A program made the translations under genes and the position numbers. Below, in pieces: positions 1-64,000 of a DNA stretch of 64,000 nt; the first letter of the stretch is position 1, and every line of letters begins with the position of its first letter. This DNA comes from Tetramitus jugosus (lineage: Eukaryota; Heterolobosea; Eutetramitea; Acrasida; Vahlkampfiidae): contig OW569345.1 of NCBI GenBank assembly GCA_937625935.1, positions 124,001-188,000 on the forward strand, given 5' to 3'. A model generated the notes under the pieces. That model made no database searches and was not told the DNA's origin. It saw only the letters and a program-made list of their open reading frames with translations.

Positions 1-208
1 CATAGTTGAAGAAGAGTGGATCTCTCTTATCTCCTTGGAATAGGAACTTCTTTCTCTCTTCGTCCTTGACAGCCGCACTGAGCGTGCTTGGCTTCTCCAG
101 TACTCTTGATTGCAGATACTGAACACCAAAGGATAGTCCAACAATGAAAGTGAAGAGACCCAATTGTCTCATTGGATAGGGAACAGTTTTGTTGTTAGGA
201 GTGGACAT
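1..208 (-). CDS. Small single-span membrane protein, C-terminus beyond the window
   Basis: The reading frame opens with ATG at 208 and is still open at base 1, so 69 residues are visible and the rest is missing. The N-terminus is short and polar (MSTPNNKTVPYPMRQLG), followed by one hydrophobic span at about residues 16-32 (LFTFIVGLSFGV). A charged segment rich in Lys, Glu and Arg comes next. This layout suits a small inner-membrane subunit or assembly factor, but I do not recognise the family and assign no function. It is divergent from the SR-factor gene starting at 620, so the two share a 411-bp upstream region. Confidence 0.55.
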   Translation of the reverse strand, partial: MSTPNNKTVPYPMRQLGLFTFIVGLSFGVQYLQSRVLEKPSTLSAAVKDEERKKFLFQGDKRDPLFFNY

Positions 209-619
209 TCTTTATTTCAGATGAGTATAGTACAGTTAGTAGTGTTTTATAGTACAATAATTGAGGGTTGGTTGGGTAGAAATCGGTTGTTGTAGTGTTT
301 TCTGATTGGGTTCGCTCTCCAGATTTCTAAAATAAATACTGGCAGCACACGGTAAGTTCCCCTTACTGTAGTGACGTCGCACGTCCACAACGAAGAAGCT
401 GCGTCAACCATCATTACACATATTGGAAGGAAGCTTCAACCGGTTTGATCTCAATCTTAAATTAACTTTTTTGACGGCCCGACTCTCAGACTCCGCTTCA
501 AGCTTTTTTCCTTCCAAGCGCAAAAAACCACAAAAAACCACAACCATTCACGTTCACAAATCAAAAAACACGTGATTCAGAGATACACACATACACACAA
601 CGAAATTGAAATAGAAAAA
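209..619. promoter_or_regulatory. Divergent intergenic region between membrane protein and SR factor genes
   Basis: No reading frame here looks coding. The stretch holds a TGACGTC (CRE-like half palindrome) near 372-378 and a run of A-rich, C-rich sequence just before the SR start codon. The region must carry both promoters because the flanking genes diverge. The CRE-like match is short and may be chance. Confidence 0.3.
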
Positions 620-1925
620 ATGACAGAATTGTTTGTGGGTAATTTGACTCCTAATGTTTCACCTCAAGACTTGAAAAGCGCGTTTGAAAAGTTTGGAAAA
701 TTGGTGAGATGCGATTTGAAGAAACGTTTTAGAGATAGCTTTGCTTTTGTATCATATGAGAATGAGAGTGATGCCATGAAGGCAATCGAAGAATTGAATG
801 GTACTGAGATTAGAGATGCTAAAATTAATATTGAGATCACAAAGTCTAAACCAAGAGTCAGAGGAGGCAGAAGAGAAGATGAAGTGAACAACAGTACCAC
901 TAGCAGTGGTAACAACAGAGGAAGAGACACCAGTAGACCATCAAGGTATGTTTCTTTTTCGTCATTAATGCAGCATGTTTCCATTGGAATATGGTGAGTG
1001 AGTCCAATTGGTGAGAGTGAATGATGCTGACAAACACTTCTTTTTTGTTGTTGTTGTTGTTGTTGATCCGATTGTTGTTTTGCTTCCGTGTTGTTGGGTT
1101 ACTGCATGATTGATCAACAAAGCAGAAGGTACAGTCCATCATCATCATCATCATCATCACACAGAAGAGTCAGAGTGTCTCCTGGCAGAGGTCGCTCACC
1201 AAGAAGTCCTTCGAGACACTATGATTCGAGAAGTAGTCCTTCGAGAAGACGCTCTCCTGGTAGAAGTCCATCGTATGTTGTTGTTATTATTGTTGTTGTT
1301 GTTGTTGTTGTTGTGTATAGCTATATTGCTTTTTTGTCAAGTTTCTGTGCGCCTGATGTGAATGCAAGCACAAGCAAACAAAAAATAATTGATTTTAACT
1401 CTAACACCATCACATGCAAACACAATCAACAGAAGAAGAGATTATTCACCAAGAAGCAGAAGAAGAGATTATTCTCCTGATAGCAGAAGAGACTACTCCC
1501 CAAGAAGAGATCAGAGCAGCAGAAGAAGACACTACTCCCCTAGAAGAGACGACTCTCCTCGCAGATCATCCTCATCCAGAAGAAGTGATGATTACTCTCC
1601 ATCCAGATCCAGAGGCAGAGACAGAAGAAGAGATGAAAGCAGCAGCAAAAGAAGAAGAAGATCAGAATCGTATGACAATGAAAAGCGCTCCTCTCGCTCA
1701 TCACCTTCCAGAGCTTCTGACAGAGAGAGTGACACTGACTATGACAGAAAGAGAGCAAAGAGGGATGAGAGAAGTCCTGTGAGAGATATAGATGTAACAA
1801 CAAAGAGTGGAAACGGTGATGACTCAGACAAGAATCACAACAATAACAACGTCAAGAACAAGAATGACACCCACGGTGAAAACAGAGAAAAGTCAGCTGC
1901 AGGTTCAGAGTCTGGTGAAGAATAA
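620..1925 (+). CDS. SR-family splicing factor (RRM plus RS domain), three exons
   Basis: Exons are 620-945, 1126-1272 and 1433-1925. Donors are GTATGT and acceptors are CAG, and the frames join cleanly to give 321 residues. Residues 1-80 form one RRM with RNP2 (LFVGNL) and RNP1 (DSFAFVSY). A short Gly/Arg hinge leads to a long RS domain with many RRDYSPRS-like and SRRRSPGRSP repeats and an acidic, Asn-rich tail. By family knowledge it binds exonic enhancers and recruits U1/U2 components in the nucleus. ATG at 620 was chosen because RNP2 begins three residues later. Both introns carry TTG repeats, and the exon 2 acceptor is a tandem CAGAAG that could add or drop one Arg. The exact SR orthologue cannot be named. 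Confidence 0.9.
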
Positions 1926-2228
1926 GATTATCGTGAAGAACATTGCCAACGGTGAGAATCCTGTTCCTTCCTTAGCAAGCCAAATCAATTGAATGAATCC
2001 AAACTCCCAATACAATGCCCACCCGCCACCAACCAACCTGTACAATCAAAAAGCATCCTCCATCCGTCCGTTTCCCATCCAACAGTACACTTTCCGAGTC
2101 CATTATTGTCTCCTTTGGACCCAAAGCCATGCGCCAACCAACCATAACGAACCTCGAAACTTCCCACAAGACAAATTTTTCGTTTGGAGTGGGGTGAAGT
2201 TGACTATTTGAAATATCTAAATATAGAA
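1926..2228. other. Intergenic region between SR factor and tRNA-Ile
   Basis: About 300 bases. They hold the 3' flank of the SR gene and the 5' flank of tRNA-Ile. Short open frames exist on both strands near 1972-2211, but they overlap one another, have no recognisable domain and no clear start context. No retroelement tail or oligo-A tract lies upstream of this tRNA, unlike the two other tRNA genes in the window. Confidence 0.4.
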
Positions 2229-2301
2229 GGTCGTTTAGCTCAGTCGGTAGAGCGTTGGTCTAATAAGCCATTGGTCGCAGGTTCGATCCCTGCAACGACC
2301 A
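2229..2301 (+). tRNA. tRNA-Ile (anticodon AAT)
   Basis: A complete 73-nt cloverleaf without intron. The acceptor GGTCGTT pairs with AACGACC, the D arm is GCTC/GAGC, the T arm is GCAGG-TTCGATC-CCTGC, and the discriminator is A. The anticodon loop is CTAATAA, giving AAT (read as IAU), which is isoleucine. The anticodon stem has a T-T mismatch at 27-43 and a G-T pair at 31-39. The A and B boxes for RNA polymerase III are intact. Confidence 0.95.
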
Positions 2302-2304
2302 TCC

Positions 2305-2309
2305 TTTTT
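2305..2309 (+). terminator. Pol III terminator of tRNA-Ile
   Basis: A run of five T starting four bases after the discriminator base, the normal RNA polymerase III stop. Confidence 0.8.
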
Positions 2310-2405
2310 GAAAATCGCTATTCTGCAATCTTGTACTGTGGATTGAAAAGTACATCCGAATCGAGCAGAATAAAACTGATAAGGTCTGATAAGGTTCCAA
2401 ATCTT

Positions 2406-5243
2406 TTATGTATGGATCATGATCTCTAGAGCTGGATATTCTGTATGGAGTTCATCGTAGAGAGAAATGGGCTCGGGAGGTGGTTCGTCATCTAAATAAA
2501 AATTCAACTTAAAAGTCACAGCTTTCAACTTTGGAATTTGTTGCACCAATGACTTCAATGTGTCCCTAATTTGTGTTGGAGCCAGAGACACTACCTTCAA
2601 TTCGAGTCGCTCAAGTTCAGGGAACAGAGACAAGGATTGTAATGTACCGGCAATAATTGCGCTATCCCAGTGATGGTAAGAATAATTCATCATACATAAG
2701 GTTTTAAGGCAGGGATACATAATGCCATTGGGATTCAAAAGTCCAGTCACCTCCAATGATTGAATAGTCTGAGCAATACATGAGGGTAGTGTGAGATGGA
2801 TAACTTGATTCTGTGATAGTCTCAATGTTTTCAAGCTACAGAGATTGAGAGATTGCATCATTGACTCGTTTGAAGGTTTGAATGTTAAGTTGTCAAAGTT
2901 AATGTCGTCCAAATGAGTCCATGAGTTGAGTGCTTTTATCATTTCCAACTCTGTGTCAGGTTCCAGACTATTGATAGATAAAAGTGAGAGACGTTCGATA
3001 TTCGGAACTAACGTGCTCAATAACTTAAATGGTATACAATTCGATCCGTTTGGCAATCTGCTAATGGTAAGTTCTCTTACAGATGTATTCACTTTCTCCT
3101 TGCTCCAGAGCTCCCCATCAAATGTGGAGCTATCAAAAATAACATGTTCAAACATAATACATTCGAGGTTGATTGAGGAGTCTGTGAAAACATCCACGAG
3201 GAATTGTTGAGAAATCTCACAATTGTTGAGGTGCAATTGTCGTAGCATTTTCGAACCAACATTGATAAACGACCGCGGTGTGTGGTACGAGCTCACCAAA
3301 CTGTTCGTTGATAAGGCGAGTGTCTGAATCTTGGGACAATCAATAATATTTAGCTGTGCCAGCGAATTCGAGGACTTCATATCTAACACAGAGAGTACTG
3401 GACAATTCTCTATGTGACATTGAAGAAGCTCCCTTCCTGAACAAAAAAGCTTCGCTAACTTGATGCATGAGAGTAGCTTAAGAGAAACTGCTGAAGTGGG
3501 TGGAACGAAGTCATACATGTTTGGACATGATATCGTGACATTAGATACGGAGCATGAAAATAAATTCACAGACATCAGAGAGGGGGAGTAAATATCGACC
3601 GATAGACTCCTTCCACGGAGAGCCAAAGTGTGAAGCTTTGGAAGCTTTCTAAAATCGATATTCACACTACTCTCAATCGCCAAATCCTTCAAGTTGTACA
3701 ATGATTCAATGTACTGCACAGTGGTTGGACCTATGGCCGTTGATGAGAGATGCAATTTGGTCAAACAAGTGCAACCATCGATATTGGCAACACCTCCTTG
3801 ATTTCTCACCCGTACATCGAGAGAGTGGATTGTTTTGTGCTTGGAAACTATGTTGCATATCCTTTGGAAAGTGTTGGGATAGATGGAGGGTCTTCCAACA
3901 GTAAGACTCCTTAATGATAGATTGCTTGCTTCATACATCTTATCCAAGCAGTGCTTGATAAAGAGGCTATTCAATTCTTCATTCCATTCTTCTGGCCCGA
4001 ATGATAAATGTTCGAGAGAGGTTGCTCTTCCAATTGCAGATACAATAGCTTCAACTAGCATTTGGGTCATAGAACTCATCACATTGGAAATACGAATATC
4101 CAAATACACCAACTTTTCCATATTGCACTGGTTCATCTGATCTACAATGTACTGAATCGTATCTGTCTCTGAATCCAGTGACTCAAAATTGATACCAACA
4201 TTAAGATGACGTAGATTAGGCATCGTCTGCAGTGCCAAGATGAGATAGAGCGATGAAGTATGACGTTTCACCACTAATTTCTCCAATTGATTGAAGAATG
4301 TCAAGTCAGGAGATGCTCTGAGACATTGCTTATGAACCACTTCAGGGGTCAACAATTCCTCACCATAATCCATGCCTCCATAATTTGCTTCGTCTTCTTC
4401 ATCACTCTCCTCTTCTTCTTCTCCTTCCCTGTACTTTCGTCTCAGTTCTCTAGGCAACACAAATGACGTCTCATCGATCACTAATGACTTCAAGTTTGTA
4501 AAACTTTGCAACACTTCCACTATCTTGTACGACTTTGATGTTCCCAAATCGAAAGACTTCAATTGTGGAAAGCATGCAGCCAATCGGGACAAGTACCTCT
4601 TATCACTGATCGCATTACCGAGGTAAGCAATGTTGGACACGGACAAATTCTTAACTCTGTTGACAGAGGAACCATTGGTCTCATTTCGAGCGTTATCTCT
4701 AATCATTCGTTCTGTTGCTCTCGATGCAATGTGCAGCAACAGTGTAAATGACATCTCACCCGATATCGCAACACTCTCCAACAGTGCTTCATTGCGTATC
4801 ATCTGATCAAAATACCGCAGAGCTTTTCTCTCTGTCCAACCATAGGACTTGAAGTGTTGAGCCTCACTGTACATTACTTGATGAGTATCATCAGGTGAAG
4901 CAAACGTGGTCAATGCTACACTCTTGGACAAGGCATAGTACCACTGTTTACACACGAATTGGCCCAGAATCACATCATCCGAAGTCAAAAAATGAAAAAT
5001 ACTGGCTAGCAAGTTGTCTGTGAGAAAACGACGCACGTAGACACGTTCCTTGTCATCCTCCTCACCATTGCCACTCGTGCCACCATTCAAAACAACAGAC
5101 CGTGACAAATTGGTTTGACTGTAGAATTGAGTTTTCAATTGCTCAACTAGGTCAGAATTGGACTGTTGTTGCTTGAGTTTTTTGGCTAATGGAGCTCCAT
5201 TACTCTCCGGAGCTACCTGGTTGTCATCCAGTGCTCTCTTCAT
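2406..5243 (-). CDS. F-box/LRR protein, copy A
   Basis: A 945-residue protein. The N-terminus is short and basic (KRALDD... AKKLKQQQ), then an F-box lies at about residues 70-112 (RRFLTDNLLASIFHFL...). The rest is leucine-rich repeats of irregular length, broken by an acidic linker (EGEEEEESDEEDE) near residue 275. F-box/LRR proteins are usually substrate adaptors of SCF ubiquitin ligases, but the substrate cannot be told from sequence. The closest relative is copy B at 49080-52061. Copy A lacks about 48 residues that B has after the KQQQ motif, in frame. It shares a 160-bp divergent promoter with the PRKRIP1-like gene. Confidence 0.88.
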   Translation of the reverse strand: MKRALDDNQVAPESNGAPLAKKLKQQQSNSDLVEQLKTQFYSQTNLSRSVVLNGGTSGNGEEDDKERVYVRRFLTDNLLASIFHFLTSDDVILGQFVCKQWYYALSKSVALTTFASPDDTHQVMYSEAQHFKSYGWTERKALRYFDQMIRNEALLESVAISGEMSFTLLLHIASRATERMIRDNARNETNGSSVNRVKNLSVSNIAYLGNAISDKRYLSRLAACFPQLKSFDLGTSKSYKIVEVLQSFTNLKSLVIDETSFVLPRELRRKYREGEEEEESDEEDEANYGGMDYGEELLTPEVVHKQCLRASPDLTFFNQLEKLVVKRHTSSLYLILALQTMPNLRHLNVGINFESLDSETDTIQYIVDQMNQCNMEKLVYLDIRISNVMSSMTQMLVEAIVSAIGRATSLEHLSFGPEEWNEELNSLFIKHCLDKMYEASNLSLRSLTVGRPSIYPNTFQRICNIVSKHKTIHSLDVRVRNQGGVANIDGCTCLTKLHLSSTAIGPTTVQYIESLYNLKDLAIESSVNIDFRKLPKLHTLALRGRSLSVDIYSPSLMSVNLFSCSVSNVTISCPNMYDFVPPTSAVSLKLLSCIKLAKLFCSGRELLQCHIENCPVLSVLDMKSSNSLAQLNIIDCPKIQTLALSTNSLVSSYHTPRSFINVGSKMLRQLHLNNCEISQQFLVDVFTDSSINLECIMFEHVIFDSSTFDGELWSKEKVNTSVRELTISRLPNGSNCIPFKLLSTLVPNIERLSLLSINSLEPDTELEMIKALNSWTHLDDINFDNLTFKPSNESMMQSLNLCSLKTLRLSQNQVIHLTLPSCIAQTIQSLEVTGLLNPNGIMYPCLKTLCMMNYSYHHWDSAIIAGTLQSLSLFPELERLELKVVSLAPTQIRDTLKSLVQQIPKLKAVTFKLNFYLDDEPPPEPISLYDELHTEYPALEIMIHT

Positions 5244-5403
5244 CTCTTTTGTCTATTCAACATCTTTAAAAGGGTTTTAAAAGTCAACAAAATGCTGGAA
5301 GGCGGCAACGCGATTAAGCCGACAAAACGCCCGAATTTCTTCAATGAAGCATGCGATAAAAAGCGATCACACAGACAGACACAGAAAACAACGAATTCGC
5401 AAC
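5244..5403. promoter_or_regulatory. Short bidirectional promoter, block A
   Basis: Only 160 bases separate the head-to-head start codons of the F-box/LRR and PRKRIP1-like genes. The same spacer is present at 48917-49079 in block B. In B a 2-base deletion destroys an upstream in-frame ATG (at 5344 in A), which argues that translation of the PRKRIP1-like gene starts at 5404. Confidence 0.6.
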
Positions 5404-6021
5404 ATGTCCTCATCGTCTGACCCTACGGCCGATGTTCCACTGATACACAGAGCCGATCTAGAAATTAAACAAACCAGTTCTTCCACTGCCGGTGCTGGTT
5501 CCGGAGAATTTCACACCTATGGAAAGCTTCGAAAGAAGCAAATGATGAGAGAAGAGCAAATGGAGCTCGAATGGAAACAGGAACGAGCAGAAAAGGAGTT
5601 TAATGAGAAACTGGAGCAGAGAAAACTGGAGATTGAAGAGAAGCGAATAAGCAAAGCTCTCAAACGAAAGAGGAAAAAGGAAAAGAAGAACAAGCCAGAA
5701 AAAGAAGAGGCAGCTGACTCACGTGAACAGCAACAACAACAAGATTTACGAGATGACACATCTGTGGAGGAGGAGGAGAAGAAGAATGGTGGTGATCAGA
5801 TAACTGCTCCAGATCAAGTTCAAGAACAACAAGAACAGCAAGAACAGCAGAAGAGTGAAAAGAATGATCAACTACAACAGCAGCAGCACAACACAAATAA
5901 GAAGCGAAAGAGGATAAGGAAAAAGCCAAAGGTGCAACATGAAGAAAGTAACAACCATCAGCAGCAACAACAAGATGATCTTGAGAGCTCACACGAAAAA
6001 AAATCCTCAAAAACAAAGTAA
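5404..6021 (+). CDS. PRKRIP1-like (DUF1168) spliceosome-associated protein, copy A
   Basis: A 205-residue protein with the conserved DUF1168 core. The signature GAGSGEFHTYGKLRKK is at about residues 30-45, followed by a long charged helix (REEQMELEWKQERAEKEFNEK) and a Lys/Arg-rich nuclear segment (KALKRKRKKEKK). The C-terminus is Gln/Glu rich. In other eukaryotes PRKRIP1 is a helical component of catalytic spliceosomes. The frame stays open upstream to an ATG at 5344, but copy B breaks that extension, so 5404 is preferred. The paralogue at 48341-48916 has a different C-terminus. Confidence 0.8.
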   Translation: MSSSSDPTADVPLIHRADLEIKQTSSSTAGAGSGEFHTYGKLRKKQMMREEQMELEWKQERAEKEFNEKLEQRKLEIEEKRISKALKRKRKKEKKNKPEKEEAADSREQQQQQDLRDDTSVEEEEKKNGGDQITAPDQVQEQQEQQEQQKSEKNDQLQQQQHNTNKKRKRIRKKPKVQHEESNNHQQQQQDDLESSHEKKSSKTK

Positions 6022-6050
6022 AATAAACAATAATAATAATAAGCAGCAGA

Positions 6051-6959
6051 ATGAGTCACAACAACAGCTGCGCACCACCAGTCGTGGCCACTGAACAAAT
6101 CCAACAACAATTGCAATCTGTGCTTTCCACATTGCAACAACAAGGCATCAAGGGTGACGATATCGATACTGCAAAGTATGAACACATTCTCCATCCCAAC
6201 AACAATGAACACTTGAATGATCACTTGGAGGAACAAAAAGAGAAGCACAAGCCTATTGAGTCATACATTGATCACACAGTTCTCAAGCCAAATGCCACTC
6301 TGAAAGATATTGAACAATTGTGTCAAGAGGCCATTGATCACCACTTTTATGCTGTATGTGTTAATTTGTGTCGATTGGAGACTTGTGTGGACAAGTTGAA
6401 GGGATCAGGTGTCAAGACGGCAGTTGTCGTTGGTTTTCCTCTCGGTGCCACTTCCACTCTTGTTAAAGTACAGGAGACGAGTGAGGCACTTCAACTGGGT
6501 GCCAATGAAATTGATATGGTTATCAATGTGGGTAAGCTGTTGGATGGAGAATATGCTTTCGTCTATCAAGAAATTAAGCAATTGGCACAGCTCTGTAACA
6601 CTCACGGTGCAAAATTGAAGGTTATTCTGGAGACGAGTCAGTTGCCAAGTGATATGGTGTTGATTGATGCCTGTTTGTTGTGTTTGTTGGCTGGTGCTCA
6701 CTTTGTAAAGACGTGCACGGGTTTCATGGGCGGTGGCGCAACGTTGGAGCATGTATTGCTGATGAGAAGAGTCGTCGGTTTCAAGAGTGGTGTTCAAGTC
6801 AAGGCATCAGGTGGCGTCAGAAGCTATCCAGATGCACATCGTTTGATCCAAGAGGGATACATTGACCGTATTGGAACGAGCTCTGGTATTGCCATTATCA
6901 GTGGTTCCAAGCAACAAACAGCCAACAATAGTAGTAGCTCTAACCCAGATGCCTATTGA
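6051..6959 (+). CDS. deoC: Deoxyribose-phosphate aldolase
   Basis: 302 residues. A Gln/Asn-rich N-terminal extension of about 75 residues precedes the DeoC TIM barrel, which opens with IESYIDHTVLKP. The Schiff-base lysine lies in HFVKTCTGF (Lys220); the usual FVKTSTGF has Ser where this has Cys. A second conserved lysine is in VQVKASGGVR, and GVRSYPDAH follows as expected. The enzyme splits 2-deoxyribose-5-phosphate into glyceraldehyde-3-phosphate and acetaldehyde during deoxynucleoside catabolism. It starts 29 bases after the PRKRIP1-like gene on the same strand. A broken fragment of this gene lies at 48276-48356. Confidence 0.95.
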   Translation: MSHNNSCAPPVVATEQIQQQLQSVLSTLQQQGIKGDDIDTAKYEHILHPNNNEHLNDHLEEQKEKHKPIESYIDHTVLKPNATLKDIEQLCQEAIDHHFYAVCVNLCRLETCVDKLKGSGVKTAVVVGFPLGATSTLVKVQETSEALQLGANEIDMVINVGKLLDGEYAFVYQEIKQLAQLCNTHGAKLKVILETSQLPSDMVLIDACLLCLLAGAHFVKTCTGFMGGGATLEHVLLMRRVVGFKSGVQVKASGGVRSYPDAHRLIQEGYIDRIGTSSGIAIISGSKQQTANNSSSSNPDAY

Positions 6960-6999
6960 AAAGTGATCAAATAGAATGTTAATTTTATGGCACATACAT

Positions 7000-7179
7000 T
7001 TATTTCGTTCTTGGCTCCATCCAAGGTACTGGCTTCCACTCTGTAGGAGCGTCCATGTCGAGCATGATGAAGCCTTCTTCCGGCTCCTCCACTATTCCCA
7101 ATATCACCAACAAATTGTTAGCCAGCAATACTGGCAACAACAGCAACTTCTTGTTGCTGGTGCGTCTTCCAATGGCCAT
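7000..7179 (-). CDS. Small single-span membrane protein, 59 residues
   Basis: Starts MAIGRRTSNKK, followed by a hydrophobic span (LLLLPVLLANNLLVILGIV) and then an acidic, Pro/Trp-containing tail (EEPEEGFIMLDMDAP). The pattern of a basic N-terminus, one membrane span and a short tail is typical of small mitochondrial inner-membrane subunits. I cannot name the family. It runs convergent with deoC, 40 bases after its stop. It is divergent from the small plus-strand frame that begins near 7235. Confidence 0.55.
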   Translation of the reverse strand: MAIGRRTSNKKLLLLPVLLANNLLVILGIVEEPEEGFIMLDMDAPTEWKPVPWMEPRTK

Positions 7180-7234
7180 TGTTTCTCCTTTACAACCATC
7201 AAAGATCGTAGCAACTGTCGATTGTTAATGATCC

Positions 7235-7445
7235 ATGGATGAAGAAAACAAACCCATGTGAGAATTCCTGTTTGCCCGTCCCTACGACAGTGACAGATGA
7301 CAGCGAAAGTAAAAGTAAAAGAGAATACATTCGGATGCTCAAGATGAATCCAGATGCAAGAGTTATGCCTCTTCCGTATGATATGTTTCTTCCACGAGGA
7401 GGAAATAGGATGAAGAAGAATCGACGGACAAGCAGTGAAGGATAA
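7235..7445 (+). CDS. Possible small basic protein, 54 or 68 residues
   Basis: Two models end at the same stop. An unspliced frame from ATG 7239 gives 68 residues. A two-exon model (7235-7257 and 7304-7445, with a 46-base GT-AG intron) gives 54 residues. The shared C-terminal part, REYIRMLKMNPDARVMPLPY and a basic tail, looks protein-like. It abuts the 3' end of the amidohydrolase gene (stop at 7447). I do not recognise it. Transcript data would decide between the models. Confidence 0.4.
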
Positions 7446-7446
7446 T

Positions 7447-9267
7447 TTATGGTGTTTGTAAGGAGGTAGAAGTGAACGTAAACTTACCACCGACAACAGT
7501 TCCAAGGATCGAGGTCTTTGGAATATGATCGGCATCAATTTTGAGAATGTTCTGAGATAAGATGGTCAAATCTGCCAAGTATCCCTCTTTGATCAGGCCA
7601 AATCTGTTCTGATTGAAAGATGCATAGGCTGCTGAATAAGTGTATGCTCTTAGTGCTTCTCTCACACTTATTCTTTCCACTGGATTAAATCCAGTTGGAT
7701 GAGAATTGGTTTTTCGAGTCACTGCAGTGTAAATGTTAGATATTGGATCTAACTCGGCAACAGGCCAGTCTGTACCAAGTGCCAAGATTGGAAACTCTTC
7801 ATTTACTGCCTTACCACTGTTCAATAGTGTGTTGAAAGAGAAGCTTTGCTGTGTTCTCTCAGAACCAAGGAGCCCTTCAACGTTGGCAGAATCTTCAATG
7901 AGATGACAAGGTTGAACACTTGCAATCACTCTCATATCGCCAAATCGAGGAGCATCTTTTGGATTTAAATGCTGAACGTGCTCAATTCTGAATCGATGAT
8001 CCTTTTTGATCCCTGATTCCTGGATCACTTGATCGATAATGTTGAGTAACTCATGGTTTGATCGATCTCCAATAGCGTGGACAACCATTTGAATATCATT
8101 GCCATATGCTTTCTTTGCAAATTGGAGCAACTCTTCTTGATCAATTGTTCTGAGTCCACAATTGGTTGTATTAACAAATGGCTCAAACATGTATGCAGTC
8201 TTACTGCCCAAAGATCCATCATAAAACTCTTTCAATGCTCCCCATTGAACCCAATCGTCACCTCTTCCATTAACTTGAATGTACTCGATCAATTCGTCCA
8301 AAGCTTGCATCCTTGTTGTGGCAAATATTCTGGCCTTCAAGTGCCCATTTTCTCTTGCCTTCAGGAAAGTACCTAAATCCTTCCAACTATCACCAATGTA
8401 ATTCATATTGGTAACACTAGTGATACCATTGGCGGCCAGTTGATCCATTGCAGCTCTCAGTGATTTCATATCATCCAGATCAGGAAGGATATTTTGAACA
8501 AGAGTCATTGCCTTGTCTTTCAAAATGCCTGTTGGCTCTCCAGTAACAGGATCCTTCTCGATATGACCACCTTCCATATCTAGAGTGTGACGAGTAATAC
8601 TGGCTAATTCCAATGTCTTTGAATTGACCAAGCACGAGTGAGCGTCCATACGCAGGAGATAAACAGGATAATCGGCTGTAAACTCATCGATCCATTCCTT
8701 GACAGGACTCTCTCCAACAGGGTAGTGATCTTCATTCCACTCTGCACCCAAAATCCAGTCTCCCTTCTTTAACTTGTGTCTCTGAATATGGTTTCGAACG
8801 TTCTGCACAAACTCTTGCTTGTTGTTGACATGACGCAGAGGCACACCCAAAACAGCCCTTCCTCCCAAGATCAAGTGCACATGGGCATCATGAAATCCAG
8901 GTATAATAAACCTATTCCTCCATTCTGGTTCCGATAAATCAATCACCTTCTCCACAGGTCTGCCATCAATCACCTGTCTCACATACTCGGTTGAACCTAC
9001 CGCCAAAAATTTACCGTTAACCACAGCAAATGACTCAATGTATTCTCTTGACTCTTCAAAATCTTGATTCTCTCCTTGACCGACCCAAATTTGAGGATAA
9101 TGTCCCTCTTGTGCTCTCGTATTCAATCGTCCGTTTACAACCAACAATTGAACGGGTTCTACAGTTGCCAACGACTCACTGACGGATCGTAGTGAAAGCT
9201 CAGGATAAAAGGAAAAAAGAGAAATCACAACACTCGCAAGTACAATGAAGTATGGTATCAGATTCAT
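7447..9267 (-). CDS. YtcJ-like metal-dependent amidohydrolase with N-terminal membrane anchor
   Basis: 606 residues. An N-terminal hydrophobic stretch (IPYFIVLASVVISLFSF) is a signal peptide or anchor. The amidohydrolase-3 fold follows. The metal site starts with GFHDAHVHL and continues with later conserved histidines (VVHAIGDRSNH, RIEHVQHL) and an acidic metal/catalytic motif (LGTDWPV). Relatives hydrolyse cyclic or exocyclic C-N bonds, but the substrate of this subgroup is poorly defined. The secretory start places it in the endomembrane system or outside the cell. Confidence 0.85.
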   Translation of the reverse strand: MNLIPYFIVLASVVISLFSFYPELSLRSVSESLATVEPVQLLVVNGRLNTRAQEGHYPQIWVGQGENQDFEESREYIESFAVVNGKFLAVGSTEYVRQVIDGRPVEKVIDLSEPEWRNRFIIPGFHDAHVHLILGGRAVLGVPLRHVNNKQEFVQNVRNHIQRHKLKKGDWILGAEWNEDHYPVGESPVKEWIDEFTADYPVYLLRMDAHSCLVNSKTLELASITRHTLDMEGGHIEKDPVTGEPTGILKDKAMTLVQNILPDLDDMKSLRAAMDQLAANGITSVTNMNYIGDSWKDLGTFLKARENGHLKARIFATTRMQALDELIEYIQVNGRGDDWVQWGALKEFYDGSLGSKTAYMFEPFVNTTNCGLRTIDQEELLQFAKKAYGNDIQMVVHAIGDRSNHELLNIIDQVIQESGIKKDHRFRIEHVQHLNPKDAPRFGDMRVIASVQPCHLIEDSANVEGLLGSERTQQSFSFNTLLNSGKAVNEEFPILALGTDWPVAELDPISNIYTAVTRKTNSHPTGFNPVERISVREALRAYTYSAAYASFNQNRFGLIKEGYLADLTILSQNILKIDADHIPKTSILGTVVGGKFTFTSTSLQTP

Positions 9268-9735
9268 ATCCGTGATATTTTTTTGTGTGTTTGTTCAACT
9301 CAACAAAGGAAAAGACTTTGATGCGACATTTCGCGCAAGGGGAATAATACTGTAGGAGTATTTAATTTGAAGGAGAAGAGCGTGCTTAAGAAAGGCGAGT
9401 AATGTGACTGGAGTTTCGTTGGCAAAGCATACTTGACTAATCGACCAGCGTCAGGGGAGTTGTTCAAGAACCTTTGGCTACAAATCTCCCTCCAGTATCA
9501 CATGAGCAACCATAGACTAATATCTGATAAACAGAGGTGTAATTGACGAGAATTTCTTTCTCATAGCCACAAAGAGATCACGCATTGCTGCAACCAGGAG
9601 CAACCAGCAAGCTCCTCTCAAAACATCAAAGGGAATCTTCCTCACGGCGGACAATTTTGATGGAGGAAGAAAAAAAAACAAATCAACGAACAAAAACCAA
9701 CAACAAAAAACACCACACACAAAAAGAAGCAACCG
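9268..9735. promoter_or_regulatory. Divergent region between amidohydrolase and PP6 genes
   Basis: 468 bases with no convincing gene. It carries the promoters of two divergent genes and an A-rich leader just before the PP6 start codon. A 103-codon minus-strand frame at 9517-9828 overlaps PP6 exon 1 and has no recognisable content. Confidence 0.3.
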
Positions 9736-10874
9736 ATGACTCAATTGGACCAGTGGATAGAAAAAGTAAGAAAGTGTGAATTCTTGCCCGAACAAGACTT
9801 GAAAAAGCTTTGCAACATTGTACGTCACTTTTTTTTTCGTTCTCAGATTTCAACATGTTTCAACAATGAGTCACACTCTGTGCCCATTGTGTTGTATTTG
9901 TTGATTTGAGAATGTTCTTTGTTTTTTTTCCACCCTTATCATCATTTGCAAAAAAGCTCACCACATTCCTTTTTTTTTGTACCAACCAAAAAAAAAATCA
10001 TCAAAAAATGACAATTGTTCCAAACAACAAACAAAATCACTAGGTCAAGAACATTTTGATTGAAGAGTCCAATGTTCAACCTGTTCAGGCACCAGTGACC
10101 GTCTGTGGTGACATTCATGGTCAATTCCACGATTTACTCGAATTGTTCAAGACTGGTGGAGAATTGCCAAACACAAAGTACATTTTCATGGGTGATTTTG
10201 TCGACAGAGGTTTCAACAGTCTCGAAACACTCACCTACCTGTTGCTGTTGAAGGCCAGATATCCACAGTACATTACACTGTTGAGAGGCAATCACGAAAG
10301 CAGACAAATTACACAAATTTATGGCTTTTATGACGAATGTTTGAGAAAGTATGGCAATGCCAGTGCATGGAAAATGACTTGTGAAGTGTTTGATTGCATG
10401 AATGTGGCTGCTGTGATTGATGGAAAGGTGCTGTGTGTGCACGCTGGTCTCTCACCTGACATTAAGACCATTGATCAGATTAGAACCATTAACAGAAGAC
10501 AAGAGATTCCTCACGAAGGTCCATTCTGTGATCTCATGTGGTCCGATCCAGAGGATCAGATTGATACGTGGACTGTGAGTCCTCGAGGTGCCGGTTGGAT
10601 GTTTGGTTATCGTGTGACTGCTGATTTCAATCATTTGAACGGATTGGAGTTGATTTGTAGAGCGCATCAATTGGTACAGGAAGGTTATCAGTATCACTTT
10701 AGAGAGAAGAGCATGGTGACTGTGTGGAGTGCTCCCAACTATTGCTATCGATGTGGCAACCTGGCCAGTATTTTGTCCTTTTCTGAGAATTTGGATCGCG
10801 AGTTCAAATTGTTCAAGGATGTTCCATTTGATCACGCCAGTGCCAACTCCAACAGACCAATGTACTTCCTCTAA
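9736..10874 (+). CDS. Serine/threonine protein phosphatase 6 catalytic subunit, two exons
   Basis: Exons are 9736-9819 and 10044-10874 (intron donor GTACGT, acceptor TAG, phase 0), giving 304 residues; human PPP6C has 305. The metal-binding motifs GDIHG (residues 50-54), GDFVDRG and RGNHE are intact. So are the [11 protein letters not shown] segment and the C-terminal tail ending in YFL, whose terminal Leu is carboxymethylated in this family. Within the family, EESNVQPV and [10 protein letters not shown] point to PP6 rather than PP2A or PP4. PP6 acts with SAPS and ankyrin subunits in cell cycle and signalling control. One small oddity is Ala in CVHAGLSPD where Gly is usual. Confidence 0.94.
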
Positions 10875-10985
10875 GACTTTTTTTCACATGTCATCATCGT
10901 CCATTCCAGTGGACAAATCTCCATTTTGTAAACATTCATACACATTTATTACATCAGGAAAAAAACCACACATACAACGTTAAAT

Positions 10986-13900
10986 TTAACTGGTCTCGGA
11001 TAGCATAATCAGATCCTTCTTTGCGATCACTCCCACTAACTTGCCGGCAACTGTTACGTACGCGTGGGACAAACGCAACATGAGGAACAGGAAGTGAACT
11101 TTGGGAAGTGGAGTAAAGGCAGATGTGCTGAGTGGTGCAGGATCAATTGGTACAATCACTTCTCTGTCTTGATCCTCTGAGACGAGTCGGATGGTTGGTG
11201 GAGCATCGATTGGCACCACAAAGGACGAAGCACCACCAGAGAGCTTGTTCACTTTTTCATTGATCGTGCCCACATAATCGCCTGAATCTTCCTTTGCAGT
11301 TTCAGCTGTTGTATTGGTCTCGGATGGTCGAATCGTGATTGGACGAGAATTATGCAACATGAATTGGAGATCTTTGCGTTTCACTGATCCAATCAGTATC
11401 ATTGAGTTTCTATTGTCCACGACAGGATATGTAGCATGGTTGGTTGTTTGTACCAAGTGCTCAGCGTACTCGACCGTGTCTGTCGTACTGATAATATTCA
11501 GATCAGTTCTCATAATATCTTTAGCTGGAATCTTGAATGCATCACCCTCCTGAACAATATCACTCAACAAGGGCAATCCTCTAAACTTCAACAACTTGTC
11601 ATAAATGTTTTCGTTGAAAAAGTTGGCAACACCAACAGCGAACACACTTGCTAGAATGACAGGCAACATGAGAGACAACTGGCCAGTCAACTCACACACG
11701 ACGACAATAGTAGACATTGCTCGAGTGACACCAACAGAGAGGGCTGAGGCAGCCACAACTGCATAATAAGCTGGAATCGTATTGGAGTACAGATAGCGCT
11801 TCACAAGCTCTCCAAACAGTCTACCTGAAAAGGCTCCAATTGAAAACACTGGAGCAAACATACCAGAAGGTATTGGTAGAGCCAATGAGATTGGAGTTAG
11901 GATGAACTTTGCCACAGATATGAGTGACAAGGTTGTTAGAGGTGATTCCGTCTTCAAATCTTTCATACTGAACAAGACATTGATGGAATAGTTGGGAGAG
12001 AAACGCATGAGTGGAGTAGGGAATGAAACCAAAGCTGTCAATAACGTAGCTGCACAAACAACATAGTATGGATGCTCATTGAATAATCTGACTGACTTTC
12101 TCAATTTGATAGTCTGGATCAACAAAAAGTTGAAGAAGGCACCAATGAATCCACAAACAATACCTACAATAATAAACAACAGTATTTCGTGTAGTTCATA
12201 TGGATATGGAGGAAAATCGGTGGAGAACAGATTAATCTGTGAAGTGTTAATAATACCAATTCTTCTCCACACAAAGAAGAACAAGCTGCCAAACAATGTG
12301 ACAACAATACATCTCCACAGATTAGTGACGGGATATGTGGATGCTGTTACTTCAATACTGAACAACACACCACCAATCGGAGAACCAAATGTAGAGGCCA
12401 CACCAGAAGCACAAGCGGCTTGAAGCATACTAATCTTCTCAAACTCTCTCTTTCTTAACTTGCGGAAGTACTTGAGCTTCAACATTTGATTTCCAATGCA
12501 GGAACTGAGATGGACAAAGGGACCGAGTCTTCCAATTTGCAATCCTGCGCCCAAACCAGCAATCACTCCCAATGATTTTCCAACCATGGTTCTCAATGAC
12601 AAGTACCTAGCCATATAGTTACCAGACAAGATTGATTTCATTTCTGGAAGACCAGATCCAGCAGAGTCCTTGCTGATAAAGTCAACACACCCAGCAGCAA
12701 ACACAGCAGAAAACAGTGCAAACAACGTATAAATCATATAATTCACATAAAAGTTGTTTGTGACTTGTCCGAACCTCGTATGAGCATTCTCAATACCAAA
12801 AATACACGTATCAATCGACAGGGTAATCAACGAAGCAACAATTCCCAGGCAAATCAAGAAAATGAGTGCTCTGACTTGTACGCCCTTTGTAATTCGGTAC
12901 AATGGATAGTAAATGAATGACAATGCGGTGCAAATGTGATCCCACAGTGACAACAGCATTGAAAAGTTGCGATAACCCAATAATCTTGACAAGTAGTGAT
13001 CCTGTACCCAGGAATTATCTCGACTATTGTAATAGTGTCTTCTCCTGTTGTTGGTATTGTTGTGCAACAAGAATCGATCATCTCTCGGTGTTACACGACC
13101 TCTCAAACGACTGCCATTGTTCATTCGACTCTGACTCTCCTGTCCACTGTCATTCTTGTTTTCATTCAAATCATCATCATTCACATGATTATTCTCATCA
13201 TCATTGTTCTTATTTTGATTCGAATCATTTTCATCATCCATGAGATGAATACTGCTCGTGTGACTTTGATTTCTGTTTGGCATCAAATCATTATTGTTGT
13301 TACTCTCCATCACTATTGTAGTTGGTGTAGTTGCATTACTATGATCACCACTACCACCACCACCACCACCACCAGTATTCATATTATCATTCATGTAATA
13401 ATGACTCACACTATGCATCAAATAACTCTCATCATCATCATACTCATCCTCTTCTGGTGCAAATGACAATGTTGAATAAAAATCAACTGATTCAAAATGT
13501 TCCTTGTATGGAGATGCATGAGTCATTCGATTATTATTGTGAATGCTGATATTACTATTATTATTATTATTATTGTTATTATTATTGTTATTATTAGTCA
13601 TCATATTATTGTTATTGTGTGGTAGCATGAGACTGGAAGAAGAAGCTCCAAAATCAAAGCTTTGACTATGGTTGGCATTTCTACTCTGAAGCTTTTGAAC
13701 TCGTTCCATAATGGACAATGACGATGAAGAAGAAGAGGTTCGAACATGTGATGGCGATACAGGTGTCGTTGCAAAATTTCTTTTTTTAGGATGTTTGGAA
13801 GACAATGTAGGAGTAATAGAGGAGAGATTGGATGCCTGTGTAGAAACAATGATGGTTGGTGTGGTTGGTGTAGTGATAGTCGACACAGTGTTGTTGTCGT

Positions 13901-14036
13901 TGTCTACATTTGTTGTTGTGTTGACAATGACGAGTGGAGGATGATTGTGATCACTTGTTGTTGTTGTTGTTGATGTGGACTCCTCAGAGGAGCTATTACT
14001 GTAGTGGTTGTTGGCGTCATGATCGTCGTTGCCCAT
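10986..14036 (-). CDS. CLC-family chloride channel with gating glutamate replaced by leucine
   Basis: 1016 residues. The first 330 or so are Asn/Ser/Thr rich and low in complexity, including a run of Asn and a Gly run. The CLC membrane domain follows. GSGLPE matches the GSGIPE anion-site motif, GMFAP matches GxFxP, and SPIGGVLFSIEV is present. The gating motif GREGP reads GRLGPFVH, with Leu504 in place of the gating Glu. The position of the proton-glutamate is Val (FSIEV), as in channels rather than exchangers. Two CBS domains close the protein. It probably conducts chloride without the normal glutamate gate, on a membrane that cannot be told from sequence. Confidence 0.9.
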   Translation of the reverse strand: MGNDDHDANNHYSNSSSEESTSTTTTTSDHNHPPLVIVNTTTNVDNDNNTVSTITTPTTPTIIVSTQASNLSSITPTLSSKHPKKRNFATTPVSPSHVRTSSSSSSLSIMERVQKLQSRNANHSQSFDFGASSSSLMLPHNNNNMMTNNNNNNNNNNNNNSNISIHNNNRMTHASPYKEHFESVDFYSTLSFAPEEDEYDDDESYLMHSVSHYYMNDNMNTGGGGGGGSGDHSNATTPTTIVMESNNNNDLMPNRNQSHTSSIHLMDDENDSNQNKNNDDENNHVNDDDLNENKNDSGQESQSRMNNGSRLRGRVTPRDDRFLLHNNTNNRRRHYYNSRDNSWVQDHYLSRLLGYRNFSMLLSLWDHICTALSFIYYPLYRITKGVQVRALIFLICLGIVASLITLSIDTCIFGIENAHTRFGQVTNNFYVNYMIYTLFALFSAVFAAGCVDFISKDSAGSGLPEMKSILSGNYMARYLSLRTMVGKSLGVIAGLGAGLQIGRLGPFVHLSSCIGNQMLKLKYFRKLRKREFEKISMLQAACASGVASTFGSPIGGVLFSIEVTASTYPVTNLWRCIVVTLFGSLFFFVWRRIGIINTSQINLFSTDFPPYPYELHEILLFIIVGIVCGFIGAFFNFLLIQTIKLRKSVRLFNEHPYYVVCAATLLTALVSFPTPLMRFSPNYSINVLFSMKDLKTESPLTTLSLISVAKFILTPISLALPIPSGMFAPVFSIGAFSGRLFGELVKRYLYSNTIPAYYAVVAASALSVGVTRAMSTIVVVCELTGQLSLMLPVILASVFAVGVANFFNENIYDKLLKFRGLPLLSDIVQEGDAFKIPAKDIMRTDLNIISTTDTVEYAEHLVQTTNHATYPVVDNRNSMILIGSVKRKDLQFMLHNSRPITIRPSETNTTAETAKEDSGDYVGTINEKVNKLSGGASSFVVPIDAPPTIRLVSEDQDREVIVPIDPAPLSTSAFTPLPKVHFLFLMLRLSHAYVTVAGKLVGVIAKKDLIMLSETS

Positions 14037-15088
14037 TTCGTCCCTCTCTGTTTCTTTTTTGTGTTTTTGGCGGCAGCTTGATGGAAAGGAGGTTCAATGT
14101 AGTTGATGAATAGGAGGGGAAATAAAAGACAATTTACTAAATTGGTTTTGGAGACAAAACAAGAGAAGACGCAAGGGGAACTCTTGGGATGATGTCAGTT
14201 GGAGAAGGACCTAGAGAGAGATTGGAGTAACAAACCGCCTTGGATCTTGGTGGTTTGTTGCTCAGGGTACTGCACAATGTGAAGAAAGCAAGCTTCTTGC
14301 CTTGCTTCCATTGTACAAGTTCTATGTACAAATTTACAAATGGTGTTATCCTACAGATGAAAGAGATTCTTGTTGTCGAGTGGATTTCGAGCTGAAAACG
14401 CCTAGAACAACCTTCTAACGATCGATTCGTTGATTATCCTTCGGGGCCTTGGTTTAGAAATCTTTCTGGGTGTACTTGGCATGGATTTTGGAGCCTTGAT
14501 GGTTTGTTTTGGAGTTTCATAGACCTCCTTTGGGGCTGGAGAGGAGTTGGCAGTGTGGTGCATCGTTTTAGAAGGAAGAATCTTAGAGGTTATATACAAT
14601 GGATTAAGAGGTGTGGATTGGTTTTTTGGATATCAGAGAATCCACAATCTTGAGGAGAAGTATCAGTTTTGTGACATCCAGTTTGTGCATATTAATAAAT
14701 TCTTGTAGCACAGAGACCATGAGAGGGGAGAACTTTTGCCCAATTAGTAACTTCAAAAATCCAACGGGTTTCTAATCTAATAAATAAAACTCAACTTTCA
14801 GCTGTTCATGGTTCCTGATATCTTGCAAGTTTATTATTAGTTCGCTACAACCGTTCAGAAGCGCGAAACTTCTTGACCAGAGAACAATTACAGTGTCTGA
14901 AAGAGAAAGGAAGAACCAGTTCTTTCAGGAGTGTAGTTACACGACTGTTGTCCTATTTGAGGTTCTCGACTTTTGATTTCCATGTCTGTGCAACTCTAAA
15001 AACAACCATCCAGGTGAGGTTCGCTGTTGGCTCTCATCTTCCGCCTGGCCAGCCCATAATTTCTCCACGACACAGAAAATCGTTCACC
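14037..15088. other. Long intergenic region between CLC and ABCG genes
   Basis: About 1050 bases. It must contain the promoters of the divergent CLC and ABCG genes. Two short minus-strand frames (14137-14331 and 14402-14599) are the only candidates. The second is Pro/Lys/Ser rich and listed separately. The first has no features. The ABCG frame stays open upstream to 14873 but contains no ATG before 15089. Confidence 0.35.
14402..14599 (-). CDS. Possible small basic, disordered protein, 65 residues
   Basis: An open frame starting MYITSKILPSK and rich in Pro, Lys, Ser and Arg (PKQTIKAPKSMPSTPRKIS), with no domain I know. The base composition is more codon-like than the flanking intergenic DNA, but that is a visual impression. 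It could also be a terminal exon of an unrecognised gene. Confidence 0.25.
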   Translation of the reverse strand: MYITSKILPSKTMHHTANSSPAPKEVYETPKQTIKAPKSMPSTPRKISKPRPRRIINESIVRRLF

Positions 15089-18000
15089 ATGCTACGAAAA
15101 TTTTATGCGATCAACTTGTTGCTGTTGATTGTTGTGGTCATTGGAACAGTGATTGCTGATTTCAATCCTTCTCTGTTCTACTGCTTTCATGGCATTCAAA
15201 CTTCCAGTCAACCCGATCAAATCACACAATGTCAATGTCACGACAATCAATTATATGGTGGCATATTTTGCTCCAATTGTTTATCAAATGAAGCTTGTCA
15301 AGATACTCACGATGATTCCAATCTGTTTTGTGATAAAAGTATGAAAACGTTCAATACGATTGACCAAAAAGTTTTTAATTGTAAAGTGGTCAAGGAAACT
15401 TTTTCCAGTGTTTTCCCAAAGGTTGAGTTGAAACCGAGCGAACAATTCACAATGGCCTACTATTGCGCAAAGAATAACCAATCAGATTGTCAAATGAATG
15501 TTTACAAGAGCAGTAGCAGTGAAAGTTCATTGAGTGCAAACGAACCATTCATGAATTGTGCGTTACACAATTGTAAGCAAATGATTCAAACAGATCATGT
15601 CTTGTGGTCATGTGATCACAGTGTTTGTGACACGAATCCGAACATTGATGAGGCAGCTGATGCATGGGCGTTTTTAATACCTTCCTTCAATGGCCCTTCC
15701 CACTTCTACTGTGGACTATCGAATGAAGTTGGGGAACACGAGGGATCATGTTTCTTTGAAAAAGAGGATATGAAACTTCGCATCGAAACGCAGTGCTATG
15801 CAAGTGAATGTATGAAGAAGACCACCAATGAAGAAGTTGTGGAAGAGCCTCCTTCAACTACTATTCCCTACAATAACCAAGTAATTATCGAAACGAGCAC
15901 TGCCATCGTTGGAATAGCACTTGCTTTCCTGGTGTTCATCGTTCTTCACTTTTCATACACGAGATATGAAAATTACTACATAATGAAGGAGTGGAAGGCC
16001 CAGAACGAAGCCCTTCAACATTCAGTCTTTGATTTTTCATTCCAAGATGTTAGTTACACGATCACGAGCGGTTGGTTTAAAAGAACGAAACGACGAATAT
16101 TGGACGGTGTGTACGGTAGTGTCAAACAGGGACAAATATGTGCCATTATGGGCGCTTCAGGTGCAGGCAAGTCGAGCCTATTGGATATATTAGCGGGGAG
16201 AAAGAAGGGAGGTATTGTGACAGGAGATGTGTTCGTTGGTTCCAAACCGATTGATCATCGTTATCAGTTACTGAAGGGATATGTATTGCAAGAGAATATC
16301 ATGATGGCCACAATGACAGTACACGAATATCTCATGATGAATGCACAGTTGCGCTTACCAGAGCATGTGCCACATGAGGAAAAGGAAAGTCGAGTACAAG
16401 CGGTCATGGAGCAACTTGGAATTCAGCACTTGTCCAATCGACGCATTGGATCGAATATCAAGAGAGGTCTCTCTGGAGGAGAAAAGCGTCGAGTTGCTCT
16501 TGGAGCGGAACTGGTCATCAGTAAGCCCATCATATTTTGTGACGAGATTACGAGTGGTCTTGACAGTTACAATGCACATCAAGTGATGCTTTCTCTCCAT
16601 AATTTAGCTCGGAACCACAACAAAACCATTATCTTATCGATTCATCAGCCCTCCAGTGCAATATTCGATCTGATTGACAAGTTGGTGCTCTTAAGTGAAG
16701 GAAAAGTGGTGTTCTCAGGTGATGCCGATAAGGCGATACAACACTTTGAGTCGATAGGATTTGATAAGCCTGAAGATTTTAATGTTCCAGATTTTATGCG
16801 TATGTCTCCACATCGTTTGAGATATCTTTTCGCTCTCAGTCTTGATTAACCCTGTTTCTTTAATTCAGTTGATCTTGTTGTAGGTGCCTCTGTGGCAAAG
16901 AAAGGAAGGGTGCCCAAGAGCGATGTCTTTTCAACTATCTTGAGAAAAAGAAGACAAAATGTGAGCTCAAATAACAGCTCTCGTTATGCAACAACATATG
17001 AAGACGTCACAAATAGCTCCTCCGAATTCATGGAGCTACCAAAGTTCAGTAGAGAAGAAATGAGACAGAGAAAACCTCCAATCTTACTCACAGGCGACAG
17101 TGTTCGATACACATGTCAAAATGGTCTTTACAACACTTCGATTTACAAACAATTGTTAGTACTCTCCGGAAGAGCATTCAAGAATTTCATTCGAAATATT
17201 TTCCTGTTCCCAGGGCATCTATTCTTCTCGATCTGTATGGGACTCGTACTCGGAGGTATTTTCTACAAGTTACCATTGGATCTCACAGGTACTCAAAACA
17301 GGATTGGTGTCTTTTTCTTTTTGACCGTAGTTCTCTCTCTGGTGTCGATGTCATCTTTGGAAATATGTAAGTGCATTTTCCTTCATTCATGTTCCGTTCC
17401 AAAACGATTTATAGAGGCAACTAACTTTTTGTTTTTGTTAATGTAGTTATTGCTGAACGAGAGGTGTACTTAACAGAACGAGCATCTGGATATTACAGAG
17501 CTTTGGCTTACTACATCTCCCGAATGATTTTCGATGTTGTTCCTCTGAGAATCATCCCTCCTATTGTATTAAGTTCTTGCTGTTACTTCCTTGTTGGACT
17601 ACGGACAGATCATTCAGTCATATTCGTCTGGTTTGTAACATACTTGACTCTGTTCAACATTGCCATGGGAGGAATTTGTTTGTGTATATCATCCGTTGTC
17701 CATAGTGTCACAGTTGGCAATATGATTTTCCTTTGTTATAATTTGTAAGTATATTTCCTTTAATTCTTCAGATTGACTTCTTGATCTAACATCAGTCATC
17801 AATTAGGTTCACAATGCTGTTTGGAGGATTCTTGATCAATATTCGTTTCCTTCCGTTTGCTCTGGGACTATTTCAGTACATAAGTCCATATCGATACACA
17901 CTAGAATCGCTGTTAGTGAATGAGTTGCAAGGCCGAATTATTTTGTTCAATCCTCAGGGCTCTATTCCAGTCAAGGTACCAGCCGAAGAAATCATCAAGT

Positions 18001-18119
18001 TCTTTGGATTTTCTCAGAAGAATGAAAAGTGGAATCTGGGTTGCCTCTTTGGACTGTCCACCACTTTCATACTGGCAGCTGCTATTTTGCTCCAGTTTTG
18101 TGTTCGAGAGAAGAGATAA
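15089..18119 (+). CDS. ABCG-type half transporter with Cys-rich lumenal domain, four exons
   Basis: Exons are 15089-16799, 16884-17366, 17447-17744 and 17807-18119, with clean GT-AG joins in frame, giving 934 residues. The order is signal peptide (MLRKFYAINLLLLIVVVIG), Cys-rich lumenal region with an EGF-like start, one membrane span near residue 275, then the nucleotide-binding domain, then six-span membrane domain. Walker A GASGAGKS starts at residue 355. The signature is LSGGEKRR, and Walker B IIFCDEITSG precedes a GLDS motif. AEREVYLTERASGYY marks an ABCG membrane domain. The N-terminal lumenal domain resembles the plant and protist ABCG24/28-like subgroup. The cargo is probably a lipid or sterol, but that is family inference. 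Confidence 0.92.
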
Positions 18120-18172
18120 GAAGTTGTAGTACAAAATATAGTTAATTTATTATTCATAACACGACGCAAGAG

Positions 18173-19171
18173 TTAGTAACATCCTGTTATTGTAGCATTC
18201 ACATAAGATACATAATTACCCCAAGGAGTATGAGTGTCGACGAGTCCCTTATTGGTCACTATGATTTGGTCCTTGGAGAAAAGCGGTGATACACCTTGTG
18301 CAAGAGCTGATGGCCCGGCAAAGGCCAGCTTTGAAGTTTCATACAACTTCTCACCGGTTGGCAATCGAAGGAAGATGAGTGAACTTTGCAGATAGTTTGC
18401 CACAACTAACAGAGGCTGATCACTTTCTGATGGAGTGAAAAAGTTGAGATCATCTAGGATGGTGAGTCCCTTGGAAAAGAGAACTTTCATGTTTGCAATG
18501 TCAGGTCCTCCCGTCGCTCTATTAATTGGTATGGCCACAACCTTGTTGGTGTCTGAAATCATTACAGTATGGTTGAACAGTTTGAGACCATTGGGGTGTT
18601 TCACATGAGGGCTCGTGATCCAATCAGATTGTTGAGTAACAGTTAACATTGATGAAGGATTCATTTGATTGTTGCTGTTTGGTGCTTCCTTCATCCTCAA
18701 CTTTACAATTTTTCCACTGCTCTTCAAAAAGGCAGTGTCCGCCACATAAATCACTCCACTTTCTACATCGGCTGCCATACCATTGGGCAACGACATGTCC
18801 TCCATGTGATAGATGCGATTGAGAACCAGGGGAGAAACTGACAAGTCGGCCGCGTAAAAGTAACCTTGCTTGTCCACGGTGCACAACCATTGTTTGTATT
18901 GAACAACACCCAAGAAGTAAGCCTTCTCATGATACAATGAATTCTTCTTCCAGGAGTTGGAAGGTATGTCACGTGTCAACTCAAAAATATTGTCTCCACC
19001 TGTCACGAACAATCGAATCGAAGAATTGTAACGTGTGAAAATCACATTTTCGGCATCATAAATGTCAGGAATGAACTCAGTATTGTGGGACAGAGAGATC
19101 TTGCATGAGCTGGTGCAACAGACAACAAAGGCAAGTAATACTAACGAAACAAGAACCTTGCACAAGTTCAT
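18173..19171 (-). CDS. Secreted beta-propeller protein (SMP-30/strictosidine synthase-like)
   Basis: 332 residues with a clear signal peptide (MNLCKVLVSLVLLAFVVCC). The body has repeats of the NHL/SMP-30 propeller type, such as LPNGMAADVESGVIYVADTA and HPNGLKLFNHTVMISD. Family members bind a metal and hydrolyse lactones or act as scaffolds. The catalytic set is not complete enough by eye to claim an enzyme. It converges with the ABCG gene, with 53 bases between stops. Confidence 0.65.
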   Translation of the reverse strand: MNLCKVLVSLVLLAFVVCCTSSCKISLSHNTEFIPDIYDAENVIFTRYNSSIRLFVTGGDNIFELTRDIPSNSWKKNSLYHEKAYFLGVVQYKQWLCTVDKQGYFYAADLSVSPLVLNRIYHMEDMSLPNGMAADVESGVIYVADTAFLKSSGKIVKLRMKEAPNSNNQMNPSSMLTVTQQSDWITSPHVKHPNGLKLFNHTVMISDTNKVVAIPINRATGGPDIANMKVLFSKGLTILDDLNFFTPSESDQPLLVVANYLQSSLIFLRLPTGEKLYETSKLAFAGPSALAQGVSPLFSKDQIIVTNKGLVDTHTPWGNYVSYVNATITGCY

Positions 19172-19330
19172 TTTTGATTAATTTGTTTTGTTCAGATCAA
19201 GGGAGATTTCCCCTCAAACGTTTTTCGATCTCCGTACACTACGGCAACCGGCAGATTTCAAACTATGGTGGAACTGGGAATTGGGCTGTCATGCGAAAAG
19301 GAACCTCTCAGAAAACATTTATTTTAGATA

Positions 19331-22300
19331 CTATGTGGTATTAGGTTGATGTTGAGGACTCAAATGAGATGGAATAGGAGGTAAGTTGTAGGGACTATGT
19401 ACAGCAGTTGTTACAGAGGTTGGTGCGTCCATGTCTTTGGTTTGTTGTTGGGTGCTGTTGGATTTTCGTAGCTTGAGGAGCGAAACTGGTGGAGGTGGAG
19501 AAAAGGAAGACGACACAACTGGTGCATGAGATATGTCCGTGTAGTCTTCATCGTCATGATTCAAGCTCACAGAATGGTCAACGTTGGAGGAGATGGTACT
19601 GCGGAAATTAATAAGCGCTTCCAAGTAACGTAGCATTCTATGGTCTTCCTTCCAAGTCTCGGATAGTATAAGCTTCGTGTATTCATCCTGTCTGCTCTCC
19701 TTGATGAAAATCTTGCCATGAATGTTTCGCATTTGGTAAATCTGACCTGCAGGGAACAAACCAACAACCAGATTTTCATAATCATTAATAATAAAAGGCG
19801 AATTGTCCATACTCTTTTTCTTCTTCTTCTTCTTCTGCTTATTGTTTTCTTCGTCTAGCTCTTTAATTGATCGTTTGTGTGTTTCGGACGGTGGAGTAGC
19901 AATGATAGACGTATTCGTCAAGACGTCGACCTGGGTGATATGAGCTTCTTTCGTATCCAAACTCTCCTCTGTCTTAACGTCATGTTGAGCACAGGAGGAT
20001 GATTCTATAATGATTTGATTTGGCTCTAGAGTAGGATCACTGTGCGCAGACACTTCAACAATCTCCTTGCAACTATCAGACACCACAGTTGTTTTCAAAG
20101 TAAGGGTATTAGTGTCCTCGGTTGAATTTAGTTCAATTTCTTGCAATGCAACCGTCTGAGAGGTTGGTTGCGCAGAATGCATTGACACATCTCCTTCATT
20201 GTCCGTGATGCCTGTGGATTGTGTCGTTGTGGTATCGACAGATTTTCTATAAATGAAGCCCCATCCCTTGCTTAATAATCCAGATGCTGCATTCTTCACT
20301 CCTGCTGCAAATTTAACAATTGCAGAATTTTGAATGTCTCGCATCATTTCTTCCTTCCAAGGATAGTTTGACACATCGACTCTCAACTCCTCAATCGCCG
20401 TCATTGACAATCGAGTGATAAAATCATCACCATTCACAAATGTTGTTACATAACTCGAGCATTCCACTGCCAACTGTTGCGATAGAACAGGTGGACAAGC
20501 AAAAGCGTAGCAGTGAATATCCACGCCGGGAAATACATTTTCATCCTTCCACAGGTCGGTTAGAATGGCAGCTGTTCCGCCACCGAGTGAGTGACCCAGG
20601 AGCCGTAATCGATAACCAGGATATCGCACCAACGTCTTTCGAACAATTCTCTTCAATAGAGAATTGTTTCTGAACCATTGTGCAGCACAGAGGATACCCT
20701 TGTGACAATAACCGTGCTTGTACCGAATTCCAGACATGTGAAGATCCGTAATCAAGTCACTAAAGGTCTTTGTGCCTCGGAAAATGAGAATCACTGAATG
20801 TGTCGCATGATCCAAAAATAGAAAATAAGCAGGACGCATAGTTTGTTGAGTCTTGTCAAATGCAATAATGTCTTCAACTTGCATATTCATCTTCTTGGCC
20901 AAGTTCGATACGGATTCACGAAACACTTGATAGGTGAACTTTGCATACCGTTTCCACACATACAACTCTTCATCGTCTATATACTTGTGAGATTCTTCCG
21001 ATTCGGCAATGTACTGTGTAAAGTCTCGTGCCGCTTGAGCCTGACTTCTCATGTAGTACTCCAGACCTAGAGTCATCTCGCCCCATGACCACTGACTCGC
21101 TACCACTCGCACCAAACTGAACGCGTTCCGATTATGTGCCAAGAATTCGCTCCACGATGTCTTTATGGATGCCGAGTGTTGCAAATCGTTGGAAATCTCA
21201 TTCATTCCATCGTCCATCATATTCAAATCATCAAAATCCTCATGATCACTCAATGTCACTCTCGAGTCATCCACCAAAATGTCATCGACATCCTCCATGT
21301 CCTCCATGTATTCTACATCGTCATCCACTGCTTCTCCATCATCTACGTCATCATCTTCATCGTCGAATCCTTCACTTGACCGAGTCGATGAAGACGCATA
21401 ACCTCCATCAAAATACTTTTCCAAGTCACTGGCAGACAGTCCACTGTTGCTGTTGTTGTTGCTACTTGGATGATCAGATGACAATAGTGATGATGAAGAA
21501 AATGATAACTTGCTGTTCATCATTACTGGATTATTGTTGTTGTTATTATTATTATTGTTATTATTATTTTCATTGTTTTCATCTTCATCAGTGTTATTGT
21601 TTTTGTTTTTATGATTGTGAGCGTTGTTGTTGTTGTGATGAGATGACAAGTATCGTGCACTTCCATTGTCCACCATTTGATTGTTCATTTCGAGTTGTTT
21701 CTGTTGAATTTGTTGTTGTTTCTGAACAGTGGCATAACTCAATCCCACATGTTCAATAAATGTCTTGTTGTAATAAATTTTTTTCATGGGATTGTTAAAG
21801 GGTGCAATAGGTCGTTTTCTTGTTGTTCCCTGCTGTTGATTGTTGTTATTGTTGTTCATGTTGTGCATACTACTATTATGATTATTGGTATTACTGCTGC
21901 CACTATTATTATTATTATTATTATTATTATGATTATTATGATTATTATGATTGTAATTGGACATGTTGTGAATTGAAGTTGTTGAAGATGCTGCGGTAGT
22001 AGTATTCGTATTAGTATTAGTATTAGTAGTGATCATGGGAGGGGTCAAAGTTCGGTTCACAGGAGTAGCACTACTACTACTACTACTTGTGATTGTGAGT
22101 GATGAAATATCATGATTGTTCAAACTTCTTCTCTGTCTTATTTGACCCGATCCAGTTTGGTGATAATGATGATGATGATGACTATTATTATGACCATTGG
22201 TAGAAATCGGAGAATTAGGAGTCGAGGAAGGAGAATAATCATGTTGTTGTTGTTGTTGTTGAGAGGACATTGTGGAAAGTGGTGGGGTGAGTTGTTTTGA

Positions 22301-22660
22301 TGGACTCGATGTTGTTAAAGTGTCATGCTGTTGCTGTTGTTGCCTTCTATTCATTAGCAAATGTTGAGGAATAGGAGGAAAATCATCATTCATACTATTG
22401 TTGTTGTTATTGTTGTTGTTATTTTCTGTCATTGGTTGTTGTTGTTGTTGTTCTTCTGTTGATGATGCATTTTGTTGATTGACATGATGATGATGATGAA
22501 ATTTTGAGGTGATTGTTCGTGAAGGTGAACTTGGAGGTGATAGCTCACTAAAAAAGGCATAGTCAAATGATGAGGAAGGAGGTGTTTTTTGACTGGGTAT
22601 TGCTCTTGTTGCTGTTGTTGTTGCTCCTTGGTTTTCTTCTTCTGTTTCGTTTGTCTTCAT
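19331..22660 (-). CDS. Class 3 lipase, sn1-diacylglycerol lipase-like, with long disordered N-terminus
   Basis: 1109 residues. About 490 N-terminal residues are Asn/His/Gln/Ser runs plus an acidic segment. The lipase fold follows: the nucleophile elbow GHSLGGG has Ser691, FRGTKTFSDLITDL precedes it, and VNGDDFITRLS gives the catalytic Asp. DHRMLRY supplies a likely catalytic His. A low-complexity, Lys-rich insert (KKKKKKKSMD) separates the Asp and His parts. DAGL-like enzymes release sn2-monoacylglycerol from diacylglycerol. No transmembrane segments were seen, so it is more like soluble protist members than animal DAGL alpha. Confidence 0.82.
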   Translation of the reverse strand: MKTNETEEENQGATTTATRAIPSQKTPPSSSFDYAFFSELSPPSSPSRTITSKFHHHHHVNQQNASSTEEQQQQQPMTENNNNNNNNNSMNDDFPPIPQHLLMNRRQQQQQHDTLTTSSPSKQLTPPLSTMSSQQQQQQHDYSPSSTPNSPISTNGHNNSHHHHHYHQTGSGQIRQRRSLNNHDISSLTITSSSSSSATPVNRTLTPPMITTNTNTNTNTTTAASSTTSIHNMSNYNHNNHNNHNNNNNNNNSGSSNTNNHNSSMHNMNNNNNNQQQGTTRKRPIAPFNNPMKKIYYNKTFIEHVGLSYATVQKQQQIQQKQLEMNNQMVDNGSARYLSSHHNNNNAHNHKNKNNNTDEDENNENNNNNNNNNNNNNPVMMNSKLSFSSSSLLSSDHPSSNNNSNSGLSASDLEKYFDGGYASSSTRSSEGFDDEDDDVDDGEAVDDDVEYMEDMEDVDDILVDDSRVTLSDHEDFDDLNMMDDGMNEISNDLQHSASIKTSWSEFLAHNRNAFSLVRVVASQWSWGEMTLGLEYYMRSQAQAARDFTQYIAESEESHKYIDDEELYVWKRYAKFTYQVFRESVSNLAKKMNMQVEDIIAFDKTQQTMRPAYFLFLDHATHSVILIFRGTKTFSDLITDLHMSGIRYKHGYCHKGILCAAQWFRNNSLLKRIVRKTLVRYPGYRLRLLGHSLGGGTAAILTDLWKDENVFPGVDIHCYAFACPPVLSQQLAVECSSYVTTFVNGDDFITRLSMTAIEELRVDVSNYPWKEEMMRDIQNSAIVKFAAGVKNAASGLLSKGWGFIYRKSVDTTTTQSTGITDNEGDVSMHSAQPTSQTVALQEIELNSTEDTNTLTLKTTVVSDSCKEIVEVSAHSDPTLEPNQIIIESSSCAQHDVKTEESLDTKEAHITQVDVLTNTSIIATPPSETHKRSIKELDEENNKQKKKKKKKSMDNSPFIINDYENLVVGLFPAGQIYQMRNIHGKIFIKESRQDEYTKLILSETWKEDHRMLRYLEALINFRSTISSNVDHSVSLNHDDEDYTDISHAPVVSSSFSPPPPVSLLKLRKSNSTQQQTKDMDAPTSVTTAVHSPYNLPPIPSHLSPQHQPNTT

Positions 22661-23047
22661 GATTCCTTATGATTTTTGTCTCTTGTGTATTCCAATTCAA
22701 TTATTGTGGTCAATTGTTGTTGTTGTTTGACAAGAGCTTTTTTGAAAAGGGGGAATGATGAGATGATGATGATGAATGATTATTATGACTCCAGTGTTCG
22801 TTGCAGTCACACAGAGCTGTGTTTTTTTTTCGTCGGTGTTTGTTGTTGTTGCTCGTTATTGTTGTTTTGAGTCGCCGGCATTCCTTTGTTGTGCACTCCA
22901 TTCCGAGCCCTTGTCTAACAGATCCGGCAGTCGGATTTCGTTCTCTCCTCCAGGAGGAAAATTCGGAGAAAACATAGCTGCCCCGGTCTGAAAAAAAGCC
23001 GCAATAAATCAAAAACACCAAACAGAACGTGCCACCAAACGAACAAG
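22661..23047. promoter_or_regulatory. Divergent region between lipase and ATG7 genes
   Basis: 387 bases between two divergent start codons. It contains TTG/TGA-type simple repeats and an A-rich leader before ATG7. No gene is visible. Confidence 0.3.
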
Positions 23048-25285
23048 ATGACAACAACAACATTGGCGTTTGAGCCATTGCAATCCATGGTGGATCCCGA
23101 GTTTTGGAGTGAATTGAGCACCAGAAAGCTCACAGAGTACAGACTGGACAAATCAGAGAGAAACATTTTTGCGATTTATACGACTGGAGAGACCTCTGCC
23201 TCTCATGTCAATAGCTCTCGCATCTCCATCAACGGAGAGTCTTTTTTGAAGCCTGCCAAATCTGCTACAGATGACAATAAGGAAGACAATCGTGCTCTGG
23301 CATTTGTTGGCAACCGATATTCCAATATTGCTCCTGGTGTGCTGTTGAATGTGAACACTGCTGATGAATTCAAAGATTTGGATAAGAAGAAATTTTTGAG
23401 AGAACAGTGTCTTTCGATGCTAAAGCGTGTGTGCAGTGGTGATTGGGTGACGAATCCGAGTGTTCTCGCCACGTTTTGTCTCTTGTCGTTTGCTGATTTG
23501 AAGAGCTATACGTTTTATTATTGGTTTGCGTTCCCAACAATTGTACCGTTGAAGGCAATTGAACAAGTTGGAACTGTTCGGTCATTGTCTAGCCTGTGTT
23601 CCTCAGGCATGAATCAACAAGAAGAAGAACAGCAGCGATTCAACAATACCGAAATGGATTCATTGACAAAGAGCTATCTGTTGTATCAAATTGAGTCATC
23701 ATTGAACAACAAGGGATTTTTTGTTGTGTCTCAGAGTGCTGATGATGTGAGCAACCATTTTTTGATTCATCCATTGTCCGAATATGCTGCTGTTCGATCC
23801 AGTAACAGAGAGATTCTATTTGGTTTCAACGATCCAGGATGTTTAGCAGAGAACGCTAATGTACTATTGAAGAATTATATTGTCGCAATTGCCCTCACAT
23901 TTAAACTTTCAACTTTTAAGGTGGTTTGCTTTAGAGTGTCCAAGGGTGGAGACAAGGTTGATATATCCAAATCGATTGTTATTGAAGTCCGCGTTAACCT
24001 GGATCAACTGATTAATAAGCAGGCAATAGAGTACTTGTCTCAAGAATCTCAATCACAAGACAGTGCAGATGTGCAAGATGTGCTCGATTCTATCAAGATT
24101 GTCGGCTGGGAGAAGAACCTCAAGGGTGCTCTTGCTCCAAGGCACATTAATCTCTCATCCATGATGGATCCAATGAGATTGGCTGCCAATTCGGTCTCAT
24201 TGAACTTGGAGTTAATGAAATGGAGAATGTTTCCAGATTTAGACTTGAGGTTACTCTCACAAACAAAGTGCTTGCTGATTGGATCAGGTACATTGGGATG
24301 CCATGTAGCAAGAAACTTGATGGCTTGGGGCATCTTCAATATTACCATGGTCGATAGAACAAAGGTAAGCTTTAGCAATCCAGTTCGTCAGCCGCTGTAT
24401 GAATTTGAGGATTGTTTGAACGGAGGAAGAGACAAGGCAAAGTGTGCAGCTGAAAAATTGAAGAAAATATTTCCATTGGCTAACGTTAGAGGTGAATCAT
24501 TGGATATTCCAATGCCAGGCCATGTTGTGCCAGATTCGGAGATTGAGAATGTGAGAAAGAATTATGAGAAAATGGAGCGTTTGATCTTGGAGCACGATGT
24601 AATATATTTGTTGACCGATACAAGAGAAAGCCGATGGTTACCTAGTGTAATGGGAGCTCAGCATCGAAAAATAGTTATTAACGCAGCGCTTGGATATGAA
24701 TCCTATGTTGTGATGCGTCATGGTGTTGTTTGCGACGATGATTCAACTCCTTATCGTCTTGGTTGCTATTTCTGTAACGATGTTGTGGCTCCAGTTGATA
24801 GCACTCGAGATAGAACACTGGACATGCAATGCACAGTTACCAGACCAGGTGTGTCAGCAATGGCTGGTGCTCTTGCCGTCGAACTGTTAGTCTCAATGGT
24901 GCATCATCCAAAACACAAGTACGCTCCAGCATCTATCCTCTCATCTGAAAATGATGTCGCCAATCGAAAGAGCAACCACGTGGATGTCGGAGGTAGCACT
25001 GCGAGTGACTTTGGCTGGGTTCCTCACCAAATTCGAGGTAGTCTCACAAACTTCCAAACGTACCTCATGGTAGGTGCTGCCTACGATCAATGTACAGCCT
25101 GCTCCCACATCATTCTTGACAAGTATGCCACAGAAGGGTTCTCGTTCATGCTCCAAGCTTTCAATAACCCTGGCTTGCTAGAAGAATTAACGGGCCTCAA
25201 GGAGCTTCATGAAAAAACCCAAAAGCTATTTGATGATTTCGAAGCACTCGACGACGACGACGACGAAGACTTCGAGCTCCTCTAA
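23048..25285 (+). CDS. ATG7: Autophagy E1-like activating enzyme ATG7
   Basis: 745 residues, no intron. The N-terminal ATG7 domain begins FEPLQSMVDPEFW, as in other ATG7 proteins, and spans roughly residues 5-330. The ThiF/E1 adenylation domain has the nucleotide loop LIGSGTLGCHVARNL and VDRTKVSFSNPVRQ. The catalytic cysteine lies in DRTLDMQCTVTRPG (Cys595). The acidic end DFELL is close to the usual C-terminal motif. It activates ATG8 and ATG12 for transfer to ATG3 and ATG10 in autophagosome formation. It is a single-domain housekeeping gene with no anomaly seen. Confidence 0.96.
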   Translation: MTTTTLAFEPLQSMVDPEFWSELSTRKLTEYRLDKSERNIFAIYTTGETSASHVNSSRISINGESFLKPAKSATDDNKEDNRALAFVGNRYSNIAPGVLLNVNTADEFKDLDKKKFLREQCLSMLKRVCSGDWVTNPSVLATFCLLSFADLKSYTFYYWFAFPTIVPLKAIEQVGTVRSLSSLCSSGMNQQEEEQQRFNNTEMDSLTKSYLLYQIESSLNNKGFFVVSQSADDVSNHFLIHPLSEYAAVRSSNREILFGFNDPGCLAENANVLLKNYIVAIALTFKLSTFKVVCFRVSKGGDKVDISKSIVIEVRVNLDQLINKQAIEYLSQESQSQDSADVQDVLDSIKIVGWEKNLKGALAPRHINLSSMMDPMRLAANSVSLNLELMKWRMFPDLDLRLLSQTKCLLIGSGTLGCHVARNLMAWGIFNITMVDRTKVSFSNPVRQPLYEFEDCLNGGRDKAKCAAEKLKKIFPLANVRGESLDIPMPGHVVPDSEIENVRKNYEKMERLILEHDVIYLLTDTRESRWLPSVMGAQHRKIVINAALGYESYVVMRHGVVCDDDSTPYRLGCYFCNDVVAPVDSTRDRTLDMQCTVTRPGVSAMAGALAVELLVSMVHHPKHKYAPASILSSENDVANRKSNHVDVGGSTASDFGWVPHQIRGSLTNFQTYLMVGAAYDQCTACSHIILDKYATEGFSFMLQAFNNPGLLEELTGLKELHEKTQKLFDDFEALDDDDDEDFELL

Positions 25286-25308
25286 TGTAGATACAGCTCA
25301 TGAAATAT

Positions 25309-25545
25309 TCATCTTGTCAACAACATTTTGTTCGTAAAGAAGCCTTCGTTGGTACCTGTAGCTCTAAAATTCTGAAGTGCTTGTTGGGACATTCTTCGAG
25401 TTAGTGTTCCGTCGGGCAGCTGAGCACGCTTATTTTGGCGGCAACATTCTTTTACGTATCCGTCAAGAAAACAAGAGATAGGAACAGCGAGCTCGAACAT
25501 TAACAAGGTTTTGGTGTGGTAGTTCGTTCGTACTTTGAGAAACAT
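25309..25545 (-). CDS. Small protein, 78 residues or shorter from an internal start
   Basis: Open frame filling most of the 287-base gap between ATG7 and the kinesin gene, on the opposite strand. It reads MFLKVRTNYHTKTLLMFELA and later CCRQNKRAQLPDGTLTRRMS. Starts at residues 1 or 16 are possible. I do not recognise a family. The even codon content and long run without stops suggest a real gene, but it could be chance. Confidence 0.4.
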   Translation of the reverse strand: MFLKVRTNYHTKTLLMFELAVPISCFLDGYVKECCRQNKRAQLPDGTLTRRMSQQALQNFRATGTNEGFFTNKMLLTR

Positions 25546-25572
25546 TAGAGGATAATAGCAAAAATAATAACA

Positions 25573-28500
25573 ATGACAGATTCTTCAGTTAGAGTAGCTG
25601 TGCGTTGCCGTCCCTTCAACGAGAGGTACATGCGAACTTTTATCAACCTTCACATACTTACTTAGCTCTACTCTTTCTAACCTTCAACATTGAAAATGTA
25701 GAGAAATTCGTTTGCAATCAAAATGTTGTGTGGAAATGGTGGATAATGCAACACATCTCGTGAGTCCAGATGGCAAATTGTACAAGTTTTCGTATGACTA
25801 CTCCTATTGGTCACATCAGGAATCTGACCCCAATTATGCCTCTCAAACAACTGTGTACAATGATCTTGGCAAGTCTGTGCTTGATAATGCATGGGAGGGC
25901 TATAATACGAGTTTGTTTGCTTATGGACAAACAGGTTCTGGTAAGGTAGGTTCCCTTGTTTCTGTGTGTCATTTTGGTTTGCGTTTATCGCTGACCCTTA
26001 CACTTCTCTTGTTGTGTGAATAAATCATTTGTCAGAGTTACTCCATGGTCGGTTCCAAGGAGGACTATGGTATCATTCCACGTGTGCTGAAAGAACTCTT
26101 TGATAGAATGGAGCAAGAGAAAGGGGCTCACTTTAGAGTAAGTACATTTACTTGTTGAATGATTATTGTTTGAGACCTCGAACATAACCAATTTTGTCTT
26201 AGGTGGAAACGAGCATGATTGAAATTTACAATGAAAATGTGAGAGACTTGTTTAATCCGACCAATCCTTTGAATCATGGAGGAGGATTGAAAGTGAGAGA
26301 ACATCCTAACACGGGTCCCTACGTAGAAGGTCTCGAGTTGTGTCTTGTCCATAATTACGAGGATGTGAGCGCATTGATGGAGGAAGGTGCTAAGATGCGT
26401 ACAATTGCTAAAACTAATATGAACGACACTTCCAGTCGTGCTCATACAATTTTTCAAATTATATTCACCCAATCAAGGATCGCATTTGGCGATGATGGCT
26501 CTACTGTCGTCTCTGAGAAAGTCTCCAAAATCAATCTAATTGATTTAGCAGGTAGCGAAAGAGTGTCAAAAACTGGTGCTACGGGACAGAGACTGAAGGA
26601 AGGAAGCTCCATCAATGTATCATTAACTGCATTGGGTAATGTCATCAACAAGCTGGCTGAGAAGTGCTCTGGTGAGAAGAGGAAAGTATTTGTACCTTAC
26701 AGAGACTCCCAATTGACTTGGTTGTTAAAGGAGAGTTTGGGTGGTAATGCAAAAACCATTATGATTGCTGCTATCAGCCCTAGCGAAGATAATTTTGCTG
26801 AGTCGTTGAATACATTGCGCTATGCCTCGAGAGCAAAGGTCATCACCAATAAGGCAAGAATTAATGAGGATCCAAACGTGAAGATTATTCGTGAGTTGAA
26901 GGAAGAGATTGAGAGATTGAGAATGCTGTTGACTGAAAGGACTGTCCCAATGACTAAACCAACCGGTAAGCAACAAGATGTAAAACAAGAACACGACGAT
27001 AATATTAAATTGATGGAGCAATTAGAAGCAAGTCAAAAGATCATTGAACAATTGCAGATGACTAGCGAAGACAAGGAAAAGAGAACAGCTGAAATTCAGA
27101 GAGCAAGACAAAGAGCTCTCGCGGATGCCGGTCTGAGCGTTACAGACCAAGGAGAACTAGTTGGAATTGATGCGAAGAAAACACCTCACTTTATAAACTT
27201 GAATGAGGATCCAATGATGACAGGATGTTTGGTATACTTCTTCAAGGAGGGTGAGACAAGAATTGGTCGAGACAAATCAAACACTATAACCCTGACTGGT
27301 CTCCATATTCGTCCTGAACACTGTTGTATAACCAATGAAAATGGAATAGTGTCTGTCATACCAATAGGCGATGCTGTAGTCTATGTCAATGGTAAACAAA
27401 TTGAGGGAGCAGTCGAGCTTCACTCCCAAGACAGAGTTATTTTGGGTAGCAATCACGTGTTTAGATTCTCCAATCCTCTGATGCCACCAAAAGGACCTGG
27501 AGTGACCATTGATTGGAACTTTGCCCAAAATGAATTGGCTGAGGAGCAAAATCGCTTGGTCAAGCTTGCAATTATGAAGAAAGAACAACAACTCGAAGAA
27601 AGCATGAAAGAAAAATTGAAAAAGCTCGAAGAAGAATTTGAGCATGAGAGACAGCGACAGCAAGAAGCCATTGATAAACAAATGCAAGAATTGGAGACGA
27701 AGAAGAAGGAAGTAGACGCAGAGTTGCAGAAGAACAGACCAAGATCCAAGTCAAAGACTGGAGGAACATGGAAGGAGAAGTTTTTTAAAGCTGTCAAAGG
27801 AATGCAAGACAAACTTAAGACTACTAAGCAAGAAGTTGTGAAGGAACAAGAGAAGGAAATTCTTCAACAAAGGAGATTAGATGAACAATTGATTAGAATG
27901 CTTCCCTTGATAAAGGATGGTAATGATATGGCCTCTGAAATGAAGAAGAGCGTGAAGTATGACTTGAAAATTGTGATCAAAAACAACATGCCACTGTTAA
28001 ATATTCAAGTTCTCGACAGAAATAAGAATCCTCCAAAGGTTTCTCTCTGGCAACCAGAAGAGTTCGAGAACAGACTTTTCAAAATTCGTGAACGATATAG
28101 AATTTGGCAGCAAGATCAAGAGAATTATGTAGAAGTGCATGAAACGAGAGATCCATTCTACGACAGCTACATTAATTTGATTGGGGCTTGTAAGATTAGC
28201 TTGAAACCATTGGCATTAAATTCCCCCAAGGAATACCAAGCTGAGATTTTAGACAACGAAGGAGATATGCAAGGAAACCTACTTGTTTCTATCGAACCAT
28301 GCACACCTGATATGAGAGACCGCCCTCCACCTGTCAAGAATAGTGATGAACTTCTTGGCACTAGTCTGCATTTCATTATTAAGATTTATGGCTTGCGAAA
28401 TATGATTAAGCCAATTAGCAACAACACATTCGTAAGGTTCAGATTCTACACGGAGAATTACGTGTCTACGAACTATGCCAGCGGTAGAAACCCCTCATAC

Positions 28501-28707
28501 AACTTTAAGAGAAAGTATCACATCAAGAACGTGACAGAAGACTTGATTAACTATCTGGAGGACAGCGAAATAGTGTTTGAAGTATTCGGAGAGCAGAAAT
28601 CTGAGGAATCCTTGCAAATGAACACCCCAATGAGTCCAACAAGACAAGACACAGACAGTCCCAGGAAAAGAAAAGACTCTCCTGTCCCTCGATCTCCTAT
28701 GCCCTAA
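25573..28707 (+). CDS. Kinesin-3 family motor with FHA domain, four exons
   Basis: Exons are 25573-25625, 25702-25945, 26036-26137 and 26203-28707, giving 967 residues. The motor starts VRVAVRCRPFNEREI. The P-loop GQTGSGKS spans the second intron (Lys99), and the switch motifs SSRAH and DLAGSER are intact. The neck and coiled coil follow (LKEEIERLRMLL). An FHA domain at about residues 465-560 contains ETRIGRDKSNTITL. A second coiled coil (about 580-640) and a C2-like region complete it. Kinesin-3 motors carry vesicles toward microtubule plus ends. No PH domain was seen at the C-terminus, which in KIF1A would bind lipid cargo. All the introns are in the motor, three in the first 135 codons. 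Confidence 0.93.
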
Positions 28708-28899
28708 TCAATTCCCATGGGCGATCCGAATAAACGACTCACGAAAGACCTTTATCAAAACAATGCTCCACTAGAATGAAAAAATGTGACAAGTATTACT
28801 TTATATAATAGCCAGTTACAATGCGTTTACAAAAAAAATGAGTCACTAAGTCTCAGTGTGCGCCAGCAAATAAAAGATGTATCCCAACCATGTGTCTTC

Positions 28900-30081
28900 T
28901 CAAAGCATACATGAATTGCTGGATCTGACCTTTTGTAACAATTGGGCGTGATGTAACTGCATATCATTGTCGGTTGGTTCCAACGCGAAAGCCATCGCAG
29001 CGTCACGCAACGACAGTACAAACTCACCCAATTGCTCCAATAACAGCGATCGGTTGTAGTATGCCTTGGCATAACCTGGTTCGAGCTCAATGGCCCTCGT
29101 ATAATCAGCCAAAGCCCGTTGAAACTCTTCCAGAGATTCCAACCCGATGGCACGATTGTTCAGAGCCACAGCATAATCCTGTCTAATCTCCAACGCTTTT
29201 GAATAATCCAAAACAGCCTTCTCAGCATTCGGATAATTGAACCAACCTCTCAAATGATAAAACAGAGCAGTCAAATTCTGTTGAATGACACGCTCATTCG
29301 TTCTAAAGTACTGACACACTTGCAACTGCTCCAGGCATGCAGTGCACGGTGCAAGATGAGAGGCCTTGGACGACGGTGACAGTGTCATTCTCGTGTGATA
29401 CACTGCAAACTTTGCCAACAGAACAATCAACGAAGAATCCACCAGTACTCGCTCTGCTTTTGGCTGTCCCAGATAAATGATTCCAGTCGATCCAAACATT
29501 CTTGGCAATTGATTGTTCATGCGAGCAGCAGAATTGTTATGATGAACATAACAGTGTTCCTCTGCATGTTGAATCAAACTTTCCAATTCTTGCAATGGGA
29601 TCAATTCCCGGTTCAATGGCAATTTGACATGTTCATAGGTCAATCGACTAAAATCTTGAGAATCTGATGCACAGCACACGACAGCCACCAATGCATCCCA
29701 ATATTTTCTAGTCTTGAGTGATAGAGTCACAGAAAAGGAACTATTGAGTGCAATCATGTGTTGATCTGTTCGTATATTCAAGTGTACACTACTGTCTTGT
29801 ACTACTACTCTACTTTGATTATTGTTGTTGTTATTGTTATTATTATTGTTGGTTGAGTGTTGTTGTTGATGGTTGTTGAGAGGATGATCGTCTTGTTTGT
29901 AACGTTTGGAGAGTGGTTCATGATGAGGATGATTGTTGTTATTGTGGTGTTTATTGTTGTTGCTGATCAATAACCTGGTGGTATTGGTTGGTGCTTTTCT
30001 CTTCATTTTTTTGTTCGTTTTTTTTAAGGTAGCTTGGGTGTTATTGTTGTTATTGTTGTTGTAGTGTGATGGAGAGAGCAC
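28900..30081 (-). CDS. TPR-repeat protein with low-complexity N-terminus
   Basis: 393 residues. The first 100 or so are Asn/His/Thr rich. A middle region of about 160 residues has no known domain. The C-terminal third has at least three TPR units (LNNRAIGLESLEEFQRALAD and YAKAYYNRSLLLEQLGEF show the pattern), in which the motif W/A-x2-L/G/Y is visible. TPRs bind peptides or partner proteins. The role is not known. It is divergent from the HELQ-like gene. Confidence 0.7.
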   Translation of the reverse strand: MLSPSHYNNNNNNNTQATLKKTNKKMKRKAPTNTTRLLISNNNKHHNNNNHPHHEPLSKRYKQDDHPLNNHQQQHSTNNNNNNNNNNNQSRVVVQDSSVHLNIRTDQHMIALNSSFSVTLSLKTRKYWDALVAVVCCASDSQDFSRLTYEHVKLPLNRELIPLQELESLIQHAEEHCYVHHNNSAARMNNQLPRMFGSTGIIYLGQPKAERVLVDSSLIVLLAKFAVYHTRMTLSPSSKASHLAPCTACLEQLQVCQYFRTNERVIQQNLTALFYHLRGWFNYPNAEKAVLDYSKALEIRQDYAVALNNRAIGLESLEEFQRALADYTRAIELEPGYAKAYYNRSLLLEQLGEFVLSLRDAAMAFALEPTDNDMQLHHAQLLQKVRSSNSCML

Positions 30082-30966
30082 GTGTGTGCAGTGATCTATA
30101 TAAATAGTTGATAAAAGTTGTTGTTGTTGTTGTGTAGTGTAGTGATATTGGTTAGACTACTACTGTTGTCAGTTCAACTGCTGTTGTTGGTTTTCAGTGC
30201 AAAAAACTCAAGCTTTTGGAAGACAATCGCATGCACGAAACCAGGAATACTTTTTTGTGTGTGTGTATAGACGTAGAGACACACTGTGAGGTATTCTGGA
30301 TAGGGGAAAAAAAAGAGAGGTTGGGGGTGTTAGGTTGTTGGTTGGTTGGTTTGGTTGGGTTCGTTTGCTTCGCAGCTGAAATGTATGTCAGTTGGTGGTT
30401 GGTTGGTTTTTTTTCGTTCCGCGGAACCTACAACGCAACACCGCGCAGGGGTTTGGCACACAGTGGGAGATTTTTAGAAGCATAAAATCAGGTGTGGTGA
30501 TGTTCCGTTCGGACATCCAACACACACGTTCCAGCTGTCAGTCAACAGCTGTGATTCCACTTGACGTCAAACAGCACAGGGCTTTGAGCTGCAACAAACG
30601 ATGGAACCAACAAGAAGACATTAAGCAGAAATTACCACGATTCACACATGTGTTTTTAACTTAATTAATTTCAGGATCATTGCTTCTCCTATGAATAGCG
30701 TCGAGATCGAATATTCGTGATTTCTCTACCAAACAAAACAAGTTTTCCTTCCACAAGAGGACACGTCAAAAGAGCATTTCGGTGATCGCCCTCGTTGGAA
30801 ACGGTTTGAACTGCTGTCGGGATATCATGCATGATAGTTCCAGCAATTCGTGGAACTTGATTCGTCACTTCCAGCAATAACAGGAATCGAGCGCAAAAAA
30901 ACAAAAAAAGCAAAGAACAAAGAAATTGTTCCCTTTGCCGCTTTTCACCCAAACAACAACAATAGC
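30082..30966. promoter_or_regulatory. Long divergent region between TPR and HELQ-like genes
   Basis: 885 bases containing the two divergent promoters and T/G-rich repeats (GGTTGGTTGGTTTGGTTGGG). The HELQ frame is open upstream to 30850 but begins there with GTG. A minus-strand frame ending at 30689 contains a protein-like 46-residue stretch from the Met codon at 30829 (MHDIPTAVQTVSNEGDHRN...), so a small minus-strand gene may lie here. Confidence 0.35.
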
Positions 30967-33900
30967 ATGTCCAACCACGTTGACAACAAAAAGCAATACT
31001 CTGTCGAGGATGAAGAAAAGCGCGAAAACAAAAAACGACGACAAACATCATCCTCTCTCAACAACAACAACATGAACAACAATAGCAGTATCACAACAAC
31101 TGACTTTCAACAACAAGCAAAACGTTTCAAGCTCACTCATGTAAATGTGACTGAGAGAGAGGAACCACTAGCCAATTATCAAAAAATACTGATGCCCCTT
31201 ATCGACAATAATGAAACAACAATATCAACAACAGAAGCAACAGAAACAATGACCAGTGATGCCACAATAGAAGAGTCATTATCATCATCATCATCACCTA
31301 TGGATCAATCAAATGCAAAAGTCAATACAGCAGCTGCTGAAATAGAACAACTAGATGCACCTACTACTACTTTACCGTTATCATCATCATCAACATCTAA
31401 TATTGAACTCACAATTGACAATCGCAGTGAAGAAAAAAATGATGGACAAAGTGAGCTCACGGACTCAGTGAAAGAAAACGACTCTCTCACCGTAAAATAT
31501 GAAAACTTAAGCGAGAGTAGTAACAACACAACAACAGATGCGACAACAGAGACAATAATGTTGATAGAGAGTGATGAACACGATGAGTTCAATGTCGAGG
31601 ACATGGGAGACGAGTATTGCAATGTGGAGGATTTTGTTGATGAGGAAGAAGACGATGGAGAAGCGATTGGTGAAAGTGTGAGTGAAGCAACGAGTGACAA
31701 TCACAGTCATGAAATTGACCCATCTTCCATTGATTATTTTGTCGACATGTTTCAATTGCCAGAGGAGTGCAAAGACATTTTCAAGAGCCGAAACATTCAT
31801 CAATTGTATGATTGGCAGCAACAAGTGTTGAAGAAGATGATGGAGACGAAATGTGAGAAAAGTTTGTTGTACTCTCTATCGACCAGTGCAGGAAAAACCT
31901 TGGTGAGCGAATTTCTACTATTGTATACATGTCAAGTGAGACGGAGGAACGCTATGCTTGTTTTGCCCTATGTGTCAATTGTGGAGGAGAAGAAGGCTAG
32001 TTTAGACTTGTTTGCCGAGTTTTTAAATTTTCATGTGGAGTGTTACTATGCCAACAGAGGAACTTGGCCTGTTCCTGCATTGAGAGATGGTGAGCCGACC
32101 TTTGTGTTTATTACGACGATAGAGAAAGCAAATGCCGTCATTAACGAGTTATTGGAGACTGATAGATTGCACGAACTGGGTTGCATAGTTGTTGATGAAT
32201 TGCACATGATAGGTGACCAGCGCTCTACTGGCAATAATTTAGCCACAAAATCACGAGGAATACTATTGGAGAGTTGTCTAACAAAGGTGAATTACTGGAA
32301 CAGGTTTAAGACGTCGGAAGACAAACGGCCGATACAAATTGTTGGTATGAGTGCTACGATTCCCAACTTACAAAATCTAGCGACGGAATGGTTGGACGCT
32401 GAATTGTATCAATCTAACTTTCGACCCGTTCCTCTACAGGAGCATTATGTTATTGGACCTCGGGTATTTAATTCGCAGAATGAAATGATTCGAGATTTAA
32501 GTAAGTCAGACCCGATTCCTCGAGATAGAGATTTCTGTATAAAGCTATGCTCAGAAGTTATACCAGAGTTTAGCTGTATTGTGTTCTGTCCCACGAAGCG
32601 AATGTGCGAACAAACAGTGTCACATATAGGTTCACTACTCCCTAGGGATGCACTTCAAAAGATGAAAGATCATCGAGTCGAGGAAAAGACGAATCTCGTT
32701 GAGGAGTTGGAAGTTTTATGGGGAGGGCAAGAACAGGGGAGTAATCGTCAGCTTTTAGCCAAATTTATACCTTATGGAATAGTATTTCATCATTCCGGAT
32801 TGACATCAGAGGAGAGAGTCTTGATAGAGAAAGCATTTCAAGATCGGATCATTTGTGTCATATGTGCCACTTCAACTCTTGCTGCAGGAGTTAATCTTCC
32901 TGCTCGGCGAGTGCTCTTCAGAACACCTAAAATTGCCCAAGAACTACTGACCGTGGCTAGATATCGTCAGATGGCAGGTAGAGCTGGGCGAGCAGGTATC
33001 GATGATTATGGCGAATCGTATATGATTATTACAGGAGACAAAGAAGAGCAAAAGAGTGCAATAGAACTGCTCCACAAAACTTTAGACAATTGTGTGAGCC
33101 AATCATTTGTGACTACCGCGAATGATGAATCTGAAAACTTTACAGAAACGGATGAAAATGTCCATGGGATTGCAAAGTTGGTGCTTGAGACCTTCAGTTC
33201 TGGATTATGTAGTAATTTAAGCGAAGTTAAGTCTTTCGCCAAATGTACTCTGTTTTGGCATGTTAATGCAAGCCAAAACGATAGTCTACAAGCTCGTTTT
33301 TTGAAAGCATTCGATCTAGCGTGTCAATATCTGATCAATTCCAAGATTATAGGAGATCGCAATGACAGTAGTCAGCAGAGCAGTAAAGACAACTCTACGT
33401 CTACCTCTCCTTCTCAAAAAGGCGAATATGGGATTACACCACTTGGAATGGCCATTTACAAAAGTTCATTCTCACTCGAGGAGGCAACATTTCTTTCTTC
33501 TCAAATTATGAGAGCTCAAGATGAAGGTATCATCTTATCTGATGAGTTGCACATGTGTTTTTTGTTGACTCCTGTTGGAGATGGTGTGCTAATAAGTCCA
33601 AACTGGAGCGCTTTTTTGGGAGTTTACAACAAGATGACACCTATCAGGCAAAAAATTAGTAAGGCTGTTGGGCTTCAAGACTCTATCTTGTTTGACAAAG
33701 CATATAGCAGAGGATCAAAGGAAATCAAAACAATCGAAGATGTGAAGAGGGAATTGATTGCGAAACGATTTTATAATGCTCTAATTCTGTGCGATGTCAT
33801 CAACGAAGAACCGATAACGGAGGTTGCCAAAAAGTACGGCATCTATAATACTGGTGATATTCAAACACTCATGACACAGTCATCCATGTTTAGCAATATG

Positions 33901-34401
33901 ATGCATACTTTTTGCAGTAATTTGTCATGGAACTGTCTGGATGTGTTGATTAGACAGTTCACTGATAGGATTGCCTATGGTGTGAGGGCTGAATTGTTGG
34001 AGTTAGCACAGATTTCTGGTGTAAGTGCATCACTTGCCCGGGTGCTCTTCAATTTAGGGTTAAAAACACAAGTTGAACTCGCTCAGAAAACGTGGAAGGA
34101 ACTATTGGAACTGGTTCAGAACTACACAACCACTAGTAACTCCAATAATCAGTCATCAGCTCGGGAGTTGATTGGCTTGCTCACCACTGATCCGGAATCT
34201 TGTGTTCAAGGTATCGTTAGAGATGTCAAACAAACTCTCAATAAGAAGGCAACACAATTGAGAAGGCTTGCTGATGAATGCGATCAACAAATTGATGACA
34301 ACTACGATGATCATTCTGATGTAGAGGAGGGCACCATTATTTTTGACGATTCATTTGACGAAGGTATAACACGTGAAGGAAATTTGCTGCCCGACTTCTG
34401 A
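30967..34401 (+). CDS. HELQ/POLQ-type superfamily 2 DNA helicase
   Basis: 1144 residues from ATG 30967; the frame is also open upstream without an ATG, so a first exon may be missing. The N-terminal 250 residues are Asn/Thr/Ser/Glu rich. Walker A is STSAGKT (Thr at 306), the DEAH box is DELHM (residue 410), motif III is GMSATIPNLQN, and MAGRAGRAGID (669-679) is motif VI. The Ski2-like winged helix and ratchet follow, then a helix-hairpin-helix-like C-terminus. HELQ acts at stalled forks and crosslinks and in end joining. No polymerase domain is present, so it is HELQ rather than POLQ. Confidence 0.88.
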   Translation: MSNHVDNKKQYSVEDEEKRENKKRRQTSSSLNNNNMNNNSSITTTDFQQQAKRFKLTHVNVTEREEPLANYQKILMPLIDNNETTISTTEATETMTSDATIEESLSSSSSPMDQSNAKVNTAAAEIEQLDAPTTTLPLSSSSTSNIELTIDNRSEEKNDGQSELTDSVKENDSLTVKYENLSESSNNTTTDATTETIMLIESDEHDEFNVEDMGDEYCNVEDFVDEEEDDGEAIGESVSEATSDNHSHEIDPSSIDYFVDMFQLPEECKDIFKSRNIHQLYDWQQQVLKKMMETKCEKSLLYSLSTSAGKTLVSEFLLLYTCQVRRRNAMLVLPYVSIVEEKKASLDLFAEFLNFHVECYYANRGTWPVPALRDGEPTFVFITTIEKANAVINELLETDRLHELGCIVVDELHMIGDQRSTGNNLATKSRGILLESCLTKVNYWNRFKTSEDKRPIQIVGMSATIPNLQNLATEWLDAELYQSNFRPVPLQEHYVIGPRVFNSQNEMIRDLSKSDPIPRDRDFCIKLCSEVIPEFSCIVFCPTKRMCEQTVSHIGSLLPRDALQKMKDHRVEEKTNLVEELEVLWGGQEQGSNRQLLAKFIPYGIVFHHSGLTSEERVLIEKAFQDRIICVICATSTLAAGVNLPARRVLFRTPKIAQELLTVARYRQMAGRAGRAGIDDYGESYMIITGDKEEQKSAIELLHKTLDNCVSQSFVTTANDESENFTETDENVHGIAKLVLETFSSGLCSNLSEVKSFAKCTLFWHVNASQNDSLQARFLKAFDLACQYLINSKIIGDRNDSSQQSSKDNSTSTSPSQKGEYGITPLGMAIYKSSFSLEEATFLSSQIMRAQDEGIILSDELHMCFLLTPVGDGVLISPNWSAFLGVYNKMTPIRQKISKAVGLQDSILFDKAYSRGSKEIKTIEDVKRELIAKRFYNALILCDVINEEPITEVAKKYGIYNTGDIQTLMTQSSMFSNMMHTFCSNLSWNCLDVLIRQFTDRIAYGVRAELLELAQISGVSASLARVLFNLGLKTQVELAQKTWKELLELVQNYTTTSNSNNQSSARELIGLLTTDPESCVQGIVRDVKQTLNKKATQLRRLADECDQQIDDNYDDHSDVEEGTIIFDDSFDEGITREGNLLPDF

Positions 34402-34630
34402 AACAATTGGAACAGCATCATCTGACTCAAGGAGAAGCTAAAACTGACTCAGGTTTGTATTCATCAAGGAGTTGATTTCTATTTTGAACCAAAACTCCGC
34501 TTGGTGTCGGACCAATGTCCATCAATACAATCCCCAAGGATTTGGGTTATGTTGTATAAATGTGAATGTCATTTGGCGAAAACGGAGGAAGAAACACAAA
34601 ACCAAACAAGAACAGATTAACTATTTGAGA

Positions 34631-35209
34631 ATGAATACTACTTTCCTTTTACTCATTGCCATCGTAATTGCTTTCATTGGATTTACTTCCTGCTCTGTCC
34701 AAACTCTCTACTGTGGAAAGACCCAATGCCCTGCAAAGGATTTATGCTGCAGATACAATGTGATTGGAAATCGTCAACAGTGCTACAACCCTTACACTCA
34801 TTCCTGCTTAGCTGACAAGTACAAGCCAAAGCAGAACTGCCTTTGTGCAAAGTATGATAGATGTTGCAATGGAGTATGCTACAACACTGTGAGATACTTT
34901 TGTGACTTGAAAACGGGTACCATCAAACAAAGACTCCGTTTGACCAAAGTTGCAAGAAAAACAACTTATACCAACCCAAATCAATGTGGAACTTTTCAAT
35001 GCTCCTCCTCTGATTCATGTTGCCACAATAACATTGTTGGTGCATACAGAGAAGTATGTTATTCTACCGCGACTCATGTGTGCACTGCTGACCAATACAA
35101 GCCATCTTACAATTGTCTCTGTGGAGTTCGTGATGCTTGTTGCAATGGAGTTTGCTTCGACAAGTATCTCTACAAGTGCAGCTATGGAAAAGTGGTTCAA
35201 TTGAAGTAA
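34631..35209 (+). CDS. Secreted protein of two tandem 12-cysteine modules
   Basis: 192 residues from ATG 34631 (the frame is open upstream, but this ATG directly precedes the signal peptide TTFLLLIAIVIAFIGFTSC). Two modules of about 66 residues follow. Each has 12 Cys in the order C-x4-C-x5-CC-x10/11-C-x7-C-x10-C-x-C-x5-CC-x3-C-x7-C. Sequences such as YKPKQNCLC and YKPSYNCLC repeat between the modules. A basic linker separates them. No known family was recognised. The even cysteine number and secretion signal imply a disulfide-rich extracellular or vesicle protein. It lies 3' of HELQ on the same strand. Confidence 0.75.
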   Translation: MNTTFLLLIAIVIAFIGFTSCSVQTLYCGKTQCPAKDLCCRYNVIGNRQQCYNPYTHSCLADKYKPKQNCLCAKYDRCCNGVCYNTVRYFCDLKTGTIKQRLRLTKVARKTTYTNPNQCGTFQCSSSDSCCHNNIVGAYREVCYSTATHVCTADQYKPSYNCLCGVRDACCNGVCFDKYLYKCSYGKVVQLK

Positions 35210-35485
35210 CACTTCTCTTTATAAATCAAACTTCTGTCATTCACGTTCCCTATTAGTGGTTAGTTGCACTTATATGTATGTAACCAGTCATTCTCGGAAA
35301 GCGCCTTGTAAAACTGGTGCTTCCATTTCTTCTTGAAGTAGATAGCAATCGTGAAATGGTTTCAATCTTGAAAAGGAAGGATCAGAATAGAGTATCCAAC
35401 ATTGGAATTATTCCATTGGTATTGCAGCTTGAGCTGAATCCTACTTAAGTTGATTTTTATTTTCTTCTGGGAATGCGTCTCAACT

Positions 35486-37685
35486 TTACATGGAACCATT
35501 ATCATCAGACAAAAATGTTGTGAAGGGTGTCAAAAGCTGTTGGAATGTCTGCTGTCGTGGTTGTTGAAAGTGTTGGTTAGGTTGTTGGGGCTGGACAGAG
35601 TCACTGTAGTGATGGTTTGGTTGTTGCATCATTGTCAGTTGTTCCTGTTGCCTCATCACAAAATCTGTCAACATATTCACATCAAAACCAGTGAGGTAAT
35701 TAGGTCGTGGCTCAGGGTACACCATTGGTGGATAAAATACTGGTGCTGCGTCTGTGTTACCACCACTGCTACTAATACTGCTGCTGCTGCTATTATTTGG
35801 ATTGCTTGCGTTGTAATGAGAGTTTTCAAACATTGCCTGGTTGACCAATGAGAGTCTCATTGATGGCTCACGTTGTTGCTGCTGCTGCAGGACAGGAGGA
35901 TTGCCATATGATGATGCAGAGGAGGAGGAGGAGGGCGATGACAGCAAGGGTGGAGATGGTTGCTGATACATGACTGATTGTTGGTTTTGTACTACCGGAA
36001 CCGATGACAAGAATGGTTGTTGATGCTGCTGATGCTGTTGTTGTTGTTGTGGAGCTGAGATGGTAGAGTGATAGATTGTTGATGGCACGGCAGCTGGTTG
36101 AAGCTGATGAGAGTGGTTCGATGAATGATTCACTAGCTGGAAGGGCGATGCACCTACCAAGTTATTCAGGAGTGATGCTTGCTGTTGTTGTTGAATCTGA
36201 TTGAGAGGCTGATGATGAATGACAGAATGAGGTTGAGACAACGATTGAGTAGGTTGTTGTTGTTGTTGAAGAGATGATGAAGATGGAGGTGAATGAGACA
36301 ATGATGGTGATGGTAGTGGTAATGGCTGAGTGACCAAGGTTGTTTGTGGAGGAGAACCGCTTGTTGTTGTAATCATGGTCGTAGAGGGATGAACCAGTGG
36401 AACTGAACCACCAGTTACCTCTTCAAAGGCAACTGTTGTTGGATAGACGGCATTCCGTATGATCATTTTCGTGTCTGTCATATGATTATCATTATTGTAA
36501 TTCTCTTCTTGATTCATGGCATATGGATGGCTGCTTTGATCATTACTACTGTAACTACTCCGAGTGTTGTTCTGTGGAGGACTGCCGACAGCACCACTAT
36601 TGTTGTTGCTGTTCATACTGTAATAGATACGAGCAACTGGTTCCCCATTTGCTCTATTCACAAAACTATTGCTCGATGCAGTAACGGCCTCATGGTTATT
36701 GTGGGTTGTTGTCTTTGTGTGACTGACGCTACCCGTGTTGTTTTTCGTGATTCGATTAATCGTTTCACGGAATGATACCTTTTGTGATGAAGGAGGCCCC
36801 AAACCATGACCATTGTTGACCAACATTTTAGGTTTTGGTTTCCCGTCCAATCCTGCACTCATCATGAGTTCATACACGAGCTTGTCTGCCGATAGTCTCA
36901 TTGTTGTCTTGTGTTCAAACTGGTCAACAATCCAACCATCTTCCCAATAGTCCAACAACTCCAAATCTGACCAAACAAAACTCTGTTCAAAGTGACTCGA
37001 AATGCGAACAAATTGTAATTTTGAGCCCCAACGCAAGAGCATGCAGCTCTTGACGAGTCGAACCTTGGATTTGATGACCATTTGTGCAGATTCTTTGCCT
37101 TCTGATTGTAGATCCGATGTGGGCAGCATATCCATCATGCAACTCCTCTCCAGAACATGTCTGGGAATACCACTGGCCTTAATATAGGCCAAATTGGCTC
37201 CAATGCACTCAAATGTCTGTGAATTCCAAATGACAATCGGTCGCTTGAGATCTCCTGGTATATTGCGCCATAAATTAATGGAAAACTCGTTTGTTGTCGG
37301 TGCACGAACAGTCATCATAATGTTGGATCGATTGTCATTTCCAGATGCATTCAAGCACTCCATTTCCTCTACTCCTTCTTCTTCTTCATCATCACCATCA
37401 TGAACAACATGAACATCATTCTCTCTATAATCTTCCATTATTGATTCATTGACATGTTCGTACGAACGATGATTCATCTCATCATCATTATCATTATTAT
37501 TATCATTATTATTATCATAACTGTCATCACTGTCCAATTGCACATGATGATGACTCGTCTTGTTTGATTTTATGCGACGATGGTGGAACCGTTGTTTCAG
37601 TTCATTGTTCTGTGCACTCAATTGTTCAATTTTAGATTGTGCAATCCGTAGTTGTTCTTGCAAGAACTCTACACTCATATTATTC

Positions 37686-37722
<37 letters not shown>

Positions 37723-38251
37723 GATTCATACTTGTTGCATTTCCAACAGAAATGCTTATTGATGATTCATTGTTATTATTGTTATTGTTATTTACAATTA
37801 CTTCACTCTTGAGTGATAGAGGTGGTGGAGATGGAGTATTAGATGGTGTTTTTGTGTGATTTAGATGTTGTGGTGAAGAAGCATTCGTCAAAGAAGTAGA
37901 TCTTTTCTTATTGTTGCTGTTGTGATGGTGACTATGACTGCTACTACTGCTGCTTTCATACTCTCTGCATGTTCTGTTTCGGGAGATACAGTTGGCACAA
38001 GGTCTCTCCCCGTCGCACTTTGTGTGAGATTTTCGACAGTGATGACAACTTTTTTTCTTCTTGATTTTGTTGGTGCCGCCAGCAGAGGCGATCACACTGT
38101 TGGTTGAATGAATGAAAATGGTCGGTGTAAAGGTGGTTGTTTTTTTGTTACTTGTCTGATTATGTGTGTCGTCATTTGTTGTTACATCGTTGCCAATAAT
38201 TGGCGACGATGGAAGAGAGTTGTTGTTATTGTTGTCGTGACTTGTCAACAT
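35486..38251 (-). CDS. Zn2Cys6 transcription factor with PAS-like domain
   Basis: 921 residues. The zinc cluster is at residues 69-95 with the six cysteines C69-x2-C72-x6-C79-x5-C85-x2-C88-x6-C95, which matches the fungal Gal4-type spacing. A lysine run KIKKKKS precedes it. Long Gln runs and a coiled-coil segment (IAQSKIEQLSAQNNELKQRF) follow. A PAS-like domain at about residues 330-440 contains VIWNSQTFECIGANLAYIKA. The C-terminal half is Gln/Ser/Asn rich. This layout resembles the ERT1/AcuK type of fungal regulators. Binding site and signal are unknown. Such factors are mostly known from fungi and some amoebae. Confidence 0.85.
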
Positions 38252-38939
38252 TTTTTTTGGTTGGTTGGGAGAGGACTCTGCTGTGTCTGGAAAGTTTTTA
38301 CCTGGTAAGTTGAGTTGAAGTGTTCCAGTGGTGGTGAAATAATGATGGTTGATTTTGTAGCTCTCCAGAAAAAAAGGCGATTCGTAGCGGGGCTGGCACA
38401 GTATAATTCTCTCTGGAGACGTTTATATTGGAGTTGTTGTCTCGAGATATTTTGTTGTTGCTTGGGGGTGCGTACAAATTCGTTCGTTTCTCTCTGGTGC
38501 AGCCAAGGCTGGATTCGAGTGAGTGCAAAAGTTTTTTGGGTATTGTCATTGTTCGCCTTATTTCCCGACTCTTGATTGATGCGATGCATATCTGGAAATA
38601 AGTCACAAAACTGTGGCTGCAAAACTGCACAATTGGCGATGAACAGGCAACAAGAGACATCACCAACACCAGACAATGATAAATGCAGAAAGCTTTCTCT
38701 CCAGAAGGAAAATACAACTGCTCAATTCTTATGGATTGGAGTTCTCGCACTGTGCTCATCATACCCACCCCATCAATAACAAACAATCCATCTCGTAATT
38801 GAACGCTCACACGAGGAGAAATCTGCTTTTCGCCGATTTGAATTTTTTTTGCCAATTTTTTTTTGCAATCAACAAAACAACAATCACACTTGTGATCAAC
38901 AGAGAGTAGCCGTAGCATCATCAGTACACAACAAGAATC
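38252..38939. promoter_or_regulatory. Divergent region between Zn2Cys6 and DNAJC21 genes
   Basis: 688 bases holding both promoters. A minus-strand frame runs open across the whole region and beyond, which is listed separately as a possible gene. A-rich leaders precede the DNAJC21 start. Confidence 0.3.
38298..38762 (-). CDS. Possible small protein, about 154 residues, no known domain
   Basis: The minus strand lacks a stop from 38298 up to 39128, crossing the DNAJC21 start. The part outside DNAJC21 begins at the internal Met codon at 38762 (MMSTVRELQSIRIEQLYFPS). No domain is recognisable. A run of more than 200 codons in an AT-rich spacer is less likely by chance, but nothing else supports a gene. 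Confidence is low. Confidence 0.2.
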   Translation of the reverse strand: MMSTVRELQSIRIEQLYFPSGEKAFCIYHCLVLVMSLVACSSPIVQFCSHSFVTYFQICIASIKSREIRRTMTIPKKLLHSLESSLGCTREKRTNLYAPPSNNKISRDNNSNINVSRENYTVPAPLRIAFFSGELQNQPSLFHHHWNTSTQLTR

Positions 38940-40715
38940 ATGACCAAAGTCAAACAATGTCTCTACGAAGTTCTCGGCGTCGAACAAACAGCCAGCACTG
39001 ATGACATTAAACGAGCTTACAAGAAACTTGCCTTCAAATGGCATCCCGACAGAAACAACAACTCTGAGGAGAGTACTGACATGTTTCACGCACTTCAGAA
39101 CGCGTATGAAATCTTGACTGATGACCAAGAACGTTCATGGTACGATGATAATCGGGCGAGTATTCTCCGATCGACTTCATCCAATTACAAGAGCTTTGAT
39201 ATTGATGAAGCAGCGACTTTTATCAATATTTTTGAGTATTTTGGAAGTGGATGCTATGATTCGAATTTTGATGAGAAGAAAAAACCCAATTTCTACAGTG
39301 TGTACAACTATGTGTTTGAAAAGTTGGCTGAAGAAGAGTTGGAGTTTTCCAAGACATCGACCCCTACTTCGTCGTCGGCGTCCAAGAATGCCAAGAACAA
39401 CAATACGAGTGAAGATTACTATTTCAATAATCAGAGATTCCCAAAGTTTGGTGGTTCGAATTTTGATGCTCAAAAAGTGATTCGTTTCTATACGATTTGG
39501 GGCAAGTTTAACACGAAGAAGACGTTTGGATGGGTGTCTCAGTACAATGTGAACGATGCTACGAATAGACGAGAGAGACGATATGTCGAACAGGAGAATG
39601 AACGAATTCGGAACGAGGCCAAACGAAAATTCAATGACAATATTCGTGAGTTGATGCTGTTTTTGAAGAAGCGCGATCCTCGATGGATCCATATTCAACA
39701 GGAAAAGTTGAGAGAGGAGGAGGAGAAGAAGAGAGCAAGGAAACAAAAGGAGGAAGAGGAGGAAGAGATTCGAAAGGAGATGGAACGGTTGAAGCAAGAA
39801 GAGTTGAAGCGAAGGCAACAAAAATTGCTCGAAGAGGAAAGTGACTATGATGAAGAGGATGACGAAGAGTACGACGATGAAGATGGCTCCGAGGAGGAAG
39901 AGGAAGATGAGCTCGAGGCATATTATGCTGCCACCGCAAAGAAACAAAAGAAGAAAAAGTTTGAATCGGATGATGAGAGCGAAGAGGAGCAGGTAGTTGA
40001 TCAACAAGTGGACGAAGAGAACGAGCAAGTTGCCTCCGATGCAGAAGAGGATCAAGAGGAGGAAGATGAACAAGATGAGATCGATGAGATTGAGCAATTT
40101 GATCAAAAGGTCCAAGAGCAGCTCGATATCAATGATTCTAAAGAGTTGGAGTCAGAGGATGAAGATGAAATCTTAAAGAAGCTACAGAAGAAGCTAAGTA
40201 AGAAGAACAAAAAGAAGAAGGGAGTATTCTCTTTGGAGGAAAATTTAAGAGATGAAGAGGAACAAGTTTCCATTAATCAACATGTTTCATCTGATGACGA
40301 GGAACCAGCCGTGACTTCCAAGCGGAACAACAAGAAAGTAAGAGCCAAGCAAGCAAAACAGCAGAAACAACAACCTCCAAAGGAGGAGGTGCTAGAAGAA
40401 GCTGAGCCAGCCAACCAAACTACGCCTGCAGATGAAGATTGGGATGATGAAGAACAAGCTAACAAACGCAACAAGAAGAATAAGAAAAAGGGATCAAAGA
40501 AAGACAAGACGCCTGTGCCTTCAACAGAAGACAGTGACACAATCTTAAAGTGCAATGTTTGTGGAGAGTCATTCACTTCCAAGAACAAACTGTTTCTACA
40601 TGTGAAGGAGAAGGGTCATGCGATTGCTGTTCGGCTCAGTGCCGAAGAAGCGAAGCAAATTCTAGAGAAGGAATCGAAAAAGGGAGGTAAGAAGAAGAAA
40701 AAGGGCAAGAACTAA
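38940..40715 (+). CDS. DNAJC21: DnaJ/Hsp40 of the DNAJC21 (Jjj1) type
   Basis: 591 residues. The J domain is at residues 5-70 with HPD in KWHPDRN. A region typical of DNAJC21 follows ([20 protein letters not shown] and [15 protein letters not shown]), then long acidic and Lys-rich tracts. One C2H2-type finger lies at about residues 537-562 ([23 protein letters not shown]). Members of the family have two fingers; here the first is missing and its place is taken by an acidic stretch. The protein helps remove shuttling factors from cytoplasmic pre-60S ribosomes with Hsp70. Confidence 0.9.
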
Positions 40716-40832
40716 TCTAATCCAATCTCATAAAATCATCCCTCCCTGACAATATAACACGCGATCAAAAAAACAAAATCGCGCTCAAAAAACATTTCCC
40801 CGCAAAGATCACAAAAAAATTCGATAAAAAAA

Positions 40833-41920
40833 ATGTCAACAACAGCGACTGCAACTTCACAACAACAACAACAATTATCAGACAGAGAAGCTCAAATCTA
40901 TGATCGACAAATTAGACTGTGGGGAGTCGAATCTCAACAACGCATCTCCAAATCCAGTGTTCTCATCTATGGTGTCAATGGTCTAGCCGCTGAAATTGCA
41001 AAAAACATTGTTTTGGCAGGTGTTGGGTCTGTTCATCTCATGGACAATCAAACTGTGGATTATCCTCTGTTGGGCACCAACTTTCTCATCCATGAAAATC
41101 ACTTGAATCACAATAGGGCACTTGCCAGTGTACAAAATTTGCAAGAATTGAATCCGTTGGTCAAGGTGAGTGCAGAAGAAGCTTCCATTGAAGAAAAACT
41201 GTCCAATGATGCGTTTTGGTCACGGTTCAGCATTGTGTTTCTGTGCAATGTCAAATTGAGTGAGCAAATCAAGGTGAATGACATTTGTCGCCGTAGAAAC
41301 ATTTTGTTTTTTAGTGCAGAGACGTTTGGATTGTTGGCCACCATGTTTCAAGACGCGATTTCATTTGATTATCATGTCAAGAATCCAACAACCAAGGAAA
41401 CAAAGTCATTTCACAAGGATTACATATCGTTGAGTGAAGCTCTATCGACCAACTTGTCAAGTGTGAATCGATTGAGCAAGACTTGGATTGGCGTACAATG
41501 TAAGTGTGTTTGTGTTTGCTTTGTTTTTGGCCTATATGTGTGTCTTTTATGATTTTTCTAATCTTATTGTGTTTGTGTGATCCATCATTCATTGGAACTA
41601 AAGGTCTAAAAGAGTACATGAATGACAAGAATGAGAAACCAACACCAAGTGATACTGCTACATTCACAGAGTACAAGAATACTGTATTTTTACCAAAGTA
41701 CAATCTGTCATCGAATCAACTGCCTGATTCATTTGTGCAAGTTCTGTGTCAACATGCAGGTGCAGAGCTGAGTGCCATTTGTGCTCAAGTCGGAGGTATC
41801 GCTGCTCAAGAAATCATAAAGGTTATCAGTAGAGATGCCGAACCGATTGACAACTATTTTGTGTATGATGGAGTGGAGAACTTTATTGGCTTCGTTGAGA
41901 GAATCTATCCAAAAAAGTAA
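40833..41920 (+). CDS. SAE1: SUMO-activating enzyme subunit 1 (AOS1), two exons
   Basis: Exons are 40833-41499 and 41604-41920 (donor GTAAGT, acceptor AAAG), giving 327 residues; human SAE1 is 346. After a Ser/Thr/Gln start, REAQIYDRQIRLWGVESQQR opens the E1 half. The nucleotide-fold segment VLIYGVNGLAAEIAKNIVLAG lacks a catalytic Cys, as expected for subunit 1. The C-terminal part contains GGIAAQEIIKVISRDAEPI and ends in a NYFVYDGVEN motif. With UBA2 it adenylates SUMO. ULA1/NAE1 is the main alternative, but the short length and motifs fit SAE1. Confidence 0.88.
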
Positions 41921-42035
41921 AATCTCAAACTGTTGTTGTGCAACAACTCGCATGACACACTTTATACTTTACATTGAATTATTTTTCATTGCATCCGTCC
42001 GTCGTTACTATTTTTTGTTTGTTAATATTATACTA

Positions 42036-42962
42036 TTATTTAATGTACTTGTCCATGAACTTTCGATGAAAATCGCTTCGGATCGTATCGTTAATAAATC
42101 GCTTTTTCGTCTTTGGTTCATCTCTCGCCTGATTCTTGAAAACAGTGTCATCATTCCACTTTCTCTTTAGTGCATAGGACGACACAACAGACGATGAACT
42201 ACTCACTACACTCCGTGTATCATCAAACTCTTCATCATCTTCATCTTCACCACCATTCGTATCATTCTTGCCCATCATTGGTTTCAACAATGGATTACTG
42301 GTCAACACTTGTCTCATTTTTTCTCGTTCCAATTGTTGTTGCTCCTCTTGCATCCGGCGCAAATTTTCTTCTTCTCTTTCTCTTCGAAGTTTGACCAATT
42401 CTCTCTCTAATTCTGCATCACTGTCACTATCATCATCATCATCGTCATCATCATCATCATCACTGTCATTCTCACTTGCATCACCACTATGATTCTTCTG
42501 TTTCTTTTTTTGTGCAGTAGTACCATCTTCTTCATCATCATCACTCGAATCCACCAATAGTTGATCATCAGCATCCGGATCCCATTTCTCTAGACTAGGT
42601 TGTCCATTTTCCATTGTAATCTTCAAACGTTGACCATCATCCTTTTCATCCAAAATGGTCAACATTTGTGATTCATCATCAATCTTTTGATTATTCTTAT
42701 CATTTGTTCCTATTCGCCTTAAAGACGACGACGACGACGAATCCAATCGAATATTACCCCGTTGTTCTCTCTCTTCCAACTCTCTCCTAAAATCCTTGGC
42801 GGACATTTCTTCAAATGTATTTTGACCTGTTTGACGAGTTTTGAGAGTGAGATGGGCGGGAAGGGCTTTAGAAGAGACGGATGTAGTAGCGATCCATCGC
42901 TTGTATCCTCCTTGATTCTCATTGGCCTTGGCCGCAAAGTATGTGGGTCTGTGCGCTGACAT
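42036..42962 (-). CDS. CWC15: Spliceosome protein CWC15
   Basis: 308 residues from ATG 42962; the frame extends to 43049 with a longer start, but the conserved CWC15 sequence begins AHRPTYFAAKANENQGG. The middle has a DFRRELEEREQR signature, then a long Asp/Ser/Glu run. The end RSDFHRKFMDKYIK is the conserved C-terminus of the family, preceded by LKRKWNDDTVFKNQA. CWC15 belongs to the Prp19/NTC complex of the activated spliceosome. Length (human about 229) is increased by low-complexity inserts. Confidence 0.93.
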   Translation of the reverse strand: MSAHRPTYFAAKANENQGGYKRWIATTSVSSKALPAHLTLKTRQTGQNTFEEMSAKDFRRELEEREQRGNIRLDSSSSSSLRRIGTNDKNNQKIDDESQMLTILDEKDDGQRLKITMENGQPSLEKWDPDADDQLLVDSSDDDEEDGTTAQKKKQKNHSGDASENDSDDDDDDDDDDDSDSDAELERELVKLRREREEENLRRMQEEQQQLEREKMRQVLTSNPLLKPMMGKNDTNGGEDEDDEEFDDTRSVVSSSSSVVSSYALKRKWNDDTVFKNQARDEPKTKKRFINDTIRSDFHRKFMDKYIK

Positions 42963-43559
42963 TGATGATTTCGCTTCTTGTGCGTCGTTTCTGCGTTGTT
43001 CGGTTTTTTGGTTGAAGTTTTTAGGCGGAGGAGGAGTTTCCTTTCGCAAATTCTTCGGAGAAAAATGGAATACTGGCTTTGGGTCTGGCGATGCCTGATC
43101 TCCTCATAAGGTGTTTCCACGACAGATTCCCATCATGCTTGAAAGAATATACGATTCGTGTCGAGTGCATCAGATGGATACCTTTGGAGTGTTGATGGGA
43201 TGCCGTCTGCAACAGAGGAACAACACTGTTCCCTTCTCTACATACCTGAATAGAAGTTGTTTTTTATCCTTGGGTAAGAGATAGGAGAGCGATCCATCAA
43301 ACAATCTTCCTTCTCATAGGAAAGCACACCAAATGTTATTGTCCTTAAATGGTATCCAAAATCAGATGATTCCACATAAGGTGTCGGATCATGGGGTGTT
43401 TAAAAGCTGACATTAGAGTAATACATTTGAGAATTATTTATGGGCAGAGTGTCTTGCCCAATGACCTATATAAGTGAGTTACAGAGTTTCATTTTCCCAA
43501 GATCTCCAACACCCAGACACAAGAAAACAACCTAAACCAGAGCTTAAGTATCGAATAAT
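42963..43559. other. Intergenic region upstream of CWC15 and the 43560 gene
   Basis: About 600 bases with no supported gene. It includes the 5' region of CWC15, whose reading frame continues to 43049, and the leader of the divergent gene at 43560. I see no repeats or RNA gene. Confidence 0.35.
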
Positions 43560-44381
43560 ATGACTTCAACTGCCACTACCCTGCCAACGATTCTCTCGGA
43601 CAGTTCCGCGACGATAGCTGCGGACAACAACAAGATCAAGAGGAAAAGAAATGTTCTACTTGATGAAGAATCTGAACGATTACTTCAACAACAGGAAAGA
43701 GAGGAGTTCCACAAGGTAATTGAGGAACAATACTCCCATGTAAATATTAAAGAGCTAGGTACCCTTCCAGAGTGCGCTGGTGTGAGGGATATGCATCTGA
43801 TTAACGACGGATCCTGGGGTTACTGGATGTCAGTCATGTTGCAGTATCAAACACTGAGATCCTACACTCACTACTCTACAGATGAGGACAATCAACAAAA
43901 ACAACTAGAATGGCAAAAGACTATGAGATTCCAATTGATGCAAAAGAAGAGAGCAATCAAGAGAGAGAAGAGGAAGGTTTTGAAGCTCCAGAAACAATTG
44001 AACCCAAGAAACAAGAGCCGCGTGAACAACACAAAAGAAACAAAGAGACCGAGGTGTAGTAACGAAAAGGAAGGCCAATCCGGCAAAAGAACCAAGTTTG
44101 ACGAAGAAGAAGAGTACTCATACAGTTCAGATTCAGATTCCTGTTACTCTGACGAGACAGAAGATTCAATCGAAACAAGTAAGGGTTCAGCTAAAACTTG
44201 TTGTCAACAGAGCCTTCAAATAGATCCTTTGTCCCATCACAATTTTGTGGGTAGCTCTGACCTAGAACCAAGCTTCCTGGATTTCTCTTTCGGAACGCCC
44301 ATGGACTTTATACTGCACTCTCCATTCCCAATGTCCACTCCTTCCAGAAGTCATTCTTTCGATAGCAAAGTGTTTTCTTAG
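43560..44381 (+). CDS. Unrecognised helical protein, 273 residues
   Basis: The N-terminus is Ser/Thr rich. A charged helical segment follows (LDEESERLLQQQEREEFHKV), then a stretch with ELGTLPECAGVRDMHLINDG, then a Lys/Arg/Gln-rich coiled coil and nuclear-type basic segment (KREKRKVLKLQKQ). The C-terminal part is Ser/Glu rich and ends near the stop with FSFGTPMDFILHSPF-like text. No domain is recognised. Nuclear location is a guess from the basic segment. Confidence 0.6.
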   Translation: MTSTATTLPTILSDSSATIAADNNKIKRKRNVLLDEESERLLQQQEREEFHKVIEEQYSHVNIKELGTLPECAGVRDMHLINDGSWGYWMSVMLQYQTLRSYTHYSTDEDNQQKQLEWQKTMRFQLMQKKRAIKREKRKVLKLQKQLNPRNKSRVNNTKETKRPRCSNEKEGQSGKRTKFDEEEEYSYSSDSDSCYSDETEDSIETSKGSAKTCCQQSLQIDPLSHHNFVGSSDLEPSFLDFSFGTPMDFILHSPFPMSTPSRSHSFDSKVFS

Positions 44382-44492
44382 AAAATAACGCCAGACCCAA
44401 CTCCTTCCCAGGGAAACAGTAGGTTAGCATTATTGTAGAAGACACCCTTCCACATGTTATTTTTCCATCTAAGTAGTTGTAAATAAATAGTT

Positions 44493-45257
44493 TTATTGAG
44501 TAGTAGTTGAATTGTTTTTTCGATAGGAGTCAACTAAACAATGAACAAAGTATTGGGAAAGAGTTGATCGATGCCTAAAGGTTGCAAGATTCCTTGGAGA
44601 TAGAAATCGCTTCTTGATCCTGACATTCTCTGGTAGTTCTTTTTGTTCTTCGTTGGCAAGTTGGAGTTGCTTCAACCACAACAGTATATCATCAACGACT
44701 GGTTTCCTTCTCTTACTCATTTTCTTCATCTGATTCCATCGATAAACAACCTCGGATTCCAAGATATTGTTCATGTGGGGTGATACATTCAAAATTGTAT
44801 CTGAACTCGGAGCATGGTTCTTGTCTGTCAATCGAAGTGACCCTCTCTTCAAGATGACGATCGAGGGTAAATTCATCCCATAGAGGTAGCCCGTTCTCTG
44901 TACTATTGGATTCCTGAACAATTTAGAGAGGGAACACTCAGCGTCGACATGAACACCATAGTCTAGTTTCCAATCGGGGGATGCGTCGCTGTCCAATTGT
45001 GCAGTAATGCCAACAACAACTGCATTTAATTCTTTGTGGATTCGCTCAAGGCTAGTATTCCATTCTCTCATGAACTGTTTGCATGACGGAGACCATACTC
45101 CTCTGAACCAAACAAGGATGAGATACTGATACTGAGTGCCCATTTTGCTCATGAGTTTATTCAACCATATTATTTGATCACAGTCGAGATTATTGTACAG
45201 ATACTCAATGTCAAAATCTTCTGATATAGACTGCTCGGTATGAGGAGAGTGATTCAT
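44493..45257 (-). CDS. Thioredoxin-fold protein, peroxiredoxin-like, single cysteine
   Basis: 254 residues. The first 110 have the redoxin pattern: YLILVWFRGVWSPSCKQF, with Cys59 at the place of the second Cys of a CxxC motif and Ser at the first. The sequence VGITAQLDSDASPDW and DVDAECSLSKLF-like region follow the usual redoxin order. The C-terminal 100 residues form a basic helical extension. A one-Cys protein of this type could act as a peroxidase-like enzyme or a non-catalytic member. The family most like it is PRXL2 or AhpC/TSA. It converges on the 43560 gene. Confidence 0.55.
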   Translation of the reverse strand: MNHSPHTEQSISEDFDIEYLYNNLDCDQIIWLNKLMSKMGTQYQYLILVWFRGVWSPSCKQFMREWNTSLERIHKELNAVVVGITAQLDSDASPDWKLDYGVHVDAECSLSKLFRNPIVQRTGYLYGMNLPSIVILKRGSLRLTDKNHAPSSDTILNVSPHMNNILESEVVYRWNQMKKMSKRRKPVVDDILLWLKQLQLANEEQKELPENVRIKKRFLSPRNLATFRHRSTLSQYFVHCLVDSYRKNNSTTTQ

Positions 45258-45432
45258 TTTTTACTAATTTGAAGTTGTTGTTTCTTGATACAGAATCTCC
45301 TGAATGTTGGTATTATTTTATCGGATGGAGAATTTAGTGCTGAAAAATAAATTTTTGGAGGAGATCGAATGGTCCCGAAAAAAGATCGGCATTGCAGTTT
45401 TCCATTTCAACTTATTGCATTGGTTGTATAGT

Positions 45433-47156
45433 TTATTCCTTTGACTGGTAGTTTGCTGCCAAGTTCAGACAGTTAGAAACGTCGAGTCCTTCTAACTTGT
45501 CACATTGAATCGAAGGAGAGTGCAAGGAGAGACATCCAGACAGATCCAAGCTGGAAAGTTTCTTGTGTCTTATCCTAGGATTCACAATGTTATCGCACAT
45601 TCTTGCTCTCAGTATCTGAAGACCAAAACAATTGTTCAGTACATGTTCAATGCAGTGGTCAGACACTAGAGTCCAATCCACGATCAACTCCTCCAAGTCA
45701 CTGTTAGGTTTCCCAAAGTGAATCGATTCCAACTTGAGACACAAACTCAAGTTCAGGTTCTTGAGAGGTGAGCCATGGACATAAGAACTAGAGAACACAT
45801 TACGAGAGGGAATGTGAGGAATGACTACTCGTCTCAGATTGTTACACCCTACACACTCGAGGGATTCTAGATTTGGTAAGGTCTTCAGCAAATTTTCCAA
45901 GGAATGAACACTAATATTCGTGTTGCTCAACACGAGACTCTTGATGTTATGTCCAATGTTGTTCTCGAGCTCTACAGATTCCAATCTTGAGCAACGATCC
46001 AGACTCAATTTCTCAATCCGAGTCCTTGGATTCTCAATTCTCAAGTGATTTACCTCGTGACAATAATCCAATCTTAGCTCCCTTAAACACTCAAAATTGG
46101 TCGATTCGAACAATTGATACAATGACTCATCATTGATACAACTGCGACTCAAATTCAAGTGCTGAACACGGTTCCACTCTTGCTGGAATAGTACTCGGCT
46201 CAAGTTGAAACATCTGTTGATGGAACAGCGAACCAATTGATTCATACATGGAACAGTCAACTCTCGAATATCCATTCGATCAATCGACAATTCTTCACAT
46301 GTGAATCGGCTCTTGTTCAATAAACGAATCAAGAATGTTTGTTCGTAGAGACCTTCGCTAGATGAAGAGTCATTCACCTGATCTTTAGTGTCGATCAATG
46401 CCGACTGATCTTTCATATTCATTCTCCTTCGATGCTGATTCCACTTGTCCCTTCTCATATTCATTCTCATTCTTGTTGTAGTGGGTCTTGTCATTGAGGT
46501 TCTTTGAGCAATTGCCGCCAACTCATCATGACTAGCAGCAGGTATACTTGACGATATCTCTAGAGCTTGTCCCTTCTGTTCCGCAGCAGTCAAACAACCA
46601 TGCACTTCAATTCTTTTCAACATTAGTATAGTTTCTTCGTCGTGGTCATCTTCATCACCACTCCAACTTCTCTCAAGTCATTCAACCGTAGTTCAACCAG
46701 CTTTTTCAATTGAAAAACTAGTGTCAACTGTGTTACTTGATTCAAATGAACCAGTGTCAAGCTCTGCAAATGACCATTGTTTTTCACAATGTTTCTCAAA
46801 CTGTCATTGTCAAACGAGTCACAGAACGATACATGAACATGTTTCAATCGATTCAATCGTTCTGTTCTGAACAATCGATCAAGTCTCTTTGGTTCATTGG
46901 CCTTGTCATCCTTGTTGTCACAGTTCTTGATCATTTTCATAATACTTGTTGTTGGTGAGCAATTGTGAACTTGCACCAAATTTTCATTGTAGAGCTGCAA
47001 ATTTTGTATGGATTGATACACGTGTGAATGCATGGATGAATCAACGAAAATCAGTGATTGTAGCAAATGGAGTAGTGGGATGAATGGGAGAATGCCATCA
47101 GACCATAACTCAGGGGGAAGAATATGGGACGTCGATTTGTGTGGATGGTTAGTCAT
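45433..47156 (-). pseudogene. F-box/LRR gene split by a frameshift
   Basis: Two minus-strand frames make one protein. The first runs from ATG 47156 to a stop at 46623-46625. It starts with an F-box-like segment (ILPPELWSDGILPFIPLLHLLQ) and an LRR entry. The second runs from 46623 to 45433 (396 residues) and continues the LRRs (LESLECVGCNNLRRV and others). They overlap by one base (TAATG) in different frames. The second frame stays open about 40-50 bases upstream of the join, so a single indel at about 46633-46672 would restore one gene of near 570 residues. It is either an assembly error, a real decayed gene, or two genes. A start further upstream would overlap tRNA-Phe. Confidence 0.6.
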
Positions 47157-47206
47157 GTTTTGCTTTTTGGATGCTTTTTGTATTGAATACAAAAAAGAAA
47201 ATCGAC

Positions 47207-47210
47207 AAAA
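47207..47210 (-). terminator. Pol III terminator of tRNA-Phe
   Basis: Four T on the minus strand (A on plus) starting four bases after the 3' end of the tRNA gene. Confidence 0.6.
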
Positions 47211-47213
47211 GTA

Positions 47214-47286
47214 TGCCGAAAGCGTGGATCGAACACGCGACCTTAAGATCTTCAGTCTCACGCTCTCCCAACTGAGCTATTTCGGC
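47214..47286 (-). tRNA. tRNA-Phe (anticodon GAA)
   Basis: 73-nt cloverleaf on the minus strand, no intron. The acceptor GCCGAAA pairs with TTTCGGC, the D arm is GCTC/GAGC, the anticodon loop is CTGAAGA giving GAA, and the T arm contains GTTCGATCC. The discriminator is A. Its 5' end faces the LINE that begins 49 bases away at 47336. Confidence 0.96.
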
Positions 47287-47327
47287 GATATATTTATAGA
47301 ACTATTAATAAATTAATCGCCGATCAA

Positions 47328-47335
47328 TGATGGTG
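47328..47335. repeat. Left target-site duplication of LINE 1 (TGATGGTG)
   Basis: TGATGGTG here and at 48261-48268 flank the element exactly. Two A bases before it also match, but they cannot be told apart from the poly-A tail. The left copy lies 42-49 bp upstream of tRNA-Phe. Confidence 0.75.
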
Positions 47336-48260
47336 TTCCCTCCTGCAAGGTCGGAGCAAGGTCGTATGAGGTGCTGAAAGTGTTAATATCCCAAATGGAT
47401 GGATGTGGATGTGGAGGGAAAAGGTCCACCGAAGGTGCAGAACCGGCATTGTACAAAGGAAATCTGCATGTGGAAAGTAGATCGCATCTCCAGTCGTTGT
47501 TTGATCAAGAAAGAAGTGCAAGAATAGATGAAGACGAGCGATGTTGGCTACAGAGGGCAGCAAATAACAGTGGTGCAGATTTTAGCTTCATCAAATACCC
47601 ACATGGTATAGACAGGAAGCTGGAGTGGTTCCATGCACAGGTACGCAGTGGCACACTCCACACAGCAGAAGTTGTACGATATATGTACAACACTGGTGAG
47701 GAACAGGTCAATTGCAGCTGGTGTCAGAAGGAGCCCGAAAGTGTGCTGCATTGCTTGATAAGGTGTCCAAGGGCCATTATGGTTAGAAGGCAATTGGCTG
47801 TGAAAGTGGGACATGAGCTCAAGAAGATGGGAATCCCCGAATCTGCCTACGTCGATGTCTGGTTCGATGAGGTGCGACTGAAGGAAGGAAAAGTTGTGAG
47901 GCAACCGCTCAAAAAGTCTAGCCGTGAACTGCTGCAAGGAATGATGGGTATAGAAACGGACGCCATCATGGAAGTCGCTGAAGGCCTTGTGTCTGGAGGA
48001 ATGAAGAAGACGCTGGCACAGAAGAAAGCCAAAACATATGTGAACAGTGTCAAGAGGAGATGTCTCAAGACTCTCCACCACCTGTTCATTACAACGAAGG
48101 ATAAATGTAATCAACGGCAATGACGCTTTCCGGCGTCATTGCCTACCAACTGGAAGCTAACCAGGCCCACGCTCTTCGAGCGTAGGCAAGTGAATAAGCA
48201 AAGATAATAAAAAGAGCAACCGAAATGGTTGTATTAAAAAAAAAAAAAAAAAAAAAAAAA
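47336..48260 (+). mobile_element. 5'-truncated non-LTR retrotransposon (LINE), 925 bp, tRNA-linked
   Basis: The element lies between the TGATGGTG copies and carries the C-terminal end of a reverse transcriptase-type ORF, a structured 3' UTR and a 25-base poly-A (48236-48260). Hairpins: an 11-bp stem 48116-48126/48133-48143 with the stop codon in it, a 6-bp stem 48169-48174/48178-48183, and a terminal CAACC/GGTTG stem at 48217-48221/48227-48231 just before the poly-A. The ORF starts in the middle of the reverse transcriptase protein, so 5' truncation happened on insertion. Its truncated 5' end faces the 5' end of tRNA-Phe, 49 bases away. Confidence 0.9.
47338..48123 (+). pseudogene. C-terminal fragment of LINE polyprotein with zf-RVT finger
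   Basis: The frame is open from the 5' edge of the element, with no ATG at the edge, for 261 residues. A CCHC motif, C-x2-C-x8-H-x4-C (CSWCQKEPESVLHCLIRC), matches the zinc-binding tail found after reverse transcriptase in many LINE proteins (zf-RVT). The remainder is basic helices ending in RRCLKTLHHLF. The endonuclease and reverse transcriptase are missing, so the copy is dead. The last 55 residues align with the 63.4-kb element, with roughly half the positions identical by eye. Confidence 0.8.
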
Positions 48261-48268
48261 TGATGGTG
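48261..48268. repeat. Right target-site duplication of LINE 1 (TGATGGTG)
   Basis: Exact copy of 47328-47335, directly after the poly-A. Confidence 0.75.
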
Positions 48269-48275
48269 ACTGTGT

Positions 48276-48356
48276 CAACTGACTCGTCTCGAATAACCTT
48301 CAATTTTGCACCGCGAGTGTTACAGAGCTGTGCCAATTGCTTAATCTCTTGATAGA
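48276..48356 (-). pseudogene. Broken fragment of deoC
   Basis: 81 bases match deoC 6562-6644 on the opposite strand (encoding the region YQEIKQLAQLCNT). A 2-base deletion in the fragment (TTCGAGACG against TTCTGGAGACG) shifts the frame and the 5' and 3' gene parts are absent. It adjoins the end of the PRKRIP1-like copy directly at 48357-48360. Confidence 0.85.
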
Positions 48357-48916
48357 TCAAGTTGCTGCTGATGGTTGTTACTTTCTTCATGTTGCACCTT
48401 TGGCTTTTTCCTTATCCTCTTTCTCTTCTTATTTGTGTTGTGCTGCTGCTGTTGTGGTTGATCATTCTTTTCACTCTTCTGCTGTTCTTGCTGTTGTGGT
48501 TGTTCTTGATCTGGAGCAGTTATCTGATAACCACCATTCTTCTTCTCCTCCTCCACAGATGTGTCATCTCGTAAATCTTGTTGTTGTTGCTGTTCACGTG
48601 AGTCGGCTGCCTCTTCTTTTTCTGGCTTGTTCTTCTTTTCCTTTTTCCTCTTTCGTTTGAGAGCTTTGCTTATTCGCTTCTCTTCAATCTCCAGTTTTCT
48701 CTGCTCCAGTTTCTCATTAAACTCCTTTTCTGCTCGTTCCTGTTTCCATTCGAGCTCCATTTGCTCTTCTCTCATCATTTGCTTCTTTCGAAGCTTTCCA
48801 TAGGTGTGAAATTCTCCGGAACCAGCACCGGCAGTGGAAGAACTGGTTTGTTTAATTTCCAGATCGGCTCTGTGTATCAGTGGAACATCGGCCGTAGGGT
48901 CAGACGATGAGGACAT
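48341..48916 (-). CDS. PRKRIP1-like protein, copy B, altered C-terminus
   Basis: 191 residues with the same conserved core as copy A (GAGSGEFHTYGKLRKK). Small in-frame changes include one Glu fewer after SVEEE and a shorter Gln run. The last residues read HQQQLDLSRD and come from the junction with the deoC fragment, not from the ancestral gene, so the acidic Lys-rich tail of copy A (SSHEKKSSKTK) is lost. The core is not damaged, so the protein may still work. Confidence 0.75.
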   Translation of the reverse strand: MSSSSDPTADVPLIHRADLEIKQTSSSTAGAGSGEFHTYGKLRKKQMMREEQMELEWKQERAEKEFNEKLEQRKLEIEEKRISKALKRKRKKEKKNKPEKEEAADSREQQQQQDLRDDTSVEEEKKNGGYQITAPDQEQPQQQEQQKSEKNDQPQQQQHNTNKKRKRIRKKPKVQHEESNNHQQQLDLSRD

Positions 48917-49079
48917 GTTGCGAATTCGTTGTTTTCTGTGTCTGTCTGTGATCGCTTTTTATCGCATGCTTCATTGAAGAAATTCGGTTCGTTTTGTCGG
49001 CTTAATCGCGTTGCCGCCTTCCAGCATTTTGTTGACTTAAAGATGGTGCTTGTTCTTTTTTTTCTGAATAGACAAAGAG
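48917..49079. promoter_or_regulatory. Short bidirectional promoter, block B
   Basis: 163 bases between the head-to-head start codons. It matches 5244-5403 with a few substitutions and small indels, including the loss of one CA step that breaks the upstream ATG frame of the PRKRIP1-like gene. Confidence 0.55.
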
Positions 49080-52061
49080 ATGAAGAGAGCACTGGATGAC
49101 AACCAGGTAGCTCAAGAGAGTAGTGGAGCTCCACTAGCCAAAAAAATCAAGCAACAACAGCCAAATTCTTCCCTTCATTCGTCCATTCAACTTGCCAAAC
49201 AGTCGATTGAAGCATTGAAGCAAGTGTTGCTCACCAACCAAGCAACTACCATCTCCCCGTCAGACGAGGATCAAGATGAAATTTCTGCTCTTTTTGACCA
49301 AGTTGAGCAATTGAAAACTCAATTCTACAGTCAAACCAATTTGTCACGGTCTGTTGTTTTGAATGGTGGCACGAGTGGCAATGGTGAGGAGGATGACAAG
49401 GAACGTGTCTACGTGCGTCGTTTTCTCACGGACAACTTGCTGGCCAGTATTTTTCATTTTTTGACTTCGGATGATGTGATTCTGGGCCAATTCGTGTGTA
49501 AACAGTGGTACTATGCCTTGTCCAAGAGTGTAGCATTGACCACGTTTGCCCCTTCACCTGATGATGCTCATGAAGAAATGTACAATGAGGGTTACCAGGC
49601 TCAACACTTCAAGTCCTATGGTTGGACAGAGAGAAAAGCTCTGCGGTATTTTGATCAGATGATACGCAATGAAGCACTGTTGGAGAGTGTTGCGACATCG
49701 GGTGAGATGTCATTTACACTGTTGCTGCACATTGCATCGAGAGCAACAGAACGAATGATTAGAGATAACGCTCGAAATGAGACCAATGGTTCCTCTGTCA
49801 ACAGAGTTAAGAATTTGTCAGTGTCCAACATTGCTTACCTCGGTGATGCAATTAGTGATAAGAGGTACTTGTCCCGAGTGGCCGCATGCTTTCCACAATT
49901 GAAGTCTTTCGATTTTGGAACATCAAAGTCGTACAAGATAGTGGAAGTGTTGCAAAGTTTTACAAACTTGAAGTCATTAGTGATCGATGAGACGTCATTT
50001 GTGTTGCCTAGAGAACTGAGACGAAAGTACAGGGAGGGAGAAGAAGAAGAAGAGGAAGAGGAGAGTGATGAAGAAGACGAAGAAAATTATGGAGGCATGG
50101 ATTATGGTGAGGAATTGTTGACCCCTGAAGTGGTTCATAAGCAATGTCTCAGAGCATCTCCTGACTTGACATTCTTCAATCAATTGGAGAAATTAGTGGT
50201 GAAAAGTCATACTTCATCGCTCTCTCTCATCTTGGCACTGCAGACGATGCCTAATCTACGTCATCTTGAAGTTACTATCGATTTTGAGTCACTGGATTCA
50301 GAGACAGATACGATTCAGTACATTGTAGATCAGATGAACCAGTGCATTATGGAAAAGTTGGTGTATTTGGATATTCGTATTTCCAATGTGATGAGTTCTA
50401 TGACCCAAATGCTAGTTGAAGCTATTGTATCTGCAATTGGAAGAGCAACCTCTCTCGAACATTTATCATTCGGGCCAGAAGAATGGAATGAAGAATTGAA
50501 TAGCCTCTTTATCAAGCACTGCTTGGATAAGATGTATGAAGCAAGCAATCTATCATTAAGGAGTCTTACTGTTGGAAGACCCTCCATCTATCCTAACACT
50601 TTCCAAAGGATATGCAACATAGTTTCCAAGCACAAAACAATCCACTCTCTCGATGTATGGGTGAGAAATCAAGGAGATGTTGCCAATATCGATGGTTGCA
50701 CTTGTTTGACCAAATTGCATCTCTCATCAACGGCCATAGGTCCAACCACTGTGCAGTACATTGAATCATTGTACAACTTGAAGGATTTGGCGATTGAGAG
50801 TAGTGTGAATATCGATTTTAGAAAGCTTCCAAAGCTTCACACTTTGGCTCTCCGTGGAAGGAGTCTATCGGTCGATATTTACTCCCCCTCTCTGATGTCT
50901 GTGAATTTATTTTCATGTTCCGTATCTAATGTCACGATAGCATGTCCTAACATGTATGACTTTGTCCCACCCGCTTCAGCAGTTTCTCTTAAGCTACTCT
51001 CATGCATCAAGTTAGCGAAGCTTTGTTCAGGAAGGGAGCTTCTTCAATGTCACATAGAGAATTGTCCAGTACTCTCTGTGTTAGATATGAAGTCCTCGAA
51101 TTCGCTGGCACAGCTAAATATTATTGATTGTCCCAGGATTCAGACCCTCGCCTTATCAACGAACAGTTTGGTGAGCTCGTACCACACACCGCGGTCGTTT
51201 ATCAATGTTGGTTCGAAAATGCTACGACAATTGCACCTCAACAATTGTGAGATTTCTCAACAATTCCTCGTGGATGTTTTCACAGACTCCTCAATCAACC
51301 TCGAATGTATTATGTTTGAACAAGTTATTTTTGATAGCTCCACATTTGATGGGGAGCTCTGGAGCAAGGAGAGAGTGAATACATCTGTAAGAGAACTTAC
51401 CATTAGCAGATTGCCAAACGGATCGAATTGTATACCATTTAAGTTATTGAGCACGTTAGTTCCGAATATCAAACGTCTCTCACTTTTATCTATCAATAGT
51501 CTGGAATCTGACACAGAGTTGGAAATGATAAAAGCACTCAACTCATGGACTCATTTGGACGACATTAACTTTGACAACTTAACATTCAAACCTTCAAACG
51601 AGTCAATGATGCAATCTCTCAATCTCTGTAGCTTGAAAACATTGAGACTATCACAGAATCAAGTTATCCATCTCACACTACCCTCATGTATTGCTCAGAC
51701 TATTCAATCATTGGAGGTGACTGGACTTTTGAATCCCAATGGCATTCAGTATCCCTGCCTTAAAACCTTATGTATGATGAATTATTCTTACCATCACTGG
51801 GATAGCGCAATTATTGCCGGTACATTACAATCCTTGTCTCTGTTCCCTGAACTTGAGCGACTCGAATTGAAGGTAGTGTCTCTGGCTCCAACACAAATTA
51901 GGGACACATTGAAGTCATTGGTGCAACAAATTCCAAAGTTGAAAGCTGTGACTTTTAAGTTGAATTTTTATTTAGATGACGAACCACCTCCCGAGCCCAT
52001 TTCTCTCTACGATGAACTCCATACAGAATATCCAGCTCTAGAGATCATGATCCATACATAA
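49080..52061 (+). CDS. F-box/LRR protein, copy B
   Basis: 993 residues; same architecture as copy A. After the N-terminal KKIKQQQ motif it has about 48 additional residues (SSIQLAKQSIEALKQVLL and an acidic part DEDQDE). Other differences are small in-frame indels (EGEEEEEEEE against EGEEEEE, and four added residues NEGYQ) and scattered substitutions. The frame is intact over nearly 3 kb, so both copies are probably under selection. The non-repetitive nature of the extra segment suggests that A lost it rather than B gained it. Confidence 0.88.
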   Translation: MKRALDDNQVAQESSGAPLAKKIKQQQPNSSLHSSIQLAKQSIEALKQVLLTNQATTISPSDEDQDEISALFDQVEQLKTQFYSQTNLSRSVVLNGGTSGNGEEDDKERVYVRRFLTDNLLASIFHFLTSDDVILGQFVCKQWYYALSKSVALTTFAPSPDDAHEEMYNEGYQAQHFKSYGWTERKALRYFDQMIRNEALLESVATSGEMSFTLLLHIASRATERMIRDNARNETNGSSVNRVKNLSVSNIAYLGDAISDKRYLSRVAACFPQLKSFDFGTSKSYKIVEVLQSFTNLKSLVIDETSFVLPRELRRKYREGEEEEEEEESDEEDEENYGGMDYGEELLTPEVVHKQCLRASPDLTFFNQLEKLVVKSHTSSLSLILALQTMPNLRHLEVTIDFESLDSETDTIQYIVDQMNQCIMEKLVYLDIRISNVMSSMTQMLVEAIVSAIGRATSLEHLSFGPEEWNEELNSLFIKHCLDKMYEASNLSLRSLTVGRPSIYPNTFQRICNIVSKHKTIHSLDVWVRNQGDVANIDGCTCLTKLHLSSTAIGPTTVQYIESLYNLKDLAIESSVNIDFRKLPKLHTLALRGRSLSVDIYSPSLMSVNLFSCSVSNVTIACPNMYDFVPPASAVSLKLLSCIKLAKLCSGRELLQCHIENCPVLSVLDMKSSNSLAQLNIIDCPRIQTLALSTNSLVSSYHTPRSFINVGSKMLRQLHLNNCEISQQFLVDVFTDSSINLECIMFEQVIFDSSTFDGELWSKERVNTSVRELTISRLPNGSNCIPFKLLSTLVPNIKRLSLLSINSLESDTELEMIKALNSWTHLDDINFDNLTFKPSNESMMQSLNLCSLKTLRLSQNQVIHLTLPSCIAQTIQSLEVTGLLNPNGIQYPCLKTLCMMNYSYHHWDSAIIAGTLQSLSLFPELERLELKVVSLAPTQIRDTLKSLVQQIPKLKAVTFKLNFYLDDEPPPEPISLYDELHTEYPALEIMIHT

Positions 52062-52320
52062 AAGATTTGGAACCTTATCAGTTTTATTCTGCTAGATTCG
52101 GAATGTACTTTTCAAACTCAAAACAGTTCAATCCAATGCTTCTCGCTGGCTTTTGAGTGCAATCTCACTGAGCCATGACCCCATGATATCCTGGTAATTC
52201 CTGTTTTAGACATTATTCGTGTAAAAACGCAGAAAACAGGCGAATGAATGATTCAAGTTGAATCGAGCCACAGAACAATCGGAATCGCCTAAGATATACA
52301 AATAGATCACTAATTTATTC

Positions 52321-54525
52321 TCAGTTACCTTCTTGTGCATTCCTGTACCGAAGGTACTTGAAAAAGAAACATCCACAGCTTCCACTCACTGCCCCCAATC
52401 CAATCAGACTGATAGAACCAAACAACATTGGCAACAAGATGTGAGTATATGTTATTCCAGGCCCCAATCCATCCAATTTCACCCCCAGCAGAACGAGACT
52501 GAGTAACGTAGGAATGCAAGTACAAGGCAGTAGAAAACCAGAACCGATAAAAGAAATATTAGTACAGTTATTCATTCCACCCGGTAGCCAAATCGATAAC
52601 AATGTGCTCATTGCACAAGTAAAGGATGCCAGTGTCAACATCAAGTATGAAGGGATGAATATGAATAGCCACTTTGTTTCCTCCAGTATGATCTGATCCA
52701 ATTTGCCGCATATCATCGCTGCCTGACAACTTAATAGGATGTTGAATGAGCATGAAAGAAGGTAAATGAGCATTATTGTAACAGCATGCTTCTTTGATAA
52801 TTCCTCTATCTCTCCCCGTAAGATTTCTTTCCATGATTCGGTAGAGCATATGAAATGAGACAAAATAGGACCCACTCCTATTACTATGCCCATTAAATAG
52901 ATTGGAATCGGAATTATTGAGTACGGCCCTCTGTTCGGTAGAAGTATTAACTTGAATAGAGCACATAGAACCATTAGAGGGATGGAAGAAGCAGACCAAA
53001 GGACGATATTGATGATCGATATGAGAGATCGATCCTCGCTGAATTGAATAAAATCGAATTGATGGGCTGTCTTTGTTATGTTTGAAAAACCATTCTCCAT
53101 AGCACTGATGTACTGATTCTGCTTGAAAGGATTCAACACTAAAGGATCCACAAGGAGACCAACTAGAGTGAACACAATTCCTGGACATGAAAGTAGTAAG
53201 AAGGGACAACTTATCAAGAACAGGTTCAACCTTGTTTGAGATATCATCTTCTCCAAGTACAATGCCAGAAGGAAAATCGATAGCGAAAACCCGATTGTGA
53301 ATACAAGAGGGGACAAAAAACCGTATCCGCACTGGTAAATTAATTGAGCGTGATGAACTCTCTGGAATAACCTTAAATGGTGTTTCTTCTGCTCAGCTCT
53401 TCGTTCCTTCTCTTTTAAGAATTCATAGAATCTCTCTCTAGATGTCGATTCTGTCCCAGTCAGATGAGTGGTCCACTCTGAATCGTACACGATTTGGTAA
53501 CACCCATTGCGCAGCAACTCATTCGTCCATAAAATATCGTTCATGGAAGCCAAGTACATTTTGGTGCTAGTTGCTCCCAATCTGGATAGATCTTTAATTT
53601 CCAAAAATGACATGATGTAATGCAGTAGGATTACATGCATGTTATTAATATTCCTCACATTGTGTGAGTACTCTGCAATCTCTTTGGAGTACATTGTGGG
53701 ATCCTGAACCTGAACGTTTTTCAATGGAAACATGCTGGTCTCAGAGTCTGAATCGTCATCTACATCGTCGATTGTATCATCCGTATCAGAATGTTCCACT
53801 GGCGCCACGAGGTGTTTCTTCAAAAAGGAGAAGGTTCCTTGTCGAGACAACTTTTTGGAGGATGAACTCTTGTCTCCCATTGTTGCTGCACTTCCGTTAA
53901 CCGAAATACTTCTTCTTCGAGACAAATTTGGAGAGCTATGATTAAGATCGAATTTAATGTTACTTAGAGGTCGCTGAGACATGGGACTTGCCGGAGGAAC
54001 ATTCTGATTGATCCTTAAGCTGTATCTTCTTCCAATTGCCCCCCTCCTCAGCAAATCACTGTCGGAAGTCTTTCTCTTCGATTGAGTTTCTAGATTTCTT
54101 AGACTCATAAGTCGGGTTAGTCTGTTCTTCTTGTTTCTGTCATTGTCATCCAACGGACTGTAAGAACTACTACTTTTTGAGAAGAATGAGGACGCTCTCT
54201 TCATGTTTTCACTCTGTTGATAATTGAGATCGAGTGAAGATCTCCTCACAGATGATTGATCATCACTAGACATCCTAATCTTCACACTATTGGATGGGGT
54301 TAAATGGAGACGAGAAACTTCAGGAGTTCTTGATAAAACCATCACCGAAGATGACCGTTTCTTTCTACTCGTGTTGTTTGTGAGCTCTGGAGTATTTCTG
54401 AGCTGCACGATATTGGCTATCGAAGAACTAGAATCATCACTGTCAGAGTCAGTGTCCACTTCCTTGACAAACACAATTCCTTCATTTCTATTCTGGATAA
54501 ACTCTTCTCTTGCTTTCGATGGCAT
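52321..54525 (-). CDS. F-box protein fused to polytopic membrane domain
   Basis: 734 residues. Residues 1-280 are Ser/Asp/Arg rich and disordered, with several SRRRS/RRSSL sites that resemble kinase targets. An F-box lies at about residues 299-345 (LLHYIMSFLEIKDLSRLGAT...). A charged helix and then a series of hydrophobic spans follow (LVFTIGFSLSIFLLALYL, LFLISCPFLLLSCPGIVF, and others to the end), about eight to nine in total. F-box on a multi-span protein suggests a membrane-bound SCF adaptor. No known family was recognised for the membrane domain. Confidence 0.65.
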   Translation of the reverse strand: MPSKAREEFIQNRNEGIVFVKEVDTDSDSDDSSSSIANIVQLRNTPELTNNTSRKKRSSSVMVLSRTPEVSRLHLTPSNSVKIRMSSDDQSSVRRSSLDLNYQQSENMKRASSFFSKSSSSYSPLDDNDRNKKNRLTRLMSLRNLETQSKRKTSDSDLLRRGAIGRRYSLRINQNVPPASPMSQRPLSNIKFDLNHSSPNLSRRRSISVNGSAATMGDKSSSSKKLSRQGTFSFLKKHLVAPVEHSDTDDTIDDVDDDSDSETSMFPLKNVQVQDPTMYSKEIAEYSHNVRNINNMHVILLHYIMSFLEIKDLSRLGATSTKMYLASMNDILWTNELLRNGCYQIVYDSEWTTHLTGTESTSRERFYEFLKEKERRAEQKKHHLRLFQRVHHAQLIYQCGYGFLSPLVFTIGFSLSIFLLALYLEKMISQTRLNLFLISCPFLLLSCPGIVFTLVGLLVDPLVLNPFKQNQYISAMENGFSNITKTAHQFDFIQFSEDRSLISIINIVLWSASSIPLMVLCALFKLILLPNRGPYSIIPIPIYLMGIVIGVGPILSHFICSTESWKEILRGEIEELSKKHAVTIMLIYLLSCSFNILLSCQAAMICGKLDQIILEETKWLFIFIPSYLMLTLASFTCAMSTLLSIWLPGGMNNCTNISFIGSGFLLPCTCIPTLLSLVLLGVKLDGLGPGITYTHILLPMLFGSISLIGLGAVSGSCGCFFFKYLRYRNAQEGN

Positions 54526-54741
54526 GTGTTTCTTCGATTATGCTCGTTCTTAGTTCAGTGAAAGAACTTGATTCTTTCTGTGTTGGAAGACTCAGTAGTG
54601 GCCACTGAAGGGAAATAATCCCACCAGCCCAAAGAGAACTCAATGTCCCGGACCGATTGGAAAAAAAGTCGTAGTTGCGAGGCGGGAAGCTGGTTTTGGG
54701 TTAACCGTTTTGGTGAGCGATGACCGATCAAGGAATTGCTT

Positions 54742-57370
54742 TTATTGGACAAGGTCGCTCATGTCAGTATCTGTTTCGTGGTGTGGGGATACCAGTGGAT
54801 GAGGCGTGAACTGGAGCTTATCATCATACAATGTAACATCGACCATGCAATTATCTTTGATGCTGCCCTCAAGAATCATCCTTGACAGCGGATTAAGCAC
54901 TTCAGATGAAATGAGACGCTTGAGAGGCCTGGCTCCATAAACAGGATCATATCCCTTATCGGCCAACCAATTCAGAGCATCTTCGGTAAACACGAGTCGT
55001 ATGTGTCTCTCATCCAGCTGTTCCTCAATACGCTTCAATTGAATGTGTACAATCTTACCCATTTCATTTCGGGTCAGTCTGTTAAACAGAATAATATCAT
55101 CGATTCTGTTTAAAAACTCTGGAGGGAATCTTCTTCTCAGTTCAGCGTCGATGGAATCTCGGGCCGCCGATGAAGGAACACCTTCGGGCAAAGCAGCCAA
55201 GTAATCTGCACCAATATTCGACGTCATAATAATAATTGTGTTTCTAAAATCGATACGCCTGCCTTGAGAGTCCGTTAGATGTCCCTCATCGAGTATTTGT
55301 AGCAAGAGATTGGATACTTCCTTGTGAGCCTTCTCAAACTCGTCAAATAGAACTACTTGATAAGGCCTACGTCTAACAGATTCCAGCTGGCCTCCTTGTT
55401 CATAGCCGACATACCCCGGAGCTGCCCCGATCAATCGACTGACAGAGAACTTCTCCATATACTCTGACATATCGATCCTTGTCATTGCATTCTCGTCATC
55501 AAACAAAAATTCGGACAAGGCTTTACAGAGTTCGGTCTTTAGGTATTAATTGACACGTGTATAGATGTGTTGTGAGTGTGAGAGTCAGTACACAGCGTAT
55601 GCGAACAAGTACAAAAAAACAAGTGACAAATCATACAAACCTTTCCGGTGCCCGTAGGCCCGAGGAACAAGAATGAACCTTGTGGTCGATTGTGAGCATG
55701 CAATCCAGATCTAGATATTCTGACCGCGTTTGCAATTGCAATCAATGCGTCATCTTGACCTACAACACGATTTCTGAGATAGGACTCCATGTTCAACAGC
55801 TTCTCCTTTTCGCCAAGTAGCAAGTTCTCGAGAGGTACGCCTGTAGCTCTTGATACAACCAAGGAAATATCGTTTGCAGACACTGACTCATGCAATAGTT
55901 TCAAATGTTCATCATCTGCTTCATCCTCCTTTGGAAGTTGCTTCTCAATCTTTGGAATTTCCACATATTTGAGGGCAGATGCCGTGTTGTAATCAGCATG
56001 CCTCAGTGCCTTGTCAAGCTTATTGTTTAAGTCTTCCAATTGCTGCTTCAATGCCTTTCGATGTCTCAATTGCTCGCGCTCTTTGAGCCACACCTCTGTT
56101 AGCTCATTGCTCTTCTGTTGCAACGTTGATAATTGCTCTTCCAATTTTTCTCTACGCTCTGCACTCGCGGCATCCTTTTCATTCTTCAATGCTTCCAATT
56201 CAATCTTCTTTGTAATAATTTGTCGATCAAGCGTCTCCAATTCGATTGGTTTTGATTCTTGTTGCAATCGAAGTCCTGATGCCGCTTCATCCAACAGATC
56301 AATCGCCTTATCTGGCAAAAACCGATCAGTAATATAACGATTCGACAGGGTAGCGGCTGCTACAATGGCACCATCAGTCACACGAACTCCATGATGAGCC
56401 TCCAACTTTGGCTTCAAACCTCTCAGAATACTGATTGTGTCGACGACATTGGGTTCAGTAACTAACACTGATTGAAATCTTCTGGCCAATGCTGGATCCT
56501 TCTCAATATACTTTCGATATTCGTCCAGTGTAGTAGCACCAACGCAGTGCAGATCACCTCTGGCCAAAGCAGGTTTCAACATGTTACTGGCATCCATGGA
56601 ACCTCCTGCAGCGCCTGCACCGACCAAAGTATGCAATTCATCAATAAATAAAATTACTTCTCCACTGGTTTCTTCAATATCTTTCAACACGCCCTTGAGT
56701 CTCTCTTCGAACTCTCCTCGATACTTGGCACCGGCAACGAGTGCACCTAGATCCAATGCCACAACTCTCTTGTTTCGAATACTTTCCGGAACGTCTCCAT
56801 GGACTATTCTCTGTGCTAATCCTTCGATGATTGCCGTTTTTCCTGTAAAGACACCATTTGTGTGAGTGAACACATACACTTGATTATCATACGAGTGAAA
56901 TGAACACGAATTAAATACTTACCTACACCTGGATCACCAATCAAAACTGGATTATTCTTTGTTCTTCTACTAATGACTTGTAATGTTCTTCGAATAACAT
57001 CATCTCTTCCAATCACTGGATCCAACTTTCCATCCTTTGCTTTTTGAGTGAGATCAATACCATACTTTTCCAGGAATTCACCCTTCTTGTGAACTTGAGC
57101 ATCTGGATGGACCCACACGTTGCCTAGTGGTTGTTGACCATTGTTGCTTCGATGGTGATGAGATTCTTGATGAAATGATCGATGCTGTTGATGATTCCAC
57201 TCTAGAGAGAGAAACGTTGGATTGTTGGTGTGTCGATAGGTGGACACACTCTGTGGTGGAACACGTGGGAACTGAGCTGTTGTTGTTACACCTCTCTTCA
57301 TGATTGGTGAGCAGACTCCAGTTTGGAGTCTTTTGCTTGCTTGTTGAACTCTTGCAAATCTTTGAAGCAT
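54742..57370 (-). CDS. Mitochondrial ClpB/Hsp78 disaggregase, three exons
   Basis: Exons are 56923-57370, 55641-56842 and 54742-55536, giving 814 residues. A basic, Arg/Ser-rich N-terminus ([20 protein letters not shown]) resembles a mitochondrial presequence. The first ATPase has Walker A GDPGVGKT (Lys151) and the Walker B of LFIDELHTL. The middle coiled-coil domain ([21 protein letters not shown]) is present. The second ATPase has Walker A GPTGTGKT (Lys550). The N-terminal Clp N repeat is absent, as in yeast Hsp78. It rescues aggregated proteins with Hsp70 in the matrix. The two introns split both Walker A motifs. Confidence 0.93.
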
Positions 57371-58157
57371 GATGATAATAGCTTGTTGTCTATATGATTA
57401 TGTACAATGTTTTCTGGTGTTTTAACTATGAAGCCGAGATCAATTCCGGATCGCTTTTATGTGATTCCGATCAAGCGGAATTTTCTGGTCGGAACATTGC
57501 GGAATGGTTAAACTCGCTCATTCCACACTGGCTCCAAAATGACAATTGTTTTCTCGGCAAGAGAATCTTCAGTGTATCGATACACCGGGTATCACTTCTT
57601 TATCACTGCTTTCTTGAAGAAATGCAAGCTGAAGAAAAACTTCTCGCAGCTGGTGCTGCATTCTTCATCCAAATCATTACTCTTCTACTACGGCTGAATT
57701 GATCTTGAACTTGCTCATTCTTGAAATCAATTATTCACCCACAATTCGAACTCTCTCGTTGTTTGCAGCAATTTTCCGATTTGTATGGAGTTTTACCTCG
57801 GATTCTCCAGTTTCGATTTGCTTATCGGAAGAGTAAATCGAATCTGGCGGGAATCTGACTGTAAGGAGAACGTTCAAATCATCGTTGAACAACAAACAAA
57901 AGCTTTCACTTGGTTTTATCATTTTTGTTTGGAATCATCATCCTCGTATCTGTGTCATAGCATTGGAAGAGAAAACAATCATCATCACGACACAAGAAAA
58001 GACCACACAGTCCAACAACTATCACCACTCCAAAAAATCTTTTTTTGTGATTTTTTTTGGCCAAAGGAAGAATCCGAAGAAATAAGCACGCGCAAAAAAT
58101 ATACAAATAACAACAAGCAACCCTTAAACCACACATAACACACAATCATCATCATTT
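57371..58157. promoter_or_regulatory. Divergent region between ClpB and CDC50 genes
   Basis: 787 bases with the promoters of two divergent genes. A plus-strand frame at 57394-57702 (102 codons, with hydrophobic C-terminus) has no known domain and I do not count it as a gene. The right end is A/C-rich before the CDC50 start. Confidence 0.35.
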
Positions 58158-59354
58158 ATGAATCTTTCATCAGATCAAATTGATATTGACAATGGTATCG
58201 ATACCATTCCCTATCATCACTCCTCCAACCAATCGACTCTACACAACAACAACAATATGAATGATCAAAAACACAATAACAATGATGGCAGTGCCAGTGG
58301 TGTTCATCATGAAGAAGACGGCGCAACCAACAATGACAACAACAATGGAGCACCTAAAAAGTCTCGTAAACCAACCAACTATGCCTTTACACAGCAACGT
58401 TTGCGTGCTTGGCAACCCATTCTGAGACCTCCCTATGTCATTGCTACATTTCTCATTCTAACTGCCATTTTTATCCCATTGGGTGTTGTTTTGTTGCTTG
58501 CTTCAAAGAGTGTGATTGAATACGTGGTTCCCTACACCAACAGTTGTACCATGGAGAGAAATGAGACTGTGGGAGGAGCCATGTTGTGTGAAGCAACGAT
58601 ACCATTTACGATTCTAAAGACAATGAAACCACCAGTCTACATTTATTACAAGTTGGACAATTTTTATCAAAATCACAGAATGTATGCCGACAGCAGAGCC
58701 GATGATCAATTGTCTGGTAATGGAAACTCAAAGAAGAGCAGTGTTTCTGATAGTTGCAGCCCTATTGTGACCTATGGCTCTGGTGGAGCAGTGTACAACC
58801 CTTGTGGTCTCATTGCATGGAGCATGTTCAATGACACGTTCACTCTCTCGACAGTCAACACGACTACCAATACCCCAATTGTTGTGTGCGATACGGTGAC
58901 TGAGACTGGTTGTTCCAAGAATGGTATTGCATGGTCCAGTGATCGATCTGTCAAATTCAGACCTCCAAAGACTGCCAACGTCACCAACAGAATGCATCCA
59001 CTGACGTACTACAATGAGAGCAGTCACGTGATTCCAGAGGTGACCGATGAGGACTTTATTGTTTGGATGCGTACTGCTGCTTTGCCAAACTTTAGAAAGT
59101 TGCACAGAATTATCAAGACTGCGATCCAACCGGGCAACTATGAGCTCCAGGTCACTCAGAATTTCCCTGTGAAGCAATTCGGAGGCAAAAAATCGTTTGT
59201 GATTACTACGAGCAGTTGGATCGGAGGCAAGAATTACTTTTTGGCAATTGCCTACCTTGTTGTTGGTGGCGTTTGCTTTGCGTTGGCAGTCGTGTTCGTT
59301 GTTGGTATGATTGTACAAAAGGTCATTGTCGCCAGCCACAACAGAACTGCATAA
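58158..59354 (+). CDS. CDC50/LEM3 family protein, P4-ATPase subunit
   Basis: 398 residues. After an Asn/His-rich start of about 65 residues the core begins NYAFTQQRLRAWQPILRPP. Two spans are visible: residues 95-120 (VIATFLILTAIFIPLGVVLLL) and 355-382 (LAIAYLVVGGVCFALAVVFVV). Cysteines in the lumenal loop (YTNSCTM, PCGLIAWSMFNDTF, TGCSKN) and DEDFIVWMRTAALPNFRKL match the family. The protein partners flippases for exit from the ER and for phospholipid transport. N-glycosylation sites are present in the loop. Confidence 0.93.
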   Translation: MNLSSDQIDIDNGIDTIPYHHSSNQSTLHNNNNMNDQKHNNNDGSASGVHHEEDGATNNDNNNGAPKKSRKPTNYAFTQQRLRAWQPILRPPYVIATFLILTAIFIPLGVVLLLASKSVIEYVVPYTNSCTMERNETVGGAMLCEATIPFTILKTMKPPVYIYYKLDNFYQNHRMYADSRADDQLSGNGNSKKSSVSDSCSPIVTYGSGGAVYNPCGLIAWSMFNDTFTLSTVNTTTNTPIVVCDTVTETGCSKNGIAWSSDRSVKFRPPKTANVTNRMHPLTYYNESSHVIPEVTDEDFIVWMRTAALPNFRKLHRIIKTAIQPGNYELQVTQNFPVKQFGGKKSFVITTSSWIGGKNYFLAIAYLVVGGVCFALAVVFVVGMIVQKVIVASHNRTA

Positions 59355-59406
59355 TAGAACAGAATAGTGATGTTTCTATTTTGAAATCGATTATAATAAA
59401 ATCACT

Positions 59407-62400
59407 TTATCTCCTTGGTTGTTTGCGAACTTTGTACTTGCGGGTAGGTCCAGGCTGTCCGGGCTGTCCAAGTTGTGGCTGATTGCCAGCTGGGAAAGCA
59501 TTGGCTTGAGGAGTCGAGAAGGCTTGTCCAGAGAAAGCTTGCGCAGAGAAAGGATTGCCCGTCTGAGGTGCTGTTGGTTGCTGATTCATTTGGAAGGGAC
59601 TTGCCTGAGGAGCAACGAAGGACTGTGCTGGCTGTCCAGGGAAGGGACTAGAGATACCGGCAGCGGCTGCTGGTTGGAAAGGATTGTTGTTAGCGGCAAA
59701 ACCGGTCTGGTTAGATGCCGCGAACCCATTCGTAGAGGATCCAAAGCCAGCAAACGGATTGGATTGATTCTGTGGTGCAGCAAAGGATGATGATTGTTCA
59801 TTACCCATCGAGTTCAATGCTGGAGCATTGAATGAGGGGGAGGATGCACCACCAAAAGTAAATCCACCACCAGTTGGTTGACTTGTTTGAGCATTCGCTC
59901 CTCCAAATACAAAGACATTTGACTGAGATGGAGCAGAAAAACCGGTTGATGGAGTGGCGAGATCCGTTGTTGCTCCAAAAGCAAAGCCACCAGAAGGAGC
60001 ACTGGTGGTAGGTGTGCTCTTATTGGCATCGAACGCGAAACCAGTGGAGAAAGAAGTCGAATCAGTTGTTTCAGGGGTTGCTGGTAGCTGGAGGCTAGGT
60101 GTTGTTGTTGTTGTGCTACCAAATCCTCCAGATGAGATGCCGCCAAACAAAGGCATGGAAGTTTCACTCTTTGTTTCTGTTGTTTGAGGCAAACCAAAGG
60201 AGAAACTTGACGAAGGAGCAGAGAAGCCTTCCTTTGGTGTGGTGGCCAAGTCCTGTGCTGCTCCAAAAGTAAAGCCTCCAGATGCAGATAAAGAGGATGT
60301 TTCACCAAATTTGATTTCTGAGGAGGATTGGAAAGAACTGGAAGTACCTCCGAAACCAAATGATGAGGGAACAGCTGTTGCTGATGATGTAGTATCGCCT
60401 CCAAATTTGAATCCCTCACTTGGTGCGGCTGTAGTAGTTTCGCTCTTTGGTGTCTCGATAACAGCAGGCTTACTAATCTCTGTGGTTGATCCAAAGCTGA
60501 ATGGAGTGGTAGGTGATGTTTGGAATAGGTTTGATGGTTGCTCGGTTGTAGTCTTATCGGAAGAAGAAGCACCAAAGGTATCGAAGGACAATGGTTGAGC
60601 AGAAATGCTGCTAAAGTCAATATTTTTGACTGCAAAACCGGTTGTGTCTGGTTCCTTTTCTATAGTCTTTGGAGCCTCTGGTGCTTTTTCTGGCTCGGTT
60701 GCCTTGATCTCCAATGAACTTGTTGCGCTCTTATCACCAAAGGAAAAGGCTGAGAATGCATTATTACCAGTGGAAGGTCCGAAAGATGACGAGAATGTTG
60801 TGGAGGAAGTGAATGAAGAAGTAGTGGATGCAAATGTGATTGCAGAGGTGGCAACTTCATCTTTCTTTTCCTTGTCTTGTACTCCAAATGAGAAACCATT
60901 CATAGCAGGAGCCTCAGTAGTATCAGCTGCTTCAGTCTTCTTGTTATCATTCGGGGCATTGAATGAATTGAATGAAAAACCTGCCAAAGGAGATGGTTCA
61001 GGCTCTTTGGTTTCCTTCACTGGTTCTGCCTGTTCTTCTTCGTCTTCCTGTTGAGCAGAGGTACCGGTCTTGGATGGGATTTCAAAGCTGAATCCAGATG
61101 AGAGAGTGGATGGTTGAGTTGTTGGAGGAGCGAATGCTGTGGTAGTAGTCTCCTGATGCTGCTCATCCTTCTTTTCACTGGTGCCAAAACCATCGAATGA
61201 AAAGTTGGTGGAAGCGGAACTGGATGAGAAAGAGAAAGCACTTGAAAGTGCATTTTCCTTCTCCTTCATTTCAGCCAAATTCTTTTGATCCTCGAGATAA
61301 AATTGGTCATCCGCTTCTTTGGCACCCGCTCTGCCATACGGAGAAGCTGATTTCTTAGGCTTCTTCGTTTCAGAAGTGGTATCAATTGGCTTGACAACTG
61401 GAGTGATCTCCTTGCGAGGGGACGCTTGGAATGCTGGTTGTTGAGTAAATGAGAATTCAAATGGTTGTTCAGGTTGTTTCTGTGTCTCTGGTTCCTTTTG
61501 TTTTGGTTGGGGTTCAGGCGATGGTGGTGCCTGTTGTTTCTGGACAGCGACAACCGGTTGTTTTTGTTCTGGTTCGCGCTGAGGTTCAGGTGTCAATGAC
61601 TTTCTAGTCTTTGGTAGTCTTTCAACCAATGATGGTTGCACAGCAGTAGAAGCAGCAGGCATCTCTCTTCTCTTCTTGTGTGGTGTCAGAGCAGATGTAT
61701 CCAATCCCATAAATGGTGGCACATCCTCGAGATCTTGAGACTCATTGTTCAAATCTTGCGATTGTCTTCTCTTTCTCTTTTGTTCAGATGATGACAATTT
61801 TGAGCTGCTTCGCTTGTGAGCAGACAACTCTCTCTCGTATTCATCCTCTTCGAATTGACTTTCTCTGCTCAATTTTGACTTTTTTGCAGAGTCGACAAGT
61901 GTTCTCGTGTCTCTCACCTTGTCATCATACAATGTTTGACTAAATCTTCTCAAGTCAACAATTGGACTACTCAATTGATCCAATGTTTCCAAAATTCTCT
62001 TTGCAGTCTCAGAATGAGAACAAGATGGATCCAAATAATCAATTGCTTGTCTTGTCGATGAAGCACTTCTTCCGCTCATTGAACCGACACTTAACACACT
62101 AGAGTTCATGGCACTTCGATTCATTCTTGATGAGAGGAAAGTGGACGATGGTGTGGCACCTGCTGTCGGTGTTGTTCGTCTCATGATGGACGAAGATGAT
62201 GACGCAGCAGAGGTCGGTGTTCTCATCTCAGCAGCATTCATTCTCATTCTTTCGGATGCCAATGGATGAGGTGTTGATCTTCTGCTGCTCAACAAAGAAC
62301 TGCGTCTTCGATCAGCAGACACTGGTGTGTGTGGCATGGATGGTGGTGTACGGAAGGTGGTCATCTTGGATGAGGATGGAATCGATGGATAAATGGATTC

Positions 62401-63166
62401 ATTCAGATCCATAGCACCACTACTACTACCACCATTTTCAACATGTGATGTTAAAGAGGAGGATGGCTTGTACAATGAAAAGGCAGAGTGCTCCACATGA
62501 TCATCAATGTCCATGGCGGATGATGATTGAGATTCGGCATCATTATCAGATGATGATCTCTTTCTCATAAATGTCTTTACAATTCCAATTGTGTCATGAG
62601 TGTTACTACTAGTTCTTCGAACAGGAACAGGTTTCATGACTGATGGTGCAAAGATGGAAGCATGTCCATTGGTACCACTGCTACTTCCACTCGTATTCAA
62701 CAGTAAACTGCTATCATTGACATTTGTATTGTTGATATTGCTATTGTTGTTGTTGTTGGTGGTGGTGTTTGTGGTGCTTGTGTGGTTGAGGTTCGTGTCT
62801 TGGAAGCCCATGGAAGTTGGCTGTTTGATCACACATGAAAAAAAAATGCATCGTGGTGTAAGCGACCTACTAATACTACTATATTCTGTGCACAACAGTA
62901 AAAAAAATTTTCACACAAAAAAAAACTTGGACACATACCTCAAATTGAATCGATTGAGCAAATTTGAATGGTGCTTGATTGTTGAGCTGAGACAAGGATG
63001 AAAATTCGGATTGATCTCTCGCGGTTTGTTGTTGTCCATCTTCTTCTTCAGTTTGTTGATTCGAAAACCATCCAATCACTCTCTTAAAATAAGATTTGAT
63101 TCCACTAAAGAGTGGATTGTATGGTTCGTCGCTGTGGTCAGATGATTGCCGTCTGATTGCTGGCAT
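59407..63166 (-). CDS. FG-repeat nucleoporin of the Nup1/Nup153 type, two exons
   Basis: Exons are 62939-63166 and 59407-62820 (donor GTATGT), giving 1213 residues. Exon 1 encodes a short N-terminal region with an amphipathic segment (SGIKSYFKRVIGWFSNQQ). Long Ser/Thr/Gln-rich segments follow, then FG repeats in the C-terminal half: FSFG, FTFG, GFAFG and GGFGS forms, at least 25. The C-terminus is short and basic (RKYKVRKQPRR). This order matches basket nucleoporins (Nup1, Nup60, Nup153), whose N-terminal helix can bind the inner nuclear membrane and whose C-terminus binds importin-beta. Orthologue assignment within the group is uncertain. Confidence 0.85.
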
Positions 63167-63284
63167 TTGAATAAACTTCGTTGAGTGTGAGTTGTTTTTT
63201 TTCTTTTGGTTGTGAATGGAGAAATAAATGTTTCGCGCCTTCAACAAATGTTTCTTTTTATGCTTGAAAGAAGTGAGCGAAAAC

Positions 63285-63288
63285 AAAA
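63285..63288 (-). terminator. Pol III terminator of tRNA-Val
   Basis: A TTTT run on the minus strand starting four bases beyond the 3' end of the tRNA. Confidence 0.6.
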
Positions 63289-63291
63289 GGT

Positions 63292-63365
63292 TACAGGCTA
63301 TGAGAATCGAACTCATGACCTTAACGGTGTAAACGTTACGTTCTAACCGACTGAACTAAGCCTGC
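63292..63365 (-). tRNA. tRNA-Val (anticodon TAC)
   Basis: 74-nt cloverleaf on the minus strand. The acceptor GCAGGCT pairs with AGCCTGT (one G-T at the end), the D arm is GTTC/GAAC, the anticodon loop TTTACAC gives TAC, the T arm is ATGAG-TTCGATT-CTCAT, and the discriminator is A. The 5' end faces the LINE tail, which begins 46 bases away at 63412. Confidence 0.94.
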
Positions 63366-63396
63366 TTCTGCTAAAAATAGATTTTCGTGCGCGTCT

Positions 63397-63411
63397 TGGG
63401 CGGAGGTATGG
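63397..63411. repeat. Left target-site duplication of LINE 2
   Basis: TGGGCGGAGGTATGG, 15 bases, repeated perfectly at 63647-63661 immediately after the oligo-A. It lies 32-46 bp upstream of tRNA-Val. Confidence 0.9.
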
Positions 63412-63646
63412 TAGTACCTCCAGGGAACGATGGGTTTAAGTTTAGAGAACGACGCTGTCGACCAGGTAATGGACGCACTGATAAAAAATGGGATGAAACA
63501 AGAAGTAGCACAGCGAAAGGCCCGTAGTTTTGTGTGCTGGGTAAAGAGTCGCTGCATCACAGTGCTGCACAGACTCTACCAGCAATGGGAAACTAAAAGA
63601 AAGAAGGACAGAGTAATAAAGAGCAACCGCGTGTTGTATTAAAAAA
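63412..63646 (+). mobile_element. 5'-truncated LINE tail, 235 bp, flanked by 15-bp duplication
   Basis: A short LINE copy. It carries the last 75 codons of the same C-terminal protein as LINE 1, then a stop, a CAAC/GTTG hairpin (63624-63627/63633-63636) and six A. The perfect 15-bp flanking duplication shows it moved as a unit. The 3' end is like LINE 1 (AATAAAGAGCAACCG...), but the coding sequence is clearly diverged, so it comes from another lineage or an older copy. The truncated 5' end faces tRNA-Val 46 bases away, as with LINE 1. Confidence 0.88.
63415..63642 (+). pseudogene. C-terminal fragment of LINE protein
   Basis: 75 residues without an ATG of its own at the 5' edge. LQGTMGLSLENDAV aligns with LQGMMGIETDAI of LINE 1, then GMKQEVAQRKARSFV with GMKKTLAQKKAKTYV. 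The zinc finger is lost through truncation. It is not functional. Confidence 0.8.
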
Positions 63647-63661
63647 TGGGCGGAGGTATGG
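63647..63661. repeat. Right target-site duplication of LINE 2
   Basis: Exact copy of 63397-63411. Confidence 0.9.
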
Positions 63662-63801
63662 CGGGCATGGAGGACATCGAGCGAGTGAAACACTGTGGAA
63701 TCATGACTCGCAGTCTAGAATAAAGTGGAAACAGGTGAAGAGAGCGTCACTTCGAAAGAGAACAATTTAGCACAACTCAACCTGATAACTTGTGGTTAAG
63801 T

Positions 63802-64000
63802 TTATTCAAATTCAATCATAACTTGTTCGTTGCTGACGACATCTCCTGACTTAACGTTGACCTTCTTGACAGTGAAGTTATCGCGAGCCTTCAACACGTT
63901 TTGCATCTTCATCGCTTCCATCACAACCAATTCTTGACCAGCCTTAACTTGATCTCCCTCCTTGACAGCGACGGAGACGATAGAACCTGGCATTGGAGCG
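63802..64000 (-). CDS. Biotinyl domain of propionyl-CoA carboxylase alpha subunit, N-terminal part beyond the window
   Basis: The C-terminal 65 codons of a larger protein continue past 64000. The biotin carrier fold starts APMPGSIVSVAVKEGDQVKAG, and the biotin site EAMKM has Lys encoded at 63907-63909. The closest match by eye is PCCA, with APMPG and EAMKMQN. Methylcrotonyl-CoA or acetyl-CoA carboxylase would be less likely. It works in mitochondria on propionyl-CoA from odd-chain and branched amino acid breakdown. Confidence 0.85.
   Translation of the reverse strand, partial: APMPGSIVSVAVKEGDQVKAGQELVVMEAMKMQNVLKARDNFTVKKVNVKSGDVVSNEQVMIEFE

Follow-up and report, generated by a model that had tools for sequence, protein, structure and literature searches.

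LINEs of the heterolobosean Tetramitus jugosus lie mostly at sharp, type-specific distances upstream of facing tRNA and 5S genes

The LINE families described here, from the heterolobosean Tetramitus jugosus, lie mostly upstream of facing tRNA and 5S genes, and we propose, with a probability of about 0.87, that the Pol III initiation complex places them there, most likely through TFIIIB. According to this mechanism, a pre-integration complex that includes the ORF1 protein, the ORF2 protein, or both would dock on this initiation complex, TFIIIB being the most likely contact, and the docked complex would set the endonuclease at the upstream edge of TFIIIB. The type-specific distances at which the elements are found would reflect protein geometry, and copies that carry only ORF1 would be moved in trans by ORF2.

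Two copies lie in the window, which is the whole analyzed stretch of 64,000 nucleotides and corresponds to positions 124001-188000 of contig 2 of the assembly. The first is a type A copy whose targeted Pol III gene is a tRNA-Phe (GAA) gene on the minus strand at 47214-47286, identified by ARAGORN and by Rfam (RF00005, 68.3 bits). Upstream of this gene, the tRNA-proximal copy of the target-site duplication, AATGATGGTG, occupies positions 47326-47335, with its near edge 39 bp upstream of tRNA-Phe. It is followed by the 5'-truncated LINE of 923 bp, recognized from genome matches (47336-48258, plus strand), and by the distal copy of the duplication (48259-48268). The element includes the 3' end of ORF2, of 250 aa counted from a GTG (47371-48123, plus strand), with a C-C-H-C cluster identified by eye. 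A 3'-terminal hairpin common to the copies, AGAGCAACCGAAATGGTTGTATTAAAA, was located by the pattern search and the tail list at 48213-48239 (plus strand), and the poly(A) tail of 25 bases is at 48236-48260 (plus strand). The duplication around this element can be read as TGATGGTG, or as the 10-bp AATGATGGTG when two A's of the tail are included. The 5' end of tRNA-Phe is 49 bases from the element and 39 from the start of the duplication; a 5'-truncated LINE with a 25-base poly(A), flanked by repeats and 49 bp from tRNA-Phe, is what the first-pass annotation had described, and its coordinates agree with ours.

All 885 aligned bases of the 47.3-kb copy are identical to those of the L020 copy, which adjoins a 5S gene of contig 10, and the L023 copy on contig 13 has 98.7% identity to it over 900. 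We take the 47.3-kb copy to be a young LINE with a truncated 5' end. It codes the end of ORF2, with 61% identity over 259 residues (tblastn) to the RT ORF of the L010 copy, while a Pfam search with this ORF2 piece gave no match at E<=0.001. A 13-bp match lying 37 kb from this copy is a spurious pairing of the duplication search and was excluded from the count of 27 insertions presented below. The second element in the window, the existence of which at 63.4 kb had also been indicated by the first-pass annotation, is real. Its targeted gene is tRNA-Val (TAC), on the minus strand at 63292-63365, and the proximal copy of its 15-bp duplication, TGGGCGGAGGTATGG, is found at 63397-63411 with the near edge 31 bp upstream of tRNA-Val. 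The 5'-truncated type B copy of 235 bp (63412-63646, plus strand) and the distal copy of TGGGCGGAGGTATGG (63647-63661) come next. This element has 68% amino acid identity over 57 residues to an ORF2 fragment in L054.

The 47.3-kb and 63.4-kb elements were used as queries to search the 26.35-Mb assembly of 56 contigs. When their matches were merged, at least 77 places were obtained, 76 of them with LINE sequence and one with only the tRNA-Phe gene carried in the first query; all LINE copy counts are lower bounds, since only the best-scoring candidates were considered. We read 70 of the 76 LINE places, which form 66 stacks, and mapped them by protein and DNA similarity. The 5' edge is visible in 45 of the 66 stacks, and in the other 21 the read sequence starts inside the element. 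A facing Pol III gene adjoins the 5' edge of the element in 39 of the 45 stacks, a tRNA gene in 32 and a 5S gene in seven. Thus, the idea of a tRNA-seeking LINE system, raised from a single locus, turned out to be general, although not in the form of a target restricted to tRNA genes, since seven of the 39 genes are 5S. The similarity edge is at most 82 bp from the gene, except in L040 (204), L055 (156), and L019 (116); in L013 and L067 it overlapped the gene, and these two were placed by sequence reading and RNA-family matches. Six extra facing pairs were found with tRNA-Leu and tRNA-Ile (L011), tRNA-Ala (L014), tRNA-Tyr (L020), tRNA-Gly (L026), and a second 5S gene (L021). The plot of copies against tRNA 5' ends that had been suggested for checking the idea, drawn from the 70 of 76 LINE places, shows a sharp peak in one orientation.

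The same arrangement is observed when coordinates alone are compared. Between 45 of the 56 RT rows and 53 nuclear tRNAs there are five pairs within 6 kb, and in all five the two face each other on the 5' side of the tRNA; one of these pairs, C18:52778, is the read locus L031. Two further copies face the tRNAs at C18:90744 and C23:91520, with their RT starts at distances of 2,565 and 2,547 bp from the tRNA, as would fit long copies that begin at the usual spacing. In the assembly, the B-box pattern has 534 matches compared with 86 for the reversed pattern, a difference that suggests about 450 canonical tRNA genes in the genome. For 5S, a search with the first 19 bases, allowing at most one mismatch, gave 124 matches scattered over many contigs (for example at L018, L021, and L028), and no long tandem 5S array is present among the first 100 of the 124 matches listed. 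Two U6 genes were found, neither of them beside the LINE places when compared by eye. As a separate observation on the assembly, contigs C54 and C56 share identical tRNA positions, which suggests a duplicated organelle contig.

The target-site duplications allow the insertion points to be defined. When duplications were sought anywhere upstream of the elements, without reference to genes, 36 rows were obtained, of which 26 adjoin a facing Pol III gene, eight lie against the tail of a neighboring copy within a tandem array, one does neither (L010), and one is the spurious far match mentioned above. Chance had been considered for one case alone, and it does not account for these positions: 26 of the 27 non-tandem insertions, including one nested pair at a single gene (L019), fall 22-41 bp upstream of a facing gene. 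Under a generous ceiling of 1,593 first-look tRNA candidates plus the 124 5S matches, the probability that a random insertion falls in this interval is about 0.00065, and fewer than 0.02 such insertions are expected (binomial). A search confined to the flanks recovered a duplication in 28 of the 48 flanks of facing genes, with lengths of 10-20 bp and a mean of 15.5; the 20 flanks in which it is missing include some without a LINE and others with decayed copies.

Measured from the near edge of the duplication, the distance to the gene depends on the type of element. In type A, it is 37-40 bp for tRNA genes (mean 39.1, sd 1.1, n=7) and 33-36 bp for 5S genes (mean 34.7, n=3); in type B, 29-32 bp for tRNA genes (mean 30.2, sd 1.0, n=10) and 28 bp for the one 5S gene; and in type C, which has only ORF1, 27-28 bp for tRNA genes (mean 27.4, sd 0.5, n=5) and 22 bp for the one 5S gene. 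One further duplication, outside these three types, has its near edge at 36 bp. The single spacing that the first-pass annotation had assumed is therefore replaced by three type-specific distances. In all three types the mean distance to 5S genes (n=3, 1, and 1) is shorter than the mean distance to tRNA genes. The far edge, which is the element start, has means of 44-54 bp and is looser, with sd of 2.5 (A), 2.4 (B), and 1.3 (C), a spread that may be partly due to the one mismatch allowed in measuring. If insertion follows ordinary target-primed reverse transcription, the near edge would correspond to the position of the first nick.

These distances bear on the possibility that elements insert at random and that selection spares only those copies that occupy a safe gap in front of a tRNA gene. 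Such gaps are scarce in the window, where genes are dense and long ORFs numerous, as this process would require; however, selection would not yield a single orientation, near edges that agree to about 1 bp, or distances that depend on the type of element, and near-identical young copies already sit at tRNA and 5S genes. We find this explanation scarcely credible. An endonuclease that reads a DNA sequence which happens to occur upstream of Pol III genes is also highly improbable. There is indeed a weak bias at the two bases flanking the nick, the preceding base being A in only one of the 28 duplication-bearing junctions and the following base A or T in 25 of 28, within A/T-rich flanks. Nevertheless, these junctions span 17 tRNA isotypes and 5S and display no clear nick motif beyond A/T richness, which is also the main feature of the upstream flanks examined at 39 tRNA genes. 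What the 17 tRNA isotypes and the 5S genes have in common is the Pol III initiation complex.

The tether could also be RNA polymerase III itself instead of TFIIIB, in the way that Ty1 integrase binds Rpc40 and other subunits. A polymerase tether has the same target genes and would act at tRNA and 5S genes alike, but Ty1 spreads over about 1 kb upstream, according to the available portion of PMC5911963, whereas the near-edge sd of about 1 bp measured here fits one fixed DNA-bound complex. We therefore regard a polymerase tether as decidedly unlikely and retain placement by the initiation complex, most likely through TFIIIB, as our reading.

The structure of the elements was examined in the longer copies. 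A stop-free copy on contig 20 has an ORF1 of about 460 codons that overlaps ORF2 (1,285 codons) in the string ATGTTGA. In Pfam searches, ORF2 has an N-terminal APE-like endonuclease domain (Exo_endo_phos, 24.7 bits with a cut-off of 24.5) and a reverse transcriptase domain (RVT_1, 84 bits). At the C-terminus of ORF2 in the other copies scanned, a C-C-H-C cluster is visible by eye, with a zf-RVT match of 15 bits that is below the cut-off; no RNase H or integrase domain was found in ORF2 and the ORFs scanned. The elements are thus APE-type LINEs, defined by an APE-like endonuclease and an RT, a poly(A), target-site duplications, and frequent 5' truncation. An R2-like LINE, with a C-terminal restriction-like endonuclease and a single ORF, is ruled out by the two ORFs and the N-terminal APE-like domain, and a Ty3-like LTR element by the poly(A) tail, the duplications, and the lack of an integrase domain in the ORFs scanned. 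Before the poly(A), the CAAC..GTTG hairpin is kept in 66 of 88 tail-like matches. The ORF2 proteins of types A and B are only 50-53% identical, yet both types target. A related public protein shows 71% identity over 30% of the query and, by eye, an endonuclease-like start.

For ORF1, a search of 5.8 billion proteins, in which 4,410 candidates were scored, found no relative at E<=0.001, and Pfam gave nothing above its cut-offs. A profile of four ORF1 sequences returned three PDB rows, one for 8vd6 (CAP repeat) with E of 1.4e-10 and two with E of 0.7-0.8. They were taken as spurious, in the case of 8vd6 because no single stretch passes, the best one having 28 residues. At about 30% identity, ORF1 is common to ORF1-only elements of 1.2-1.4 kb, found in L012, L016, and L027. 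L016 contains three tandem ORF1-only copies (oriented 3036-7003) with one common target-site duplication, as expected if one point is hit repeatedly. ORF1-only elements related to an autonomous LINE exist in mammals as HAL1 half-LINEs; unlike HAL1, the ORF1-only elements described here are aimed at Pol III genes and lie 27-28 bp from tRNA genes.

Not all loci follow the general arrangement. A facing gene is absent in six of the 45 stacks: L010, L014, L022, L030, L034, and L065. L010 is a type A copy (oriented 4282-7001) with a clean 17-bp duplication, located about 110 bp past the end of a gene that appears carrier-like by eye; no RNA-family match reached the gathering score there, and one sub-threshold match had 26.5 bits. 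By eye, L014, L022, L030, and L034 appear damaged, and an endonuclease-like ORF beside L014 is separate and not joined to the LINE. L065 keeps its tail, with only 178 bp of upstream sequence present. The word ACCATCAATG, seen by eye upstream of both L010 and L065, is at different distances in the two and was taken as chance. In L017, a decayed LINE remnant (4254-4400) starts 39 bp from a tRNA-Cys gene, on its 3' side, on the same strand and without a duplication; it is possibly a downstream insertion or rearranged debris. In L018, the 3' end of the element is faced by a second 5S gene.

The elements work like TRE5-A of Dictyostelium, a comparison already made in the first-pass annotation, which had spoken of a different lineage; the host, a heterolobosean, is indeed far from Dictyostelium. 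A CDC50 protein encoded in the window has its nearest named matches in Willaertia magna, Naegleria fowleri, and Acrasis kona, each with 52% identity, and an environmental sequence matches it with 98% identity; judged by this single protein, the host is a heterolobosean distinct from these three species. As described in the available parts of PMC5911963, PMC5391098, and PMC5006619, TRE5-A is also located upstream of tRNA genes in the opposite orientation, has two ORFs and an ORF2 with the order APE-RT-zinc, uses 5S genes at a closer position, and has a non-autonomous form. Its distances are 35-42 bp at 5S genes and 40-54 bp at tRNA genes, and the authors link the shorter distance at 5S genes to the position of TFIIIB (accessible sections of PMC5391098 and PMC5911963 for the distances, and of PMC5391098 for the link). 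The 40-54 bp of TRE5, counted from the mature tRNA, may be compared with our near edges at 27-40 bp or our far-edge means at 44-54 bp, depending on which edge was published. The elements studied here differ from TRE5-A in their heterolobosean host, in an ORF1 without a found relative, and in a spacing that falls into two main classes separated by about 9-12 bp. Moreover, the promoter-bearing A-module that TRE5-A has at its 5' end is absent in the five ORF1-only copies whose 5' end is defined by a duplication. Some dictyostelid TRE5s have windows of 38-95 or 31-98 bp (partial text of PMC5006619), in contrast with the near-edge spread of about 1 bp per type that we observe.

The similarities could be due to descent from, or exchange with, a dictyostelid TRE5, in which case our elements would be a distant TRE5 branch, a relationship compatible with TFIIIB docking. 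The common orientation, the APE-RT-zinc ORF2, the presence of an ORF1, the use of 5S genes, and the non-autonomous derivative, all known for TRE5 from the articles cited above as far as available, are in its favor. Against it, ORF1 has no relative at E<=0.001, a point of little weight because the ORF1s of TRE elements are mutually unlike too (PMC5006619, in the part available). In addition, identity to the RT relatives falls from 71% to 27%, and no dictyostelid name appears in the 120 of 129 rows listed, most of which are unnamed. We consider a TRE5 origin rather unlikely.

Other systems resemble ours in part. Polysphondylium NLTR-B (39-64 bp) and D. purpureum NLTR-A (2-6 bp) are non-LTR elements upstream of tRNA genes, but they carry an RNase H, which was not found in the ORF2 proteins scanned here, and their hosts are dictyostelids (PMC5911963, available portion). 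Yeast Ty3, acting through TFIIIB, and dictyostelid DGLT-A are placed precisely upstream of Pol III genes (PMC5911963 and PMC5006619, in part); they are LTR elements with an integrase and a different mechanism of DNA insertion. Zorro3 of Candida albicans, a LINE of the L1 group, has two ORFs, A-rich flanks, and a 5' UTR that is very short, but it targets poly(A) sites and has no known preference for Pol III genes (PMC7175516, as far as available). The sections of PMC7175516 and PMC13269885 at our disposal contain no tRNA-targeting LINE.

The position of the elements may also be related to their expression. Five ORF1-only copies in which a duplication defines the 5' end (L012, the three of L016, and L027) begin with an AACGC-like start, and about 5-25 nt precede their first ATG. 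The autonomous copy, from contig 20, looks similar: its read sequence opens with 17 A's, GC, and then the ATG. Since so little sequence precedes ORF1, the elements may lack a promoter upstream of it, and we tentatively raise the possibility that the target supplies one, the head-to-head Pol III gene starting transcription. For a new full-length copy, the source would be divergent activity or open chromatin of the initiation complex of the target gene. This reading is weakened by Zorro3, whose very short 5' UTR is not accompanied by any known tRNA preference, and by the autonomous copy, whose 5' boundary is outside the read sequence. If it is true, expression would depend on precise targeting, which would then provide more than a safe haven.

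In the openly licensed literature, as far as its texts were available, dictyostelids are the only organisms for which LINEs upstream of tRNA or other Pol III genes are described. The elements of T. jugosus add a second case from Discoba, a branch of eukaryotes that is very distant, and their ORF1 has no found relative, yet they share the same orientation, the use of 5S genes, and a non-autonomous derivative. This suggests that LINEs have come upon the Pol III initiation complex as a docking site on more than one occasion, unless the two cases prove to have a common descent. With the spacing classes, the geometry of docking can be tested directly, and a LINE machinery whose insertions fall at multicopy sites, most of them harmless, is of interest for tools of gene insertion.
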